In this document: positions 1 to 64,000 of the stretch, one piece after another
Layout of the letters: each line of letters starts with the position of its first letter
Numbering within the stretch: the first letter of the stretch is position 1
Assembly (NCBI GenBank): GCA_038961845.1
Contig: CP152408.1
Span: 2,170,001 to 2,234,000 of the forward strand
Source of the DNA: Xylophilus sp. GW821-FHT01B05
Lineage (GTDB): Bacteria; Pseudomonadota; Gammaproteobacteria; Burkholderiales; Burkholderiaceae_C
Direction: 5' to 3'
Length of the DNA: 64,000 bases
The notes under the pieces: generated by a model
The model's input: only the letters and a program-made list of their open reading frames with translations
Databases searched by the model: none
What the model was told of the DNA's origin: nothing
Made by a program: the position numbers and the translations under genes

Positions 1-383
1 GCGTCTTCGTGGCGGCTACCCGCAAGGAGGCGTTGCGCCTGGCCGACATCGGGCTGCGCCGCTCGGCAGCCCGCTTCGCTGCATCGGAAAAAATCGGCAT
101 CGAGGACCGTGCAAGGCCAGACGCTCCGCTGGAGCAACTGATAGCCGCCTACGACGTGCATGTGGGGTCGCCCGACGACGTGATTGCCTCCTTGCGCGCC
201 GACAGCACGCTCGCGCGCGTGACCGATCTGGTCTGCCAGGTGCACTCCGTCGATCCGCCGCAGGAGGCGATCCTGCGCTCCATCGAACTGACCGCGACTG
301 TGGTTGCGCCAGCCATGGGCTGGGCGCGCCATGTGGGTGTGCCGGCCCCTCAATCTCTTGCAAGCTCCCTTGCACTTCTCTAG
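1..383 (+). CDS. LLM-class flavin-dependent monooxygenase, C-terminal part
   Basis: The reading frame is open from the left edge and closes with TAG at 381-383, so only about the last 126 residues are visible. The tail, with a segment reading YDVHVGSPDDVIASL followed by a VDPPQEAILRSIE helix, matches the C-terminus of luciferase-like FMN-dependent monooxygenases, where this region names the target flavin reductase-dependent TIM barrel end. Two genes for CMD/AhpD-type proteins follow within 70 bases, an arrangement known for the KPN_01858 / Avi_7170 / Avi_7169 trio. That context, more than the short tail, supports the call. The substrate cannot be told. A GTG at 9 is only an internal codon. 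Confidence 0.75.
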   Translation, partial: VFVAATRKEALRLADIGLRRSAARFAASEKIGIEDRARPDAPLEQLIAAYDVHVGSPDDVIASLRADSTLARVTDLVCQVHSVDPPQEAILRSIELTATVVAPAMGWARHVGVPAPQSLASSLALL

Positions 384-393
384 CTTGGACCTC

Positions 394-1038
394 ATGAGCG
401 CCATCGCTTCTCCTTCTGTGTCCGCTGTGCCTGACGTCATAGACCAGCTTGTCGGCATCGCGCCGGGCACTCACCTTGACCGTGTCCGTGCGCAGCGCGA
501 GCAGGCGCGTGCACAGGCGCAGCAGAGCTATCTCGCGCTGTTCGCGCCTACGCCACCCGTGTTCGGGCATCTCGAGATCGCCGACCGCTTTGCCGTTGCG
601 GCCTTCGTTGCCGGGCTGCATGGGCAGTCCGACGTGGCGCGCTTCTATGCCGAAGGCCTGACCGCGCATGGCCCTCGCGCCGGTGTGGCCGAGGCCGTTG
701 CCGCCGAAGCCAAGCGGGGTGCTGCCAAAGGGCCGTACGGCCGCTATCCCGCTGGCCTGCTCAGCGCCGAGGACACGGCCGGCCCTGTCTACGCGGTGAG
801 TAACGCGTACCGTGCGGTGCTGGGCGAGCGGCTTTCGGCGGCCCTGGTGCATGCGCACCTGCTCGTGTTTCACCCGCGTGACGCGAGCCTGGCGGCGCTG
901 CAGTCGCTGCTTGATGCGGGGTGGTCCAGCACGGAGATCGTGACTCTGTCGCAGCTCGTGGCTTTTCTTGCGTTCCAGATCCGTGTCGTCACCGGCCTGC
1001 AGGCGCTGGCGCAACGCCCCGTCACCTTTGTCGATTGA
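394..1038 (+). CDS. CMD domain protein, Avi_7170-like
   Basis: A 214-residue protein beginning at ATG 394, ten bases after the stop of the monooxygenase. An in-frame upstream extension to 304 would overlap that gene and gives unnatural sequence, so it was not used. The fold expected is the all-helical carboxymuconolactone decarboxylase/AhpD type, but the classical CxxC pair is absent here. In known genomes such proteins sit beside a luciferase-like monooxygenase and an AhpD-type partner, as they do in this window. Role is inferred only: probable peroxide or organic hydroperoxide handling, or a support protein for the flavin monooxygenase. Translation is likely coupled with its neighbours (spacing 10 and 13 bases). 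Confidence 0.7.
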   Translation: MSAIASPSVSAVPDVIDQLVGIAPGTHLDRVRAQREQARAQAQQSYLALFAPTPPVFGHLEIADRFAVAAFVAGLHGQSDVARFYAEGLTAHGPRAGVAEAVAAEAKRGAAKGPYGRYPAGLLSAEDTAGPVYAVSNAYRAVLGERLSAALVHAHLLVFHPRDASLAALQSLLDAGWSSTEIVTLSQLVAFLAFQIRVVTGLQALAQRPVTFVD

Positions 1039-1051
1039 TCCAAGGAACCCC

Positions 1052-1663
1052 ATGACCGCCGAATCGGCCCTGAGCCCCCCCGACAACACGCACCCCAATG
1101 CCTTCACGCAGGCGCAGCTCGAATGGCTGCCCTGGCTTGAACCGCTGCCCGAGGCCGAGCTGACCGAGCGGCACTTTGCCGGCCTGGTGGACGCGGCCCG
1201 TGCCAAGTCGCCGTACTTCCGCCTGCTGGCGCGCGACCCGGACATCCTGGGCGCACGCACGCGCACCGACAAGGACATCTTCTACAACCCCGAAGCCGGC
1301 TTGCCGCGCGCCGAGCGCGAGCTTTCGGCTGCGGCGGCTTCGCGCTACAACGGCTGCATCTACTGCGCGTCGGTGCATGCGCGCTTTGCTTCGCATTTCT
1401 CCCGGCGCACAGACGACGTGCAGCGCCTGCTGGATGAGGGCGTGAAGGCCGACCTGGGCGAGCGCTGGAATGCGATCGTGGCGGCCAGCGTTGCGCTGTC
1501 GTCCACACCGTCCACGTTCGGGCCCGAGCACATCGAGCAGCTTCGCGCGCAGGGCCTGGACGACCTGGCGATTACCGACGTCATCCAAGGCGCGGCTTTC
1601 TTCAATTGGGCCAACCGGCTGATGTTGTCACTGGGCGAGCCCAAGGAGAGAGCGGCCGGTTAA
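1052..1663 (+). CDS. Alkylhydroperoxidase (AhpD/CMD) domain protein, Avi_7169-like
   Basis: A 203-residue protein from ATG 1052, preceded by an AAGGAA ribosome site. It carries the AhpD signature NGCIYCASVHARF, that is a redox CxxC pair followed by a histidine two residues on, the peroxidatic motif of alkylhydroperoxidases. The family reduces organic hydroperoxides using an external thiol donor. It is the third gene of the monooxygenase-CMD-AhpD trio and ends the operon; the next 300 bases are non-coding. Family assignment is secure. The link to the monooxygenase (removal of peroxy by-products) is inference from gene order. Confidence 0.82.
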   Translation: MTAESALSPPDNTHPNAFTQAQLEWLPWLEPLPEAELTERHFAGLVDAARAKSPYFRLLARDPDILGARTRTDKDIFYNPEAGLPRAERELSAAAASRYNGCIYCASVHARFASHFSRRTDDVQRLLDEGVKADLGERWNAIVAASVALSSTPSTFGPEHIEQLRAQGLDDLAITDVIQGAAFFNWANRLMLSLGEPKERAAG

Positions 1664-1969
1664 ACCGGCGGGAGCTCGGCCTCCCGCGCCGCAGTTCCGG
1701 CAGCACCAGCGCGATGAAGCCGCCGGGTATCCCCTCGATCGAACTGGGCGCCAATCCCGCCATCACGGTGGCGGCGAAAAGGGTGCGTGGCTACGGGCTG
1801 ACGGGTGAGTACATCCGGGGGAGCTGCACGGACCTGTGCTCCCAGTCCTGATCCCGGCCGGCCCGGAGCGATCCGCCTCGGCGCCTTGAATTCATCCCAG
1901 GCGCGTTCTTCAAAGTTGAGTTATGGTTCGCGTGCACTCCGCGATGAGTTCATAAAAAGGACTAGGCCC
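1664..1969 (+). other. Intergenic region without a recognised gene
   Basis: About 306 bases between the AhpD-type gene and the molybdenum hydroxylase operon. One frame is open for part of it but its codon usage and residues do not resemble any family I know. No clear terminator hairpin or sigma-70 promoter stands out. The promoter of the downstream operon must lie here. Confidence 0.4.
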
Positions 1970-2473
1970 ATGACCGACCTCCACATCAACGGCAAGCCCG
2001 TTGCCGTCAACGCGCCCGATGACATGCCGCTGCTCTGGGTGTTGCGCGACATCGTCGGCCTTACCGGCACCAAGTTCGGCTGCGGCATCGCCCAGTGCGG
2101 CGCCTGCACCGTCCATCTCGACGGCCAACCCGTGCGCTCCTGCGTGCTGCCGGTCGGGTCGGTCGGCACGCGCAAGATCACCACCATCGAGGCGATCTCG
2201 CAGACGCCGGCGGGCCAGAGCATCCAGAAGGCCTGGCTTGAGGTCGACGTGGTGCAGTGCGGCTACTGCCAGTCCGGCCAGATCATGTCGGCGGCCGCGC
2301 TGATCCAGCGCACGCCGAACCCGAGCGATGCCGACATCGACGTGGCGATGTCGGGCAATGTCTGTCGATGCTGTACCTACTCGCGGATCCGCGCCGCGAT
2401 CAAGCAGGCGGCCACGGGCAAGCCCGAAGTGCTGCAGTCTATCGTGGCGATGCCCGCCAGGAGCGCATCATGA
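1970..2473 (+). CDS. Molybdenum hydroxylase small (2Fe-2S) subunit, IorA-like
   Basis: A 167-residue electron-transfer subunit of the xanthine oxidase family. The plant-type ferredoxin cysteines are at C38, C43, C46 and C58. The second [2Fe-2S] cluster uses C97 and C100 (CGYCQSGQ) with C132 and C134. The length equals that of isoquinoline 1-oxidoreductase alpha subunits and nicotinate/aldehyde dehydrogenase small subunits. ATG 1970 was chosen because the ferredoxin domain starts immediately after it. The last motif reads CRCC where the family usually has CRCG or CRCT; the extra cysteine (TGT) can arise from GGT by one base change. The stop overlaps the start of the large subunit gene (ATGA), so the two are co-translated. 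The substrate (N-heterocycle or aldehyde) is not determined. Confidence 0.9.
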
Positions 2474-4716
2474 AACCGGCCGGCATCAGCCGCCGCGACG
2501 CCCTGCAGGCCGGCGGCCTCGCGCTGGCCTTCACCTGGTTCGGCACCGGCAAGGCTTTCGCCGCGATCAACGCGCGGCAGCAGCCGGCCGACGCCGCCGT
2601 CGCGCTCGCGGACGGCAACCCCGCATTCGCACCGAATGCGTTCGTTCGCATCGATACCGATGGCAGCGTGCGTCTCGTGATGCCGACGGTCGAGATGGGG
2701 CAGGCGATCTACACCGGTTCAGCGATGTTGCTGGCCGAGGAGCTGGACGTCGAACTCGACCAGGTGCGCGTGGAGCATTCGCCGCCGAACGAGGCGCTCT
2801 ACGGCATCCCTCTGCTGGGCGGCCAGATCACCGGCGGTTCGACCAGCACGCGTGCCACCTACGGGGTGCTGAGGGAGGCGGGCGCCGTGGCGCGCACGCT
2901 GCTGGTATCGGCCGCCGCAGCGCAATGGAAGGTCGATCCCGCGGAGTGCACCGTGGCGCGCGGCGTGGTGAGCCATGCGGCGTCCAAGCGGCAACTCGGC
3001 TTCGGCGCGCTCGCCGGTGCAGCCGCCAAGTTGCCGATGCCGGCCAAGGTGACGCTCAAGGAGCCGAAGGACTTCAGGCTGATCGGCCAGCCGCTGAGGC
3101 GCGTCGACTCCGCCGGCAAGGTCGACGGCACGACCCAGTTCGGCCTCGATGTGCGCGTGCCGGGCATGAAGGTGGCGACGGTCAGGGCCTGTCCCACCTT
3201 CGGCGGCGTGCTGGCCTCGGTGGACGACAAGGCGGCGCGTGCCATCCCCGGCGTGATCGACGTGCTGCGCATCAATGACGCGGTCGCCGTGGTGGGCGAG
3301 CATTTTTGGGCCGCCAAGCGCGGGCTCGAAGCATTGAAGATCGAGTGGACACCGGGGCAGAACGCCGAGCTCACCACGCAGAAGCTGCGTACGGCGCTGA
3401 GTGATGCGCTGGCCAAGGACAAGGCGATTGTCGGCAAGGACATCGGCAAGCGGCCCGAGGGCACGTTGGTGCAGGCGACCTACGACCTGCCGATGCTGGC
3501 GCACGCGACTATGGAGCCGCTCAACACCACGGTGCATGTGCGGCCCAACCAGTGCGAGATCTGGGTAGGCACCCAGGTGCCGACGCGCTGCGTGAGCGTG
3601 GCGGCCAAGATCACCGGCCTAGCCGAAGACAAGGTGGTGCTGCACAACCAGTATCTGGGCGGCGGCTTCGGCCGCCGGCTCGAGACCGATTCGGTGGAGC
3701 AGGCCGTGGCCTTCGCCAAACAGGTGCCTTATCCGCTCAAGGTGGTGTGGACGCGCGAGGAAGACATCCGCCACGACATCGTGCGCCCGATGTACCACGA
3801 CGACATCTCGGCCGTGGTCGACGGCGAGGGCCGGATCCTCTGGCTGGGCGACCGCATCGCGGGCGGCACGGTGCTGGGCCGCTGGGCGCCCCCGGCCATG
3901 GGCAAGGACGGCATGGACGGCGATCTGATCGAATGCGTCGCCGAGCCCTGCTACGACCTGCCGAACCTGAAGGTCGAGTGGGTGAGGCACGACATGCCGC
4001 CCGGCCTCAATGTCGGCTGGTGGCGCGGCGTGGGGCCGACGCACAACCTGTTCGTGCTGGAGAGTTTCATTGACGAGCTGGCGCAGCGTGCGAAGAAGGA
4101 TCCGGTGGCCTACCGGCGCGCCTTGCTCCAGAAGAATCCGCGCACGCTCGCCGTGCTCGACCTGGCGGCCAGCAAGATTGGCTGGGGGCAGGGCACGCTG
4201 CCGGCGCGCGTGGGACGCGGCGTGGCCGTGGGCGATCCCTTCGGCAGCCGGGTCTGCGCCATGGTCGAAGTGGAGGTCACGCCGCAGGGCGAGGTGCGCC
4301 TGCGGCGCGCGGTGGTCGCGCTCGACTGCGGCATCGCGGTCAATGCCAGCTCGATCGAGGCGCAGGTCCAGGGCGGTTTGCTGTTCGGGCTCAGTGCCGC
4401 GCTCTTCAGCGAGATCACCGTGCGCGAGGGCGCGATCGAGCAGAGCAACTTCCACGACTACCGAACGCTGCGCATCAATGAATCGCCACCGATCGAGGTG
4501 CACACGATCAAGAGCGGCGAAGCGCCCGGCGGGCTCGGCGAGGTCGGCACCGCGATTGCGGCGCCGGCGCTTGCGAACGCGATCTTCGCGGCGGCGGGCG
4601 TACGGCTGCGGTCGCTGCCGGTGAACCGCGCGCTGCTAGCGCAGGACAAGGAGGCGCTGAAGAAGAAGATCGCCCGTACCGGGTCCGGCGGGCAGGACGA
4701 AAGGAGCGCAGCATGA
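2470..4716 (+). CDS. Molybdenum hydroxylase large subunit, IorB-like
   Basis: A 748-residue molybdopterin-binding subunit, close to the usual size of isoquinoline 1-oxidoreductase beta subunits. The N-terminus has a twin-arginine signal ([15 protein letters not shown]), so the enzyme is probably exported folded to the periplasm. Repeated Mo-binding segments are visible, including GGGFGRR in the middle and [15 protein letters not shown] near the C-terminus, whose glutamate is the conserved catalytic base. It would hydroxylate an N-heteroaromatic ring or oxidise an aldehyde, passing electrons through the small subunit to the cytochrome c encoded next. Both flanking overlaps are four-base ATGA junctions, which argues for a stoichiometric complex. 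The precise substrate is unknown. Confidence 0.9.
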
Positions 4717-6017
4717 AGCGACTTCTCAAGCTGGTGGTCGTGCTGTTCGTGATCGGCGCGGGGCTGTATGTGTTCCTCAATCGCACCGACAAGTCGGAGG
4801 GTGAGGCGCCGGTGCTGGCCGGGGCGCCTGCCGATGCCGACCAACTGGTGCGCGGCGAATACCTCACCAAGATGGCCGACTGCATCGCCTGCCACACGGT
4901 CGCCGGCAAGGGCCAGCCTTTCGCGGGCGGCGTGCCCTTCGTGCTGCCCTTCGGCACGATTTACTCGTCAAACATCACCGCGGACCCGGCCACCGGCATC
5001 GGCAACTGGAGCGACGACCAGTTCGTGCGCGCGGTCCACGACGGCGTGCGCGCGGACGGCGAGCGCCTGTATCCGGCCTTTCCGTACACCGCGTACACCG
5101 CGCTGAGCCGCAAGGACGTGCTGGCGATCAAGGCCTATCTCTTCAGTCTGCCCAAGGTGAGTCAGCCGAACAAGGAGGCCGACCTGGGCTTTCCGTTCAA
5201 CCAGCGCTGGGCGATGGGCTTCTGGACCGCAGCCTTCTTCAAGAGCAGCCGCTTCGAGGCCGACGCCTCGAAACCGCTCGCCTGGAACCAGGGAAAGTAC
5301 CTCGCCACGGCGCTCGGGCATTGCGCGGAATGCCATACGCCACGCAACGTCGGCTTCGCGCTGGAATCGAGCAACGACCTGGCGGGCGAATCGATCCAGG
5401 GCTGGCGCGCCTACAACATCACGTCGGACCCGAAGAACGGCATCGGCGCCTGGAGCGATGCCGAGCTTGCGGCTTATCTCACGACCGGCCATGCCGACGG
5501 GCGCGGTTCGGCCTCGGGCCCGATGGGCGAGGCGGTGGAGCACAGCCTGCAGTACCTGAAGCCCGAGGACACCGCGGCGCTTGTGAGCTACCTGCGCACG
5601 GTGCCCGCGAAGTCGGGCAAGGACCCGATCGATGTCGATGCGAAGGCGCCATGGGCCGTGGTGGCCACTGCGGCCGCGCCTGCATCCAGTACGGCCGAAG
5701 GCCACGAGCAGGGGCTCAGGCTGTTCGCGGCGGCTTGTGCGAGCTGCCATCAATGGAATGGGCAGGGCCAGCAGACCAGCCATGCATCGCTGCTGGGAAC
5801 GCGCGGCGTGAACGATCCGGGCGGCTCGAATGTCACGCAGATGATCCTGCAGGGCGTGCGCATGCGCGTGGGCGACAACGAGGTCTACATGCCGGCCTTC
5901 GGCAAGGCCTACACCGACACCGAAGTCGCTGCGCTCGCCAACTACGTCATGGCGCAGTTCGGCAACAAGCAGGGGACGGTGACGCCGGAGTTCGTCGCGC
6001 AGCAGCGCACGCGTTGA
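4713..6017 (+). CDS. Three-haem cytochrome c subunit of the molybdenum hydroxylase
   Basis: A 434-residue protein with an N-terminal hydrophobic segment (residues about 4-22) that can act as signal or membrane anchor. It has three CxxCH haem-attachment motifs: CIACH at 57-61, CAECH at 204-208 and CASCH at 342-346. This domain build matches cytochrome subunits of periplasmic alcohol, aldehyde and nicotinate dehydrogenases. It starts inside the stop of the large-subunit gene with an AAGGAG site just ahead. It most likely carries electrons from the Mo/Fe-S enzyme to the respiratory chain. Family call is firm; partner assignment is from operon structure. Confidence 0.92.
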   Translation: MKRLLKLVVVLFVIGAGLYVFLNRTDKSEGEAPVLAGAPADADQLVRGEYLTKMADCIACHTVAGKGQPFAGGVPFVLPFGTIYSSNITADPATGIGNWSDDQFVRAVHDGVRADGERLYPAFPYTAYTALSRKDVLAIKAYLFSLPKVSQPNKEADLGFPFNQRWAMGFWTAAFFKSSRFEADASKPLAWNQGKYLATALGHCAECHTPRNVGFALESSNDLAGESIQGWRAYNITSDPKNGIGAWSDAELAAYLTTGHADGRGSASGPMGEAVEHSLQYLKPEDTAALVSYLRTVPAKSGKDPIDVDAKAPWAVVATAAAPASSTAEGHEQGLRLFAAACASCHQWNGQGQQTSHASLLGTRGVNDPGGSNVTQMILQGVRMRVGDNEVYMPAFGKAYTDTEVAALANYVMAQFGNKQGTVTPEFVAQQRTR

Positions 6018-6160
6018 TCACTAGCTGACGGGATCGCCGCCGCCCGTGTTGGCGACGTCGATGCGGATGGTGTCGGGCGTGGCCTGCGCGGTGGTGGCTG
6101 CCAGCAAGGCTAAGGGTGTGGTCTAGTAGCGCAGGCCGGCGATCACGGTGCGAATTCGGT

Positions 6161-7678
6161 TCACTTCACGTCTTTCGCGGCGAGTTTGCGGCCGACCTCG
6201 GTGCCTTCGAAGAAGCGCGGATTGGCTTCGGTATAGAAGCGGTGCGGGTTGTCGAACACGAAGGCCTTGAAGTCCACGGCGGAGATCACGCCTTGCTGCA
6301 CCAGGTCCCAGGTTTCGGCCAGCGGCTCGGTGAACTCGGGCACGTCCCAATGCCCCACGTCGGACGACCAGATCGCGTTGATCTTTGCGCCCAGCGGGTT
6401 CACCTTGGTGTTGAAGGCTGCTGCCACCGTGCGGTCATCGGCCTCGGAGCCGAAGTAGAAGTTGTTGACCCAACGGTCGCGGATGTCTTCCACCTTCTCG
6501 ATGCCGGCGAGGGCGAAGTCGTCGATCTCTGACTCGTTCGGCTCGCGGCTGTGTGGCAATGCTGAGATGCCGAGGCTGTCGCGCAGCAGCGTCGACTTGT
6601 CGAGCGTGCGGCCTTTCAGCAAGTCGGCGCCGTAGCGCTCGAACAGCGAGGCGAGCAAGTCGATGTCGGCCTCGGCCGGGTCGTAGTTGCGCACGGCGTT
6701 CTTGTTGCGCTTTTCCCAGCGGTCCACCAGGTGCGTGTAGACGTGCGAACCCCAGTCGGCGCCGCCTTCTAGCAGGCCCACGCGCAGGCCCGGAAAGCGC
6801 CGCGTCACGCCGCCAAAGAACAGCGCCTTGGCAAAGGCCTGCGAGCCGTCGGCGAAGTGGCCGACGTGGTTGTTCATGTAGTTGCTGATCGACTGCCGGC
6901 CGGTCCAGCCCTGGCTGCCGTAGTGCGTGGTGACGGGTACGCCCAGCTCAATTACCTTGGCCCAGAACGGGTCGTAGTCGTGTTCGCTGTCGATGCCGTA
7001 GAAGTCGATGTAGCCGACCTGCTTGGCAATCTCGGGGTGCTCGGCGGCGGGGTACTTCTCGGCGATGGCGCGTATGGGCCGGCGCACGCCGCCGGCGATA
7101 TTGATCACCTTCAGGCCCAGCGTCTTGACCGCGAATTCCAGCTCTTCAATGCCCTCTTGCGGCGTGTGCAGCGGAATGCCCGCCACCGGTGTCAGGCGGT
7201 CGGCGTAGGGGCGGTACTGGTCGGCATGGAAGTGGTTGATGGCGCGGTGCAGCGGCTGGCGGTATTCGCTGCCGGCCGCGGCCGGTGAGAGCACGTCGTT
7301 GGGGAACAGGATCGAATAGTCCGAGCCTTGCTCGCCCAGGCGCTCGTAGAGCAGCGCGGGCAGGGTGTAGGTGGCCAGGTCGTAGGTGTTGCGCGTCACA
7401 CGCGCCCACCAGGGCGCGCGCAGCGTGCGATGGAATTGCCGCTCTTCGGCCGTCTGCTGGTACCAGTCTTTGCCGCCGCCATTGCGCGTGGCGTAGCGGC
7501 CGCCCAGCGACTTGCGCAGCGCATCGACGAGCTTGCTGCCGCCGTAGTGCTGCACATAGTCCTCCAGCACAGGGGCGTAGTCGTTGACGTGGACATCCGT
7601 GTCGATCACGGGATGGTCGAGGCCGGCCTTCACGGTGGCGGAGCGCGATGCGCGCGCAGGGTTCAAACGATCGTTCAT
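6161..7678 (-). CDS. Amidohydrolase-family protein
   Basis: A 505-residue metal-dependent amidohydrolase (amidohydrolase_2 type). Near the N-terminus VIDTDVHVN is the first metal-ligand motif, and later VTTHYGSQGW and LEGGADWGSHVYTH are typical of the TIM-barrel family that includes ACMSD-like decarboxylases. The frame is open for another 43 codons upstream, but ATG at 7678 has a good GAGGAA site eight to nine bases ahead, and the extension is low-complexity. It stands alone, convergent with the molybdenum hydroxylase operon and divergent from the MetQ-like gene. Substrate unknown; hydrolysis or decarboxylation of an aromatic-derived acid is the usual role. Confidence 0.8.
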   Translation of the reverse strand: MNDRLNPARASRSATVKAGLDHPVIDTDVHVNDYAPVLEDYVQHYGGSKLVDALRKSLGGRYATRNGGGKDWYQQTAEERQFHRTLRAPWWARVTRNTYDLATYTLPALLYERLGEQGSDYSILFPNDVLSPAAAGSEYRQPLHRAINHFHADQYRPYADRLTPVAGIPLHTPQEGIEELEFAVKTLGLKVINIAGGVRRPIRAIAEKYPAAEHPEIAKQVGYIDFYGIDSEHDYDPFWAKVIELGVPVTTHYGSQGWTGRQSISNYMNNHVGHFADGSQAFAKALFFGGVTRRFPGLRVGLLEGGADWGSHVYTHLVDRWEKRNKNAVRNYDPAEADIDLLASLFERYGADLLKGRTLDKSTLLRDSLGISALPHSREPNESEIDDFALAGIEKVEDIRDRWVNNFYFGSEADDRTVAAAFNTKVNPLGAKINAIWSSDVGHWDVPEFTEPLAETWDLVQQGVISAVDFKAFVFDNPHRFYTEANPRFFEGTEVGRKLAAKDVK

Positions 7679-7938
7679 CTGCGGATTCCTCGGTGGGGAA
7701 GGAAGCAGCAGGCTACGCGTGGGCGGCGCGCTTGCCAAAGAAGGCTTCTGGAGTTGCTTAGCCAATGCGCGCATGAGCGGAGGGGCATGCATTGCATGCA
7801 GCCGCATGCAAAAAACGAATATGAAAGCGCCAATTCGTCGCTAGGGCGGCGAGGCCGCGCGGCTAATCTGCGGCACCACGCTTTCTCAGTTTGAAGAGAG
7901 CGGGCTGACCACATCCATCTTTGAGGGACTCCAGAATC

Positions 7939-8742
7939 ATGTTGCTTTCATTCCAACGCGCGTTGTCCGTAGTGACGCTTGCTATCGCCGGCCTGGGCGC
8001 CACCGCGCAGGCGCAAGAGGTGTTGCGCGTAGCCGCTTCGCCGGTGCCGCACGCCGAGATTCTTGAATTCATCCGGCCGCAGTTGAAGGCGCAGGGCGTT
8101 GATCTGCAGGTCAAGGTGTTCAACGACTACGTGCAGCCAAACATCGCCGTGAGCGACAAGCAGTTGGACGCCAACTTCTTCCAGAACCGGCCGTACCTGG
8201 ACTCCTTCAACAAGGACCGCAAGACCGACATCGTCGAGGTGCCAAACAGCGACGTGCACATCGAGCCCTTCGGCGCCTACTCGCAGAAGATCAAGAAGAC
8301 CTCGGAGCTGCGCGACGGCGCCATCATCGTGATCCCGAGCGATCCCTCCAACTCGGGCCGCGCGCTGTCGCTGCTGGCCAAGCAGGGGCTGATCAAGCTC
8401 AAGGATTCGTCCAACATCAAGTCCACCGCACGCGACATCGTGGACAACCCAAAGAAGCTGGTGATCCGTGAGCTTGAATCGGCCCAACTGCCGCGCGCGC
8501 TGCCGGACGTGGACCTGGCGCTGATCAACACCAACTACGCGCTAGAGGCCAAGCTTGATCCGGCCAAGGACGCGCTCTTCATCGAAGACGGCCGCAATTC
8601 GCCCTATGCCAACTTCATCGCTTCGCGCAAGGACAACGTGAACTCGCCGGCCATCGCCAAGCTGGTGGCCGCGCTCCACACGGCAGAGGCCCGCAAGTTC
8701 ATCCAGGACAAGTACAAGGGCGCGGTGATCCCGGCGTTCTGA
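7939..8742 (+). CDS. MetQ/NlpA-family ABC substrate-binding protein
   Basis: A 267-residue periplasmic binding protein with a signal peptide ending near AQAQ. The body contains the family pattern (VAASPVPHAEILEF, QLDANFFQNRPYL, INTNYALEAKLDP) used for D/L-methionine and related ligands. Unlike MetQ of enterobacteria it has no lipobox cysteine, so it should be a soluble periplasmic protein. ATG 7939 is preceded by a GAGGGA site. No metN or metI permease genes are next to it, so the membrane partners must be elsewhere. Ligand is inferred from family only. Confidence 0.85.
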   Translation: MLLSFQRALSVVTLAIAGLGATAQAQEVLRVAASPVPHAEILEFIRPQLKAQGVDLQVKVFNDYVQPNIAVSDKQLDANFFQNRPYLDSFNKDRKTDIVEVPNSDVHIEPFGAYSQKIKKTSELRDGAIIVIPSDPSNSGRALSLLAKQGLIKLKDSSNIKSTARDIVDNPKKLVIRELESAQLPRALPDVDLALINTNYALEAKLDPAKDALFIEDGRNSPYANFIASRKDNVNSPAIAKLVAALHTAEARKFIQDKYKGAVIPAF

Positions 8743-8796
8743 GTGCGCGAGCACAACGCACCGGCCAGCCGGTGCGTCATGATGAATTTAAAGAAA

Positions 8797-8854
8797 AAAT
8801 GCCTCTAGCCCAGGTACAGCCTAGGCTAGTAGCTATATGTTTAATAGCATCCTG
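8797..8854. repeat. Short intergenic repeat, copy 1
   Basis: A segment that begins TGCCTCTAGCCCAGGT and ends in TAGCTAT...TAATAG...CTGG. It aligns over about 58 bases with 14751-14810. Both copies lie at the 3' end of a minus-strand gene (TonB receptor here, xthA there). I recall similar GCCTCTAGC...AGCTAT elements in many Comamonadaceae intergenic regions, but copy number beyond these two cannot be seen. Confidence 0.6.
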
Positions 8855-8857
8855 GAA

Positions 8858-11239
8858 TCACCAGCGATAGCCCAGCGTGGCCGTCAGCGTGCGCGCCTGC
8901 CCATAGAACTGCGCACGGTTGGCGGTGCTGATCTTGTTGCCCAGGTTGGCCACGTTCAGCGAGAAGCGCACCGGCCCCGCGCCATAGTGCACGGCGGCGT
9001 CGAACAAGGTGTAGCCCGCGTTGAAGTACTGGTTGTAGGTATCGGCCACGGTCGGCCCGGTGTAGCGCACGCCACCGCCCACACCCCAGCCGCGCAGGGC
9101 GTTGTTCTGGAAGGCGTAGTCGATCCACAGCTTGGCGGTGTTGCGCGCGGTCTGGAACGGCCTCTTGCCCAGCTCTCTGGGGTCGTTGCTGCGCGACACC
9201 CAGGCGTCCAGCCAGGTGTAGCTGGCGATCAGGTCCACACTGCGCGCCAGGCGGGTCTTGGCCTCCAGCTCCAACCCGCGTGAGCGCACCTCGCCGGTCT
9301 GCACGCGCAGCACGGCACTGTTGGGGTCGAGCGTGGTCACGTTCTGCTTGCGCAGGTCAAACAGCGAGGCGGTGATGAAGCTGTCGCTGCCCGGCGGCTG
9401 GTACTTGATGCCGACCTCAAACTGCTTGCCGGTCTCGGGTTGGGGCGTGATGCTGTAGTTGGTGCCAACCACCGGCACAAAGGAGGTGGCGTAGCTCGCA
9501 TAGGGCGCCAGGCCGCTGTCGAACAGGTAGAGCAGGCCGGTGCTGCCGGTGGTCTTGCCGTCGCGCGCCGATACCTGCGCCGTGCCGGCGGAGCGCTCGG
9601 TGTCGGCGCGGTCATGGCGCAGGCCACCGTTTACGATCCAGCGGCCCAGCCGCAACTGGTCTTGCGCATACAGGCCGTACTGGCGCACGTCTGCGGTATT
9701 GCGCGCGGTCACCGGTGCAGTAAAGGGCGTGCCGTAGACCGGGTTGAAGATGTCCAGCGTGGGGGCGTTGCCAAAGCCAAGGTCTTCGCGGCCTGAGAAG
9801 TCCTGGTAGTCAAAACCCACCAGCAGCTTGTGCCGCAACGCGCCGCTGCTGAAATCCTTTTGCACATGGGTGTCGACGGTGGTCGTGCTGCTGGTCGAGC
9901 GCGAGATCAGCGAAGCCCGGTTGACGCTGCGGTTGTCATTGCGGACGGCCGTGGCGTAGACATGCTGGTAGTCCAGCGTGTAGTGGGCGTAGCGCAGGTT
10001 TTGCCGCAGTGTCAGGCTGTCGTCGAACTGGTGCTCGAGCAGGTAGCCGATCGATGTCATGTCGCGGTTGTAGTGGTCAAAGCTCGGCTCGCCGGCAAAG
10101 GTGTGCACAGGGATCTTGCCCTGCGCGTAGTTGTTGAGCAGCGACTGGTTGGGCCACCAGCTCTTGGGCGTCATGCGGTCGCGGGTCACGTCGGCCAGCA
10201 CCGTCAGCGTGGTGCGGGCCGAGGGCTTCCAGGTCAGCGCGGGAGCGATGAACAGCCGGTTGTCCTGCGAGTAATCGGTCTGGGTCTTGCTGTCGCGCAC
10301 CAGGCCGTTCAGGCGAAACAGCAGGCTGCCGTCATCGTTGAGCGGGCGCCCGATGTCAAACGCGGCTTGGTAGCGGTCATGGTTACCGGCCGAAACCGTC
10401 ACCTCGTTGATCGGCGTGGCTGTGGGCCGCTTGGATACCTGGTTGACCAGCCCTCCCGGGCCACCTTGCCCGTAGAGCACGGCAGACGGGCCCTTCAGCA
10501 CCTCGACCCGCTCCAGCGCCTGCGGGTCGGCCAGCCAGTCGCCGTAGGTGCCGGTCTTGAACACCCGCAGGCCGTCGCGGTAGAGAGAGGCATCAAAGCC
10601 ACGGATGTTCAGGCTGGCATAGCGCAGGTCGTAGCCGGTGATCTCGGTCAGCACGCCGGCGGTGTAGCGCAGCGATTGCTCCACGGTCTGGATGCCTTGC
10701 GCATCCATCTGGTCGCGCGTGATGACCGAGATGGATTGCGGCGTTTCGATCAGTGGCGTGTCGGTCTTGGTGGCAGTGGCGCCGCGCTTGGCGATGTAGC
10801 CGTGCAGCGTGCCCCAGGGCGTTTCCCGCTCGGCATTGGCGGCCACGGTGACCTCGGCCAGACTGGTGTGGGAGCTGGCGGGTGCGGGCCGCACCACCAC
10901 GGTCGAGCCGTCTACGCTGGCCTGCAGGCCGCTGCCGGCCAGCAGCCGCTCCAGCGCCTGCTCCAGGGTGAGCCGCCCGGAGAGGGCGGGCGCGCTTTTG
11001 CCCGCGACCAGCGCTGGCGCCACCACCAGGGTGACGCGGGCCTGGCGCGCCAGCTCATTCAGGGCCTGCGCCAGCGGCTGGGCGCTGATGGTGATGTCGG
11101 TCGGCGTGTTGCTGGCGGGTTGGGCCTGCACGGCGCTGGCGCTGATGGCCAGTGCGGCGGCCAGGGCCAAACGGGAACGGAGTCGGTTACGGGCGGGGGC
11201 GAGGATGGGGGCGCTGGTGGCGCTGCGAAACGGGTGCAT
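8858..11239 (-). CDS. TonB-dependent siderophore receptor with STN domain
   Basis: A 793-residue outer-membrane receptor of the FecA/FpvA type. After a signal peptide (cleavage near AVQAQP) comes a Secretin/TonB N-terminal signalling domain of about 75 residues, then the plug with TPQSISVITRDQMDAQG and the LERVEVLKGPSAVLYGQGGPGG motif, and a C-terminal barrel ending in aromatic YRW. The STN domain is what passes the ligand signal to the FecR-like protein encoded next, so ferric-siderophore binding should raise transcription of this gene. The order sigma factor, anti-sigma factor, receptor is the classical arrangement. The siderophore is not identifiable. Confidence 0.93.
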   Translation of the reverse strand: MHPFRSATSAPILAPARNRLRSRLALAAALAISASAVQAQPASNTPTDITISAQPLAQALNELARQARVTLVVAPALVAGKSAPALSGRLTLEQALERLLAGSGLQASVDGSTVVVRPAPASSHTSLAEVTVAANAERETPWGTLHGYIAKRGATATKTDTPLIETPQSISVITRDQMDAQGIQTVEQSLRYTAGVLTEITGYDLRYASLNIRGFDASLYRDGLRVFKTGTYGDWLADPQALERVEVLKGPSAVLYGQGGPGGLVNQVSKRPTATPINEVTVSAGNHDRYQAAFDIGRPLNDDGSLLFRLNGLVRDSKTQTDYSQDNRLFIAPALTWKPSARTTLTVLADVTRDRMTPKSWWPNQSLLNNYAQGKIPVHTFAGEPSFDHYNRDMTSIGYLLEHQFDDSLTLRQNLRYAHYTLDYQHVYATAVRNDNRSVNRASLISRSTSSTTTVDTHVQKDFSSGALRHKLLVGFDYQDFSGREDLGFGNAPTLDIFNPVYGTPFTAPVTARNTADVRQYGLYAQDQLRLGRWIVNGGLRHDRADTERSAGTAQVSARDGKTTGSTGLLYLFDSGLAPYASYATSFVPVVGTNYSITPQPETGKQFEVGIKYQPPGSDSFITASLFDLRKQNVTTLDPNSAVLRVQTGEVRSRGLELEAKTRLARSVDLIASYTWLDAWVSRSNDPRELGKRPFQTARNTAKLWIDYAFQNNALRGWGVGGGVRYTGPTVADTYNQYFNAGYTLFDAAVHYGAGPVRFSLNVANLGNKISTANRAQFYGQARTLTATLGYRW

Positions 11240-11340
11240 GCGGGCTCTCTTGATGAATGGAATGCGAACACGAATCAGGTGCTATCCATAAAGAAGACGG
11301 GCCACTGCGCCCTAACCTGATGTCACCCCGAAAAGATTTT

Positions 11341-12390
11341 TTAGCGCTGCAGCGGCACGATCTCGGTCACGCCGTTTTGCAGGCGCAGTTGCACCGGCAG
11401 CACCTGCGGCAGGCTGCGGATGAAGTTGTGGATGCGCTGCAGGTCCACGCTGCCGGTGACCGCGAGGGCGCCGACGGCTGGGTCGCGCACTTGCACGCCG
11501 GTGCTGCCGTAGCGCTCCAGCTCGGCCAGGACGGTGGCCAGTGGCGTGTTGTCGAAGCTGATGCGCTTGTCACTCCAGGGTGCGATGCCCTCGGCCCTGA
11601 CTTGGCCGACCGGGCCCAGGTGGCCCAGTCGGTCGGCGGCCACGGTCTGGCCGGCAGTCAGCTCCAGCGTGTCTGCGGCGGTGCCATCCACGGCCCGGGC
11701 CACGCGCACGCGCCCTTGCTCCACCGCCACCCGGACCTGCCCGTCGCCTAGCGATGGCGTGTAGCGCACCGAGAAGCGCGTGCCCACCACGGTGATGCGC
11801 ATCGGCCCGGCCAGCACGTCGAACGGCCGGCCGGCGTCGGCCTGCACGGTGAACAAGGCCTGGCCTTCGGGCAGGCGCACCTCGCGCCGCTGGCGGTAAA
11901 GGCGCACGTCGGCTTCTGATGTGCTGTCCAACTGCAGGCGGCTACCGTCGGGCAGCGCGGCTTGGATCTGCTGGCCGCGCGTGGTGGCGTAGTGCTGGCT
12001 GAACACCGGCTGCTGCCACTGGTGCCAGGCGAACCAGCCGCCCAGCAGCACCACGGCCACGCCAGCCACCAGCGCGCGCGGCAGGCGCCAGCCCCGGCGT
12101 GCGCGCCGCGTGGCGGGCGCCAGATGGGTTTGGAGCCGGTCAATCTCGACGGCAGGGATCTCGTCCATGGCCTGCCAGGTAGTGGCCAGCGCGTCATAAG
12201 CCGCTTGGTGCGCCGGGTCAGCCTGCCGCCAGGCGTTGAATACCGCTTCACTGGCCGCATCCAGACCATCGGCGCGGCGCACCAGCCATTGCAGCGCCGC
12301 CGCCTCTGCGGCCGGTAGGCCTGCGAGCGGGTCTTCTGCCTCATGTGCTGCCGGCAGGGCATGGTGGCGAGGAGGGCGGCGGTGGGGCAT
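11341..12390 (-). CDS. FecR-like anti-sigma/sigma regulator
   Basis: A 349-residue inner-membrane regulator. The N-terminal cytoplasmic part has the FecR W-rich pattern (ALQWLVRRADG, VFNAWRQADPAHQAAYD, TWQAMDE). One transmembrane helix follows at about residues 105-125 (ALVAGVAVVLLGGWFAW), then the periplasmic FecR domain (VRLPEGQALFTVQADAGRPFDV, VVGTRFSVR). In the Fec paradigm it receives the signal from the receptor STN domain and activates the FecI sigma factor. It lies between the fecI-like and receptor genes, 54 and 101 bases apart, all on the minus strand. Confidence 0.92.
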   Translation of the reverse strand: MPHRRPPRHHALPAAHEAEDPLAGLPAAEAAALQWLVRRADGLDAASEAVFNAWRQADPAHQAAYDALATTWQAMDEIPAVEIDRLQTHLAPATRRARRGWRLPRALVAGVAVVLLGGWFAWHQWQQPVFSQHYATTRGQQIQAALPDGSRLQLDSTSEADVRLYRQRREVRLPEGQALFTVQADAGRPFDVLAGPMRITVVGTRFSVRYTPSLGDGQVRVAVEQGRVRVARAVDGTAADTLELTAGQTVAADRLGHLGPVGQVRAEGIAPWSDKRISFDNTPLATVLAELERYGSTGVQVRDPAVGALAVTGSVDLQRIHNFIRSLPQVLPVQLRLQNGVTEIVPLQR

Positions 12391-12444
12391 GGCGAAAGCG
12401 GGGGCTTCTTTTAGGTAGACGAATGGGGCGTGAAAAACCTGAGG

Positions 12445-12939
12445 TCAGCGCCCGGCTGGGGCCTCGGGCTGGTCCCGGTGCTGCTTGCAGGCGAGCACGG
12501 CCAGCATGATGTGGCGCTCCACCATGTTGCGCGATATGCCCATGCGCGCGGCCACCTCGGCATGTGACAGGCCCTCGAAGCGGTGCAGCATGAAGGCCTC
12601 GCGGCAGCGCGGCGGCAGGGCCTCGATGGCAGCCACCAGTTGGCGCGCGCGTTGCGTGGCGGCGTAGATTTCTTCCGGCTGGCTTTGCGCCGGGGCGGGC
12701 ATGTCGGCCAGCACGGCATCGGTCTCGGGTGCGCGCACGGCGTCGTGGCGCTCCTGGTCGATGAGGATGTTGCGCGCCGTGCGGTAGAGCAGCCCGCGCG
12801 CATGCTCCACCGGCTGGCCGGCCTGCTGGTGCGCCAGCACGCGTGCATAGGCCTCTTGCACCACGTCGGCCGCAGCATGCTGGTCCCGCAGCTTGCGCGA
12901 GAAGTACTTCAGCAGTTCCTGGTAATAGTGCGCAGCCAC
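12445..12939 (-). CDS. FecI-like ECF sigma factor
   Basis: A 164-residue ECF sigma-70 factor. Region 2 is seen as DVVQEAYARVLAHQ and the RGLLYRTARNILIDQERH stretch, and region 4 as IEALPPRCREAFMLHRFEG followed by the helix-turn-helix AEVAARMGISRNMVERHI. These are hallmarks of iron-starvation sigma factors. It should direct RNA polymerase to the receptor promoter between 11240 and 11340. Its own promoter region lies in 12940-13101 and is closely bordered by an IS66-type element. No convincing Fur box was found there by eye. Confidence 0.93.
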   Translation of the reverse strand: MAAHYYQELLKYFSRKLRDQHAAADVVQEAYARVLAHQQAGQPVEHARGLLYRTARNILIDQERHDAVRAPETDAVLADMPAPAQSQPEEIYAATQRARQLVAAIEALPPRCREAFMLHRFEGLSHAEVAARMGISRNMVERHIMLAVLACKQHRDQPEAPAGR

Positions 12940-13101
12940 GCGAAACCCAGCAAGGGATGGACAAATCCCGTCAGGCAGATGCTGAGATGTGGCGGCGGCT
13001 GATCCGGAAGCGGGACGCAGGGACGGGGGAGGCCAAAATTATAAAAGCCGTGCCTCTCATGCTGGGCCGCAGCAATGCTGGCGGCATGGACTGAAATTTT
13101 T

Positions 13102-14738
13102 GTAACTACTCAGCCCCCTGAGGGCAGAGGTGGTCGAAGCCTGGGGCCTACGTACAGCGGCAGGCCCGCCGAACGGTGCAGGGCGAGCGCAGGCAACCGA
13201 ACAGCATCGCCCCTACAGCACAGGCTGCCTGGTGTTCCCCGAGAAGACACTGATGAGGCAGTCAAAGAGGCAGGCGCGCTGCTTGCGCATAGTGGCCAGA
13301 TAGGAGCGCAGGGTAAAGAAGGTATCGGCCCCCTCCCGCGTGCGAAAGCAGCCCGAGACCTTCTGTCGGACCTTGGACATGCGCAGGGCCTGCTCGGCCA
13401 GGTTGTTGGTAAAAGGCACGTCCGCATCGGTCATGAAGCGCCAGACCTCGCGGCGGTGCACGCGCAGGCGCTTGAGCAGATTGAACGCCTTGCTCTGCTG
13501 GTGGCGGCCCTGTCTGTTGCGGGGCGCCCCCGAGGGCAAGACCTCCGGGTGCAGCCGCTCCCCGCGCTGCAGCAACTGTTCCCACTGCGCTTCGAACCAG
13601 GCCTGGCGCTCCAGCGGAAGTGGTGAGTCTGCTTGCGCCACCTCGCGCTGCGCCTGCAGCAGCAGCTCCATCATCTCGCGCGCCCAGCCATCCCAGATCC
13701 TCTCGCCCATCTGCTCGTGCACGAAGGTCAGCTCCCGCAGGTGGTGCGCATTGCACAGGCTGTGCGTGCAGTCCAGCCCCTTGTAGCTGGCCAGCCCGTC
13801 GTGCACCAGCGTGCCCCGCACGCCGGGCAGGATGCCCAGGGCTTCGAAGGCTGCGCTGCCACGCTTGGCATGCAGCCCCAGCCACGTCAGCGAGGCCGTG
13901 ACGGCGCAGTGCAACCAGGCCAGGGTGCCCTTGACCCGGATACCGGTCTCATCGGCGTGCACAACGGGGGCGCCTTGTACGGCCTGCCCGATGGCCGCTA
14001 CCGTGGGCGCCAGGGTCTGGGCCGCCTGGTGGCAGAAGGCCAGCACGCTGGCTTGGGACAGGGGCAGGCCAAAGGCGTCGCGCAGGAGCTCGCAGGTGCG
14101 CTGCAGGGGCACCAGGTGGTGCTGGTTCAAATGCACGGCCAGGGCCTTGGCCCGGGGGCCGTATTGCGTGGGAGCGCTGATGCCCTCGGGGAAGCTGCCT
14201 TGGTGCACGGCCCCGCAGCGGCAGGTGGAGCGGATCAGTTGGTGTTCGATGACCTGGGCGCGCAGCGCCGGGAGTTCGAAGACCTGGCGCTGGGCGATGA
14301 CCTCGTGCTGGGCCAGCAACTCCTGGCAGGCGTTGCAGCGGGGGGCACTCTGGTGGGTGATGACCTGGTCGACTTCGGCGCTCTGGCGCAGCGTGTGGCC
14401 GCCGTGGCCCTTCTGGCCGCCTAGAGGGCGCTGGCCGCTGGGGCGCAGGGACTTCGGGGCGGGTTTGGCCAGGCCATCGCTGGAGGGCGGCTTGCTGGAG
14501 TTGCGGCTGTTGAGGGCCAGCCGGGCTTCGAGCTCGGTGATGCGCGCTTGCATCACTGCGAGCTGGGCGGTGAGCGATTGCACCTGCCCCAGCAGCGGCC
14601 ACAGCATCCTGATCAGTTCGTCCTTCTGCGCGTGGCTCAGCGTGCTGAGATCGGGCAACGCTGGGAGGTCGGGCTGGCTCGGGTGGCTGGGCATTGCCGC
14701 TATTGTCTATTAGCGAATCCGGGGACCTGAGTAGTTAC
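13102..14738 (-). mobile_element. IS66-family insertion sequence, single-ORF type
   Basis: The element is bounded by 12-base perfect inverted repeats GTAACTACTCAG (13102-13113) and its complement (14727-14738). GTAA ends are typical of IS66. Total length is 1637 bases with one transposase gene and no tnpA/tnpB, as in the ISBst12 subgroup. The 8-base flanks (AAATTTTT left, AAAATATT right) agree at only six of eight places, so no intact target duplication is present. It lies between fecI and xthA. Confidence 0.88.
13213..14694 (-). CDS. IS66-family transposase (TnpC type)
   Basis: A 493-residue transposase. The N-terminal coiled-coil (SLTAQLAVMQARITELEARL) is followed by NSRNSSKPPSSDG, the zinc-finger-like CNACQ...CRCG region, and the DDE core with VVHADETGIRVKG and LVHDGLASYKGLDCTHSLCNAH. 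The C-terminus has FTNNLAEQALRMSKVRQKVSG. All are standard IS66 TnpC features and the reading frame is intact, so the element may still be able to move. It is transcribed towards fecI. Confidence 0.95.
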   Translation of the reverse strand: MPSHPSQPDLPALPDLSTLSHAQKDELIRMLWPLLGQVQSLTAQLAVMQARITELEARLALNSRNSSKPPSSDGLAKPAPKSLRPSGQRPLGGQKGHGGHTLRQSAEVDQVITHQSAPRCNACQELLAQHEVIAQRQVFELPALRAQVIEHQLIRSTCRCGAVHQGSFPEGISAPTQYGPRAKALAVHLNQHHLVPLQRTCELLRDAFGLPLSQASVLAFCHQAAQTLAPTVAAIGQAVQGAPVVHADETGIRVKGTLAWLHCAVTASLTWLGLHAKRGSAAFEALGILPGVRGTLVHDGLASYKGLDCTHSLCNAHHLRELTFVHEQMGERIWDGWAREMMELLLQAQREVAQADSPLPLERQAWFEAQWEQLLQRGERLHPEVLPSGAPRNRQGRHQQSKAFNLLKRLRVHRREVWRFMTDADVPFTNNLAEQALRMSKVRQKVSGCFRTREGADTFFTLRSYLATMRKQRACLFDCLISVFSGNTRQPVL

Positions 14739-14750
14739 AAAATATTGATG

Positions 14751-14810
14751 AAATATGCCTCTAGCCCAGGTGCAGACTGGGATGATAGCTATTAAATTGA
14801 TAGTTTCAGG
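14751..14810. repeat. Short intergenic repeat, copy 2
   Basis: The second copy of the element described at 8797-8854, starting TGCCTCTAGCCCAGGT with the TAGCTAT...GATAG...CAGG end. It begins 13 bases beyond the right end of the IS66-type element and its end overlaps the stop codon of xthA. Confidence 0.6.
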
Positions 14811-15579
14811 CTTCCAGCACCACTGGCGCGTGGTCGCTCGGCTGCGGGTTCTTGCGCGGCGCACGGTCCACGCGGCAGGCCGTCACCAGGGGCTTGAGCG
14901 CCTCGCTCACCAGGATGTGGTCAATGCGCAGGCCACGGTTCTTCTGGAAGCCCAGCATGCGGTAGTCCCACCACGAGAAGCTCTTCTCCGGCTGCTCGAA
15001 CATGCGGAAGGTATCGGTCAGCCCCAACTCCAGCAGCGCGCGGAAATGCGCGCGTTCCTCGCTGGTGTGGTGAATGGTCTCGCGCAGGCCTTCCGGGTCG
15101 AAGCTGTCGCGGTCCTCAGGGGCCACGTTGAAGTCGCCCAGCAACACCAGCCGTGGATGCGCCGCCAGCTCGGCCTTGACCTGCGCGTGCAGCGCGTCGA
15201 GCCACTGCATCTTGTAGGCAAACTTGTCGCTGCCCGGCGCCTGGCCGTTGACGAAATAGCCGTTGATGACGCGCAGCGGCCCCTCGGGCGTTTGCACCGT
15301 CGCTGCGATCACGCGCGACTGCGGGTCCTCGAAGCTGGCGATGTTGCGCACCACGTCGGTGAGCGGCGCCAGGCTCAGGATGGCCACGCCGTTATAGGTC
15401 TTCTGCCCAAACGCCGCGCTCTGGTAGCCGGCCGCTTGCAAGGCATCGAACGGAAACTTGTCGTCGGTCAGCTTGAGCTCCTGCAGGCACAGCACATCGA
15501 CCGGATTGGCGGCCAGCCAGTCCAGCACCTGCGGCAGGCGGACAGCGAGGGAGTTGACGTTCCAGGTTGCGATTTTCAT
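14806..15579 (-). CDS. xthA: Exodeoxyribonuclease III
   Basis: A 257-residue member of the endonuclease/exonuclease/phosphatase superfamily. Visible active-site motifs are TWNVNSL at the N-terminus, LCLQELKL with the metal-binding glutamate, NGYFVNGQAP, LLGDFNVAPEDRD and the C-terminal SDHAPVVLE with the catalytic Asp-His. It is the major AP endonuclease of base-excision repair. Length and motifs match bacterial XthA. It is a monocistronic housekeeping gene bordered by mobile DNA on both sides. Confidence 0.95.
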   Translation of the reverse strand: MKIATWNVNSLAVRLPQVLDWLAANPVDVLCLQELKLTDDKFPFDALQAAGYQSAAFGQKTYNGVAILSLAPLTDVVRNIASFEDPQSRVIAATVQTPEGPLRVINGYFVNGQAPGSDKFAYKMQWLDALHAQVKAELAAHPRLVLLGDFNVAPEDRDSFDPEGLRETIHHTSEERAHFRALLELGLTDTFRMFEQPEKSFSWWDYRMLGFQKNRGLRIDHILVSEALKPLVTACRVDRAPRKNPQPSDHAPVVLEA

Positions 15580-15661
15580 AAATGGAAAATATCGTTCTAT
15601 TCAATTGGTTGGAAAGTATGGGGTGGCTAGTTTTTGTTCTAGCTACCCATCTGGCTACCCG

Positions 15662-15693
15662 AATCAAGCGCGCTTGATTGACCCTCAAAGGGT
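15662..15693. repeat. Perfect palindrome and small hairpin at end of HTH remnant
   Basis: AATCAAGCGCGCTTGATT at 15662-15679 is an 18-base perfect palindrome. Directly beside it ACCCT-CAA-AGGGT (15681-15693) forms a five-pair hairpin covering the stop codon of the helix-turn-helix remnant. It may be a terminator for the minus-strand remnant or an old binding or recombination site. There is no U-run. Confidence 0.5.
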
Positions 15694-15857
15694 AACCGCG
15701 CCGCGAGCTTCTAAGTACTGCTGCAAGCTCACTTCGGTAATGCGGCTGGCGCGTTTCCCGACAGTGACGAGTTTCAAATTGCCATCCCGGACAAGCCTGT
15801 AAATCGTGGAGCGCGGCACATCAGTGCAACAAAGCCTATCGCGTCTTTAAGCGGCAT
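15685..15857 (-). pseudogene. Broken AlpA/excisionase-like helix-turn-helix gene
   Basis: On the minus strand the frame starting at ATG 15857 reads MPLKDAIGFVAL and is then shifted. The following frame continues as DVPRSTIYRLVRDGNL, KLVTVGKRASRITEVSL and QQYLEARGAVTL before TGA at 15685-15687. Together they form a typical roughly 60-residue excisionase/AlpA-type winged helix-turn-helix DNA-binding protein, interrupted by one frameshift near 15816. Such proteins are carried by integrative elements and prophage satellites, so this is probably a leftover of one. No integrase is near. Confidence 0.65.
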
Positions 15858-15927
15858 GCGCCATCTCCCACTCGGCGCGCGCGTCGCGGTCAGCACGACC
15901 GCGCTCTGCGAAGTAGATTCGCCGAGA

Positions 15928-16734
15928 TCAACTCAAGCCGTCGCGTGCTTGGCGTCTGGTCGATTCTCGGAGTTCTGACGGCGTCGAACTTGTCCAACGC
16001 TTGAACGCGCGTCTGAAATTGGACGCGTCCGAAAAGCCGGTTTGCTCTGCGATCTGCTCGATCGAGAAGTCGGTATGCCGCAGGAAGTCGGTAGCCAGCT
16101 TGATCCGCAGTTCGTCGACCAGACGCTGGTATGAAAGCTCCTGGGCTTGCATCTGGCGGTAAAGCGTTCGCACCGTCAATCCCAAAACTGAGGCCACTTC
16201 CTCTACCGTCCGAAAGCGACCCGGGCGCAACATTAGCACCTCGACGATGCGGCGCTCCAGCAATGTGGGTTCCTCGCTGGACGGCAGCATCTGTTCGAAA
16301 ATCTGGCTGCATGCAATCGCAGTCACCGGATTTGCTTCGGGTAAGGCGATGTCGTCCTTTTCCGTGCTGATGTGCCATTCCATCAGGCGTTCACCGCCAC
16401 GCACGACGTACTTGGCGGGATAAAGCGCGACGAGAACCTCGACTTCGTCCTCTGACGCCCCGGTGCACGCGCTCCAGATCGAGCTCACCCTTTTGGCCAG
16501 CGAGAGTACGGCGCCGTCGCTGCGCCCATCACGTATGTGGCAGAAGATCAGCGTTTCGGAAGTGGCCTCTCCCGAACGGTAGGTGTTCTCGGGCGCGGCT
16601 TCATGGAAGACGACGCTGATCAGGTCGAGCGGCGAGAGGATGATTTCCCTGATCGCGCTGGTGAACTCGGCGGCCATCTTGGCCTTGACGCCAACTGGGA
16701 TTCCGGCCTTGCATTCGCAAACAATGACGGGCAT
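15928..16734 (-). CDS. Tautomerase-domain / AraC-family fusion regulator
   Basis: A 268-residue protein with an unusual architecture. Residues 1-56 resemble 4-oxalocrotonate tautomerase: MPVIVCECKAG strand with Pro2, a helix, then SPLDLISVVFHEA and YRSGE. Residues 60-116 repeat the same beta-alpha-beta pattern, including GRSD at 70-73 and VRGGE at 111-115, so the N-terminal half looks like a two-repeat tautomerase. Residues about 160-257 are an AraC/XylS DNA-binding domain with two helix-turn-helices (VEEVASVLGLTVRTLYRQMQ and IEQIAEQTGFSDASNFRRAF). The start at 16734 is preferred over 16818 because GGAG lies eight bases ahead and exposes Pro as residue 2, the tautomerase catalytic position. 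It is divergent from a hydrolase-Bug-flavin reductase operon, which it presumably controls in response to an enolisable acid. Confidence 0.8.
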   Translation of the reverse strand: MPVIVCECKAGIPVGVKAKMAAEFTSAIREIILSPLDLISVVFHEAAPENTYRSGEATSETLIFCHIRDGRSDGAVLSLAKRVSSIWSACTGASEDEVEVLVALYPAKYVVRGGERLMEWHISTEKDDIALPEANPVTAIACSQIFEQMLPSSEEPTLLERRIVEVLMLRPGRFRTVEEVASVLGLTVRTLYRQMQAQELSYQRLVDELRIKLATDFLRHTDFSIEQIAEQTGFSDASNFRRAFKRWTSSTPSELRESTRRQARDGLS

Positions 16735-16807
16735 TTTGTGTCTCCGTGGAAGGTGGGCTATTGAGGCCCCCAGTCTCTCGGAGCAAAGCCGTTGCGGATT
16801 GCAGCGC

Positions 16808-16835
16808 AGTGCCACCACTTGCTTGGAAGTGCCAC
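16808..16835 (-). promoter_or_regulatory. Direct-repeat operator candidate for the AraC-type regulator
   Basis: AGTGCCAC occurs at 16808-16815 and again at 16828-16835, 20 bases apart, in the region between the divergent regulator and hydrolase genes. Two same-facing half-sites about two helical turns apart are typical AraC-family sites. The pair is about 75 bases upstream of the regulator start, so autoregulation is likely. Confidence 0.45.
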
Positions 16836-17045
16836 GAATGGGTTTCTGACAGATACGGGTTGCGTCTGTGCCAATGACTGTGTCGGAGGCGCCGCGTTTG
16901 GAGCCTCGTGTACTTGAAACCTTCGTGGCCGCACGGTCATGTCCGTGCCGATGCAGTGCTCCGCGTATGCGCTCAGCGCTTCACCGATTCCATGGAGGAA
17001 ATCCTGGTTGACGCAAAGTGAGGGATGACATAGCCTTCGTTTGTT

Positions 17046-17057
17046 AAACGATCGTTT
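17046..17057. promoter_or_regulatory. AAACGATCGTTT palindrome
   Basis: A perfect 12-base palindrome in the 440-base divergent region, about 118 bases upstream of the hydrolase start. Could be an operator. The remainder of 16735-17174 contains no gene that I can support. Confidence 0.3.
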
Positions 17058-17174
17058 TGTGGCGTAGGCGATACATGCACACAGGCTCGGAGCTGACGCA
17101 GCTGACCAAGCCCCAACGAATGACTGTTCAGCCACAGCACCTTGCCCTTCTTGGCCTGTGCACGGAGACAAAAC

Positions 17175-18467
17175 TTGGCACAAGTTCGCAGAACACTCCT
17201 CGGGCCAACCGCAACACTGGCAACCTTGCCGGCTGCGGCTTTCAGCGTGCCACCAGAAAAAACCACCGTACTGAAGGCGGGCGCCGATTCCGTGCTGGCC
17301 CGTGCCGTGGCATCCGGCGACACAGCCGGCGTAGCTGCTGCGGTGATTACTCGCGATCAGACCCTCTACGTCGGAGCGCAGGGAGTGCACACGCTCGGCG
17401 CCACCGCCGCAATGGACCTGGACACGGTGATGCTCATCGCCTCCATGACCAAGCCGATCACGAGCGCCGCAGCCATGCAACTGGTCGAGCAGGGCAGGTT
17501 GAGCTTGGACGATCCAGCTGCCGCAGTTGTCCCCGAGCTGGGCGCTCTCAAGGTCCTGCAGGGCTGGGACGCGAATGGTGTGCCCCTGCTGCGTGATGCC
17601 AAGGGGCAGCTCACTCTGCGGCATCTGCTCACCCACACGTCCGGGTTCGCCTATGAGATATGGAATGCGAACCTTGGGCGCTTCTGCCGAACACAGAACA
17701 TCCCCGGCGTGCTGACGGGACAGAAAGCGGCGCTGCGCGTGCCTCTGTGCTTTGACCCCGGCACGCGCTGGGAATATGGCTTAGGCATCGATTGGGTGGG
17801 CCAGCTTGTCGAGGCCGCCAGCGGCCTGAGCTTGGGTGAATACTTCCAACGCAGCATCACAGGTCCGCTGGGCATGGACAGCACGGCGTTCAAGATCAGC
17901 GCGGCCATGCGCACTCGACTTGCAGGCATGCACTTGCGCGGCGATGACGGAAAACTGTCGGTGATCGATCTCGGCAAAGTGCAAGATCCCGAGTTCGAAT
18001 CGGGCGGCGCGGGCCTGTACTCCACAGCCAACGATTACCTGAAGTTCATGCGCATGATCCTCAATGGGGGGCAGGGCAATGGCAACCAAATCCTGCAGCC
18101 GGAGACGGTGGCCCTGATGTCGCGCAATGCCATGGGTGCGCTTCGCGTGAGGAAGCTGCCAACGCAGATCCCCTTTTTCTCGCGCGACGTGGAATTTTTC
18201 CCTGGCGTGCCCACCACCTGGAGCCTGGGCTTCATGGTCAACGAGGGCGCGGCGCCCACCGGCCGCAGCCCCGGCAGCCTGGGGTGGGCGGGACTGGTCA
18301 ACACGTACTTCTGGATCGACCCCAGTCTGAGCATCGCAGGCCTGGCCATGACGCAGGCTCTGCCGTTCGCGGACCCGAGAACCCTTGACCTGTTCTACGA
18401 TTTTGAAAAGAGCGTCTACGCCTCGCTGAACTGCAGCCTTGAAGGGAGGGTCACCGCCTCAGATTGA
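17175..18467 (+). CDS. Serine hydrolase, class C beta-lactamase/esterase-like
   Basis: A 430-residue protein that starts at TTG 17175, chosen because it follows the leader CACGGAGACA by four bases, just as the two neighbouring genes do; this gives a signal-like N-terminus (TLATLPAAAFS). The nucleophile motif SMTK is at about residues 90-93, the tyrosine motif YGL at 201-203 and HTSGF lies between. This is the penicillin-binding/EstB-type beta-lactamase fold, most often an esterase in catabolic loci. It precedes a Bug protein and flavin reductase on the same strand and is divergent from the tautomerase-AraC regulator. It may hydrolyse an ester or lactone substrate of the pathway. Confidence 0.85.
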   Translation: MAQVRRTLLGPTATLATLPAAAFSVPPEKTTVLKAGADSVLARAVASGDTAGVAAAVITRDQTLYVGAQGVHTLGATAAMDLDTVMLIASMTKPITSAAAMQLVEQGRLSLDDPAAAVVPELGALKVLQGWDANGVPLLRDAKGQLTLRHLLTHTSGFAYEIWNANLGRFCRTQNIPGVLTGQKAALRVPLCFDPGTRWEYGLGIDWVGQLVEAASGLSLGEYFQRSITGPLGMDSTAFKISAAMRTRLAGMHLRGDDGKLSVIDLGKVQDPEFESGGAGLYSTANDYLKFMRMILNGGQGNGNQILQPETVALMSRNAMGALRVRKLPTQIPFFSRDVEFFPGVPTTWSLGFMVNEGAAPTGRSPGSLGWAGLVNTYFWIDPSLSIAGLAMTQALPFADPRTLDLFYDFEKSVYASLNCSLEGRVTASD

Positions 18468-18538
18468 CTGTGCAGCATCCATGACATGGCTGATCACAAC
18501 ACTTTGCCGGCCTTTTCGACTGGCGCACGGAGACAAAC

Positions 18539-19531
18539 ATGAAAACACCGATCCGCAGACTCTTTGAGACCGCCCTTGTTGCGGTCGCGCTTTGTGGTGC
18601 CGCGGCCACCGCCAACGCGCAGCCCTATCCGAACAAGCCCATCCTGATCAAGGTTGCCTATCCTGCCGGGTTTGGCGTCGACGCCTCAGTGCGGCCATCC
18701 GTACCCGTGCTGCAGCGCGCCCTTGGACAGTCTCTTCTGGTTGACAACATGCCTGGCGCGAACGGCTCCATCGCGGCGATGAACGTGCTGAACGCGTCGC
18801 CCGACGGATACACCTTGCTCGCAACCGCCGGTCCGGACTTCGTTGTGGCGCCGCTCACGGTCGCTTCGGCCAAGTACACGTTCGACAGCTTCAAGCTCAT
18901 TGGTTCGTTCGGGATTGCGGACATGGTCCTCGTCAGCCATCCCGACCGGCCTTTCAACACCCTCAACGCACTCGTCGAACAGTTGCAAAAGCCTGACGCG
19001 AAGGAGCTTTCCATCGCCCATTGGGGTCAAGGCACGCTCGCTCATCTCGCGGCCGCTGAATTCCAGGGGCGTGTCGGCGCCAAGTTGCTGGAGGTGCCCT
19101 ACAAAGGCATCGCTCCAATTGCCACGGCCGTCGGCGGCGGAGAGGTGGACCTCGCCTTTGTCCCGCTTGCGGGACCAGTTCTGGGAATGATTCAGACCGG
19201 GCGCATCAAGGCCATCGCCATCGCGAGCCCCAAGCGGCATCCGCTCCTGCCGAACTTGGCGACGCTGAGCGAGGACGATCGGTTCAAGAACTTCGAGTTC
19301 GGCATCTGGACCGGCCTGTTCACGCCCGCACGCACACCCGATTCCGTCGCTGCGCGCCTGAGCACGGCCTTTCGAGAATGGAATGACAGTCCGGAATTCC
19401 TGGCGCTCGCAACCGCGCAGGGTTTGCGCAAGCTGGACTCCATGACCCCCCCGCAGGCCGCGACCTTCTTGCGTGCAGAGAACGAAAAGTTCATCAATAT
19501 CGCCAAGACGCTTCATTTGGTGGCGCAATAG
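18539..19531 (+). CDS. Bug-family tripartite tricarboxylate transporter substrate-binding protein
   Basis: A 330-residue periplasmic binding protein with signal peptide ending ANAQ. Typical Bug/TctC landmarks follow: YPNKPILIKVAYPAGFG, QSLLVDNMPGANGSIAA, SPDGYTLLATAG and LEVPYKGIAPI. The CACGGAGACA leader sits three bases ahead of ATG 18539. No tctA or tctB membrane genes are present, so it either shares a remote permease or acts as a solute sensor. Its placement between hydrolase and flavin reductase suggests capture of the pathway's acid substrate. Confidence 0.93.
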   Translation: MKTPIRRLFETALVAVALCGAAATANAQPYPNKPILIKVAYPAGFGVDASVRPSVPVLQRALGQSLLVDNMPGANGSIAAMNVLNASPDGYTLLATAGPDFVVAPLTVASAKYTFDSFKLIGSFGIADMVLVSHPDRPFNTLNALVEQLQKPDAKELSIAHWGQGTLAHLAAAEFQGRVGAKLLEVPYKGIAPIATAVGGGEVDLAFVPLAGPVLGMIQTGRIKAIAIASPKRHPLLPNLATLSEDDRFKNFEFGIWTGLFTPARTPDSVAARLSTAFREWNDSPEFLALATAQGLRKLDSMTPPQAATFLRAENEKFINIAKTLHLVAQ

Positions 19532-19554
19532 CGCCGCTACAGAAAGGCTCCCAG

Positions 19555-20211
19555 ATGACCGTTCGAGACTTTCACTACTACGAGCCCGCCAAGGGTCACG
19601 GGCTGAGCCACAACCCGCTCAATGCGCTGGTAGCGCCGCGGCCTATCGGCTGGATCTCGTCACGCGACGCCCAGGGGCGGGTCAATCTCGCACCCTACAG
19701 TTTCTTCAATGCGTTCAACTACGATCCACCGATCATCGGATTTTCTTCGATCGCCTGGAAAGATAGCGTTCAGAACGCATCGGAAACGGGCGAGTTCACC
19801 TGGAACCTGGTCACGCGAGAACTCGGCGATCAGATGAATCAGACCTCGGCACCGCTTCCGCATGGAGAGGACGAATTCCCCTTCGCCGGCCTCACAGCGG
19901 TGGCGGGCCGCATGGTCAACGTCCCGAGGGTGGGCGAAAGCCGCGCAGCCATGGAATGCAAGGTGATCGACATCGTGCAATTCCGAAACACCGCGGGCGA
20001 AAAGGTAGGTGGCTGGCTGGTGCTGGGCGAAGTGGTGGGCGTGTACATAGACATGGCACTTCTGAAAGACGGCGTCTATCAGACGGCAGAGGCGTATCCG
20101 ATCATGCGTTCCGGGGGGCTGAATGACTATGTTCAGGTTTCGCCAGAGAATGTTTTCCAGATCGCGCGGCTCGCGGGCGCCAGCGGCCCGTCGTCGCATG
20201 GCAAGGGATAG
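19555..20211 (+). CDS. Flavin reductase-like domain protein
   Basis: A 218-residue FMN-binding split-barrel protein of the DIM6/NTAB family. Characteristic segments are NALVAPRPIGWISSRDAQGRVNLAPYSFFNAFNYDPP shortened here to its core PRPIGWISSRD and NLAPYSFFNAF, and later TWNLVTRELGDQMN. Members reduce free flavin for two-component monooxygenases or act on small substrates themselves. It follows the Bug gene by 23 bases and closes the operon opposite the tautomerase-AraC regulator. No partner monooxygenase is in the same operon. Confidence 0.85.
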   Translation: MTVRDFHYYEPAKGHGLSHNPLNALVAPRPIGWISSRDAQGRVNLAPYSFFNAFNYDPPIIGFSSIAWKDSVQNASETGEFTWNLVTRELGDQMNQTSAPLPHGEDEFPFAGLTAVAGRMVNVPRVGESRAAMECKVIDIVQFRNTAGEKVGGWLVLGEVVGVYIDMALLKDGVYQTAEAYPIMRSGGLNDYVQVSPENVFQIARLAGASGPSSHGKG

Positions 20212-20297
20212 CAACATCCGCTGGGGAAGTTCTGCATAAAGCAGAGCCGAACGAGGTAGTGCTCTGAGCAGTTGGAATCCTCTTCTATAAGGTCGCG

Positions 20298-20319
20298 TGG
20301 CGGCAGCGCGAAGCCGCCA
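20298..20319. terminator. Hairpin downstream of flavin reductase gene
   Basis: TGGCGGC (20298-20304) and GCCGCCA (20313-20319) form a seven-pair stem with an eight-base loop, about 90 bases beyond the flavin reductase stop. No U-run follows, so its role as terminator is uncertain. Confidence 0.3.
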
Positions 20320-20391
20320 GCGGGGTGCAGTAGTGGTCATTTCTGCCGCAATGCAGCCCTTTTGAGCTCTTTCGCCCCTTCGCAGGCGCAC

Positions 20392-20616
20392 TCATGCCTG
20401 CGCTCCCAGCAGTTTGCCGCGCACCGTCCACAGGTTGGATAGCGCAAACCATGGGCGCATGGCGATGTGCCACTGCACGCCCGCCTTGGCATCGGGCCTC
20501 TTGCTTACTCCCTGGTAGCCGGCGTCCCCAAAGGCATCGACCTCCTCCCCGTGCAGGAGGCTGTTGGCTTCAACGACATCGCTGACGTGGCCTGATGTGC
20601 CGCGCACGGTGTTCAG
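20392..20616 (-). pseudogene. IS5-family transposase remnant with internal deletion
   Basis: The minus-strand frame reads GTSGHVSDVVEANSLLHGEE, then DAFGDAGYQGVSKRPDAKAG and VQWHIAMRP, which is the middle of an IS5-type DDE transposase. It then jumps straight to WFALSNLWTVRGKLLGAQA, the normal C-terminus of these proteins. About 60 residues are missing between. The upstream side is joined to a broken biotin carboxylase gene, showing that the element once inserted there. A GAGCTCTTTCGCCCC sequence near 20363-20377 may be a decayed IS end. Confidence 0.7.
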
Positions 20617-20789
20617 ATAGGCGGCGCGGCGCTGCCGGCGAGTGCTACGGAGCAGTCGGCCCGCAGGCGGTGCAGCGCCTGCACGTCGTCTTCGGAATAC
20701 ACGGCGACGGACTGCAATCCGAGATCGGTCGCCGCCCGGGCAATCCGGATGGCGATCTCGCCTCTGTTCGCGATCAGAATCCTTTGCAT
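20613..20789 (-). pseudogene. Biotin carboxylase, 5' fragment
   Basis: From ATG 20789 the minus strand encodes [20 protein letters not shown] followed by a [15 protein letters not shown] and [16 protein letters not shown] stretch. This is the unmistakable N-terminus of an ATP-grasp biotin carboxylase subunit of an acyl-CoA carboxylase. A frameshift follows and a neighbouring frame continues with AAYLN, where homology passes into the IS5 remnant. Only about 60 of some 450 residues remain, so the gene is dead. Confidence 0.75.
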
Positions 20790-20835
20790 CGTCATGGCAG
20801 ACACAGCACCCCTGCGCGCGCCAGGGCAGGCGCAC

Positions 20836-21504
20836 TCATTCCAGGATCGTCAGGAATTCGTCGTCGGGGGCCCGGTCCGTGCGCAGGGAGTTGACGGGGT
20901 GCGACGCGTCGCCGTAGCCCAGGGCCATGCCGCAGAACACCATCAGGTGCGGCGGCAGACCGAGAAACTCGCCGATCGACTTGTGCCACAGTGCCCAGCC
21001 CTCCTGGGCGCAGGTGTTCAGGCCGCGTTCCTGCGCGAGCAGCATCACCGACTGCAGGTACATGCCGAGGTCGGCCCACTGCCCGGGCTGCATCTGGCGG
21101 TCGATCGTTAGGATCAGCCCCACCGGCGCCCCGAAGAATTCGAAGTTGCGCTTGAACTGGGCCTTGCGTGCCTCCTTGTCTTCGCGCGGAATTCCCAGCA
21201 CGCGGTAGAGATCCTCCCCGTTCTTGTACCTTCGGGTCTTGTAGGGCTCCGACAGGTCCGGCGGATAGATCTTGTACTCGGTGCCTTCGCCCATGGGCAG
21301 ATCCACCGCGCGCTCCCGGATGAGCGACCGAAAGCGGTTGAGTGTTTCTCCAGTCAGTGCCCATATGTGCCAGGGCTGGAGATTGCCACCCGACGGCGAG
21401 CGGCCCGCCGCCACCAGGATGTCCTTGACGAGCGCGACCGGCACGGGCTTGTCCAGGAAGGCGCGGGTGGACACCCGCGCATTAAGAGCTTCTGCTACTT
21501 GCAT
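20836..21504 (-). CDS. Nitroreductase-family FMN oxidoreductase
   Basis: A 222-residue flavin enzyme. ATG 21504 is preceded by AGAGGAA; a longer frame to 21591 lacks homology and overlaps the AMP-ligase remnant. The FMN-binding pattern is clear: [27 protein letters not shown] with the phosphate-binding residues, [20 protein letters not shown] and [10 protein letters not shown] at the C-terminus. These proteins reduce nitroaromatics, quinones or enones using NAD(P)H. It is flanked on both sides by degraded genes, so its operon partners may have been lost. Confidence 0.88.
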
Positions 21505-22079
21505 GTGTTTCCTCTGTTGTTGGCGTGCCGGAAGATGGCGCGCTCGAATTTCTTGCGGCGGATGAAGACGCCATGCTGCTCGCGGTCCCACGTATCTGCG
21601 GTCAGCCCCTCATCCCGAAGCACGTGCTTCATGACCTTCTGGATCGGCGTATTGGGAAGCTCGGGCACGATGCGCACGGGATGTTCTCACCACGGCGGCG
21701 AATGGCATCCTTCAGCCGGTCGACGAAGTAATAGTCTCCGTCTCGCAAAAACCGAAAGCTGTCGCCCGTGTGAAACCATCCACTGCGCCAGGCGCGCGCA
21801 GTGACAGCCGTATCCTTGTAGTAGCCCTGCGTCAGCTCCGACGGCTGTTCTGTCCTCAGCACGAGCTCTCCGCGGTCGCCCGCTGCCACATCGAAATCGT
21901 GCGCGTCCACGAGCCGCGCCTCGACACCCGCCCGCAGCCTGCCGCAGGAGCCGGTTGAAGTAGGATTCATCGCGGAGACCAGCGGCATGGATGTTTCCGT
22001 CATCTTGTACAGCGTGTACATCCACCGAGAACCGGCGACCGAACGCCAACGCTTCGTAGGTCAGCGGGATCGCCACCAC
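21495..22079 (-). pseudogene. AMP-dependent acyl-CoA ligase, degraded
   Basis: Pieces of one ligase are found in order on the minus strand in different frames. ALAFGRRFSVDV (near 22050-22020) is followed after a frameshift by YTLYKMTETSMPLVSAMNP, RLRAGVEARLVDAHDFDV, HTGDSFRF and IRRRGENI. After a deletion comes the C-terminal tail VPELPNTPIQKVMKHVLRDE, ending at TAG 21495. The family resembles crotonobetaine/carnitine-CoA ligase (CaiC). At least two frameshifts and loss of the hinge-to-lysine segment make it non-functional. Its tail overlaps the nitroreductase start by ten bases. Confidence 0.75.
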
Positions 22080-22084
22080 TTTCC

Positions 22085-22177
22085 TCAGACCGCTGCCGGA
22101 CTGCTCGCCTGTGCAGTCACTTCGGCTTCGACCTCGTAAGAGGAGAAGTTCTCACCGTGACGCCGGATCGCAGTGAC
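22085..22177 (-). pseudogene. Second AMP-ligase fragment (hinge region)
   Basis: The minus-strand frame contains AIRRHGENFSSYEVEAEVTA, which is the hinge and start of the C-terminal domain of an acyl-CoA ligase. It lies upstream of the piece that encodes earlier parts of such a protein, so it comes from a duplicated or rearranged copy and not from simple decay of one gene. Confidence 0.6.
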
Positions 22178-22250
22178 ACGTTGATCGAGGTGCTTTTCAA
22201 AGGTCTGGGAAGTCACGCCAACGTGGACAACAGCGGGCCTCTGAACCTTT

Positions 22251-23858
22251 TCAGTCAACGTCATCCAGCACCAAAGACGCAGCCTTCTCACCAATCATCA
22301 TTGATGGCGCGTTAGTGTTGGCGCACACGATCGTAGGCATTATCGAAGCATCGGCGACCCTCAGCCCTCTAAGTCCGTGCACGCGCAGGCGATGGTCGAC
22401 TACTGCCCCACGGTCGGTGGAGGGGCCCATCTTGCAAGTGCCCACCGGGTGATAGGTCGTGCCGAAGTTGTTCTGCACGTAGTCGCGCAGCTCTACGTCG
22501 CTCTGGACTTGTCGACCTGGTCGGATCTCATCAAGAATTTGGTGAGCCAGCGGTGCCTGACCAAGAATCCGCCGAGTGATGCGAAGTCCTTCGATCAGCA
22601 CATCCATGTCCGCCGGATCTTCAAAGAAGTGCGGCTCGATGATCGGCAGGTCGGCCGCCAATGACGATCGCAAGCGTAGCCGGCCGCGACTCGCCGGACG
22701 CAGCAGGGCAACGAACACATTGAACCCATGCTGCCTCGGGATCACGGAACCGATGGTCCTCAGCATCGGCATGAACTCAAGCTTGATGGTCGGACTTTTC
22801 GACTGCCCGTCATGATTGAGAAAACCTCCACACTGGATCACACTTTCGGCCAATACGCCCTTACGTCGAAACAAATACTTTAAGGGCGCATTGGCCAGGC
22901 TCGGGGCACCCGCGAATGTGAGTCCGATGCTCTTGTGCCCCCTCTCGCTGGCGGACACCAGGGCGCAGGCATGGTCTTGGTAGTTCTGGCCCACGCCCGC
23001 AAGCACATGTCGAACTGTGATTCCGGCGGCGTTCAGCTCCTGTGCATCACCGATTCCAGAAAGCATAAGAAGTTGGGGCGAATTCATGGTTCCGCCGCAC
23101 AGAATGACTTCCTTGCTCGCGCGCAAATCGACCATCATGCCGTCCCGCAAGACGGAAACGCCCACGACATGGTCGTCTTCGATCAGAAGCTTTTGAACGA
23201 CCGTGTTGCACATCAAGTGCAGGTTCTTGCGCTCCATCGCAGGATGAAGGAAGGCACGTGCGCTGGTCAGGCGCTCACCTCGGGTCATGGTCAGATGGTG
23301 ACGGCCAAAGCCATGAATCGACGCTCCGTTCATGTCACCGTTGAACGGGTACCCGGCATTCACTGCCGACTGAATGAACGACGCAGAAAGCGGGTGCAGG
23401 TCCTTGATGCCTTCGACACGAAGTTCGCCGTCGCTGCCATGGTAGGTAGATGCTCCGTCCTCGAAATTCTCGTGGCACTTAAAGAAGGGGAGCACGTCTT
23501 TAAAACTCCATCCTGAATTGCCCGCTTCGGCCCAGGCGTCGTAATCCTCAGGATGTCCGCGCAGATACAGCATGCCATTGATGGCGCTTGTACCGCCAGC
23601 AATGCGGCCACGCGGACTCGGAACCCGGCGTTCGGGCTTCGAAGCATCGCCGACGAGCAGTTCATGGGCCCAATGCGTCGCGGTCTGGCGCATAAGTGCG
23701 ATCATGCCCATGGGGATGCGCGTGAGATGGCGGTACATTCCGCTTCGATCAGACGGGCCTGCTTCCAGCAGCGCGACGGAGTGCTTGCCGTCCGCCGTCA
23801 GCCGGTTTGCCACGACGCACCCAGCAGATCCGGCGCCCACCACGATGTAGTCGAACAT
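22251..23858 (-). CDS. GMC-family FAD oxidoreductase (choline dehydrogenase-like)
   Basis: About 535 residues. The N-terminal FAD fold FDYIVVGAGSAGCVVANRL and GMC signature 1 (PRGRIAGGTSAINGMLYLRG) are present. Signature 2 is GGTMNSPQLLMLSGIG, and the C-terminus has the active-site histidine region TTYHPVGTCKMG with VADASIMPTIVCANTNAP. The enzyme oxidises an alcohol to an aldehyde. The aldehyde dehydrogenase gene just upstream on the same strand (87 bases) would take the product to the acid. ATG 23858 was taken; a GTG six bases earlier is possible. Substrate unknown. Confidence 0.92.
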   Translation of the reverse strand: MFDYIVVGAGSAGCVVANRLTADGKHSVALLEAGPSDRSGMYRHLTRIPMGMIALMRQTATHWAHELLVGDASKPERRVPSPRGRIAGGTSAINGMLYLRGHPEDYDAWAEAGNSGWSFKDVLPFFKCHENFEDGASTYHGSDGELRVEGIKDLHPLSASFIQSAVNAGYPFNGDMNGASIHGFGRHHLTMTRGERLTSARAFLHPAMERKNLHLMCNTVVQKLLIEDDHVVGVSVLRDGMMVDLRASKEVILCGGTMNSPQLLMLSGIGDAQELNAAGITVRHVLAGVGQNYQDHACALVSASERGHKSIGLTFAGAPSLANAPLKYLFRRKGVLAESVIQCGGFLNHDGQSKSPTIKLEFMPMLRTIGSVIPRQHGFNVFVALLRPASRGRLRLRSSLAADLPIIEPHFFEDPADMDVLIEGLRITRRILGQAPLAHQILDEIRPGRQVQSDVELRDYVQNNFGTTYHPVGTCKMGPSTDRGAVVDHRLRVHGLRGLRVADASIMPTIVCANTNAPSMMIGEKAASLVLDDVD

Positions 23859-23944
23859 GGTCACTTTCTTTCCAAACTGTCAGTCAATGGCTGGGCCAGC
23901 GATAAGCCTGACCGAGGCCGAGGGGGCAAGGGATGAAGGCACGT

Positions 23945-25372
23945 TCAAGCAGACGGTAGATGCAGCACGGTCTCGCGAGTGAACTGGGCAAGGCTCTCGG
24001 CACCGCCGAACTCGACGCCGTAGCCCGACTGCTTGACACCGCCCACGGGGGCATTCAGGCTGATGTCCATGTGGTTGTTCACCCACGCCGTTCCAACTTC
24101 CAGGCGCCTGGCCAACGCACCTGCCCGCTCGACATCGGGCGACCACACCGAGCCGCCCAGCCCAAGGGACGACGCGTTGGCGCGCTCGAGGGCATCTTCT
24201 TCGTCACTGAATCGGATGATGGGAAGAACCGGACAGAACTGCTCGTCATCGACAAGCTGCGACCCGTCTGCGATGTTGGTGACGATGGTTGGGCGCACAA
24301 AGTACCCGGGGCCGTGCGTTTCACCTCCGGCGGCAACAACGCCTTCTTGCCGTGCTGCGTCAATGATGGCCTGCGCGCGAGCGTATTGCCCCTGGTTTTG
24401 GACCGGGCCGATCTGCGTGCGAGCGTCCATGCCATCGCCCACTACGGCGGCCTGGGCCCTGAGCACCAGTTCGTTGGTCAGTTGTGCATAAATGCGCTCG
24501 TGCACGTACAGCCTTTTGATGGCAAGACAGGTCTGCCCGGCATTCTGAAAGGCTGCCCTGAAAATGGAATCTGCGATCTGGGTTGGATGGGAATCCGACA
24601 GTACGATGGCGGCGTCATTCCCCCCCAGTTCAAGCACCAGATGCTTGACGTCGTTGCCGGCTTCGCGGGCGATTTGCCGTCCCACCTTGGTGGAGCCTGT
24701 GAACGACACCAGATCGATCTTCGGATGGCGCACTAGCAACGCACCTAGGTCATTGGCATCCGTGATGATGTTCAACACGCCTGCGGGCAGCAGATGCCGG
24801 ACAAGCTCGCCGAATCGCAGTGTTGCAATGGGAGTGTTCGGCGAGGGTTTCAGAACGACGGTGTTCCCTGCCATCAAGGCTACGGAAATCTTGGATGCCA
24901 TCGTCATCAGGGGATAGTTCCATGTCGCGATCGCACCTACCACGCCAAGTGGCGAGCGAAAGCCCGTGATGGATCGATTCGCTTGGCGCTCATACGGCTG
25001 TGGCTCTAGACGCAAGCGCGCGACCGACTCGAAGGCAGCAGCCGCGAACTGCAGTTCACGTCGGGATCCGGCCAGCGGCTTTCCCTGCTCCAACGTGATC
25101 AGCTGCGCCAGCTCTTCGCCGTTGTCGCGGATGCAAACGGCGAGCGAGCTGAGCACCGAGGCGCGATGCGCCCATTCGGTTCTTGCCCACCTCGGCGCGG
25201 CGTCAGAGGCTGATTGCACGGCTTGATCAAGCTGCGCCTCGCTCGCGATGCTTACGGTGGCGAACGCTGCGCCAGTCGCGGGATTGACGACTTCGCTGGA
25301 TCTCTGTCCCTCCAGCAACTCGCCGTTGATGAGCAATCGGGGCATGGTCTGAGTTCGCATTTTCAATTTCAT
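23945..25372 (-). CDS. NAD(P)-dependent aldehyde dehydrogenase
   Basis: A 475-residue enzyme of the ALDH superfamily. Visible motifs are the NAD site GVVGAIATWNYPL and VVLKPSPNTP, FTGSTKVGRQIA, the glutamate motif LVLELGGNDAAIV and the catalytic cysteine in FQNAGQTCLAIKR. It resembles succinate-semialdehyde/benzaldehyde-type dehydrogenases. Paired with the GMC oxidoreductase it makes an alcohol-to-acid module. The start is uncertain among ATG 25372, 25360 and 25345 because none has a strong ribosome site. Confidence 0.92.
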   Translation of the reverse strand: MKLKMRTQTMPRLLINGELLEGQRSSEVVNPATGAAFATVSIASEAQLDQAVQSASDAAPRWARTEWAHRASVLSSLAVCIRDNGEELAQLITLEQGKPLAGSRRELQFAAAAFESVARLRLEPQPYERQANRSITGFRSPLGVVGAIATWNYPLMTMASKISVALMAGNTVVLKPSPNTPIATLRFGELVRHLLPAGVLNIITDANDLGALLVRHPKIDLVSFTGSTKVGRQIAREAGNDVKHLVLELGGNDAAIVLSDSHPTQIADSIFRAAFQNAGQTCLAIKRLYVHERIYAQLTNELVLRAQAAVVGDGMDARTQIGPVQNQGQYARAQAIIDAARQEGVVAAGGETHGPGYFVRPTIVTNIADGSQLVDDEQFCPVLPIIRFSDEEDALERANASSLGLGGSVWSPDVERAGALARRLEVGTAWVNNHMDISLNAPVGGVKQSGYGVEFGGAESLAQFTRETVLHLPSA

Positions 25373-25433
25373 TGGAGTCGTTGGCTATGCATGTGTATTC
25401 ACGCAGCCTGCAGGGATGGCTGCGCTGTCGACG

Positions 25434-26432
25434 TCAGTCGACTTTGATGCGGCTTTCCTTGATCACGCGTCCGAAAGCCTGCCGCTCCCGGTCGGCGATC
25501 GCCTTGATCTGCTCGGGGGACGAGCCTTGAGCTTCCACTCCAATCTCCATGAAGCGTTTGCGCAAGCCTTCATCGGACAGTGCTGCGGTCAGTTCGTGAT
25601 TCAGTCGTTGAATCAGGCTCGGCGGGGTGGATCCCGGCGCGTAGATGGTGAACCAGGAATCGAAATCTAGATCTCGATAGCCCAGTTCGCCAAGTGTCGG
25701 CACATGGGGAAACTGCGGTGACCTTTGAGCACTGGAGACTGCCAGCATTCGAAGTTTTCCCTCCCGCACGAACGGAAAGGACACGCCGCCGTCCATGAAG
25801 AAATCCAGATGGCCTGCCGCTAGGTCCTGAATCGCGGGCGGACCGCCTTTATAAGGAACGTGCAGCGCCTCGAATCCGGTGAACATTTCCGCCAAGAGAT
25901 GGGGCGTGCTTCCGATGCCGACCGATCCGAAGGTCAGTGGCTTGGGCTGCGCCTTTGCGTACTCGACGAACTCCTTAGCGTTTGAAACCGGCAAGTTCGC
26001 GCGTACGACCAGATGAAGGCGAATGCGCCCTGCGGCCGTGACAGGAGCCAGGTCCTTCTGCGGGTCGAAGCTCATCTTCTCGTACAGGAACGGGCTCACT
26101 GATTCGATGACGGTCGAGCACAGGCACATCGTGTAGCCATCGGCCGGCGATTTGGCGACGTAGTCCGCAGCCAGATTCCCGTTGGCGCCGGGCTTGTTCT
26201 CAACAACGACCGGTTGCCCGGTGCTCTGCGCCATCAAGTTGCCTATTGTTCGCGCCATGATGTCCGCGAGCCCGCCGGCCGTGAATGAAACAATGATGCG
26301 GATGGGTTTCTGAGGCCACTCTGCCACGGGGCCCGCGTTCCGGGGTTGGTTCGCTCCTTGCGCGCTGGTGATGCCACTGGTTGCGCAGAGCAACGCAGCG
26401 AGCGCCGCCGAAAGAACTTTAGATCGGATCAT
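25434..26432 (-). CDS. Bug-family substrate-binding protein
   Basis: A 332-residue Bug/TctC protein. ATG 26432 gives a clean signal peptide (VLSAALAALLCATSGITSAQG). Family segments WPQKPIRIIVSFTAGGLADI, VVVENKPGANGNLAADY and HVPYKGGPPAIQDL are seen. It lies between the aldehyde dehydrogenase gene and the first class II aldolase gene on the same strand, suggesting one transcription unit. No permease genes nearby. Confidence 0.93.
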   Translation of the reverse strand: MIRSKVLSAALAALLCATSGITSAQGANQPRNAGPVAEWPQKPIRIIVSFTAGGLADIMARTIGNLMAQSTGQPVVVENKPGANGNLAADYVAKSPADGYTMCLCSTVIESVSPFLYEKMSFDPQKDLAPVTAAGRIRLHLVVRANLPVSNAKEFVEYAKAQPKPLTFGSVGIGSTPHLLAEMFTGFEALHVPYKGGPPAIQDLAAGHLDFFMDGGVSFPFVREGKLRMLAVSSAQRSPQFPHVPTLGELGYRDLDFDSWFTIYAPGSTPPSLIQRLNHELTAALSDEGLRKRFMEIGVEAQGSSPEQIKAIADRERQAFGRVIKESRIKVD

Positions 26433-26502
26433 TTTTTGTCTCATGGGGTGCGTGCGCAGTGCGCAATCTGTTGGATTCAGATCGTGCAGAGCCCACGGAA
26501 CA

Positions 26503-27276
26503 CTAAGCTCGGAACGACGGGTCGATTCGGTCCAGCAAACGCATCAGAGGCGGCCAGTCGCGCGAATCGGCCTGCGTGCGGTGCTCATAGAACAGGCTCG
26601 ACGTCTTTTCGATCGCGTCTCGCGATGGCATCAAGGGTTTCGTGCCACCACTGAGCGCAGCCACTTGTGCCTGGCAAGCGCGCTCGAGGTAATACATGTT
26701 CCCGAAAGCTTCAGCCACGGAGCTGCCGCAGGTGAGCAGTCCGTGGTTCTCAAGAATCATGGCGTTGTGGTCGCCTAGATCGCGAGCCAATCTTTCACGC
26801 TCGGCCAAGTCGATGGCAATCCCCTCGTAGGAATGGCGGCCGATCCGGTTGTGGAACTTCATTGCATGCTGGGTGATCGGCAGCAAGCCGTCGGGGTGTG
26901 CCGATACGGCCATCCCGGCCGCAGTATGGGAATGCATGACGCAGACGACGTCCGGCCGCGCGGCGTGAATCGCGCTGTGAATCACGAAGCCAGCCGCGTT
27001 GATGCCGACGCCGACCGGGTCTTCCAGAATCGCGCCGGCCGGGTCCACTTTCACGAGATTGGAGGCGCAGATCTCTTCGAACGTCAGTCCGAACGCGTTG
27101 AGAAGGAACTCCTCGCGGCCTTCAAGCCGCGCGGAAATATGCGTGTACGTGAGGTCGCTCATCCGAAAGTGCGCAGCGAGCCGGTAGCAGGCCGCGAGAT
27201 CGGTTCGGATCAATTTCTCTGCGATCGGGTATGCAGGTGAACTTTGAGTGGCCTGCAAGGATGAGTTGGTTGACAT
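26503..27276 (-). CDS. Class II aldolase/adducin-family protein, copy 1
   Basis: A 257-residue zinc-dependent aldolase-type protein. Zn-binding and catalytic segments include YTHISARL, NAAGFVIHSAIHAARPD, CVMHSHTAAGMAVS and ILENHGLLTCG. The superfamily covers sugar-phosphate aldolases, epimerases and decarboxylases, and many in catabolic clusters act on non-phosphorylated acids. It is very like the protein of 30951-31724 with the same length and near-identical motifs, so one arose by duplication. Its promoter probably lies near the nested palindrome at 27380-27414. Confidence 0.9.
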   Translation of the reverse strand: MSTNSSLQATQSSPAYPIAEKLIRTDLAACYRLAAHFRMSDLTYTHISARLEGREEFLLNAFGLTFEEICASNLVKVDPAGAILEDPVGVGINAAGFVIHSAIHAARPDVVCVMHSHTAAGMAVSAHPDGLLPITQHAMKFHNRIGRHSYEGIAIDLAERERLARDLGDHNAMILENHGLLTCGSSVAEAFGNMYYLERACQAQVAALSGGTKPLMPSRDAIEKTSSLFYEHRTQADSRDWPPLMRLLDRIDPSFRA

Positions 27277-27379
27277 GAGTTCGTTTTTCTATGAGTGAAC
27301 GAGTGCGCGGCGCCGGTATGCCAAACGACGCATGATCGACTTGCCGGCTACGATAAAAGAATAGACAAAATGATAGGGT

Positions 27380-27414
27380 CGATAATGCTATTTGTTTATC
27401 AAATCATGTTATCG
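27380..27414. promoter_or_regulatory. Nested palindromic operator candidate
   Basis: Outer arms CGATAA (27380-27385) and TTATCG (27409-27414) and inner arms ATTTG (27390-27394) and CAAAT (27400-27404) share the same centre at 27397. It sits about 105 bases upstream of the aldolase gene on an AT-rich stretch unlike its surroundings. The rest of 27277-27636 shows no gene. Confidence 0.5.
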
Positions 27415-27636
27415 TTTTCCCTGCATGCACGGGCGAGGCGGTGCGTAGCACGGGCAGGGGGATCTCCGAGTTTGTCCAGCGGAGGCTGCGCACTGGCGGA
27501 CTCAGGTCAAACCCGACTCGGATCGCATGACGAACAAATAGAAATATCGATCCGTCAGTGGAGTGAACCCCTGGGGCTGGACCATCGGGCAGATCAGAAC
27601 TGATACGCTGGCCGGGCCTTCAACTAGGAGAAGGTC

Positions 27637-27890
27637 ATGTCATCGAGAGGTCTGTATCGGCGCCACGCGCCGGAGTTCAAGATCCAGCTGTGCCAGGACA
27701 TCCGCAGTGGCGCCATCGGGCGCCGTGATGCGGCCAGGAAGTACACCCTGTCGACCAATCTGATTCAGCTGTGGCTGGCGCAGTACGACCGGGGCGAGCT
27801 CAGCACCGAAGAGGCCGAAGCATCGGTCATCGCGGAGTACGAAGCCAAGATCGCTGCGCTTGAGCGCAAGGTTGGCCAGCTCACGAGACG
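27637..27890 (+). pseudogene. IS3-type transposase OrfA, 3'-truncated
   Basis: From ATG 27637, preceded by AGGAGAAGG, about 85 residues resemble the helix-turn-helix OrfA of IS3-like elements (HAPEFKIQLCQDIRSG, RRDAARKYTLSTNLIQLW, EAKIAALERKVGQLT). After KVGQLT the frame runs into the opposite-strand IS5/IS427 sequence, so the gene was cut there. No OrfB follows. Confidence 0.65.
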
Positions 27891-28668
27891 CAGCAAGCCA
27901 GAGAAAGCAGCGCGATATGAATGTCGATGCGGCGCTCGAAGCGAGTACGCAGCTTGCCGAAGGCAGCCAACCAGGCGTGTGTGCGCTCGACCACCCAGCG
28001 ATGACGCCCGAGCCGGTCATTGCGCTCGATACCACGCCGGGCAATGCGCGCCGTGATGCCCAGCTTGCGCAGGTGGGCGCGGCAACGCGCAAAGTCATAG
28101 CCCTTGTCGGCATGCAACTTGTGCGGCTAGCGCCTGGGCCGACCGCGACAGCCGCGCACCTTCGGCAAGGCATCGACCAGTTGCTCGAACACTACCGAGT
28201 CATGCCGATTGGCGCCCGTGACGCGAAAGATCAGCGGGATGCCTTGGCGGTCCGTGATGATGTGGCGCTTGCTGCCGAGCTTGCCCCTGTCCGTCGGGTT
28301 GGGGCCGGTGTATCGGCCCCCCGGGGGCTGGCCACGCTGGCCGCATCCATGCTGGCTCGGCTGAAGTCCAGCTTGCCGGCGCCGCGCAACTCATCGAGCA
28401 ACAGCAGATGCAGGCGATGCCACACGCCCGCGGCTTGCCAGTCACGCAGACGTCGCCAGCAGGTCATGCCGCTGCCGAAGCCCAGCTCCTGAGGCAACTC
28501 CTCCCATGGGATGCCGGTGCGTAGCACGAACAGGATGCCGTTGAGGGCCATCTCGTCGCTCACTCGCGGGTGACCGCCCTTGGTCGAGGCCACGACTACC
28601 GGCAACAGCGGTGCGATCTTCTTGAACAGCGCTGCGCTGATCTCTTTGTTCTTGTTTCGACCCGTGCA
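27881..28668 (-). pseudogene. IS5-family (IS427 group) transposase, degraded
   Basis: The minus strand encodes KEISAALFKKIAPLLPVVV then GILFVLRTGIPWEELPQEL, MTCWRRLRDWQAAGVW and RASMDAASV. A frame change (possibly programmed, as in IS427 elements) leads to KLGSKRHIITDRQGIPL and ANRHDS. A TAG at 28127-28129 interrupts the second part. After it come HADKGYDFARCRAHLRKLG and GRHRWVVERTHAWLAAFGKL. The normal start codon is not found and the 3' end merges with the truncated IS3-type gene. An inverted repeat CGTCAAAC (28670-28677) / GTTTGACG (28689-28696) lies at the other border. Confidence 0.75.
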
Positions 28669-28876
28669 GCGTCAAACGCCGATCAGGTGTTTGACGATGA
28701 CATGGTTTTGTTAGCCGCTCCAAATGGCGTCTCCGGGCCGATCACCGCGGGCGTGTTGACGAGGACGCGCCGGCCTGCAGGCCGTGGGCCAGGCGCCCGC
28801 GCGGACGGTGTCCGGGCGTTCTCGAGAAGCGCGAGCCGGTCTTCAACCGCCGGGTTTCACCGGCCCCTCGCGTCGG

Positions 28877-29863
28877 TCAATTGGTTGTCGAGAGCCCCAG
28901 GATTCGGCGCGCATTCTCCGACGCGACTTTGCGCTTGTCGTTTGGGCTGATCGAACAGTTGTCGAACCAGTCCGAGATCTCGTGCATCGATTCGTAGGGG
29001 TAGTCCACTGAAAACAGGACGCGATCCACGCCCATCTCGCTCATGGTGTGCTGCAGCGCCTGTGTCCTGAACGTTCCCGACGTGGTGACGTAGAAGTTCT
29101 CGCGCAGGTAGTCCATGGGCGTACGCAGATGCGGGCCATGCGCGCTCGCCAGTTGGTGCCGTAGCCGATGTTCCACTCGCGGGAGCGATAAGGCCAGTCC
29201 CTCGCCCAGATGGCCCAGAATGACGTTGACGGAAGGGAAGCGGTCGAACAGACCGCTGAGCATCAGGCGCAACGCGTGGGTTGCTGTCTCAATGCCGAAG
29301 CCCCAAGCCGATCCGGCGAGCCCTGGATAGCCCTCGTAGCTTTTGCGCTGACTGGGCAACGGCATGCGCGGATGGAGGTAGACCGGAACACCGAGTTCAC
29401 TGATCTGCTGCCAGAAGGGCAAGTTGACCGGATTGTCCAGATAGCGCGCGGTATCGGGGCCGACATTGGTGAAGCCGTTGACCAGGATGCCCAAGCTACC
29501 CAATTCCGTGCAAGCGCGTTTGGCTTCGAGGGCTGCGGCCTCCGGATCCTGCAGGGGAACGCAGGCGAATGTCTTCAGACGCGCCGCATTCTTTCGGACC
29601 AACGTGTTGGCAGCGTAATCGTTCATGCGCCGTGCTGCGTCGATGGCAGCCTCTTTGCTGTCGATCTCCTGAATGCCTGGCTGCGTCAGCGACAGCACGG
29701 AGATGTCGATTCCTGCGGCATCCATGTCGTCGAGCCGACGGTCCACATCGAGCAGCCGGAGTTTCAGGTCCGCGAAGTACGTCGGGTCGATGAAACCCCA
29801 TGTTCCCGTGGTGTCGACTTCCGGGAATTCCCAGTGCTCTTCGATGGCGATCTTGCCTTGCAT
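28877..29863 (-). CDS. Resorcylate/dihydroxybenzoate-decarboxylase-like amidohydrolase
   Basis: A 328-residue protein starting at ATG 29863 with AGGAGA seven bases ahead. It is strongly like gamma-resorcylate and 2,3-dihydroxybenzoate decarboxylases in the ACMSD branch of the amidohydrolases: MQGKIAIEEHWEFPE at the start, FACVPLQDPEAAALEAKRA, LGILVNGFTNVG, VPVYLHPRMPLPSQ, THALRLMLSGLFDRFPSVNV, LGHLGEGL and VDRVLFSVDYPYESM. The metal site glutamate, the barrel histidine and the late aspartate are all in place. Non-oxidative decarboxylation (or hydrolysis) of an aromatic acid is expected. It is in line with the D-2-hydroxyacid dehydrogenase and aldolase genes. Confidence 0.85.
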   Translation of the reverse strand: MQGKIAIEEHWEFPEVDTTGTWGFIDPTYFADLKLRLLDVDRRLDDMDAAGIDISVLSLTQPGIQEIDSKEAAIDAARRMNDYAANTLVRKNAARLKTFACVPLQDPEAAALEAKRACTELGSLGILVNGFTNVGPDTARYLDNPVNLPFWQQISELGVPVYLHPRMPLPSQRKSYEGYPGLAGSAWGFGIETATHALRLMLSGLFDRFPSVNVILGHLGEGLALSLPRVEHRLRHQLASAHGPHLRTPMDYLRENFYVTTSGTFRTQALQHTMSEMGVDRVLFSVDYPYESMHEISDWFDNCSISPNDKRKVASENARRILGLSTTN

Positions 29864-29925
29864 TCGTTTTCTCCTGTTCTGGTTGTATGCCGATGAGCGG
29901 ACGATTTCCGCAGCGGTGCATGCCT

Positions 29926-30930
29926 TCAAGCACTTGGTGGACTGCGAGCGCATGGGCCCGCACTAAGCGGGACGGGCTTCACCATTGCTTGCCTGTTCTT
30001 GCAGCTGTCGGGAATGTGCCCGTCCAGCAATCGAATGATGTTGGCCGCAGCCTCGTGCGGTATCCGCTCCAGCATCTGGGCTGTGTGCCCTACGGAGTGC
30101 GGTGTCAGGATGACGTTGGGCAAGCGCCTGAACGGGTGATCGGACGGCAACGGTTCCACTTCGAAGACATCCAGTGCGGCGGCACCGACCTGGCCGGACT
30201 CCAGTGCCTCCACCAGCGCGGTCTCGTCCACCAGGCCGCCCCGCGCCGTATTCACCAGCAGCACGCCGCGCTTCATGCATTCCAGGCGGCCTTTGTCGAG
30301 CAGGTGTCGGTTCGCGTCGTCGAGGCGTGTCATCAGCAACACCACGTCGCTGACGGCGAGCAGGTGGTCGCGCGAGACGAACGAAACGCCCGGTGCATCT
30401 GGCGGCGCTTCGCGCGTGTGCACGAGGATGTTCGCGTGCCAGCATTGGAGACGCTGGACGATCTCTCGCGTGATGCCACCGTAGCCCACGATTCCAACCG
30501 TGCGACCCTTCAACATGCTGCGGTTGCGCACGCGGTCGCCGCCCGAGCGAAGCTCGGCTTCGGTCTCGCGCAGCCGATAGAGCAGGGTGAGCATGAGCAT
30601 GATCGTGGCTTCGGCCATGCTCTCGCGGCTCTCGCGGACTTCGCCATTCACCACCCAGATGGAGCGGCGCGTGGCCTCGTCGATATCGATCCAGTCGTAG
30701 CCCACGAGCGGCGAAACGATTCCTCGTAGCCCTGGCATCGCAGCCATTTCCCTGGCACCGCACGGCACCATCAAGCAAACCAGCAGGGTCGTGCCCGTCA
30801 TGTTGCTCAAGCTGAGCAGGTCGCGGCTTTCGGTCGCCGTGACCACGGCTGGTCTGCCTGCATGCGCAAGCAAGCCTGCGATCTGCCGCATGAGCGGCTC
30901 GGCACGCACCGGACCCACAATGCGAATCAT
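29926..30930 (-). CDS. D-2-hydroxyacid dehydrogenase, NAD-binding
   Basis: A 334-residue enzyme. The Rossmann motif GRTVGIVGYGGITREIV, catalytic arginine region LLVNTARGGLVDETALVEAL, LDVFEVEPLPSDHPF and the active-site histidine in LTPHSVGHTA are visible. The family reduces 2-keto acids to D-2-hydroxy acids, or the reverse. The start at 30930 lies 20 bases after the stop of the class II aldolase gene, so the pair is probably co-transcribed. A much longer overlapping frame to 31638 is antisense-like artefact and was not used. Confidence 0.88.
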   Translation of the reverse strand: MIRIVGPVRAEPLMRQIAGLLAHAGRPAVVTATESRDLLSLSNMTGTTLLVCLMVPCGAREMAAMPGLRGIVSPLVGYDWIDIDEATRRSIWVVNGEVRESRESMAEATIMLMLTLLYRLRETEAELRSGGDRVRNRSMLKGRTVGIVGYGGITREIVQRLQCWHANILVHTREAPPDAPGVSFVSRDHLLAVSDVVLLMTRLDDANRHLLDKGRLECMKRGVLLVNTARGGLVDETALVEALESGQVGAAALDVFEVEPLPSDHPFRRLPNVILTPHSVGHTAQMLERIPHEAAANIIRLLDGHIPDSCKNRQAMVKPVPLSAGPCARSPPSA

Positions 30931-30950
30931 CGTTTCTGCCCAGTCTCTGG

Positions 30951-31724
30951 CTAGTTGCGGTACGAAGGGTCGGCCCGGTCGAGCATGCGCAACAAGGGCG
31001 GCCAGTCCCGCGTGTCCGCCTTCGAGCGATTCTCGTGAAACAGGAGCGCCGTCTTCTGGATCGCATCCGCCGAAGGCGTCAGGGGTTTGACGCCACCGCC
31101 CAGCGCAGCGACCTGTGCCTGGCAGGCACGTTCGAGGTAGTACATGTTGCCGAAAGCCTCGGCGACCGTGGCGCCGCAGGTCAGCATGCCGTGGTTCTCC
31201 AGAATCATGGCGTTGTGCCCGCCCAGGTCCTTCGCCAATCGTTCGCGTTCGGCAAGGTCGACCGCGATGCCTTCGTAGGCGTGCCTGCCGATCCGGTTGT
31301 GAAAGCGCATCGCGTGCTGGGTGATCGGAAGCAAGCCCTCGGGATGTGTCGACACCGCCATGCCTGCTGCGGTGTGGGTGTGCATCACGCAGCGGACATC
31401 GTGGCGCGCCGCGTGCACGGCGCTGTGGATCACGAATCCGGCAGCGTTCACGCCCGCGCCCGTGGGGTCGTGCAGGATGGTGCCCTTCGCGTCGACTTTG
31501 ACCAAATTGGATGCACACACTTCCTCGAACAACAAGCCGAAGGCGTTGAGCAGGAACGCTTCGCCGCGGTCCAGCCTGGCCGAAATATGCGTGTACGTCA
31601 TGTCGGTCATGCGGAAATGTGCCGCGAGTCGGTAGCACGCTGCAAGGTCGGTCCGGATGGTCCCTTCATCCGTCGGCGGTGGAGATGAATCCAGGCGGGA
31701 TTCCGAGCTGATCGTGTTCAACAT
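30951..31724 (-). CDS. Class II aldolase/adducin-family protein, copy 2
   Basis: A 257-residue paralogue of the protein at 26503-27276; the two share long identical stretches such as RTDLAACYRLAAHFRM and LPITQHAM, and EAFGNMYYLERACQAQVAAL. Zn-site histidines occur in CVMHTHTAAGMAVS and the ENHGMLTCG loop. ATG 31724 was chosen because it has AAGGA ahead and gives the same length as the paralogue. It precedes the hydroxyacid dehydrogenase and decarboxylase-like genes and follows a Bug gene by 39 bases. Confidence 0.9.
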   Translation of the reverse strand: MLNTISSESRLDSSPPPTDEGTIRTDLAACYRLAAHFRMTDMTYTHISARLDRGEAFLLNAFGLLFEEVCASNLVKVDAKGTILHDPTGAGVNAAGFVIHSAVHAARHDVRCVMHTHTAAGMAVSTHPEGLLPITQHAMRFHNRIGRHAYEGIAVDLAERERLAKDLGGHNAMILENHGMLTCGATVAEAFGNMYYLERACQAQVAALGGGVKPLTPSADAIQKTALLFHENRSKADTRDWPPLLRMLDRADPSYRN

Positions 31725-31763
31725 GTCCGGGGTCCTTTGCACAAATTAAATCGGGGAGTTGGG

Positions 31764-32729
31764 TCACTCCGGCTTGATGCCGGCTTCCTTGAACGCCTGC
31801 GCACCGCGCGCCACGTCCTCGCTCAATCGCTTCGACAGGTCTTCCGACTTGCCACTCAAGACCTGGATGCCGCGGCTGGTGATCTTTGACTCGACGAATT
31901 CCTGGTTCGACAAGATGCTTTGGATGTCGGCGCTAATCTTGTTCACGATCGGCTGCGGCGTTCCGGCAGGGGCGAACAAGCCGTACCAAAGGCGCGAGAT
32001 CAAATACGGAAACCCCTGTTCCGTGGCGGTTTGAACGTCAGGAAACTGCGGATGCCTGGCACTGCCGGTCATGGCCAGGACCTTGATCTTCTTGGCCTGA
32101 ATCAAGGGAGCGGCAACGTTGGTGCCGCCCATGCCCAGCTGGGTTTCTCCGCCCGCGATGGCTGCCATGGCCGGCCCGACGCCTTTGTAGGGCACGGCAA
32201 GCACGTCGATCCCCTCGCGTTTGTTCAGCGCTGAGAAGGCGAGATCCGCCTGGCTGCCGCGCGAGAACGAGCCGAAGCTGAGTTGCTTGGGATTGGCACG
32301 CGCATAGGCCACGAGTTCGCGCAAGTCCTTGACTGGCAAGTTCTGGTTGGCCACAAGGAACATCTCGGTCTGAGCGATCAGCGAGACGGGTACGAAGCTC
32401 TTGTCGGGATCGTACGGCAGCTTGGCGTAGAGAAATCGGTTCGCAATGAACGTGAAGTCGGCGGTTCCGAGAAGGGTGTAGCCATCCGGGGCCGCTCTGG
32501 CTGCCGCTTCGGCTCCGATGAGTGAATCAGCGCCGGCGCGGTTCTCGACGATGACGGGTTGCCCCCATTTGTTCGACAGCTCCGCAGCGACTGCACGGTA
32601 GAGGATGTCCATGCCGCCCGGCGGGTAGGGCACGATGATCTTGACAGGCTTCTGGGGGAAGGACTCCGCTTGCCCGTGCGAGCCGAAGCACGCCAACAGC
32701 AGACCCATCAGAACGAATTTCCAGTTCAT
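31764..32729 (-). CDS. Bug-family substrate-binding protein
   Basis: A 321-residue Bug/TctC protein with signal peptide ending SHGQAES. Landmarks are FPQKPVKIIVPYPPGGMDIL, PVIVENRAGADSLIGAEAA, LAVPYKGVGPAMAAIAGGE and LWYGLFAPAGTPQPIV. It is closely related to the Bug protein at 41365-42327, and both genes have the same promoter element. It heads the minus-strand set aldolase, dehydrogenase, decarboxylase-like amidohydrolase. Confidence 0.94.
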   Translation of the reverse strand: MNWKFVLMGLLLACFGSHGQAESFPQKPVKIIVPYPPGGMDILYRAVAAELSNKWGQPVIVENRAGADSLIGAEAAARAAPDGYTLLGTADFTFIANRFLYAKLPYDPDKSFVPVSLIAQTEMFLVANQNLPVKDLRELVAYARANPKQLSFGSFSRGSQADLAFSALNKREGIDVLAVPYKGVGPAMAAIAGGETQLGMGGTNVAAPLIQAKKIKVLAMTGSARHPQFPDVQTATEQGFPYLISRLWYGLFAPAGTPQPIVNKISADIQSILSNQEFVESKITSRGIQVLSGKSEDLSKRLSEDVARGAQAFKEAGIKPE

Positions 32730-32815
32730 CTCGGCACCTTTTTTCTTTCGCAGTCGACAGCCGGCCCGCCTGCAGAGGCTGGCGACGACATCGCAACGTG
32801 TCTCCTAGGGCTCGA

Positions 32816-32859
32816 ACTGTAGATTGGTCTATTTGTAGTGTCAATAGTATTATCTATTG
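32816..32859 (-). promoter_or_regulatory. Promoter and operator of the 31764-32729 Bug gene (site A)
   Basis: On the minus strand TTGACA (32844-32839) and TACAGT (32821-32816) are 17 bases apart, a good sigma-70 promoter. AGATTGGTCT (32821-32830) between the boxes is a near-palindrome shared with sites C and D. CAATAG...CTATTG (32842-32859) is an extra inverted repeat over the -35 box. Confidence 0.65.
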
Positions 32860-33032
32860 GGCGTCGTCGCTGCTTGTCGCGTACCGGGGCGCTCGCCCAT
32901 GCGCTGGGGGAGGGTCGGGCGCCCGGGAACATTGATGCGTTGAAACCCGAGAATCTGCTCGTAAAACGCACACGTCACATCGAGCGATTGCACGGTGATG
33001 TGCCGTGTGACGCCCAAGGCTTCGCCGAGCAC
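32850..33032 (-). pseudogene. VOC/glyoxalase-family remnant
   Basis: The minus strand encodes VTRHITVQSLDVTCAFYEQI followed by LGFQRINVPGRP, the opening beta-alpha unit of vicinal-oxygen-chelate proteins (glyoxalase, extradiol dioxygenase). The frame then ends without the remaining domain. The same frame stays open for about 60 codons upstream but has no clear start codon. It is probably the stump of a gene cut by recombination next to the Bug promoter. Confidence 0.5.
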
Positions 33033-33221
33033 TGGAGCGGCGGCTCCGGGCGACGAATCAGCCGGGAAGCGCGGAGGAACGACGCCGACGCTGATATCGG
33101 CGCGCGTGTTGCTGCTCTCGAAAACCCTCGAGCTTACAAGCGGCGCGGGCGGATCGTCTTTAGAAGTGCTCGGGCCGCACGTCGGCAGGTTTCTACGCCT
33201 GCGTGAGTCTAGCTAGTATGC

Positions 33222-33266
33222 AAATAGATCTATTTACTTGGTAGATTGTTCGATCCACAATGTCAA
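33222..33266. promoter_or_regulatory. Regulatory element (site B) upstream of the SDR gene
   Basis: Contains the perfect palindrome AAATAGATCTATTT (33222-33235) and GTAGATTG (33241-33248) followed 12 bases later by TGTCAA (33261-33266), exactly the spacing of sites A and D. In minus orientation TTGACA is 17 bases from TACCAA, giving a promoter towards the VOC remnant. The SDR gene starts 68 bases further on the plus strand. Confidence 0.55.
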
Positions 33267-33333
33267 GTTACGGCGCGTGACCGCATGCAGTGCCTAACGC
33301 GGCAATTCATTGGATCAAGCGAAGAGGCAATGC

Positions 33334-34122
33334 ATGGAACTGGGAATCCGAGGAAAAAAGGCGATCGTGGCCGGCGGCAGCGTCGGGATGGGCAAAGAAA
33401 GTGCGTTGGCGCTGGCCGCGGCCGGCGTCGAGCTCTATCTATCGGCGCGTGGCGAGGCGCGCCTCCATGCGGCAGCCGCAGAGATATCGAAGGAGACAGG
33501 TGCACGGGTCGTCCCTGTCGTTGCCGATCATGGCAGCGCTGCCGGCCGCGCCAGCTTGCTCTCCGCTTGCCCGGAGCCCGATATCTTGGTGATCACCTGT
33601 TCGCCACCGCGCTTCCTCTCGAGCTACCTCGAACCCGAGCCCGAGGAATGGATTGACGCGCTCTCGACCACGCTCCTTGGCCCGGTCGAACTCATGCGTG
33701 CAACCGTCGGCGGCATGGCGAGCCGGGGCTTTGGGCGTGTCGTGAACATTGGGACGATCGCAGCCAAGCGGCCCCACGAGAGTCGACTGCTCTCCGGCCC
33801 ACCGCGCGCCGCGTTGTGCAACTACTCGTCGGCCATCGCCAGTGGCTTGGCCAAGAGCAACGTCGCCATCAACAACATCCTTCCCGGCATGTTCCATACC
33901 GCTGCCATGCAGGACCGTTTCGAAGGCCTGGCCAAGCAGAACGGCAGTACTCACAAACAGGAAATCGACCGCTGGATTGCGCAGGTGGGCATACCCGCCC
34001 AGAAGCTCGGCGACGCACGCGACGTGGGTGCGCTGTGCGCATTCCTGTGCAGCCAGTACGCAAGCTTCATCGTTGGTCAAAGCATCGTGGTCGATGGCGG
34101 ACAGATGGCGTCAACTTTCTAG
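33334..34122 (+). CDS. SDR-family protein lacking the catalytic lysine
   Basis: A 262-residue short-chain dehydrogenase/reductase. ATG 33334 follows an AGAGG site; an earlier frame start at 33310 is less likely. The nucleotide motif GGSVGMG is at about 14-20 and VVNIGTIAAKRP carries the usual strand. In place of the YxxxK active site there is Y164-S-S-A-I168, so the lysine is missing, and NNAG is replaced by ITCSPP. C-terminal FIVGQSIVVDGGQ is normal. It may bind NAD(P) but catalyse by another route, or have lost activity. It is flanked by the TetR regulator gene on the same strand. Confidence 0.85.
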   Translation: MELGIRGKKAIVAGGSVGMGKESALALAAAGVELYLSARGEARLHAAAAEISKETGARVVPVVADHGSAAGRASLLSACPEPDILVITCSPPRFLSSYLEPEPEEWIDALSTTLLGPVELMRATVGGMASRGFGRVVNIGTIAAKRPHESRLLSGPPRAALCNYSSAIASGLAKSNVAINNILPGMFHTAAMQDRFEGLAKQNGSTHKQEIDRWIAQVGIPAQKLGDARDVGALCAFLCSQYASFIVGQSIVVDGGQMASTF

Positions 34123-34205
34123 CCCCGCTGCACCGCCGGAGAGCTTGCAAACGATCCCTCGAGACGTAACGCGGTAGGGTGGCAATCTTCTACTTTCTCG
34201 CAACG

Positions 34206-34242
34206 AGATCGATCTATCTAGAAATTCGATTCGCCAATCTAC
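34206..34242. promoter_or_regulatory. Operator candidate (site C) at the TetR-type gene
   Basis: AGATCGATCT (34206-34215) is a perfect 10-base palindrome, the symmetrical form of the sequence at sites A and D. CAATCTAC (34235-34242) is the reverse complement of the GTAGATTG shared by the other sites. The region ends 11 bases before the regulator start, as expected for autorepression. Confidence 0.55.
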
Positions 34243-34253
34243 AATGGCTACCA

Positions 34254-34946
34254 ATGAAACGGAATTCTGACGCTCCTCTTCTTGCCAAACCGAAGTTCGC
34301 GCCGCGCCGATCGGCGCCTGCTGCGGCGCCGATGCCTGAAATGCCTGCTGAGCGGCTGCTCGAAGCTGCAGTGGCGCTTTTCGCGCAGCATGGCTTCGAT
34401 GCGGTCAGTACGGGAGCCGTGGCAACTGCCGCCGGCCTCACTCAATCAATGGTGCACTACCACTTCGGCACGAAGGAAAAGCTCTGGATGGCGGCAGTGG
34501 AGCACCTCATGCATGCGCGAGGGAACATGTTCTCCTTGAACATGGAAGATCTGCGCGACGTGGATGATCTTTCTCGTCTCAAAGTGATGCTGCGGCGTTT
34601 CATCTCTGCCAATGCAGCGGAGCCTGACCTGACGCGTATCCTCATTCATGAGGGCATGAACGATTCGCCCCGCCTGAAGTGGCTTGCAAAGCGCTTCATG
34701 GTCCGCGGTTACGCGACCTTCAATGCTGCGATCGAATCGGCAGTCGCGGCAGGGGTGGTGCGCAAGCTGCCGGTGCGAGATGTGACGAACATTATTGTCG
34801 GTGCCTGCGTCCTCACGTTCACGCTGAGTCGGTTGCTCAATGAGGTGTATGGGCAAATGCCCACCGATCCCGAAGCCGTTTCCTCGCTCAGTGACACCTT
34901 GCTTGAAGTGCTGTTCAAGGGCCTGGAAGCGAAGTCCAGGTCCTGA
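34254..34946 (+). CDS. TetR-family transcriptional regulator
   Basis: A 230-residue regulator. After a 30-residue proline/alanine-rich lead, the DNA-binding domain reads RLLEAAVALFAQHGFDAVS, TGAVATAAGLTQSMVHYHFG and TKEKLWMAAVEHL, the standard TetR helix-turn-helix. The C-terminal half is a ligand-binding helical domain. ATG 34254 is preferred; an upstream extension would cross the operator region. It lies in the middle of the acyl-CoA catabolic genes and four nearby promoter regions share a palindrome-like element, so it probably represses the cluster until a pathway acyl-CoA or acid binds. Confidence 0.9.
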   Translation: MKRNSDAPLLAKPKFAPRRSAPAAAPMPEMPAERLLEAAVALFAQHGFDAVSTGAVATAAGLTQSMVHYHFGTKEKLWMAAVEHLMHARGNMFSLNMEDLRDVDDLSRLKVMLRRFISANAAEPDLTRILIHEGMNDSPRLKWLAKRFMVRGYATFNAAIESAVAAGVVRKLPVRDVTNIIVGACVLTFTLSRLLNEVYGQMPTDPEAVSSLSDTLLEVLFKGLEAKSRS

Positions 34947-34955
34947 GTCTGGCTG

Positions 34956-36608
34956 CTACCTGGTCGGGATCACTGGCGCGAGTAGGTGCGAGTCGTAGGG
35001 GCCGCCCGTATGGATCACATGCATGCCGCGATTGACAGTGCGGACCGCGTCATGCTCCCAAGCTTCCTGCGCGTGCAGGTCGCTGCCGATCACCGTGACG
35101 CGCAAACGCTCGCCCGGTTCGAACAACATGCTCGCAGCCCAGAGTTCGATCTCCACAGGCAAGACTTCACCGGCCGCAAGCTTGATTTCTCGGCGGTGCA
35201 GCAACACTGGCTGCGAGGGCGTGGAGCGCTGTTGGTCCAGTTCCCGATGGGACACGCGGAGCCAGCCGTAGGCGACCGGGCCAAGGTCATAGGCGCTCTG
35301 CGAGGGAAGCGGAACCCTGTTTCCGCTGCGGTCGATCTTGTCGAGCACCACGTACAAGTCCATGTCGTCGCCGCCTTCGGCTTCGACCCAGAGCTTGAGC
35401 TTTGCATGACCGGTCAGCTCCGTCTTCTGGGTGAACGTCATTTCGAAGGCGGCGTGCTGGCTCTTGTCCTTTGGGTTGTCGACGCAGTAGGTGGCTTTTG
35501 CGGCCTCCTTGAATGGCTCTGTGCTGAGTTTTCCCCCTGGCGCGCCGAGGAATAGTGGCGTGTGGACCGTGCGCGCCAGGGGCCACTCGTTCTCTGCTCG
35601 AAAGTTGCCGACGTGCGAACGTTCCCTGATCTCCAGGTTGACCTTGGGCCAATACTTGACCTCGTTGTCGATGCCCTTGAGGAACCGGTCATAGAACTGC
35701 CGCTGCATCTCCACGTGGGCGTAGTAGTCCACCCACTTCTTGCGGCCGTGCACCCGCAGCCACTTTTCTCTCGATGAGATCTTCTTGTAGCCCTCGAACG
35801 TTCCGCGCGTATGGAGGCCGTGGTCGGACCAGCTCGCAACGACGAATGCAGGCACAGTGATCTTCTCGAGGTCAGCGTTCTTGCTTGCCCAGTAATCATC
35901 AAACAGCGGATGTTCCTTGCACATCGCGAGCAGGTCTTCCGCACGCCTTGTGGGCCTGCACATGGTTCCCGGAAACATCGCCGTGAAATTGCTGCGGATA
36001 CCCCCATGGAAGCACAGCTCGCGATAGAAGTCGCTTGCACCTTCCCATGGATTGATCGCGGCCAGGTGCGGGGGGTTCATGGAGGCGATCTTCCACTGGG
36101 TCCAGCCCAGGTAGGAGACGCCGTTCATCCCCACCTTGCCGCTGCTCCAGGCTTGCGTGCCGGCCCATTCGACAACGTCGTAGCCGTCCAGCGCCTCCTG
36201 CGGGCTCATGAAGGTCAGGTCCCCTTCGGAGCCCCACGCGCCGCGCGGGTCGACCTTCACGATGACGTAACCGTGCGGGCACCAGTGCGCAGGGTCGGGT
36301 CCTTCAAACATGCCGTATTCGGAGTGCAGTGCTTTTGACTGCCCGCAGCCCGGAAGCATCGCGTAGTAGTCTTCCGCGGCGGCATGCTTGCCATAGGGCG
36401 CCCAGGCCAGGACGACGGGGTAGTGGCCCTCTTTCAAGGGGCGAAAGATGTCGACGTAGATCTTCACGCCGTCGCGCATCGTGACCGGCACGTCGTACTC
36501 GCAGATCATGCCGAGCTTCTCGTCGGTCCTCGTGCCGGGCCGGTGGCCCGGGTAGCCGCCGCCGACGGGAAATTTGCCTCGGGTGAAACGCATCTCGAAA
36601 GTAGACAT
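34956..36608 (-). CDS. CocE/NonD-family hydrolase
   Basis: A 550-residue alpha/beta hydrolase of the cocaine esterase / X-Pro dipeptidyl-peptidase S15 class. The N-terminal domain shows VTMRDGVKIYVDIFRP and the nucleophile elbow GMNGVSYLGW (G-x-S-x-x-G form), then the aspartate and histidine regions VVASWSDHGLHTRG. The C-terminal jelly-roll domain has PVEIELWAASMLFEPGERLR. It hydrolyses esters or amides. It begins four bases after the thiolase-like gene stop, so it is the last gene of that minus-strand operon. Confidence 0.88.
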   Translation of the reverse strand: MSTFEMRFTRGKFPVGGGYPGHRPGTRTDEKLGMICEYDVPVTMRDGVKIYVDIFRPLKEGHYPVVLAWAPYGKHAAAEDYYAMLPGCGQSKALHSEYGMFEGPDPAHWCPHGYVIVKVDPRGAWGSEGDLTFMSPQEALDGYDVVEWAGTQAWSSGKVGMNGVSYLGWTQWKIASMNPPHLAAINPWEGASDFYRELCFHGGIRSNFTAMFPGTMCRPTRRAEDLLAMCKEHPLFDDYWASKNADLEKITVPAFVVASWSDHGLHTRGTFEGYKKISSREKWLRVHGRKKWVDYYAHVEMQRQFYDRFLKGIDNEVKYWPKVNLEIRERSHVGNFRAENEWPLARTVHTPLFLGAPGGKLSTEPFKEAAKATYCVDNPKDKSQHAAFEMTFTQKTELTGHAKLKLWVEAEGGDDMDLYVVLDKIDRSGNRVPLPSQSAYDLGPVAYGWLRVSHRELDQQRSTPSQPVLLHRREIKLAAGEVLPVEIELWAASMLFEPGERLRVTVIGSDLHAQEAWEHDAVRTVNRGMHVIHTGGPYDSHLLAPVIPTR

Positions 36609-36611
36609 CGT

Positions 36612-37757
36612 TCAGGTTCTCTCGTTGGAGAAGATGATTGTCGAGCTCGCTGCGAACATGCCGCCAACGCCATGAGTCACCGAAATCTTCGCGCCTTGAA
36701 TCTGCGCAGGCGCGACCCCGCGCATTTGGCGGATGCTTTCCTGCAGCGCATACATGCCATACATGCCCGAATGCATGTAGCTGAGCCCGCCGCCGTTCGT
36801 ATTCATCGGTAGCTTGCCGCCTGGGCGCGTATGGCCTTCACGAATGAACTCCGCCGCCTCGCCGGGCTGGCAAAACCCAAGGTCTTCCAGGCCATACAGC
36901 GGCAGGTGCGCGAACGCGTCGTAGATCATCAGGTGATCCACGTCTTTGTGGGTGATACCGGCCTGTGCGAAAGCGTTGCTTCCCGACACGCGAAAAGCTC
37001 TGGAGGAGCTGAAGTCCTCCATCTGACTGATCATGTTGCCCTCGACGCTTTCGCCGGTGCCGATCACGTAGACCGGTCGGTCGTGAAGGTCGGCTGCTCG
37101 CTCGGCGGAAGACAGCACGATGGCACCGCCTCCGTCAGTGACCAGGCAGCACATCAGCATCCGGAACGGATACGCGATCATCTTCGAGCCCATCACGTCG
37201 TCGACGCTGATCGGCGCCTTCTGACTGGCCCGCGGGTTGAGCGCCGCCCATTCTCGCTGGACGACGGCGACGCGGGCCAAATCTTCCTGTTCGTAGCCAC
37301 GGTCTTTCAGGTAACGCAGCACCGGGATTGTGAACATCGTTGGCGGGCCGTAGGTGCCGAACGGCGTTTCGAATTGCTGCGGCAGGCTGCCGGCCACCGG
37401 GTGGGGAAACCCGGCTGCGGCAATGCGAGAGCGTCCGCTCTCGCCGTGTGTGATGAGGACGTGGCGGCACAGCCCCGACTCGATGGCTGCCATCGCATGA
37501 CGCACGTGCATCATGAAGGAGCACCCGCCCACCCCGGTCGCGTCGATCCAGGTGGGGGTAATGCCCAGGTAGAGCGCGAGCGACTCTGGGGTTTCACCCG
37601 TAGTCGCGATCCCGTCGATGTCCGCCGGCTTAAGCCCCGCGTCCGCCAGCGCATTGAACGCGGCGTCGGCATGCAGTTGCAGCTGCGACATGTGCGGAAG
37701 CTTCCCCATCTCGGTCGTTTCGGCGGCGCCGACGACCGCTGCACGAGCGCGGTTCAT
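36612..37757 (-). CDS. Thiolase-like / lipid-transfer aldolase-type protein
   Basis: A 381-residue thiolase-superfamily protein of the SCP2/Ltp type. Segments such as GVGGCSFMMHVRHAMAAI, GGAIVLSSAERAADL, DVDHLMIYDAFAHLPLYGLE and GGKLPMNTNGGGLSYMHSGM are seen. The nucleophile-loop sequence is not that of ordinary thiolases but of lipid-transfer proteins including Ltp2-like retro-aldolases, which need a DUF35 partner. Such a DUF35 gene overlaps its start by four bases. It likely cleaves a beta-hydroxyacyl-CoA or a beta-ketoacyl-CoA together with that partner. Confidence 0.88.
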   Translation of the reverse strand: MNRARAAVVGAAETTEMGKLPHMSQLQLHADAAFNALADAGLKPADIDGIATTGETPESLALYLGITPTWIDATGVGGCSFMMHVRHAMAAIESGLCRHVLITHGESGRSRIAAAGFPHPVAGSLPQQFETPFGTYGPPTMFTIPVLRYLKDRGYEQEDLARVAVVQREWAALNPRASQKAPISVDDVMGSKMIAYPFRMLMCCLVTDGGGAIVLSSAERAADLHDRPVYVIGTGESVEGNMISQMEDFSSSRAFRVSGSNAFAQAGITHKDVDHLMIYDAFAHLPLYGLEDLGFCQPGEAAEFIREGHTRPGGKLPMNTNGGGLSYMHSGMYGMYALQESIRQMRGVAPAQIQGAKISVTHGVGGMFAASSTIIFSNERT

Positions 37758-38167
37758 TGCACATTCCCAGATAGTCTGAAAGCTGGCAGCGAAATCTTGT
37801 CGTCTAAGGCATGGAACGTGACCTCTACGGGATGATCCAGCGGCAACAGTTCGGGATCACAAGGGGTTCCCACAATGTTCGTCATCATCTGCGGTCCTTC
37901 TTCCAGCTTTACCACTGCAATGGTGTAGGGAGGCTGGAAGCCGGGCGCTGGCAAATGGGAAATGATGTAGCTATGCAGCGTGCCTCGCCCGCTGGCCCGA
38001 ATCACGTCGACGTGCCTGGACGTGCACGCAGGACAAAAGGGCCTGGGAGGGAAGTAGGTCTTGCCGCAATCGCAGCAGGCTTGAAGCCGAAGTTCACCGA
38101 CGCGCGTGCCTTCCCAAAAGTGGGCGGTCTCGGGCGTGGGTACAGGCAGTGGGCGGTCGGCAGTCAT
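37754..38167 (-). CDS. DUF35 OB-fold/zinc-ribbon protein
   Basis: A 137-residue protein with a rubredoxin-like zinc ribbon (CCDCGKTYFPPRPFCPAC, four cysteines) and an OB-fold after it (GRGTLHSYIISHLP, YTIAVVKLEEGPQMMTNI). This is the DUF35 family, which forms complexes with thiolase-like enzymes and binds acyl-CoA. Its stop overlaps the start of the thiolase-like gene (ATGA), consistent with a heteromeric enzyme. The gene lies 13 bases after the MaoC-type hydratase gene. Confidence 0.92.
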   Translation of the reverse strand: MTADRPLPVPTPETAHFWEGTRVGELRLQACCDCGKTYFPPRPFCPACTSRHVDVIRASGRGTLHSYIISHLPAPGFQPPYTIAVVKLEEGPQMMTNIVGTPCDPELLPLDHPVEVTFHALDDKISLPAFRLSGNVQ

Positions 38168-38180
38168 CGTGGCTAGCCTT

Positions 38181-38642
38181 TCAGGCGGGCTCGCCGGCCA
38201 TCAGCAGTGCCTGGTCGTATGTCAGGACGGTTTCGCCGCGCTGGTTCTTTGTGGTGATGGTCATTGCCACGATACCGCGGCCCGGCTTGTTCGACTCGCG
38301 CGTGCTGGTGACCGTGGCAGTCGTGAGCACGGTGTCGCCAAAGCGTACGGGACTGGAGAAGCGCACGTTGTCCATCCCGAGGAAGCCGATGGTCGTTCCT
38401 TCGAACATTCCGGTCTGATTCATCTGGCCGGACGTGACGGCAAGCGTCAGGAGGCCGTGGCCAATGCGGACCCCGAACATCCCCTTCTCTGCATACACCT
38501 GGTTCACGTGAACGGGATTGAAATCACCCGAGAGGCCGGCGAAGAGGTTCACATCACCGCTCTCGATGGTACGGCCGCCCGTCTCGATCACTTCGCCGAT
38601 CTTGAACTCGTGCCAGTATTTTGCGTTTCGCGATTTGCTCAT
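38181..38642 (-). CDS. MaoC-like dehydratase (enoyl-CoA hydratase 2)
   Basis: A 153-residue hot-dog-fold protein. The hydratase motif is AGLSGDFNPVHVNQ, in which aspartate and histidine are the catalytic pair, followed by GMFGVRIGHGLLT. The start has an AGGAG site. It would hydrate an enoyl-CoA to the 3-hydroxyacyl-CoA, providing the substrate for the thiolase-like aldolase encoded next. It is short, so probably a dimer of single hot-dogs. Confidence 0.92.
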   Translation of the reverse strand: MSKSRNAKYWHEFKIGEVIETGGRTIESGDVNLFAGLSGDFNPVHVNQVYAEKGMFGVRIGHGLLTLAVTSGQMNQTGMFEGTTIGFLGMDNVRFSSPVRFGDTVLTTATVTSTRESNKPGRGIVAMTITTKNQRGETVLTYDQALLMAGEPA

Positions 38643-38701
38643 TTGCAGCTCCTGTTTGATTGAAAGAAAAACACATCACGACCGGTTGCGGCCGCTAAAG
38701 A

Positions 38702-39781
38702 TCACCGGTTCACATCCGCAGTCATGGCTTTCGCAATGGGCACTGGATGACGTGCGCCCGCTGACGGATGCGTGATATCCCGAGAGAAGCGCGGCGTCGG
38801 ACCCGATTGGCAAACGCCGTCGATCTCGACGAATGAGCCCCTCGCGGCGAGGTGCGCATGGCGCGGCGCCTCCAGATAGCTCAGAACGGGCGACACGCAG
38901 TGGTCGCCCTGCTCGAGCAGCGCGCTCCACTCGTCGCGGGTGCGCGTTTTGAAGATTCGTGAGAACGTCTCCGCCAGGGCCTTGCGATCCGCCGGCGTAT
39001 GACGCTTCGGAGCAGAGGGGAGGCCCACCGCGCCGCACAGCTTGGTGTAGAAGGGCTCTTCGAGCGGACCGACCCCAATGAATTTGCCGTCGGCGCACTC
39101 GTAGACGCTGTAATCGGGCAGGCCGCCATCGAACAGGTTCGATTCGCGCGCATCTGTCCATTCGCCATCGGCGATCTGCTCGTGGATCGCAGTCATTAGC
39201 GAAACGATTCCGTCGCACATTGCGGCATCGACCACCTGGCCTCTTCCGGTGCGGCGCGCCGCCATCAACGCTGCCAGGATGCCGCTGACGAGGAACATCG
39301 ATCCTCCGGCAAAATCTCCGATCAGGTTTAACGGGAGGACGGGCCGCTCTCGTGGTCCTATCGCTGCGAGCGCACCCGTGACAGCGATGAAGTTGATGTC
39401 ATGGCCCGCGGTCGCCATGAGCGGGCCGGCCTGTCCCCAGCCCGTCACCCTCCCGTAAACGAGTCGCGGGTTTTCTGCGATCAGAACTTCGGGTCCAAGG
39501 CCCAAGCGCTCCATGGTGCCCGGACGAAATCCCTCGATCAGAGCATCGGCGCGGCTGACGAGCTTGCGGACGCACGCGAGATCTTCCGAGCTCTTAAGGT
39601 CGGCGGCGTACCGCTTCGCACGACCTCGCTGGGAAATCGCCGTCGGCCGCGCGGTCTGCGCGCCCGGTCGTTCGATGCGGATCACGGTTGCACCCATGTC
39701 CGCGAGCAGCATGGCCGCATACGGGCCTGGGCCGAGCCCCGCGAACTCTACGACGGTGAGGTCGCTCAATGGCCCGGTCAT
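38702..39781 (-). CDS. CaiB/BaiF-family protein, alpha-methylacyl-CoA racemase-like
   Basis: A 359-residue class III CoA-transferase superfamily protein. The start LTVVEFAGLGPGPYAAMLLA and MGATVIRIERPG are family-typical. The acid/base pair of alpha-methylacyl-CoA racemases is visible: GHDINFIAVTG carries the histidine and NLIGDFAGGSMFLVSGI the aspartate. Length fits racemases better than two-domain CoA-transferases. It overlaps the acyl-CoA ligase gene by four bases. Racemisation of a 2-methyl-branched acyl-CoA is the likely role, although CoA transfer cannot be excluded. Confidence 0.88.
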   Translation of the reverse strand: MTGPLSDLTVVEFAGLGPGPYAAMLLADMGATVIRIERPGAQTARPTAISQRGRAKRYAADLKSSEDLACVRKLVSRADALIEGFRPGTMERLGLGPEVLIAENPRLVYGRVTGWGQAGPLMATAGHDINFIAVTGALAAIGPRERPVLPLNLIGDFAGGSMFLVSGILAALMAARRTGRGQVVDAAMCDGIVSLMTAIHEQIADGEWTDARESNLFDGGLPDYSVYECADGKFIGVGPLEEPFYTKLCGAVGLPSAPKRHTPADRKALAETFSRIFKTRTRDEWSALLEQGDHCVSPVLSYLEAPRHAHLAARGSFVEIDGVCQSGPTPRFSRDITHPSAGARHPVPIAKAMTADVNR

Positions 39782-41334
39782 TGCGACTCGCTCCGAAGCT
39801 GCAGCGCGCGCCGGTCGACCTTGCCGGTCAAGCCGGTGGGCATGGCCGTGAGGAAGTGAAAGGCCTTCGGGACCTTGTAGGCGCTCAACTGCCGCACGTC
39901 TTTAAGATGAGCCCTGACTGAATCGGCGGACACATCCGGACGGGTCGTGACGACGTACGCCTCGACCCTCTGCCCGAACTTCGCGTCCTTGCATCCGACA
40001 ACCACACATGACGACACGCCATCCAGCGACATGATCGCGGCCTCGATTTCTTCCGCGTGAACCTTGATGCCGCCAGTGTTGATGACGTTGTCAGCCCGGC
40101 CACTCATCCAAAGATAGCCGCTGTTGTCGAGGCACCCCATGTCACCACTGCGCCACCAGCCGTCTACGAACTTCAGCGCGGTCAGTGCGGGCTCGCGCCA
40201 GTAGCCTAGCGCTACCGTGGAGCCGGTGACGACGATTTCGCCCAATTCGCCGGGCGGCAACACGTCGTCGACTGAACCGTCTAGAGCCACGATGCGCACG
40301 TCAGCACCAATCGTGGGCAAACCGGTTGAACCGAGCTTCTGGCCCTCGGCCATGTCGTCTGCAGTCACCGTGACTGCGCAGCCGTTGCCCGACTCGCCTG
40401 CCATGTAGATCGCCGTCACACGAGGGCAGAAGCGCGCTGTGATGCGCGAGATGTCGTCAGCCGTCGGAAGCTCTCCACCCACGCAGGTCAGACGCACGCA
40501 AGTGAAGTCCCGCTCCGGGGTGATGACGTCGAACACCATGCGCCACATCGTGGGCACCATGTTCAAGATCGTGACGCGCTCTCGCTCCGCAAGTTCGACA
40601 ACACTCGCAGCTTCGAAGCGCCGGACGAGCAATAGCCGCGATCGACCGGCCAAGGCTGGCAGAACGAACATGACCCAACCGGCAAAGGACGGGTTCATGG
40701 GGATCAGGATCGTGTCATGCCTGTGGATGCCCTCCAGGAGCGCCTGACCCGCGAGGGCACAGGCCAGCAAGGATGCTTGGCTGTGCATGACACCCTTTGG
40801 CTTTCCTGTGCTGCCCGATGAAAGAATGACTGCTGCCACGGCGTCCGGGTCGGGGCGTTCGCGTGCGTAAGCCAGAGGTTGGGCTGCATCGAGGAGCGCT
40901 TTCCAGCTTTTCCCGTCGTCGAGTGCCAGCGTCCGGATGGGGAGGCCGGTCTCGTGGACGGCCGCAGCGATGGCCGATGTGAACTCTGCGTCGTGCACGA
41001 CGAACTTTGCGCCCAGCCATTGCAGCGCTTCGGCAAGTTGAGCGACCGAACTGTTTCTCGTGTGCAGGTTGGCGGCGACGTAGCCGCCAGTGAACGTGCC
41101 GTACCAGGCGGCCATGTGCGACACCGAACCCAGGCAGAGAAAGGCGACCACATCACCGGGGACCAGTGATGCCTCGCGCAATGCGGAGGCGAATCGCAGC
41201 GACTGATCGAGGGCCTCGTCGCCACTCAAGCTGTCGCCCTGGTCATCGACTAAAAACGACCGCAGTCCAATCCAGCTGCAGTTGCGCACATAGAGGTCCG
41301 CAATCGACTCGCATTTTGCAAAACGGGTACTCAT
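39778..41334 (-). CDS. AMP-dependent acyl-CoA synthetase
   Basis: A 518-residue ANL-superfamily ligase. The P-loop VILSSGSTGKPKGVMHSQAS, the adenine-binding segment YMAGESGNG, the GYWRE motif, WRSGDMGCLDNSGYLW and the C-terminal hinge RADNVINTGGIKVHAEEIE are present, with the catalytic lysine region YKVPKAFHFL TAMPTG at the end. It activates a carboxylic acid with ATP and CoA, the entry step for the operon. AGGAG precedes ATG 41334. The gene follows the Bug gene by 30 bases. Confidence 0.93.
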   Translation of the reverse strand: MSTRFAKCESIADLYVRNCSWIGLRSFLVDDQGDSLSGDEALDQSLRFASALREASLVPGDVVAFLCLGSVSHMAAWYGTFTGGYVAANLHTRNSSVAQLAEALQWLGAKFVVHDAEFTSAIAAAVHETGLPIRTLALDDGKSWKALLDAAQPLAYARERPDPDAVAAVILSSGSTGKPKGVMHSQASLLACALAGQALLEGIHRHDTILIPMNPSFAGWVMFVLPALAGRSRLLLVRRFEAASVVELAERERVTILNMVPTMWRMVFDVITPERDFTCVRLTCVGGELPTADDISRITARFCPRVTAIYMAGESGNGCAVTVTADDMAEGQKLGSTGLPTIGADVRIVALDGSVDDVLPPGELGEIVVTGSTVALGYWREPALTALKFVDGWWRSGDMGCLDNSGYLWMSGRADNVINTGGIKVHAEEIEAAIMSLDGVSSCVVVGCKDAKFGQRVEAYVVTTRPDVSADSVRAHLKDVRQLSAYKVPKAFHFLTAMPTGLTGKVDRRALQLRSESQ

Positions 41335-41364
41335 AAAGGTCTCCTGGTGAGCGCGTACCCGCTC

Positions 41365-42327
41365 TTATTCCGGCTTGATGTTGGCACTCTCGACGAGGTC
41401 AGCGGTGAGCTTGACATCGGCCGCGATGCGGTCGGCCAATCCTTGCGGAGTGCTCGCGACTGGAGTCAGGCCATGAGCCACCATGTGCTTCTGCGCGAAC
41501 TCTCGATCTTGAAGTACAGCTCTGACGTCCTGGCTGATTCGTTGGACGATGACTTCGGGGGTGCCCGCAGGCGCATATAAGCCGTACCAGATGCTGGCGA
41601 GCGCATAAGGAGCGCCCTGTTCGGCGGTCGTGCTGACATCGGGAAAGAAGCTGTCCCTGGCCTTGCCGGCCATCGCGATGGGCTTCAGCTTACCGGCTTT
41701 GAAGTGTTGCCCGACTACACCGTACCCGCCGCTTGCCAACTGCACATCGCCCGCGAGTGCTGCCCCGATCGAGAGGGAAACACCCTTGTACGGAACAGTC
41801 AAGATGTCGACTTTCTCACGCTTGTTGATGGCGTGGATCATGAGGTCCGCCTGGCTCCCGCGAGCGAACGAACCGAAGGACACCTTGCCGGGATTTGCTT
41901 TGGCGTAGTCGATTAACTCTCGCAGGTTCGAAGCCGGAAACTTCGAATTCGCGACGATGAAGAAGTCAGTCTGCGCGAGTAGCGAAATCGGTGCGAAGCT
42001 TTTGTCGGGGTCGTACGGTAGCTTTTTGTAGAGGAATCGGTTGATGACCGTAGTGGTGTCAACGGTTGCTAGCAGCGTGTATCCGTCAGCCGGGGAGCGC
42101 GCCACAAACTCGGCACCGATGAGGGAGTCTGCGCCCGGCCGATTTTCGACAATCACGGGCTGCCTCCACGTGTTTGAGAGTTCTACTGCCAACGCACGGT
42201 AGAGCTGATCTGAGCCACCGGCTTGGAATGGCACGATCAGGCGTACCGGTTTGGCGGGAAAAGTATCTGCAGATGCGGGAGCCAATAGCCCCAAAGCTGC
42301 CGCCAAAGTGAATGCGAGTTTCCACAT
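41365..42327 (-). CDS. Bug-family substrate-binding protein
   Basis: A 320-residue Bug/TctC protein with a short signal peptide (ALGLLAPASADT). Motifs FPAKPVRLIVPFQAGGSDQL, PVIVENRPGADSLIGAEFV, LTVPYKGVSLSIGAALAG and IWYGLYAPAGTPEVIV are clear. It is the first gene of the minus-strand acyl-CoA operon and a paralogue of the Bug protein at 31764. Its promoter is the element at 42366-42406. Confidence 0.94.
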   Translation of the reverse strand: MWKLAFTLAAALGLLAPASADTFPAKPVRLIVPFQAGGSDQLYRALAVELSNTWRQPVIVENRPGADSLIGAEFVARSPADGYTLLATVDTTTVINRFLYKKLPYDPDKSFAPISLLAQTDFFIVANSKFPASNLRELIDYAKANPGKVSFGSFARGSQADLMIHAINKREKVDILTVPYKGVSLSIGAALAGDVQLASGGYGVVGQHFKAGKLKPIAMAGKARDSFFPDVSTTAEQGAPYALASIWYGLYAPAGTPEVIVQRISQDVRAVLQDREFAQKHMVAHGLTPVASTPQGLADRIAADVKLTADLVESANIKPE

Positions 42328-42365
42328 GTGTCGTCCCCGTTGTTTTGATCGATGCCCGAGCCGCG

Positions 42366-42406
42366 ATGGTAGATTGACCTATCGGTGATGTCAATTGATC
42401 AATTGA
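42366..42406 (-). promoter_or_regulatory. Promoter and operator of the acyl-CoA operon (site D)
   Basis: On the minus strand TTGACA (42394-42389) and TACCAT (42371-42366) are spaced by 17 bases. AGATTGACCT (42371-42380) between them matches sites A and C. A perfect 16-base palindrome TCAATTGATCAATTGA (42391-42406) covers the -35 side. Confidence 0.65.
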
Positions 42407-42529
42407 GAAAATTCGTGGTTTTGGCCCTTCGCAGTTGTATGTCCCGAGGGAGATGCTTGTATGGGCGCCTCTCGGTTTGCAAGAACCCGTGTGTGTGACG
42501 ATTCAGGAGGCAGGGTTGCAGTCCTATAT

Positions 42530-42915
42530 CCGGCCTGTAGTGCAAGCTGATATGCCTGCTGCCATGGCCATGTCGGGCCGTCTTTGGATCTGATCACGAC
42601 TGCTCGAGCACCGTGCATCAGCAACGTTCGCAGGTAAGCATCGCCGCGCTTGCTGATGCCCAGCTGCCGTATCCGCCCACCGGTGCCGGTCTGGCGAGGG
42701 ACCAAGCCGATCCATGCAGCAAACTCCCGAGCGTCTTTGAACGATATCGGCGTGCCCATGCTGGCGACGACCGCCGTTGCCGTAAGAGGGCCAACGCCGG
42801 GGATTTCGGCGACAGATTTGCAGGCCGGTATTTCCCGCATCTGCTGCGAGAGCCGACGCTCGACCAAGCCGATGTCGGCCTGCAGTTGCTGGCTGGTCAA
42901 GATTGCATCGGCACT
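42530..42915 (-). pseudogene. IS110-family transposase fragment
   Basis: The minus-strand frame contains AEIPGVGPLTATAVVASMG, SFKDAREFAAWIGLVPRQTG and ISKRGDAYLRTLLMHGARAV, the C-terminal transposase_20 domain of IS110 elements. The N-terminal RuvC-like part is missing (it would lie to the right, where IS630 sequence starts) and the true C-terminus is replaced after about RSKDG. Confidence 0.75.
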
Positions 42916-42920
42916 AACAC

Positions 42921-43064
42921 ACGCTATTCGCCGCCTTGAATGTCCTCAACGGCGCCGTACTCGCCACTTGCAAGCCGCGTCATCGACATCAAGAGTTCCT
43001 TGGATTTTTGCGCGAGATCGACAAAGCGGTGCCGACCGAGTTGGTCATCGACACCGAAGCTTGA
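42921..43064 (+). pseudogene. IS630-family transposase fragment
   Basis: Forty-seven codons on the plus strand read TLFAALNVLNGAVLATCKP followed by RHRHQEFLGFLREIDKAVP and a stop at 43062-43064. This is the central DDE segment of IS630 transposases, cut on both sides. Its left border meets the IS110 fragment within ten bases. Confidence 0.65.
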
Positions 43065-43176
43065 CGGCGGACGTAGAGCAAGTCATCGGCTTCAGTCCGT
43101 CGCCGAGCTGCGTCTCAGAGGGGAGGCTGTTAAGTAGATTTCGCCATCAAATAGCCCACCCTCAGCAGGTCGAGCA

Positions 43177-43317
43177 TCAAAGCCGCTGCCCGACTGCGCC
43201 CGCGTCGTAGCTGTGCGAAGGGGCCGACGACTTGTGCTTGATCAGCGCAACCGCGACGCCTCCGACGACTGCGGCAATTGCAATGGCAAGGAAGTTCTGC
43301 ACCAGCGGCAGCTTCAT
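43177..43317 (-). CDS. Possible small one-helix membrane protein or remnant
   Basis: From ATG 43317 a 46-residue frame has one hydrophobic helix (FLAIAIAAVVGGVAVALI) and a short charged tail. No ribosome site is evident, and hydrophobic residues also occur upstream in two other frames (MPAFTIGAAFFLLQQ), so it may be the end of a frameshifted two-helix protein. Unknown function. Confidence 0.3.
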   Translation of the reverse strand: MKLPLVQNFLAIAIAAVVGGVAVALIKHKSSAPSHSYDAGAVGQRL

Positions 43318-43473
43318 CGAGACCAGCAGGCTGCTGCAGAAGGAAGAAGGCAGCGCCGATGGTAAATGCCGGCATGCGGCGTCTGTGATTCGATTCGATC
43401 GCCCCAAAAAAAATGCCAGCCGGCAATACCGACTGGCATGGGGGAGGCGGCCTCTTTTCAGAGGCGGCGCAGC

Positions 43474-44040
43474 TTAGCGCTTGCGAGCAGCGGCAGTCGC
43501 CGTGGCAGAGCTGCTCTTGGCAGCGTTGATTGCAGTGGAAGACACGGCATTGAAGTTGGCTTCAGCTGCGTCGCTGGCCTGCTTCACAGCCTTTTGCACC
43601 GATTCGAATGCATTGTTGGCAGCAGCTACTGCGCTCTTGAGCACGGCCACGGCGGTTTCGGAACCTGCGGGGGCGTTGCGGGCGGCGTTGTCCACCAAGC
43701 CAGTGAAGGCTTGTTGGGCTTCTGCAACCTTGCCTTCAGCGGCCTTGCCGAATTCGGCGCCGGTGCCCGAGGCGATGTCATACAGGTGACGGCTGTAGGC
43801 GGCGGTCTTTTCGGCCAGCGGCTGCAGCAGGCTGGCGTGCAGTGCGACCAGTTCCTGTGCGTCTTTCACGCTCAGAACGGCTTGGGTATGGGTGGCAGCG
43901 TCGGACAGTGCAGCGCGCGAGGCGGTGACATTGAGTTCCACCAGCTTCTCGACGCCTTCAAAGGCCTTGGCGGTCAGAGAGAACAGGGTTTCGACATTGG
44001 CCTTGTGGGCGGCCAGCAATTGGTCAGCGGTCAGGGGCAT
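43474..44040 (-). CDS. phaP: Phasin-family protein
   Basis: A 188-residue polyhydroxyalkanoate granule-associated protein. It is almost entirely amphipathic helix and has the phasin_2 signature [20 protein letters not shown] followed by [17 protein letters not shown], plus an Ala/Lys-rich tail. ATG 44040 has AGAGGAG ahead. It coats PHA granules and controls their size and number. The upstream region has a clear sigma-70 promoter flanked by two palindromic sites, suggesting control by a PhaR-like repressor. A possible gene symbol is phaP; no PHA synthase is in the window. Confidence 0.9.
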
Positions 44041-44110
44041 CACAAACTCCTCTAAAAAATGGATAGACGTTCGGGCATGTTCCCTGCCCCATGGGTTCTG
44101 TCGCATGCAT

Positions 44111-44181
44111 TGCTGCGGTGCAACATGAGCGAAGTATAGAACATCGTGCACCGAAAGCAAGCATTTTGTTGCGGTGCAGCA
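44111..44181 (-). promoter_or_regulatory. Phasin promoter with two operator sites
   Basis: The minus-strand promoter is TTGCTT (44160-44155) and TATACT (44138-44133) with a 16-base spacer. TGCTGC-GGT-GCAACA (44111-44125) lies just downstream and TGTTGC-GGT-GCAGCA (44167-44181) just upstream. Each is a near-perfect inverted repeat around GGT. Confidence 0.65.
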
Positions 44182-44213
44182 TTTTGCTTTTTCTCGCTCT
44201 TGGGCGCGTGGTG

Positions 44214-44429
44214 TTAGCGCTTGTTGCGGCCCTGCTTTACCCAGCCTGCAACCAGCAGGCCAGCGCCTAGCGCCAGGGCGATCCACCCCACCCAATAGCT
44301 GTCCGCCACTGCCGCGCGCAGGGAGGGGGAAGAAAGAAGGTGCGGCGCCAGCAGGACCGCGACCCCAATCAGTGCACAGGCAAGGCCGCGCAGCATCAGC
44401 TGCTGAGGGGGCATGGAGGAGAGTTTCAT
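44214..44429 (-). CDS. Small two-helix membrane protein
   Basis: A 71-residue protein from ATG 44429. Two hydrophobic helices ([18 protein letters not shown] and [20 protein letters not shown]) are separated by a short loop, and the tail is basic (KQGRNKR). I do not recognise a functional family. It is transcribed away from the MarR-type regulator gene and lies upstream of the phasin promoter. Confidence 0.6.
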
Positions 44430-44500
44430 GGCCTGACTGTAATTCAGTGCAACTCTTCGTCGCGGCCCACCTGCTGGGTCAAAGTTTGCTTGTACAAATA

Positions 44501-44519
44501 GCATCTTGACAAATGATGC
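44501..44519. promoter_or_regulatory. MarR-type operator candidate
   Basis: GCATC (44501-44505) and GATGC (44515-44519) form an inverted repeat around TTGACAAAT, which itself contains the -35 box TTGACA of the regulator gene (with TTATTG 16 bases on). A repressor bound here would block transcription of the efflux operon. Confidence 0.45.
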
Positions 44520-44540
44520 CTAGGCAGTTATTGTTCGGGC

Positions 44541-45074
44541 ATGAGTGAAATCAAAACTGCATCCGGCATCCCTGCGGCGGGCGAGGTACCCGCGTTCTGC
44601 TACGCACTGCCGACAGAGGAAAGCATCGGCTACCAGATGCGGCGGATCGTGAATTTGGTCGCCGGCGAAATCGAGCGCCAAATGGAGCCCTTGGGGCTGA
44701 CCGACGCGCAATGGAAGCCCTTGCTGCGCATGTACCTGAACCAGGACTGCACGGTGGCGGCGCTGGCCCGGGGCTGCCATCTGGATGCAGGCGCCATGAC
44801 CCGTCTGCTGGATCGGCTGGAGGCCAAAGGCCTGTGCCGGCGCTGCCGCTCGGTGGAGGACCGGCGCGTGGTCAATCTCGAGTTGACGGCCGAGGGCCTG
44901 GTCGCCGCTGCGCAGATTCCGGCCATCCTGGACAGGGTCCAGGGCGTGGCCGCAGAAGGGTTCAGTGCCGAGGAGTACCAACAGCTCAAGGGTTTTCTGG
45001 CACGTCTCCTGACCAATGTCGTGCCGCTGGCATCGAATGCACCAATCGTCTCCGAAGGGAGCTCTGCATCATGA
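44541..45074 (+). CDS. MarR-family transcriptional regulator
   Basis: A 177-residue winged-helix regulator. Helical dimerisation segments flank the DNA-binding part LARGCHLDAGAMTRLLDRLE and the wing GLCRRCRSVEDRRVVNLELT, matching MarR/EmrR proteins. Its stop overlaps the start of the outer-membrane channel gene (ATGA), so the regulator is the first gene of the efflux operon. It probably represses the operon and is released by a phenolic or hydrophobic compound. Confidence 0.93.
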   Translation: MSEIKTASGIPAAGEVPAFCYALPTEESIGYQMRRIVNLVAGEIERQMEPLGLTDAQWKPLLRMYLNQDCTVAALARGCHLDAGAMTRLLDRLEAKGLCRRCRSVEDRRVVNLELTAEGLVAAAQIPAILDRVQGVAAEGFSAEEYQQLKGFLARLLTNVVPLASNAPIVSEGSSAS

Positions 45075-46588
45075 ACAACAACACTGTTTTGTCCTCGGTC
45101 GCAGCGCCGGCCCGCCATGGCCGTGGCGGTGCCTTGCTGTATCTCGGTACGCTGGTGGTGGCGCTGGGCCTGACCGCCTGCGCCAACATGTCCGGCATTG
45201 CGCCGCATGCGCAGATGCGCGACGGTGTGTCGCTGGGCTTGCCTTCTGCCGCAACTGGTACGCCGGATCTGTTTGCTGACGTTGCCGTGCCGGCCGAGTG
45301 GTGGCGCGGCTTTGGCGACGCCCAACTCGACGGCCTGGTGGATAAGGCGCTGGTGAATAGCCCCAGCCTGAAGCAGGCCGAGGCCCGCTTGGCGCGTGCG
45401 CAGGCCGTGACCGATTCCGCCCGCGCAGCCGAAGGCCCCCGGCTTGACGGCGGCCTGGACGCCACGCGCCAGCATTTCAGCGCCAATGGCATCTATCCCG
45501 CGCCCCTGGGTGGCGGCACCTACAACATGGCCACGGCGCGCGCCACGGGCAGCTGGGAACTTGATTTTTTCGGCCGCAACCGCGCCGCGCTGGAGGCCGC
45601 GCTGGGGTCGGCCAATGCCGCCAAGGCCGACGAGCAGGCAGCCAGGTTGCTGCTGGCAAGCAATGTGGCGCGTAACTACCTGCAGCTGTCCCGGCTGCAG
45701 GCGCAACTGGCGGTGGCTGAACGCACGCTGGAGCAGCGCAAGGAAACCCTGCAACTGGTGCGCGACCGCGTCTCTGCCGGCCTGGACACCCAACTGGAGC
45801 AGCGCCAGAGCGAAGGCGGCCTGCCCGAGGCACGCCAGCAGATGGAGTCCCTGCATGAGCAGATCGCGTTGACCCGCAACGCCATCGGCGCGTTGATCGG
45901 CCAGCCGCAGGCTGCGCAAAGCCTCATTGCGCCAGCGCTGGACAGCGTGCAAGGCGTGGCCGTGCCGGCCGTGATTCCTGCCGACCTGCTGGGCCGCAGG
46001 CCCGATATCGCGGCTGCGCGTTGGCGTGTAGAGGCTGCGCTCAAGGACGTGGACGTGGCCAAGACCGAGTTCTATCCGGACGTGAATCTGACGGCCTTTG
46101 TTGGCTTGAATAGCCTGGGTTTTGACGATTTCCTGAAGGGCGGCAGCCGCGAGTGGAGCGTGGGCCCGGCGATCCGCCTGCCGATCTTCGATTCAGGCCG
46201 GCTGCGTGCCAATCTGCGCGGCAAGACCGCAGATCTGGACGCGGCAGTGGAGAGCTACAACGCAAGCCTGATTGATGCCGTGCATGACGTGGCCGATCAG
46301 GTCGCGTCTTCGCGCTCCATCGGGCTGCAGCAGACCGAGCAACGCCAGGCCCAGACCGCGGCCGAAGGCGCCTATGCCATCGCCGTGCAGCGCTACAAGG
46401 CGGGCCTGGGCAATTACCTCAATGTGCTGACGGCTGAAAGCAATGTGCTGGCACAGCGCCGCCAGGCGGTGGACCTGGCCGCACGCCGCCTTGACAACCA
46501 GGTGGCCCTGATGCGTGCGCTGGGTGGTGGCTATGTCGCTGGCGACCTGCCGCCCGTGGCCTCCGTGTCCGCTGCTGCCCACCCCTGA
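45071..46588 (+). CDS. Outer-membrane efflux lipoprotein, NodT/OprM-like
   Basis: A 505-residue TolC-type channel. The lipobox LTAC in VVALGLTACANM directs lipid attachment. Two outer-membrane-efflux repeats are seen (WWRGFGDAQLDGLVDKAL, NSPSLKQAEARL..., and later RRPDIAAARWRVEAA, AAEGAYAIAVQRYKAGLGNY), as in the NodT subfamily. It forms the outer-membrane exit of the EmrAB-type pump encoded next. Confidence 0.93.
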   Translation: MNNNTVLSSVAAPARHGRGGALLYLGTLVVALGLTACANMSGIAPHAQMRDGVSLGLPSAATGTPDLFADVAVPAEWWRGFGDAQLDGLVDKALVNSPSLKQAEARLARAQAVTDSARAAEGPRLDGGLDATRQHFSANGIYPAPLGGGTYNMATARATGSWELDFFGRNRAALEAALGSANAAKADEQAARLLLASNVARNYLQLSRLQAQLAVAERTLEQRKETLQLVRDRVSAGLDTQLEQRQSEGGLPEARQQMESLHEQIALTRNAIGALIGQPQAAQSLIAPALDSVQGVAVPAVIPADLLGRRPDIAAARWRVEAALKDVDVAKTEFYPDVNLTAFVGLNSLGFDDFLKGGSREWSVGPAIRLPIFDSGRLRANLRGKTADLDAAVESYNASLIDAVHDVADQVASSRSIGLQQTEQRQAQTAAEGAYAIAVQRYKAGLGNYLNVLTAESNVLAQRRQAVDLAARRLDNQVALMRALGGGYVAGDLPPVASVSAAAHP

Positions 46589-46616
46589 ATACCCCTCGAA
46601 GATTTCGGAGTCGATC

Positions 46617-47933
46617 ATGAACGCACCGCAACAACAAGCTTCCGCCGCTGAGTCGGCGGGCAGCCCTAAACGCCGCAAGGCGCTGACCACGCTCGCCGTC
46701 ATCGTCGTGCTCGCAGGCGCCGGCTGGGGCGCCTACGAATACCTGGTGGCCAGCCACTACGAGTCCACCGACAACGCCTATGTGCAGGGCAACGTGATCC
46801 AGATCACGCCGCAGGTCGCGGGCACGGTCATGGCCATCATGGCCGACGACACCGACTTCGTGAAGGCCGGCCAGCCGCTGGTCCGGCTCGACCCGGCCGA
46901 TGCCCGTGTGGCGCTGGCGCAGGCCGAGGCCAACCTGGCCCAGAGCGTGCGCCAGGCGCGCACGCTGTATGTCAACAATGGCTCGCTGGCAGCGCAGATC
47001 ACCGTGCGCCAGACCGACGTCGCCAAGGCGCAGGCCGACATCGCGCGGGCCAATGACGATCTGAACCGCCGTCTGGCGCTTTCGGGCAATGGCGCCGTGT
47101 CCAAGGAGGAACTGAACCATGCGCGCACCCAGCTCGACAACGCCAAGAGCGCACTGGCGGCCGCGCAAGCGGGTGTGACCACGGCGCGCGAGCAGCTCGC
47201 CAGCAACAAGGCCATGACCGATGGCACCCGGGTGGAAGACCATCCCTCGGTGCTGTCCGCCGCGGCCAAGGTGCGCGAGGCCTATCTGGCGACTCAGCGT
47301 TCCGACATGCCGGCACCGGTGGACGGCTACGTTGCCAAACGCACCGTGCAACTGGGCCAGCGTGTGGCCGCGGGCACGCCGATGATGTCGGTGGTGCCGC
47401 TGAACCAGGTCTGGGTGGACGCGAACTTCAAGGAAGTGCAGTTGCGCAACATCCGCATTGGCCAGCCGGTGAAGCTGATTGCCGATGTCTACGGCAAGAA
47501 GGTCGAATACAAGGGCTCGGTCGAAGGCCTGGGCGTGGGCACCGGCGCGGCCTTTGCGCTGCTGCCGGCGCAGAACGCCACCGGTAACTGGATCAAGGTG
47601 GTGCAGCGTGTGCCGGTGCGCATCGCGCTGGACCCGGAGCAGATCCAGAAGAACCCGCTGCGTGTGGGCCTGTCCATGGATGCAGAGATAGATGTCTCGC
47701 AGAAGGACGGCAAGATGCTGGCCGACGCCCCACGCTCGGCGGCGGCCGCCTTGTCCCAGACCGAGGTCTATCACCGCCTGGACGAAGGCGCGGCAGCCGA
47801 GGTGCAGCGTGTGATCGCAGCAAACCTCGGGGGCGGGGCTGACCGCGCGCTGGCGTCTTCATCGACCAAGGCCACATTGGCCCCGCGCGTGCTGGCCAAG
47901 GCGCCGGCGCACGCAGGCAGCAGTGCGGAGTGA
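46617..47933 (+). CDS. Membrane-fusion protein, EmrA-like
   Basis: A 438-residue HlyD-family adaptor. One N-terminal transmembrane helix (TTLAVIVVLAGAGWGAYEYL) precedes the biotinyl-lipoyl half-motif STDNAYVQGNVIQITPQVAG. A long coiled-coil hairpin and then MPAPVDGYVAKRTVQLGQRV and VPLNQVWVDANFKEVQL follow. It links the DHA2 transporter in the inner membrane to the NodT-like channel. The C-terminal 60 residues are an extra Ala-rich extension. Confidence 0.93.
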   Translation: MNAPQQQASAAESAGSPKRRKALTTLAVIVVLAGAGWGAYEYLVASHYESTDNAYVQGNVIQITPQVAGTVMAIMADDTDFVKAGQPLVRLDPADARVALAQAEANLAQSVRQARTLYVNNGSLAAQITVRQTDVAKAQADIARANDDLNRRLALSGNGAVSKEELNHARTQLDNAKSALAAAQAGVTTAREQLASNKAMTDGTRVEDHPSVLSAAAKVREAYLATQRSDMPAPVDGYVAKRTVQLGQRVAAGTPMMSVVPLNQVWVDANFKEVQLRNIRIGQPVKLIADVYGKKVEYKGSVEGLGVGTGAAFALLPAQNATGNWIKVVQRVPVRIALDPEQIQKNPLRVGLSMDAEIDVSQKDGKMLADAPRSAAAALSQTEVYHRLDEGAAAEVQRVIAANLGGGADRALASSSTKATLAPRVLAKAPAHAGSSAE

Positions 47934-47944
47934 GGGCCTAGCCA

Positions 47945-49507
47945 ATGGCTTCCGCCTCAACGCCTGCGGCGCACGCTCCGCTGGAAGGCTCGGCGCGCAC
48001 TTGGGGCACCATTGCCCTGTCTGCTGCCGTCTTCATGAATGTGCTGGACACGTCGATCGCCAATGTGTCCCTGCCGGCCATCGCCGGCGACCTGGGCGTG
48101 AGCCCGACGCAGGGCACCTGGGTCATCACCAGTTTTGCCGTGGCCAATGCGATTGCGGTGCCGCTCACGGGCTGGATGTCGCAGCGCTTCGGACAGGTGC
48201 GCCTGTTCATTACCAGCGTGATCCTGTTCGTGCTGAGTTCGTGGTTATGCGGGCTGGCGCCCAACATGGAGACCTTGATCGCCTTTCGCGCGTTGCAGGG
48301 CTTCGTGGCCGGGCCGATGATTCCGTTGTCGCAGACGCTGCTGCTGGCCAGCTATCCGAAAGCCCTGGCTGGCACCGCGATGGCGATGTGGGCCATGACC
48401 ACGCTGGTGGCGCCGGTGATGGGGCCGCTGCTGGGGGGCTGGATCACCGACAACATGACCTGGCCGTGGATCTTCTACATCAACATTCCGGTGGGGATCC
48501 TCGCGGCCTCGGTCACCTGGGGCATCTTCCGACACCGTGAAAGCCCGGTGCGCAAGCTGCCCATCGACTCGATAGGACTTGCGCTGCTGGTGATCTGGGT
48601 CGGGTCCATGCAGGTGATGCTGGACCTGGGCAAGGAGCACGACTGGTTCCATTCCGCGACAGTGGTGACACTGGCAGTCGTGGCGGTGGTGGGCCTGGCC
48701 TTCTTCCTGATCTGGGAGTTCACCGACAAGCATCCGGTGGTGGATCTGTCGCTGTTTGCGCGCCGCAATTTCTGGGCGGGCACGGTGGCCACGTCAGTGG
48801 GCTATGGCCTGTTCTTTGGCAACGTGGTGCTGCTGCCGCTGTGGCTGCAACAGTACATGGGCTACACCGCCACGCAAGCGGGCATGGTGACGGCGCCGGT
48901 GGGCTTGTTTGCGGTCTTGCTGTCGCCGCTCGTGGGCAAGACCATCGGCAAGGTGGACCCGCGCCGCTACGCGACCTTTTCCTTTCTGGTGTTCGCCTTG
49001 GTGCTGTGGATGCGCTCGCACTTCAATACCCAGGCAGACATCATCACCATCCTGATCCCGACGCTGGTCCAGGGCGTGGCGATGGCCTTCTTCTTTGTGC
49101 CGCTGGTGACCATCACGCTGTCGGGCCTGCCGCCGGAGCGTATTCCCGCGGCCTCGGGTTTGTCGAACTTCGTGCGGATCACGGCGGGCGCCATCGGGAC
49201 ATCGGTGGTCACTACCGTGTGGGAGAACCGGGCGGCGCTGCACCATGCGCAGTTGTCAGAGTCCATCAACCTGGGCAGCAGCGCGGCCACTACGGCATTG
49301 AGTGGCCTGACAGCCGGTGGCTTGAGCCAAGAGCAGGCGCTGGCGCAGATCAACCGCCTGATCGACCAGCAGGCCTTCATGCTGGCGGCCAACGACATCT
49401 TCTTTGCGTCGGCGGTGATCTTCTTGTTGCTGCTGCCTTTGATATGGCTGGCACATCCGGCTGCGCCCTCTGCCAACAGCGCGGACGCAGCAGCAGGCGC
49501 TCATTGA
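47945..49507 (+). CDS. DHA2 MFS multidrug transporter, EmrB-like
   Basis: A 520-residue, 14-helix major facilitator. The start has FMNVLDTSIANVSLPAIAGD, then the motif SPTQGTWVITSFAVANAI and motif C-like PVMGPLLGGWITDNMTW. It exports hydrophobic drugs or acids by proton antiport. It begins 12 bases after the adaptor gene and ends next to the convergent egtD gene. Confidence 0.94.
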   Translation: MASASTPAAHAPLEGSARTWGTIALSAAVFMNVLDTSIANVSLPAIAGDLGVSPTQGTWVITSFAVANAIAVPLTGWMSQRFGQVRLFITSVILFVLSSWLCGLAPNMETLIAFRALQGFVAGPMIPLSQTLLLASYPKALAGTAMAMWAMTTLVAPVMGPLLGGWITDNMTWPWIFYINIPVGILAASVTWGIFRHRESPVRKLPIDSIGLALLVIWVGSMQVMLDLGKEHDWFHSATVVTLAVVAVVGLAFFLIWEFTDKHPVVDLSLFARRNFWAGTVATSVGYGLFFGNVVLLPLWLQQYMGYTATQAGMVTAPVGLFAVLLSPLVGKTIGKVDPRRYATFSFLVFALVLWMRSHFNTQADIITILIPTLVQGVAMAFFFVPLVTITLSGLPPERIPAASGLSNFVRITAGAIGTSVVTTVWENRAALHHAQLSESINLGSSAATTALSGLTAGGLSQEQALAQINRLIDQQAFMLAANDIFFASAVIFLLLLPLIWLAHPAAPSANSADAAAGAH

Positions 49508-50497
49508 TCAGCCCGCTGGCGCTTGCAGCCAGTGCACGCTGAACAGTCGCCCTGGGTCGGTCCATACCGGCCCGGGGCGAAAGCCCGCGCGAACCGCCAT
49601 GGCATGCAGGCCATTCACCGTGAACTTGTGCGAGTGTTCGGTGTGCAGCGTCTCGCCTTCATCGAAAGAGAAGGTCTCGCCGCAGATGCCGACCTGCTGC
49701 GGTCGCTGGCTGACCAGGTGCATCTCTATGCGCTGGTGGGGTGCGTTGTAGAAGGCGCAGTGGCTGAAGGCGTCAAGGTCGAAGTCGGCGCCTAGCTCGC
49801 GGTTGGCGCGTGCCAGCAGGTTCAGGTTGAAGGCTGCCGTTACGCCTTCGGCATCGTTGTAGGCCGCATGCAGTAGCGCCGGGTCTTTCACCAGGTCGGC
49901 ACCCAGCAACAGGGCGCCGCCGCGTAGCACCTGCGCCGCCAGTCGCAAAAAGCGCTCTGCTTCTTCCGGGGAGAAGTTGCCTATGGTCGAGCCCGGGAAG
50001 AAGCCCAGCCGCCGGCCGCTGCCGGCTGCGGGGGCGGGCAGCAGCAGACGCTGCGTGTAGTCGGCCACCAGGGGGCTGACGTTCAGCGTTGGATAGGCGC
50101 GGCGCAGTTCGGTGGCCGCGGCCGTCATGTGCTCACCCGATATATCGATGGGCAGGTAACCCGCCGGGCTCTCCATGGCGTCCAGCAGCAGCCGCACCTT
50201 GTGCAGCGAGCCGGCGCCAAACTCCACGATCTCCGCGCGCGGGCCTGCCAACTGCGCGATGGCGCCAGCGTGCTGTGCCAGCAGCGCGCATTCGGTGCGG
50301 GTCGGGTAGTACTCGGGCAAGGTGCAGATGCGGTCGAACAGGGCAGAGCCCTCGGTGTCGTAGAAGTACTTGGGGGAAATGCTGCGCGGTCGGCATGACA
50401 GGCCGACCAGCAGGTCACGCGCGAAGTCGGAGTCTGCGTGGCGCTTGCGCGCCGTGCGGGATCTGTCGGCAGAGATGGCGGGGTGAAGCGGGGTCAT
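49508..50497 (-). CDS. egtD: L-histidine N-alpha-methyltransferase
   Basis: A 329-residue SAM-dependent enzyme that makes hercynine, the first step of ergothioneine synthesis. Recognisable segments are GLSCRPRSISPKYFYDTEGS, EYYPTRTECALL, VEFGAGSLHKVRLLLDA (SAM loop), FFPGSTIGNF and HSHKFTVNG. The start overlaps the stop of the EgtB gene by four bases, so they form an operon. There are no egtA, egtC or egtE genes beside it. Confidence 0.94.
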   Translation of the reverse strand: MTPLHPAISADRSRTARKRHADSDFARDLLVGLSCRPRSISPKYFYDTEGSALFDRICTLPEYYPTRTECALLAQHAGAIAQLAGPRAEIVEFGAGSLHKVRLLLDAMESPAGYLPIDISGEHMTAAATELRRAYPTLNVSPLVADYTQRLLLPAPAAGSGRRLGFFPGSTIGNFSPEEAERFLRLAAQVLRGGALLLGADLVKDPALLHAAYNDAEGVTAAFNLNLLARANRELGADFDLDAFSHCAFYNAPHQRIEMHLVSQRPQQVGICGETFSFDEGETLHTEHSHKFTVNGLHAMAVRAGFRPGPVWTDPGRLFSVHWLQAPAG

Positions 50498-51774
50498 GCT
50501 GCATCCTTTGCAAGTCGGAGGCCAGAGAACTGCCAGCGTGTGGCAGGCGGGAAGAAGTTGCGGTAGCTCGGGCGGGTGTGGCCCTCGGGCGTGGCGATGC
50601 TGCTGCCGCGCAGCACCAACTGGCCGACCATGAACTTGCCGTTGTATTCGGTGGCCACCCCAGGCAACGGGCGAAAGCCAGGGTAGGGGTCGTACGAGGA
50701 ACGCGTCCATTGCCACACGAATCCGGTGGCTTGTTGCAGGCCTGGGGTGCTGGCGGCAGCCTCCCATTCCTGCTCGGTGGGCAGGCGCGCGCCGGCCCAT
50801 TCGGCATAGGCTGCGGCTTCGTAGAAGCTCAACTGGCTGACGGGTGCATCGGGGTCCAGCGGGCGCGGGCCGTGCAGGCCGTACACATACCAGGGGGCGA
50901 CCGGCAGGCCGTGCAGCGCCGCCACGCGCGGGTCGTCTGGCCGAATCCAGTAGAGGGGCGCCTGCCAGCCTTGCGCCTGCACCGTGGCCCAGCCGTCGGA
51001 CAGCCAGTACTCCGGCCGGCGGTAGCCGCCATCGGCAATGAACTGCGCGTATTCCCCGCAGGTCACCAGGCGGTCTGCGATGGCATAGGGCGCCAGCAGC
51101 ACCGCGTGCCGTGGCGTTTCGTTGTCGAAGGAAAAATCGTCGTCGCGCGCATCGGGCTGGTGGCCGATGGACAGCACGCCGCCCGGCATGGCCAGCCAGC
51201 GCATCGCTTGCGGCGATGCCGCCAGCCGTAGCGCCGGCGCCGATGCGCGGTCATAGGCGGGCAGCAGGGGGTTGCAGGACAGCAGATGCAGCAGGTCGGT
51301 CAGGATCAATTCCTGGTGCTGCTGCTCATGGTGCAGGCCAAGCAGCAGCAGGGGGCGTACCCGTTCCCAGGCCGTATCGTCGCAGTGCTGGATCAGCCGC
51401 TCCATCGCCGCATCGACGTGGGCCCGGTAGGCCTGCACCTCTGCTGCCGAGGGCCGCGTGAGCAGGCCGCGTTGCGGGCGCGGGTGGCGTGGGCCCAGGG
51501 CCTCGTAGTAAGAGTTGAAGAGGTAAAGAAAGCGTGCGTCGAAGGGCCGGTAATCAGCTTGCCCTTGCGGCAGCACCACCGTCTCGAAGAACCAGGTGGT
51601 GTGCGCCAGGTGCCACTTGGCCGGGCTGGCGTCCGGCATGGACTGCACGCATTGGTCCTCGGCCGAGAGCGGGGCCACCAGCGCCAGCGTGTGCCCGCGT
51701 ACCTGCGCATAGCGCTGTTGCCATGTCGCGCGCGGGGATGTCCGCGCGGCCGAAGTGGGTGGGACATCCTGCAT
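50494..51774 (-). CDS. egtB: Ergothioneine biosynthesis iron-dependent sulfoxide synthase
   Basis: A 426-residue protein with an N-terminal DinB-like iron domain (WHLAHTTWFFETVVL and LHHEQQHQELILTDLL, giving the three histidine ligands in the H...HEQQHQE pattern) and a C-terminal FGE-sulfatase domain (PGGVLSIG, VSQLSFYEAAAYAEWAGARL, GFVWQWTRSSY, KFMVGQLVLRGSS, RPSYRNFFPP). It joins hercynine to a thiol donor and inserts sulfur. ATG 51774 has GGAG eight bases ahead. Confidence 0.94.
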   Translation of the reverse strand: MQDVPPTSAARTSPRATWQQRYAQVRGHTLALVAPLSAEDQCVQSMPDASPAKWHLAHTTWFFETVVLPQGQADYRPFDARFLYLFNSYYEALGPRHPRPQRGLLTRPSAAEVQAYRAHVDAAMERLIQHCDDTAWERVRPLLLLGLHHEQQHQELILTDLLHLLSCNPLLPAYDRASAPALRLAASPQAMRWLAMPGGVLSIGHQPDARDDDFSFDNETPRHAVLLAPYAIADRLVTCGEYAQFIADGGYRRPEYWLSDGWATVQAQGWQAPLYWIRPDDPRVAALHGLPVAPWYVYGLHGPRPLDPDAPVSQLSFYEAAAYAEWAGARLPTEQEWEAAASTPGLQQATGFVWQWTRSSYDPYPGFRPLPGVATEYNGKFMVGQLVLRGSSIATPEGHTRPSYRNFFPPATRWQFSGLRLAKDAA

Positions 51775-51797
51775 CACCGGCGCTCCTGTACGGCATG

Positions 51798-51836
51798 AAA
51801 AAAGCGAGCGGCGGGGAAGTCGGTCTTCCCCGCCGC
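51798..51836 (-). terminator. Rho-independent terminator after csbD
   Basis: A perfect 12-pair stem GCGGCGGGGAAG / CTTCCCCGCCGC with loop TCGGT spans 51808-51836. On the minus strand it is followed four bases later by six T residues (51803-51798). It ends the transcript of the CsbD gene just before the egtB start. Confidence 0.85.
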
Positions 51837-51935
51837 CTGCGTTTCGAGAGGGCTATTCTTCACCGATATTCAATACCCGGCTACAGCATGCGGTTGTCAT
51901 GCCAGTGACGTCGAATAGTGGTCGAGGCTGCCTGG

Positions 51936-52157
51936 TCAGGATTTCTCGAAGAAGAAATCCGGGTTGCGCTTGTGCCACTCCGTGACTTGGCGCTCGGCCT
52001 CGTCCTGATGGACACCGTGGCGTTCCTGGATGCGCCCCAGCAACTGGTCGCGCTTGCCCTTGATGACGTCCAGATCGTCGTCCGTGAGCTTGCCCCATTG
52101 CTCCTTGATCTTTCCGGTGAACTGCTTCCAGTTGCCGGCAATGCGGTCGTTGTTCAT
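51936..52157 (-). CDS. CsbD-family stress protein
   Basis: A 73-residue hydrophilic protein with the CsbD pattern RIAGNWKQFTGKIKEQWGKL and LDVIKGKRDQLLGRIQE. Such proteins accumulate under osmotic, phosphate or stationary-phase stress; the molecular role is unknown. The ORF is preceded by GGAG. It has its own terminator and is separate from egtBD. Confidence 0.9.
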   Translation of the reverse strand: MNNDRIAGNWKQFTGKIKEQWGKLTDDDLDVIKGKRDQLLGRIQERHGVHQDEAERQVTEWHKRNPDFFFEKS

Positions 52158-52388
52158 GCGTATCTCCTTCGGATGGATTGAGGGAAAGCCCGGTTTTCGT
52201 CTGCGTGGCCGGGCCTTGAATGAACTCTAGGGAGGCGTTGGGTCTGGCCGAATAGGCGCGTCGCCTTGCTGCCTGTAGGCACGGGACTACGGTGCGCTGC
52301 AAATGGGTCGCAATGCTGCGCTGCACGCATAGGCACTTGTCCCAATACACGAGGCTGCGTGCGCTCCCTAGGATGGAAGACATTCACC

Positions 52389-52420
52389 GAGGTGCTGCTT
52401 GCGCTGCAACGCAGCACCTC
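52389..52420 (+). promoter_or_regulatory. Strong hairpin in the leader of the ABC transporter operon
   Basis: GAGGTGCTGC (52389-52398) pairs with GCAGCACCTC (52411-52420), and TTGC/GCAA inside it extends the stem to 14 pairs with one bulged C and a GCT loop. A short T-run follows. It is 39 bases upstream of the LivG-like start and could be an attenuator or mRNA-stability element. The rest of 52158-52458 shows no gene. Confidence 0.55.
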
Positions 52421-52458
52421 TTTCCACCCGGGGCCAACTCTGAGGGAGCCGATTGCGC

Positions 52459-53235
52459 ATGACCGACGATTTGATCCTGCAGACCGAGCAGTTGACCAAG
52501 GAATTCCGGGGCTTCACTGCCGTGAACTCGGTAAACCTCGCGGTGCGGCGCGGCAGCATCCATGCCCTCATAGGCCCCAACGGCGCGGGCAAGACCACCT
52601 GCTTCAACCTGCTGACCAAGTTCCTTGAGCCGACCTCCGGGCGCATCGTCTACAACGGGCAGGACATCACGCGCGAGCGTCCGGCGCAGATCGCGCGCCG
52701 GGGCATCATCCGTTCGTTCCAGATATCGGCGGTGTTCCCGCACCTGACGCTGCTCGAGAACGTGCGGCTGGGGCTGCAGCGGCACCTGGGCGTGTCGTTC
52801 CAGTTCTGGCGCGGCGAGCGCATCCTGGCGCAGCTAGAGGGGCGCGCGCTGGAGCTGCTCGACGAAGTCGGCCTGCGCGAGCTGGCGCACGAGGAAACCG
52901 TGAACCTGCCCTACGGCCGCAAGCGCGCGCTGGAGATCGCCACCACGCTGGCCATGGAGCCCGAGCTGATGCTGCTCGACGAGCCCACGCAGGGCATGGG
53001 CCACGAGGATGTCGAGCGTGTGACCCAACTGATCAAGAAGGTGGCTGCGGGGCGCACCGTGCTGATGGTGGAGCACAACATGAACGTGGTGTCGACCATT
53101 GCCGACACCATCACCGTGCTGCAGCGTGGCGCGGTGCTGGCAGAGGGGCCTTACGCGGAAGTCTCGCGCAACCCGCTGGTGATGGAGGCCTACATGGGCA
53201 CCACTGAAGGCCAGTTGCAGGGAGCGCACGGATGA
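52459..53235 (+). CDS. Branched-chain amino acid-type ABC transporter ATPase, LivG-like
   Basis: A 258-residue ATP-binding subunit. Walker A is GPNGAGKTT, and the LivG-specific GIIRSFQISAVFPHLTLLENV follows. The signature NLPYGRKRALEIATTLA, Walker B LMLLDEPTQGM and H-loop VEHNMN are intact. ATG 52459 has a GAGGGA site. Its stop overlaps the LivF-like start by four bases. Confidence 0.93.
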   Translation: MTDDLILQTEQLTKEFRGFTAVNSVNLAVRRGSIHALIGPNGAGKTTCFNLLTKFLEPTSGRIVYNGQDITRERPAQIARRGIIRSFQISAVFPHLTLLENVRLGLQRHLGVSFQFWRGERILAQLEGRALELLDEVGLRELAHEETVNLPYGRKRALEIATTLAMEPELMLLDEPTQGMGHEDVERVTQLIKKVAAGRTVLMVEHNMNVVSTIADTITVLQRGAVLAEGPYAEVSRNPLVMEAYMGTTEGQLQGAHG

Positions 53236-53972
53236 TGATCGTCTCCTCCGATCCGGTGCCGGCACTGGAGATCAGCAACCTCGAGGCCTGGTACGGCGAA
53301 TCGCACGTGCTGCACGGCGTGGACATGCTGGTGCAACCGGGCGAGGTCGTGACCCTGCTCGGGCGCAACGGCGCGGGCCGCACCACGACGCTGCGCGCCA
53401 TCATGGGCCTGGTCGGGCGCCGTACCGGCTCGGTCAAGGTCGGCGGCGTGGAGACGGTGGAGATGGCCACGCACCGCATCGCCCATTGCGGCATCGGCTA
53501 CTGTCCGGAAGAGCGCGGCATCTTCGCCAGCCTGAGCTGTGAAGAGAACCTGCTGCTGCCACCGGTGCTGAAGGATGCGGGCAAGGGTGTCGGCGCGGGC
53601 ATGTCGCTGGATGAGATCTACGCCATGTTCCCCAACCTGGCCGAGCGCCGCCACAGCCCTGGCACGCGCTTGTCAGGTGGCGAGCAGCAGATGCTGGCGG
53701 TGGCGCGCATCCTGCGCACGGGCGCGCGCCTGCTGCTGCTCGACGAGATATCGGAAGGCCTGGCGCCGGTCATCGTGCAGACCCTGGCCCGCATGATCGT
53801 CACCTTGCGCCAGAAGGGCTACACCATCGTCATGGTGGAGCAGAACTTCCACTTTGCCGCGCCGCTGGCCGACCGCTTCTATGTGATGGAGCACGGCCGC
53901 ATCGCCCTGCAGTTCGTATCCGCGCAGCTGGAAAGCAAGATGCCGCTGCTGCATGAGTTGCTGAACGTTTGA
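53232..53972 (+). CDS. ABC transporter ATPase, LivF-like, with variant Walker A
   Basis: A 246-residue LivF-type ATPase. The Walker A loop reads GRNGAGRTTT: the invariant lysine is arginine (R50). Other motifs, PEERGIFASLSCEENLLL, LSGGEQQMLAVARIL, LLLLDEISEGLAP and VEQNFHF, are normal. With the LivG-like subunit it powers the permease pair. The K-to-R change may reduce ATP hydrolysis at one site. It starts inside the LivG gene end. Confidence 0.92.
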   Translation: MMIVSSDPVPALEISNLEAWYGESHVLHGVDMLVQPGEVVTLLGRNGAGRTTTLRAIMGLVGRRTGSVKVGGVETVEMATHRIAHCGIGYCPEERGIFASLSCEENLLLPPVLKDAGKGVGAGMSLDEIYAMFPNLAERRHSPGTRLSGGEQQMLAVARILRTGARLLLLDEISEGLAPVIVQTLARMIVTLRQKGYTIVMVEQNFHFAAPLADRFYVMEHGRIALQFVSAQLESKMPLLHELLNV

Positions 53973-54011
53973 TTCTTGCCGTCTGACAACACTATCCAAC
54001 AGGAGACCCTC

Positions 54012-55208
54012 ATGAAATATCGCTTGACAGCTCTCACTTTGACGCTCGCCGCTGCGGGCCTGGCGTCGCAGGCCGCACAGGCACAGGAGAAGGTGAAGAT
54101 CGGCTTCGTCACCGACATGTCCAGCCTTTACTCCGATGTGGAAGGCAAGGGCGGGGCCACGGCCATCCAGATGGCCATTGACGACTTCGGCGGCAAGGTA
54201 CTGGGCCAGCCGATCGAGCTGCTGACCGCCGACCACCAGAACAAGGCCGACATCGCCGCCTCCAAGGCCCGCGAATGGATAGACACGCAGGGTGTCACCA
54301 TGATCTTTGGCGGTACCAATTCCGGCACCGCGCTGGCCACGGCCAAGGTGGCAGAAGAGAAGAAGCGCGTCTACTTCAACAACGGTGCGGGCACCTCCGC
54401 ACTGACCAACGAGGCCTGCACGCCTTACACCGTGCACTATGCCTACGACACGGTGGCGCTGGCCAAGGGCACGGGTGCGGCCGTGGTCGCGCAGGGCGGC
54501 AAGAGCTGGTTCTTCCTGACCGCCGATTACGCTTTTGGCCAGGCACTGGAGGCCGACACCACCAAGGTGGTCAAGGAGCATGGCGGCACGGTGCTGGGCG
54601 CGGTGCGGCATCCGCTCAATGCATCGGACTTCTCGTCCTTCCTGCTGCAGGCGCAGAACTCCAAGGCGCAGATCCTGGGCTTGGCGAACGCAGGCGGCGA
54701 CACCATCAACTCGATCAAGGCCGCCAAGGAATTTGGCATCAACAAGACGATGAAGATCGCCGGCCTGCTGGTGTTCCTGTCTGACATCCACAGCCTGGGC
54801 CTGAAGAACACCGAGGGCCTGCTGCACACCACCAGTTGGTACTGGGACCTGAACGACGACACGCGCAAGTTCGGCAACCGCTTCTTCGAGAAAACCAAGC
54901 GCATGCCAACCGACGTGCAGGCAGCCGACTATTCCGCCACCATGACCTACCTGAAGGCCGTGGCCGCAGCCAAGACCACAGACGCCGACAAGGTGATGGC
55001 GCAGTTGAAGAGCATGAAGATCGATGACTTCTACGGCAAGGGCCAGATCCGCGCCGACGGCAGCTTCATCCACGACATGTACCTGGTCGAAGCCAAGTCG
55101 CCGGCCGAATCCAAGAAGCCCTGGGACTACCTGAAGGTCGTGGCCAAGCTGCCGGGCGAGCAGGTGTTCACCACCAAGGCCGAGACCAAGTGCAGTCTCT
55201 GGAAGTAA
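54012..55208 (+). CDS. ABC transporter periplasmic substrate-binding protein, LivK-like
   Basis: A 398-residue type I periplasmic binding protein. Signal peptide ends at AQAQE; then KVKIGFVTDMSSLYSDVEGK, AIQMAIDDFGG and FFLTADYAFGQALEADTTKV follow the ligand-binding fold. Its likely ligands are aromatic or aliphatic acids rather than leucine, as in many Burkholderiales homologues, but this is not visible. AGGAG lies seven bases before ATG 54012. Confidence 0.93.
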   Translation: MKYRLTALTLTLAAAGLASQAAQAQEKVKIGFVTDMSSLYSDVEGKGGATAIQMAIDDFGGKVLGQPIELLTADHQNKADIAASKAREWIDTQGVTMIFGGTNSGTALATAKVAEEKKRVYFNNGAGTSALTNEACTPYTVHYAYDTVALAKGTGAAVVAQGGKSWFFLTADYAFGQALEADTTKVVKEHGGTVLGAVRHPLNASDFSSFLLQAQNSKAQILGLANAGGDTINSIKAAKEFGINKTMKIAGLLVFLSDIHSLGLKNTEGLLHTTSWYWDLNDDTRKFGNRFFEKTKRMPTDVQAADYSATMTYLKAVAAAKTTDADKVMAQLKSMKIDDFYGKGQIRADGSFIHDMYLVEAKSPAESKKPWDYLKVVAKLPGEQVFTTKAETKCSLWK

Positions 55209-55270
55209 ACCCCGGGCCGCGCACGGCGGCCCCTTGAAGAAGAAACAACAGGCCCGGTGAAGCTTCGCCC

Positions 55271-56146
55271 ATGAACATCTCTCTTCCCGCCTTGCTGAGC
55301 CAGCTGCTGCTGGGGCTGGTCAATGGCTCGTTCTACGCCATCCTCAGCCTGGGGCTGGCGGTGATCTTCGGGCTGCTCAACGTCATCAACTTCGCGCATG
55401 GTGCGCTGTTCATGATGGGGGCGATCCTGGCCTGGATGGCGATGAACTACTTCGGCATCAGCTACTGGGTGATGCTGGCGGCCGCGCCGGTGCTGGTGGG
55501 CGTCTTTGGCGTCCTGATCGAGCGGCTGCTGCTGCGCTGGATCTACAAGCTGGACCACCTCTACGGGCTGCTACTGACCCTGGGGCTGACGCTGCTGATA
55601 GAGGGCGCGTTTCGCTCGGTCTATGGCGTCTCAGGCCTGGCCTATGACGCGCCGGAGCTGCTGGACGGCGCCACCAACCTGGGCTTCATGATCCTGCCCA
55701 ACTACCGGGCCTGGGTGGTGGTGGCTTCGCTGGTGGTGTGCTTTGCCACCTGGTTCGTGATCGAGAAGACACGGCTGGGCGCCTACCTGCGCGCCGGCAC
55801 CGAGAACCCGCGGCTGGTCGAGGCCTTTGGCGTCAACGTGCCTTTGATGATCACCCTGACCTACGCCTTCGGCTGTGCGCTCGCCGCTTTCGCCGGCGTG
55901 CTGGCCGCGCCGGTGATACAGATCTCGCCGCTAATGGGGCAGAACCTGATCATCGTGGTGTTTGCGGTGGTGGTGATCGGCGGCATGGGCTCCATCCTTG
56001 GCTCCATCCTGACCGGCCTGGGGCTGGGCGTGATCGAGGGCTTCACCAAGGTGTTCTATCCCGAGGCCTCGTCTACCGTGGTGTTCGTCATCATGGTCAT
56101 GGTGCTGCTGACCCGCCCTGCGGGCCTGTTCGGCAAAGAGAAATAA
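55271..56146 (+). CDS. ABC transporter permease, LivH-like
   Basis: A 291-residue inner-membrane permease with eight or so hydrophobic helices. The start LLLGLVNGSFYAILSLGLAV, GLLNVINFAHGALFMMGA and the late VVIGGMGSILGSILTGLGLG loop (EAA-like) are typical of LivH. It sits after the binding-protein gene with 62 bases between. Confidence 0.94.
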   Translation: MNISLPALLSQLLLGLVNGSFYAILSLGLAVIFGLLNVINFAHGALFMMGAILAWMAMNYFGISYWVMLAAAPVLVGVFGVLIERLLLRWIYKLDHLYGLLLTLGLTLLIEGAFRSVYGVSGLAYDAPELLDGATNLGFMILPNYRAWVVVASLVVCFATWFVIEKTRLGAYLRAGTENPRLVEAFGVNVPLMITLTYAFGCALAAFAGVLAAPVIQISPLMGQNLIIVVFAVVVIGGMGSILGSILTGLGLGVIEGFTKVFYPEASSTVVFVIMVMVLLTRPAGLFGKEK

Positions 56147-56155
56147 GGCCGCAGC

Positions 56156-57148
56156 ATGAAGAGAATCTCCACCGTCGTCTATGGCCTGCTTTTGCTGGCC
56201 CTGCTGGTGGCCCCTTTCGTGGGGGCCTACCCGATCTTCGTGATGAAGCTGATGTGCTTCGCGCTGTTTGCCTGCGCCTTCAACCTGCTGCTGGGCTTCA
56301 CCGGCCTGCTGTCCTTTGGCCATGCGGCCTTTCTGGGGGGCTCGGCCTATGTGGCCGGCCAGGCGATGAAGGTCTGGGGGCTGACGCCGGAGGTGGGCCT
56401 GCTGCTGGGCACGGCCACCGGCGCGGCGCTGGGCTGGCTGTTTGGTTTGCTGGCAATCCGGCGCCAGGGCATCTACTTCGCCATGATCACGCTGGCGCTG
56501 GCGCAGATGCTGTTCTTCATCTGTCTGCAGGCGCATTTCACCGGCGGCGAAGACGGCCTGCAGGGCGTGCCGCGCGGCAAGCTGTTCGGCGTGCTGGATC
56601 TGTCCAGCGATCTCACCATGTACTACGTGGCGCTGGTGATCGTGGTGCTGGCCTTTTTGCTGATTGCGCGCACCATCCACTCGCCCTTCGGGCAGGTGCT
56701 CAAGGGCATCAAGGAAAACGAGCCGCGCGCCATATCGCTGGGCTACGACACGCACCGCTTCAAGCTGCTGGCCTTCGTGCTGTCGGCCGCGCTGTCGGGG
56801 TTGGCGGGCTCGCTCAAGACCCTGGTGCTGGGTTTTGCCACCTTGTCGGATGTGCACTGGAGCGCTTCGGGCCAGGTGATTCTGATGACGCTGGTTGGTG
56901 GCCTAGGCACGCTGTCGGGCCCGATCGTCGGCGCGGCCATCGTGGTGCTGCTGGAGAACAAGATTGGCGAGCTGGGCAACCTGCTGGCCGCGCTCACCAC
57001 CATCGACTGGTTCAACACCCTGGGCGAGTCGGTCACCATGGTCACGGGCCTGATCTTCGTCATCTGCGTGCTGGCGTTTCGGCGCGGCGTGATGGGCGAG
57101 ATCATCGCTTTCTTTGGCCGTTGGCGGCGCCGCAGCGAGCCCTCCTAG
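56156..57148 (+). CDS. ABC transporter permease, LivM-like
   Basis: A 330-residue permease. GFTGLLSFGHAAFLGGSAYV and GGEDGLQGVPRG and the cytoplasmic loop GQVLKGIKENEPRAISLGYD are LivM marks. It begins nine bases after the LivH-like gene and ends the operon before a terminator. Confidence 0.94.
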   Translation: MKRISTVVYGLLLLALLVAPFVGAYPIFVMKLMCFALFACAFNLLLGFTGLLSFGHAAFLGGSAYVAGQAMKVWGLTPEVGLLLGTATGAALGWLFGLLAIRRQGIYFAMITLALAQMLFFICLQAHFTGGEDGLQGVPRGKLFGVLDLSSDLTMYYVALVIVVLAFLLIARTIHSPFGQVLKGIKENEPRAISLGYDTHRFKLLAFVLSAALSGLAGSLKTLVLGFATLSDVHWSASGQVILMTLVGGLGTLSGPIVGAAIVVLLENKIGELGNLLAALTTIDWFNTLGESVTMVTGLIFVICVLAFRRGVMGEIIAFFGRWRRRSEPS

Positions 57149-57171
57149 CGCAAGCCCATGCGCCATAAGCA

Positions 57172-57194
57172 AGCAGCCTTCGGGCTGCTTTTTT
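57172..57194 (+). terminator. Rho-independent terminator of the ABC transporter operon
   Basis: AGCAGCC (57172-57178), loop TTCG, GGCTGCT (57183-57189) and a run of six T residues (57189-57194), 24 bases after the LivM stop. Confidence 0.9.
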
Positions 57195-57312
57195 GTTGCC
57201 CAAGCGCGGGCGTTTGCAAAAAAGTGCCCAGGTTTTCCCTTATTTGCATACCGAACCTTACATACAACAATCCGCCGGTCCGCCATTCCCATTCCAAAAG
57301 AGAGAGACAAAC

Positions 57313-57420
57313 ATGGTGCCCGCGACCTTCCGCTTGCCGTATTTCCCTGGATCTCCCATGGCCGTGCCATGGCCCGCCCGGCGCTGCCCGGCCGGGTGTG
57401 CGGGAGTGCTCGCATGGTGA
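57313..57420 (+). CDS. Possible 35-residue leader peptide before the TRAP operon
   Basis: ATG 57313 follows a purine-rich AAAAGAGAGAGACAAAC site and opens a 35-codon frame rich in Pro, Ala and Arg. The TGA at 57418-57420 overlaps the start of the TRAP small-permease gene by seven bases. It may couple translation to the permease. No homology recognised. Confidence 0.4.
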   Translation: MVPATFRLPYFPGSPMAVPWPARRCPAGCAGVLAW

Positions 57421-57986
57421 AGAACCCATGGGTGGAGCGCTTCATGCGCTTTCTGGAGCTATTGCTGGCCGTCTGCCTGGTCACCATGGTGGTGATGGTG
57501 TTCGGCAACGTGGTGCTGCGCTACGGCTTTGACTCGGGCATCGTGGTGTCGGAGGAGTTGTCGCGCTTTTGCTTTATCTGGCTGGTGTTCGTGGGGGCCG
57601 TGGTTGCCATGCACGAAGGCGCGCACCTGGGCGTGGACACGCTGGTGGCGCGGCTGCCGCGTGGCGGCAAGCTGGTGTGCCTGTTTTTGAGCGAGTCGCT
57701 GATCCTGGCCTGCTGCGCCATGTTCTTCTGGGGCACCTGGCGCCAGCATGAGGTCAACCTGACCACGATGGCGCCGGTCACTGGCATGTCATTGATCTGG
57801 GTCTTTGGCATGGGCTACTTCACCAGCCTGGGCATAGGCCTGCTGGCGTTGCACAAGCTCTGGCGCATCCTGAGCGGGAAGATCACCGATGCCGAGCTGA
57901 TCGCGGTGCAGGAGAGCGAGGAGGTGGTCCACGACCACGCCGCGCAGCCTGCTCCGGTTCAGGTCCTGCGGGGAGAACGCGCATGA
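57414..57986 (+). CDS. TRAP transporter small permease, DctQ-like
   Basis: A 190-residue protein with four hydrophobic helices. The family pattern VFGNVVLRYGFDSGIVVSEE then LSRFCFIWLVFVGAVVAMHE and HLGVDTLV is clear. ATG 57414 was preferred; longer in-frame starts (57369 or 57114) add non-homologous sequence. Overlaps the large permease by four bases. Confidence 0.9.
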   Translation: MVKNPWVERFMRFLELLLAVCLVTMVVMVFGNVVLRYGFDSGIVVSEELSRFCFIWLVFVGAVVAMHEGAHLGVDTLVARLPRGGKLVCLFLSESLILACCAMFFWGTWRQHEVNLTTMAPVTGMSLIWVFGMGYFTSLGIGLLALHKLWRILSGKITDAELIAVQESEEVVHDHAAQPAPVQVLRGERA

Positions 57987-59263
57987 CGATCAGCGTCTTT
58001 GTCTTTTCGCTGCTGGGCGCCATGGCGCTGGGCATGCCCATCGCCTTTGCGCTGCTGGTATGCGCCGCGGCGCTGATGATGCTGCAGGGTTCGGTGGACA
58101 CCACCATCCTGTCGCAAAAGATCATCGAAGGCGCCGACAGCTTCCCGCTGCTGGCGATCCCCTTCTTCATGCTGGCGGGCGAGCTGATGAACGCCGGCGG
58201 CATCTCCAAGCGCATCGTCAACTTTGCGCTGGCCTGGGTCGGCCATATCCGTGGCGGCCTGGGCGTGGTGGCCATCGTGGCGGCGGTGATCATGGCGGCC
58301 ATCTCGGGCTCGGCCGCGGCCGACGCTGCGGCGCTGGCCACCATGCTGATTCCGATGATGCGGCAGGCCGGCTACAACATCCCGCGTGCGGCCGGGCTGA
58401 TATCTGCCGGCGGCGTGATCGCGCCGGTGCTGCCGCCGTCCATCGGCATGATCGTGTTTGGCGTGGTGGCCAATGTCTCCATCGGCAAGCTGTTCATGGC
58501 GGCCATCGTGCCGGGGCTGCTGATGGGCGTGTCGCTGCTGGTGGCCTGGATGATCGTGGCGCGCAAGGACGAGGTGGCGGTGCTGCCGCGCATGCCCATG
58601 CGCCAGCGTGCCAAGGTTGCCTTTGACAGCATCTGGGCGCTGATCATGCCGGCCGGCATTGTGGGCGGCATGAAGTTTGGCGTGTTCACGCCGACCGAGG
58701 CAGCAGTGGCCGCCGCCGTTTATGCCTTTGTGGTGGGCATGTTCGTCTACCGCGAGCTGAAATGGCGTGACATCTACCCGCTGCTGGTGACGGCTGCCAA
58801 GACCACGGCAGTGGTGGTGTTCCTGATTGCCACGGCGCTGGTGTCGGGCTGGCTCATTACCGCTTCTGACATTCCCCAGCAGGTCAGCGCATTGCTGCAG
58901 CCCTTCATCGACAGCCCGATCCTGCTGATGGCCATCATGATGCTGCTGGTGGTGATCGTGGGCACGGCGCTGGACTTTGCGCCCACGCTGCTGATCCTGA
59001 CCCCGGTGCTGATGCCCCTGGTGCGTGAGGCCGGCATAGACCCGGTCTACTTTGGCGTGCTGTTCATCATGAACAACGCCATCGGCCTGGTGACGCCGCC
59101 GGTGGGCATTGTGCTCAACGTGGTGTGCGGCGCCGCCAAGATCAGCATGGGCGAGCTGATGCGCGGAATCATGCCCTTCCTGATAGCCGAGCTGGCGGTG
59201 CTGTTCCTGCTGGTGCTGTTCCCGCAGATCGTGCTCACGCCCCTGCGCTGGCTGACTTTCTAG
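57983..59263 (+). CDS. TRAP transporter large permease, DctM-like
   Basis: A 426-residue membrane protein of 12 or so helices. GAMALGMPIAFALLVCAAAL, IPFFMLAGELMNAGGISKRI, GSAAADAAALATML and GVIAPVLPPSIGMIVFG are DctM hallmarks. It works with the small permease and the periplasmic receptor encoded after it for sodium-driven uptake of a carboxylate. Confidence 0.95.
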   Translation: MTISVFVFSLLGAMALGMPIAFALLVCAAALMMLQGSVDTTILSQKIIEGADSFPLLAIPFFMLAGELMNAGGISKRIVNFALAWVGHIRGGLGVVAIVAAVIMAAISGSAAADAAALATMLIPMMRQAGYNIPRAAGLISAGGVIAPVLPPSIGMIVFGVVANVSIGKLFMAAIVPGLLMGVSLLVAWMIVARKDEVAVLPRMPMRQRAKVAFDSIWALIMPAGIVGGMKFGVFTPTEAAVAAAVYAFVVGMFVYRELKWRDIYPLLVTAAKTTAVVVFLIATALVSGWLITASDIPQQVSALLQPFIDSPILLMAIMMLLVVIVGTALDFAPTLLILTPVLMPLVREAGIDPVYFGVLFIMNNAIGLVTPPVGIVLNVVCGAAKISMGELMRGIMPFLIAELAVLFLLVLFPQIVLTPLRWLTF

Positions 59264-59294
59264 CTATTCCCCAATCAAAAAAAGGAGACTGACC

Positions 59295-60311
59295 ATGTTC
59301 CCGTCCCGTTCCCGCATTGGCGCCGTGGCGCTTGCCGCGCTGGCCTGTACCGGCCTGGCCCATGCCCAGTTCGAGGCGCGCAGCGTGCGCGTGTCCTCAG
59401 GCGTCAGCAAGGGCCACCCGATCAGCTTTGGCATCACCAAGATGACGCAGTGCGCCGCCGACAAGTCCGGTGGCAAGCTCAAGCTGCAGACCTACTACGA
59501 CGGCGCGCTGGGCAATGACACCACGGCCTCGCAGCAGGTGCGCACCGGCTCGCTCGACATGGTGCTGACATCGACCGCACCGCTGGTGGGCGCGATCCCG
59601 CAGCTGGCGGTGTTTGACTTGCCCTTTTTGTTCTCCAACGAGCACGAGGCCGACCAGGTGCTGGACGGCAAGGTCGGCCAGTCGTTTGGCCCCAAATTCG
59701 AGGGCGCGGGCGTGGTCAACCTGGCCTACTGGGAAAACGGCTTTCGCAACGTCACCAACTCCAAGCGGCCGGTGACGCGTTGGGAAGACCTGCACGGCGT
59801 GAAGATGCGCGTGATGCAGAACAAGGTGTTCCTCGACACCTTCAGCGCGCTGGGCAGCAACCCGACGCCGCTGGCTTTCTCCGAGGTGTATTCAGCACTG
59901 GAAACCCGCACCGTGGATGGCCAGGAGAACCCGGTGGCGCTGATCGAGAACATGAAGTTCTACGAGGTACAAAAGTACCTCTCCATCACCCGCCATGCCT
60001 ACAGCCCGCTGGCCGTGCTGTATTCCAAGAAGCAGTTCGACAAGCTCTCGCCGCAAGAGCAGGCCACCATGCGCGAATGCGCCGCCGCCGGCCGCGAAGA
60101 GTCGCGCCGCGTCGGCCGCGAGCAGGATGCGGCTGTCATCGCCGGCCTGAAGAAGCAGGGCATGCAGGTGAATGAGGTCAGCCCGGCCGAGCTGCAGCGC
60201 ATGCGCGACAAGGTCAAGGATGTGTACCTGGCCCAGGCCAAGGCGGTGGGTGAAGACACCATGGCCGCGGTGAGCACTGAGCTTGAACGCATCCGGGCCA
60301 CGGCCAAGTGA
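59295..60311 (+). CDS. TRAP transporter solute-binding protein, DctP-like
   Basis: A 338-residue periplasmic receptor. Signal peptide ends at HAQF; then GVSKGHPISFGI, VNLAYWENGFRNVTNSKRPV, KMRVMQNKVFLDTFSALG and TVDGQENPVALIENMKFYEV match the DctP family, with the arginine at KMRVM typically binding the ligand carboxylate. AAAGGAG precedes the ATG. Its stop overlaps the GTG start of the next gene. Confidence 0.94.
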   Translation: MFPSRSRIGAVALAALACTGLAHAQFEARSVRVSSGVSKGHPISFGITKMTQCAADKSGGKLKLQTYYDGALGNDTTASQQVRTGSLDMVLTSTAPLVGAIPQLAVFDLPFLFSNEHEADQVLDGKVGQSFGPKFEGAGVVNLAYWENGFRNVTNSKRPVTRWEDLHGVKMRVMQNKVFLDTFSALGSNPTPLAFSEVYSALETRTVDGQENPVALIENMKFYEVQKYLSITRHAYSPLAVLYSKKQFDKLSPQEQATMRECAAAGREESRRVGREQDAAVIAGLKKQGMQVNEVSPAELQRMRDKVKDVYLAQAKAVGEDTMAAVSTELERIRATAK

Positions 60312-61135
60312 GCGCGGCGATTTCCACCGCAGCACTGGCCGGCCTGAGCGTTGCCATCACCGGCGCCGCGCAGGGCATTGGCCGCAGCCTGGCGCTGCAG
60401 TTTGCCCGTGCCGGCGCGCGCGTGGCCGTGGCCGATCTGCGGCTGCAGGCCTGCGAGGCGGTGTGTGCAGAGCTGCGCGCCGAAGGCGCCCAGGCGCTGG
60501 CCATAGAAGCCGACGTGACCGATGCCGCCGCCTGCGAGCGCCTGGTGGCAGAAGCCACCGCCGCCTTCGGCCGGCTCGACCTGATGGTGTGCAATGCCGG
60601 CATGGTGCAGGTCAAGCCCTTCATGGAAGTGGCGCCGCAGGACTGGGACGCGGTGCTGTCGGTCAATGTCAAGGGCAGCTTTTTGTGCATGCAGGCAGCG
60701 GCGCGGCAGATGCTGCAGCAGGCGCCGCTGGCGCCGGGGCGCCCGCGCGGCAAGATTTTGGCGATGGCCTCGATCGCCGGGCGCTACGGCGGCGGGCCGA
60801 TGGCGCCTTACCTGGCGCCTTACCGTGCCAGCAAGGCCGCAGTCATCAGCCTTACGCAGTCGGCCGCCGCCAGCCTGGCGCCGCACATCACGGTCAACGC
60901 GCTGTGCCCCGGCCTGGTGGCCACCGACATGTGGAAGCGCATAGACCGCGACCTGAGCACGCTGCAAAACGGCCAGGAAGGCGAGGCCTTCGCGCGCCGG
61001 GTCGAGGCCGTGCCCATGGGCCGTGCGCAAACACCTGAAGACGTGGCCGGCCTGGCGCTGTACCTGGCCTCGCCCGCGGCAGACTACATGACCGGCCAGT
61101 CGATCAATATCGACGGTGGCCTGGTATTCAACTGA
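60308..61135 (+). CDS. Classical SDR oxidoreductase
   Basis: A 275-residue protein that starts at GTG 60308, overlapping the receptor stop (GTGA). Nucleotide motif TGAAQGIG, NAG at VCNAGMVQ, and the catalytic S...YxxxK (ASIAGRYGG, YRASKAAV) are intact, with VNALCPGLVATDM after it. It likely oxidises a hydroxy acid brought in by the TRAP system. Confidence 0.93.
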   Translation: MSAAISTAALAGLSVAITGAAQGIGRSLALQFARAGARVAVADLRLQACEAVCAELRAEGAQALAIEADVTDAAACERLVAEATAAFGRLDLMVCNAGMVQVKPFMEVAPQDWDAVLSVNVKGSFLCMQAAARQMLQQAPLAPGRPRGKILAMASIAGRYGGGPMAPYLAPYRASKAAVISLTQSAAASLAPHITVNALCPGLVATDMWKRIDRDLSTLQNGQEGEAFARRVEAVPMGRAQTPEDVAGLALYLASPAADYMTGQSINIDGGLVFN

Positions 61136-61138
61136 CAT

Positions 61139-61300
61139 GAAACGCCCCCAGGCTACGCGCTTCGCGTCTTCGCCAACCCCCTTGCAGGGGGCAACACCAG
61201 TGGCCCGGCAAAGCCGGTTCCACCGTGTTCCCGGCATGGCCCGCTCCGCGGCCTTTGGCACCGTTGTGTTGTGTGTCCCGCGGGCGGCGCGGGCGCCATG
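61139..61300. repeat. Hairpin-rich intergenic element
   Basis: Three perfect short hairpins follow one another: ACGCG-CTT-CGCGT (61155-61167), CCCCC-TTGCA-GGGGG (61177-61191) and CCGGC-AAA-GCCGG (61205-61217). The sequence style resembles repeated intergenic elements I know from Acidovorax-like genomes. It separates the SDR gene from the GntR gene; no ORF is credible. Confidence 0.5.
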
Positions 61301-61348
61301 GAAAATTGATTTGGAATCTTTCCCGCCACACGCCAACCGGAGTGCCGC

Positions 61349-62056
61349 ATGACGCGTAAATTCGATATCGAGATGCCCAAGTCTCTCACCGAGATCGTGG
61401 CCAGCCGCGTGCGGCAGGCCATCATTGATGGCGAGTTCGCGCTGGGCCAGATGATCTCGGAGGAGACGCTGGCCGAATCCTTCGGCGTCAGCCGCACGCC
61501 GGTGCGCGACGCGCTCACGCTGCTGCAAACCACCGGCCTGGTGGAGATCCGCCCCAAGCGCGGCAGCTTTGTGTTCCAGCCGACCGAGCAGGACGTGCAG
61601 TCCATCTGCGACTTCCGCGTGATGCTGGAAGTGCAGGCCGCCCAGCGCGGCCATGCGCTGCACCGCGCCGCGCTGCTGGCCGCGCTGCAGGCGGTGTTGG
61701 ACGAGATGCTGTCTGCCACCCAGGCCGATGACGACGTGCGCTACGGCCGGGCCGACTCGCAGTTCCACGAGGCGCTGTTTGCCCACTGCGGCAACCCCTA
61801 TCTGGGCGACGCCTACGGCCTGGTGGCCGGCAAGATATCGGCGCTGCGCACGGCCATGTCCAAGCAGTTCTTTGACTCGCGCGAGGTGTCGCTGGCCGAG
61901 CACCGCCAGGTGATCGCGCTGATCGATGCCGGCGATTTCGACGGCCTGCGCACGCTGCTGCAAGAGCACATCGGCCGCACGGTTGATGCCTTCCGGCTGG
62001 CCACCGACAACGGGCTGTTCACCGCGCCGGCGCGCCTTGCGCGCCAGGGCGCCTAA
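61349..62056 (+). CDS. GntR-family regulator, FadR/FCD subfamily
   Basis: A 235-residue repressor. The winged helix-turn-helix (LGQMISEETLAESFGVSRTP and VRDALTLLQTTGLVEIRPKR) is followed by the all-helical FCD ligand domain with metal-site residues in DSQFHEALFAHCGN and the later EHRQVIALIDAGD. It probably controls the TRAP/SDR operon and the downstream lyase gene, sensing the imported acid. Confidence 0.92.
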   Translation: MTRKFDIEMPKSLTEIVASRVRQAIIDGEFALGQMISEETLAESFGVSRTPVRDALTLLQTTGLVEIRPKRGSFVFQPTEQDVQSICDFRVMLEVQAAQRGHALHRAALLAALQAVLDEMLSATQADDDVRYGRADSQFHEALFAHCGNPYLGDAYGLVAGKISALRTAMSKQFFDSREVSLAEHRQVIALIDAGDFDGLRTLLQEHIGRTVDAFRLATDNGLFTAPARLARQGA

Positions 62057-62075
62057 CTTCTTTCTTCCCACTGCC

Positions 62076-62939
62076 ATGCACCCAGCCCAACAACTGCGCC
62101 AGCTCCTGCAATCCGGCGAAATCGTCATGGCGCCCGGCGCGCCCGACGCACTGGCCGCCCGGCTGGTGCAGCAGGCCGGCTTCCCCGCCATCTACATGAC
62201 CGGCTTTGGCGCCACCGCCAGCCGCCTGGGCCAGCCCGACATCGGCCTGCTGAGCCAGACCGAGATGAGCACCCACGCGCGCGACATGGTGCGCGCCGTC
62301 AACATCCCGGTCATTGCCGACGCCGACACCGGCTACGGCGGCCCCTCCAACATCCACCGCACCGTGCGTGAGTACGTGCAGGCCGGCGTTGCCGCGCTGC
62401 ACCTGGAGGACCAGGTGGCGCCCAAGCGCTGCGGCCAGATGGCCGGCATCCGCCTGATGGACGCGCAAGAAAACGTGCTGCGCCTGCGCTGCGCACTAGA
62501 GGCGCGCGGCAGCGACCCATTGCTGGTCATTGGCCGCACCGACGCGCTGCCGGCCGCCGGCATCGAAGAGGCCGTGCGCCGCGCCCACCTGTACCAGGAG
62601 GCCGGCGTGGACCTGGTCTTTGTCGACGGCATCAAGAAGATCGCCGAGGTCGAGGCCGTGGCGCGCGCCGTGCAAGGCCCCAAGGTCGTCTCCATCGTGG
62701 ATGGCAACGAGACCACCGTGCTTACCGCGCAGGATCTGCAGGACATGGGCTTCTCGCTGGTCTTCTACGCCGTCACCGCGCTGTTCAGCGCCGCCAAGGC
62801 CATGGCCGACGCGCTGGCCGCCCTGCGCCGCGACGGCACGCCGCGTGGCAGTGCGCAGGCGCTGCTAAGTTATGCAAAATTCTCTGATCTTGTGGGCTTG
62901 GCTCAGCACCAAGAGCTTGATAGCCGGTATGGGACCTAG
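62076..62939 (+). CDS. Isocitrate lyase/PEP mutase-family enzyme
   Basis: A 287-residue alpha/beta barrel. DADTGYGG at 82-89 binds the metal. The catalytic loop of lyases (KKCGH) is here KRCGQ (117-121), and MAGIRLMDA follows; IGRTDA and FVDGI are present later. The variation suggests a decarboxylase or lyase acting on oxaloacetate- or dimethylmalate-like acids, and not a true methylisocitrate lyase. It follows the GntR gene by 19 bases. Confidence 0.88.
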   Translation: MHPAQQLRQLLQSGEIVMAPGAPDALAARLVQQAGFPAIYMTGFGATASRLGQPDIGLLSQTEMSTHARDMVRAVNIPVIADADTGYGGPSNIHRTVREYVQAGVAALHLEDQVAPKRCGQMAGIRLMDAQENVLRLRCALEARGSDPLLVIGRTDALPAAGIEEAVRRAHLYQEAGVDLVFVDGIKKIAEVEAVARAVQGPKVVSIVDGNETTVLTAQDLQDMGFSLVFYAVTALFSAAKAMADALAALRRDGTPRGSAQALLSYAKFSDLVGLAQHQELDSRYGT

Positions 62940-62989
62940 GCTTCAAAAAACGTCGTATTTCTTTTAATTCCTTTTTTGAATAACTCACC

Positions 62990-64000
62990 ATGAGTGCCCT
63001 CGCTTCTTCCGCCATTCCTTCTGCGCCGGCTGCTGCCGCCAGCGCCGCGCTGCAAGCGCTGCGCGACCTTCTCGGCCCCGTGGCGGTGATGGCCGGCGGC
63101 GACGTGCCGGCGCGCAACCGCAACGACTACAGCGGCCTGCCCGCCACCGCGCCCTTGGCCGTGGTGCGCCCGGCCGACACGGCCGGCGTGGCCGCCGCGC
63201 TGCGCATCTGCCACGCACACGGCATCGCGGTGGTGCCGCAAGGCGGGCTGACCGGCCTGTGCGGCGGCGGCCGCGCCGGCCCTGGCGAGATCGCGCTGTC
63301 GCTGGAGCGCCTGACCGGCATCGAAGAAATCGACCCCGCCGCCGCCACCATGACCGTGGCGGCAGGCACGCCGCTGGAAGCGGTGCAGCAGGCGGCCGAT
63401 GCGGCCGGCTTCTTCTGCCCGCTGGACCTGGGCGCGCGCGGCTCCTGCGCCATTGGCGGCAATTTGTCGACCAACGCCGGCGGCAACCGCGTGATCCGCT
63501 ACGGCATGGCGCGCGAGATGGTGCTGGGCCTGGAAGTGGTCATGGCCGACGGCACCGTGGTCACCAGCCTCAACAAGATGATCAAGAACAACGCGGGCTT
63601 TGACCTGAAGCACCTGTTCATCGGCAGCGAAGGCACGCTGGGCATCATCACCCGCGTGGTGCTGCGCATGTTCCCCAAGCCGGGCTCGCGCATGGTCGCC
63701 ATGTGCGCGGCCGAGGATTACGGCACCGTGCTCAAGCTGCTGGCGGCCGCGCGCAGCGGCCTGGGCCCGCTGCTGTCGGCCTTTGAAGTGATGTGGCCCG
63801 ACTACTGGGACCTGGCCGTGAGCGACCTGCGTGCGCGCAACCCCTTTGCCGGCGACGACACGCGCTACGGCGCCTACGTGCTGATCGAGGCCCTGGGCAC
63901 CGACCCGGCAGCCGACCTGCCGCGCTTCGAAGCCTGGCTGGAGAAGCTGCTGGAAGACGGCACCGTGCCCAACGCCGTCGTCGCCCAGTCGCTGGCCGAC
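62990..64000 (+). CDS. FAD-binding oxidoreductase, GlcD/D-2-hydroxyacid dehydrogenase-like (partial)
   Basis: The frame opens at ATG 62990 and is still open at the right edge (337 codons). The PCMH-type FAD domain is clear: VVRPADTAGVAAALRICHAH, VVPQGGLTGLCGGG, the diphosphate loop GARGSCAIGGNLSTNAGG, and IGSEGTLGIITRVVLRMFPK. It oxidises D-2-hydroxy acids such as glycolate, lactate or 2-hydroxyglutarate. Downstream of the PEP-mutase-type gene by 50 bases, it fits a hydroxy-acid catabolic operon. Confidence 0.92.
   Translation, partial: MSALASSAIPSAPAAAASAALQALRDLLGPVAVMAGGDVPARNRNDYSGLPATAPLAVVRPADTAGVAAALRICHAHGIAVVPQGGLTGLCGGGRAGPGEIALSLERLTGIEEIDPAAATMTVAAGTPLEAVQQAADAAGFFCPLDLGARGSCAIGGNLSTNAGGNRVIRYGMAREMVLGLEVVMADGTVVTSLNKMIKNNAGFDLKHLFIGSEGTLGIITRVVLRMFPKPGSRMVAMCAAEDYGTVLKLLAAARSGLGPLLSAFEVMWPDYWDLAVSDLRARNPFAGDDTRYGAYVLIEALGTDPAADLPRFEAWLEKLLEDGTVPNAVVAQSLAD

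Follow-up and report, generated by a model that had tools for sequence, protein, structure and literature searches.

A chimeric gene joining a two-repeat tautomerase to the tail of an AraC-family regulator in Xylophilus sp. GW821-FHT01B05

The window, a stretch of 64,000 nucleotides from the genome of Xylophilus sp. GW821-FHT01B05 (contig CP152408.1, positions 2,170,001 to 2,234,000), carries on its minus strand a gene of 268 aa (15928..16734, stop at 15928-15930) in which most of a tautomerase is followed by the DNA-binding part of an AraC-family regulator. The chimera forms one intact reading frame, both parent families can be named, the joint is located to within about one base, and the upstream DNA and ribosome site are common to the chimera and the stand-alone enzyme. 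We consider it likely that this is a natural chimeric gene, which arose once through illegitimate joining within DNA of horizontal origin and in which the AraC tails are passengers. A recombination scar expressed from the enzyme promoter is a more likely description than a newborn regulator.

Architecture of the chimeric gene

Residues 1-117 (16384..16734, minus strand) form a two-repeat tautomerase domain with Pro at position 2, on which profile searches and predicted structure agree; this part corresponds to an enzyme of normally 123 residues, of which the usual six C-terminal residues and the stop are missing. The AraC-derived tail (residues 118-268; 15928..16383, minus strand) matches residues ~205-350 of the PF12625-type regulator P0007 and contains an HTH_18 AraC DNA-binding domain at residues 181-257. 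The joint (16383..16384, minus strand) lies between codon 117 (Leu) and codon 118 (Met), and leaves both domains nearly whole. The window's open reading frames give the chimera as a single intact minus-strand frame, and no stops or frameshifts have accumulated in it.

An earlier note, made from the sequence alone, had proposed a tandem tautomerase topology followed by an AraC domain, and both readings held. Predicted structure and a fold search, whose rows cover mostly residues 2-106, place two tandem beta-alpha-beta units in the N-terminal part, and PF01361 matches the chimera with 29.2 bits (curated cut-off 22); no NCBIfam tautomerase model came up to its own cut-off. HTH_18 and HTH_AraC match with 71.9 and 46.6 bits, both over their cut-offs, and the profile search found no match to the PF12625 sensor domain. 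The mutual arrangement of the domains cannot be read from the combined model, a monomer of middling quality (mean pLDDT 69, pTM 0.43; residues 120-134 and 151-153 below 50) whose underlying alignment included full-length AraC rows with N-termini foreign to the tautomerase; alignment A3, which included short AraC pieces, misplaced them and was not used for structure.

Origin of the tautomerase half

Searches with the first half found 39 proteins: 27 of 123 residues (counting P0090 despite its garbled inner stretch), two with the same core behind an extended start, two shortened and eight rearranged. None of the 39 lists an AraC domain. Among full-length copies P0061 comes nearest, with 96% identity over the common part, and stand-alone two-repeat tautomerases of Variovorax and Cupriavidus catabolic clusters, such as those of L013 and P0061, share 96-97% identity with the chimera over that part. 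These enzymes resemble the chimera in ribosome site and upstream DNA, and in 5/12 loci also in their divergent neighbours; unlike it, they end at 123 residues, usually with PEAPRV, and have no DNA-binding domain.

In the genome collection the tautomerase is present in 13 loci (L013-L025), one of which (L015) has broken copies only, and it is fused to AraC in none of them. DNA of 12 of these loci (L013-L024) aligns to the window, and every alignment starts at 16384, save that of L020, which starts at 16385. Past the joint the relatives continue with PEAPRV or a near variant and a stop, and the window continues with MEWH. The ribosome-binding GGAG (16742..16745, minus strand) is also found in stand-alone copies of the enzyme gene (10/10 relatives printed), and Pro2 is conserved in all 27 rows of alignment A5. 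Both findings agree with the note's proposal that Pro2 is free after predicted removal of Met, and the mature chimera would begin with an N-terminal proline. The chimera and the hydrolase gene diverge from an intergenic region (16735..17141) that is ~95% identical to L013 up to 16991, matches in other loci being shorter or weaker; a promoter and terminator consensus scan found no site.

No second tautomerase of this kind was found in the organism's own genome. Among the 399 family genomes searched, the tautomerase is present in the source genome and absent from the other 398.

Origin of the AraC half

The search with the AraC half found 54 relatives; PF12625 is listed for 52 of them and a tautomerase domain for none. 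Full-length members have ~350 residues. The closest, P0007, is 62% identical to chimera residues 118-268 and aligns with the tail from its residue 203, so that the joint corresponds to P0007 residues 204/205. The AraC half is thus the tail of an unrelated ~350-residue PF12625-type regulator that has lost its sensor domain and has a nearly whole tautomerase in its place. The source genome holds no close full-length parent, its other AraC regulators reaching at most 28% identity over the length of P0007, and no close DNA relatives of the AraC half were found among plasmids and phages. L019 was considered as an adjacent or fused precursor (match residues 1-261) and rejected, as its AraC gene is a separate, 30%-identical one upstream of the tautomerase copy.

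Against a chance break it can be said that 117 of the 123 enzyme residues are kept and that the PF12625 match of P0007 (residues 35-204) ends at the joint position. The joint is neater than a random break, which argues mildly for something more than chance; neat cases are, however, also those that are noticed.

Genomic surroundings

The joint sits in DNA without counterpart in relatives, beside a core exonuclease gene and a broken HTH_17 gene. The exonuclease gene (14806..15579, minus strand; Pfam Exo_endo_phos), which we take to be xthA, occurs in all seven genus genomes, with 82-89% identity in the six relatives. In five relatives the DNA flanking this gene does not match the window DNA that adjoins it here, the sole other match being 89 bases near window position 61143 in one of them. 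Directly downstream of the chimera lies an AlpA-like gene remnant (15685..15846, minus strand), preceded by an in-frame stop, which matches HTH_17 with 28.6 bits (cut-off 27) and Phage_AlpA with 14 (under the cut-off of 21), and which is perhaps the edge of a mobile element. Beyond the exonuclease gene, 13213-14694 holds a 493-residue transposase-like frame, IS66-like by eye.

On the other side, divergent from the chimera, are genes on the plus strand for a serine hydrolase (17142..18467; Pfam Beta-lactamase PF00144), a Bug/TctC binding protein (18539..19531) and a flavin reductase-like protein (19555..20211), as the earlier note had described. Wherever they can be aligned, these genes and the upstream DNA are ~85-95% identical to loci of Variovorax and Cupriavidus. 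From this, from the flanks of the exonuclease gene and from the absence of the tautomerase in the 398 other family genomes searched, we infer that the stretch carrying the chimera was acquired horizontally. The note also saw in them a natural source of inducer. The divergent neighbours are real; however, they seem to have arrived with the enzyme, because the stand-alone tautomerase is already divergent from a Bug gene in 5 of the 12 DNA-alignable loci (L015, L016, L018, L023 and L024), with the hydrolase between the two in at least L016 and L018, and a neighbourhood that accompanied the stand-alone enzyme is weak evidence for a regulator's inducer. Further along, 22251-42327 encodes a catabolic set, partly syntenic with Variovorax L013, of a GMC oxidoreductase, an aldehyde dehydrogenase, a class II aldolase, an amidohydrolase, a 2-hydroxyacid dehydrogenase, three Bug proteins, an SDR, a thiolase-like protein, a CoA-transferase, an AMP-ligase and a TetR regulator.

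Search for further fusions and rearrangements

Neither half yielded a second tautomerase-AraC fusion in 5.77 billion proteins, and there was none among 60 relatives or in the genome contigs collection. The full-query and AraC protein searches admit proteins of ~147-469 residues that share 5-residue words, and the tautomerase search those of ~68-215 residues. No second fusion was found in 399 family genomes (searched with the tautomerase part), in 399 order genomes (AraC part at E 1e-25; tautomerase profile at 1e-10), in 369 class genomes (tautomerase profile at 1e-6), or in plasmids, phages and viral contigs. Five other order genomes gave a match to the tautomerase profile, but in open frames of 128-185 residues, which are too short for the fusion. 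Within these searches the fusion appears confined to one genome; the genome sets are samples, and a distant, independent tautomerase-AraC fusion would escape them. We rejected an established family, or membership in a regulator class, as a description of the fusion, since no second case was found with either half. Searches of PMC pairing tautomerase with AraC gave no report of a fusion of this kind.

The eight rearranged copies among the 39 relatives (P0002, P0006, P0070, P0078, P0088, P0091, P0094 and P0095) show internal (tandem) duplications, deletions, frame changes and joints to other sequence, although some lie on short contigs and may be errors. In P0006 the tautomerase is joined to the N-terminus of a Bug protein (TctC 23.5 bits, below the cut-off of 27), and in Variovorax Root411 (L015) both tautomerase copies are broken (3938-4336 and 8001-8457 of that locus). 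An accidental fusion is easy to believe because this gene is often broken and rejoined.

Stand-alone copies also occur in pairs within one contig (L013, L015, L017/L018, L019 and L022/L023); in four of the five pairs, 523-595 bases, upstream DNA among them, are 95-98% identical between the copies, which looks like duplication of a promoter-plus-gene cassette for use in different modules.

Comparison with known systems

The chimera is ~24% identical to Cg10062, cis-CaaD and the linker protein Ps01740 (5uif). With the residue list for the cis-CaaD/Cg10062 subgroup given in PMC5818174, Arg-70 and Arg-73 fall on R68 and R71 of the chimera, and His-28, Tyr-103 and Glu-114 on I28, L101 and R112. The same paper describes most members of the superfamily as consisting of one unit or two, and mentions a limited number of NRPS that also carry the motif as an appendage; in indigoidine synthetase a tautomerase unit is joined to another protein, as here, the partner being an NRPS. 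It adds a possible regulatory role for some members that lack Pro-1, whereas the chimera has this residue; the words 'transcription', 'DNA-binding' and 'helix-turn' are absent from its main text. According to PMC11641302, the C-terminus lies near the active site opening in 4-OT, MSAD and MIF but away from it in cis-CaaD and CHMI; what the changed C-terminus does in the chimera could therefore go either way. On the other side of the joint, PF12625-type regulators such as P0007 and P0010 have HTH_18 above cut-off, as does the chimera, in which their N-terminal sensor is gone; the solved AraC-family chains 5chh and VirS (8rcx) match its tail.

Selection and alternative explanations

Up to residue 117, 33 positions are invariant in 26 relatives and 55 are conserved in 24 or more of these, and the chimera retains every one; they include Pro2, R68 and R71, which correspond to Pro-1, Arg-70 and Arg-73 of cis-CaaD. 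The AraC half has a branch of 0.289 (0.276 for P0007) and deviates at three of 32 conserved columns, one being an end gap, as compared with 0-6 deviations in 16 relatives; it does not seem to have decayed faster than P0007. These are the signs of an intact and young gene, not of regulation as such. That neither half shows decay speaks against the reading of the tails as passengers.

Under the explanation that we favour, the joint would have fallen among the final codons of a tautomerase gene and, within an AraC-family gene whose own origin was probably horizontal, at the end of the sensor domain. The chimera would be expressed from the enzyme's own promoter as a trimeric tautomerase core, possibly still active, from which the AraC tails hang as passengers that would have no selected regulatory role yet.

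An overlapping explanation, which we hold with less confidence and regard as possible, is that the chimera is still mainly an enzyme and substitutes for a lost stand-alone tautomerase, the AraC tail being inert. It is the only copy in the genome and keeps the family-invariant positions. In a set of nine sequences, the window copy alone shows two nonsynonymous and three synonymous changes, the neutral nonsynonymous share being 0.745; the test is not significant (P = 0.11), as the changes are too few to show selection. The pathway may also be incomplete: BKACE, encoded close to the enzyme gene in L013, L017 and L024, had no match in this genome (in a search without positive control), and the MFS and SDR genes that adjoin the enzyme in L018 do not adjoin the chimera in its local neighbourhood.

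It is unlikely, in our judgement, that the gene is already a working newborn regulator, in which the tautomerase pocket would bind an enol or keto acid from the neighbouring catabolic genes and alter DNA binding by the AraC part, perhaps at the divergent hydrolase promoter. The domains are joined close to their borders, Pro2, the Arg pair R68/R71 and the invariant residues are in place, and the AraC half is without decay. Seven of the 13 other loci also have an AraC gene close to the tautomerase, and that of L013, the one such gene searched for, has no close ortholog here (best 31%). Against these points, the fusion is known from one genome only; an AraC half from an unrelated regulator need not find its operator near the chimera's promoter; and with PF12625 removed, a trimeric core would not be obviously suited to a regulator built for another sensor. 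The idea of the earlier note that the tautomerase is the evolved sensor of a regulator is not sustained, given the lack of fusion in all 13 other loci and the unrelated, PF12625-type source of the AraC half. An assembly or sequencing artefact joining two unrelated stretches, which a single genome might suggest, is very improbable, as the genome assembles into one contig of 5.83 Mb with an estimated completeness of 100%, and the frame is preserved across the joint.

Significance

Should the regulator work, against our expectation, this would be a transcription factor caught at birth, its AraC sensor swapped for a catalytic tautomerase that may read, and perhaps convert, its own enol or keto-acid ligand: a single recombination event within a catabolic cluster would have created a new sensor-regulator pair whose parent families are both identified and whose joint is located almost to the base. 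If it is not a regulator, the recombination scar is still a well-defined case of a chimeric gene being formed, and the enzyme family concerned is one with repeated rearrangements of its gene.
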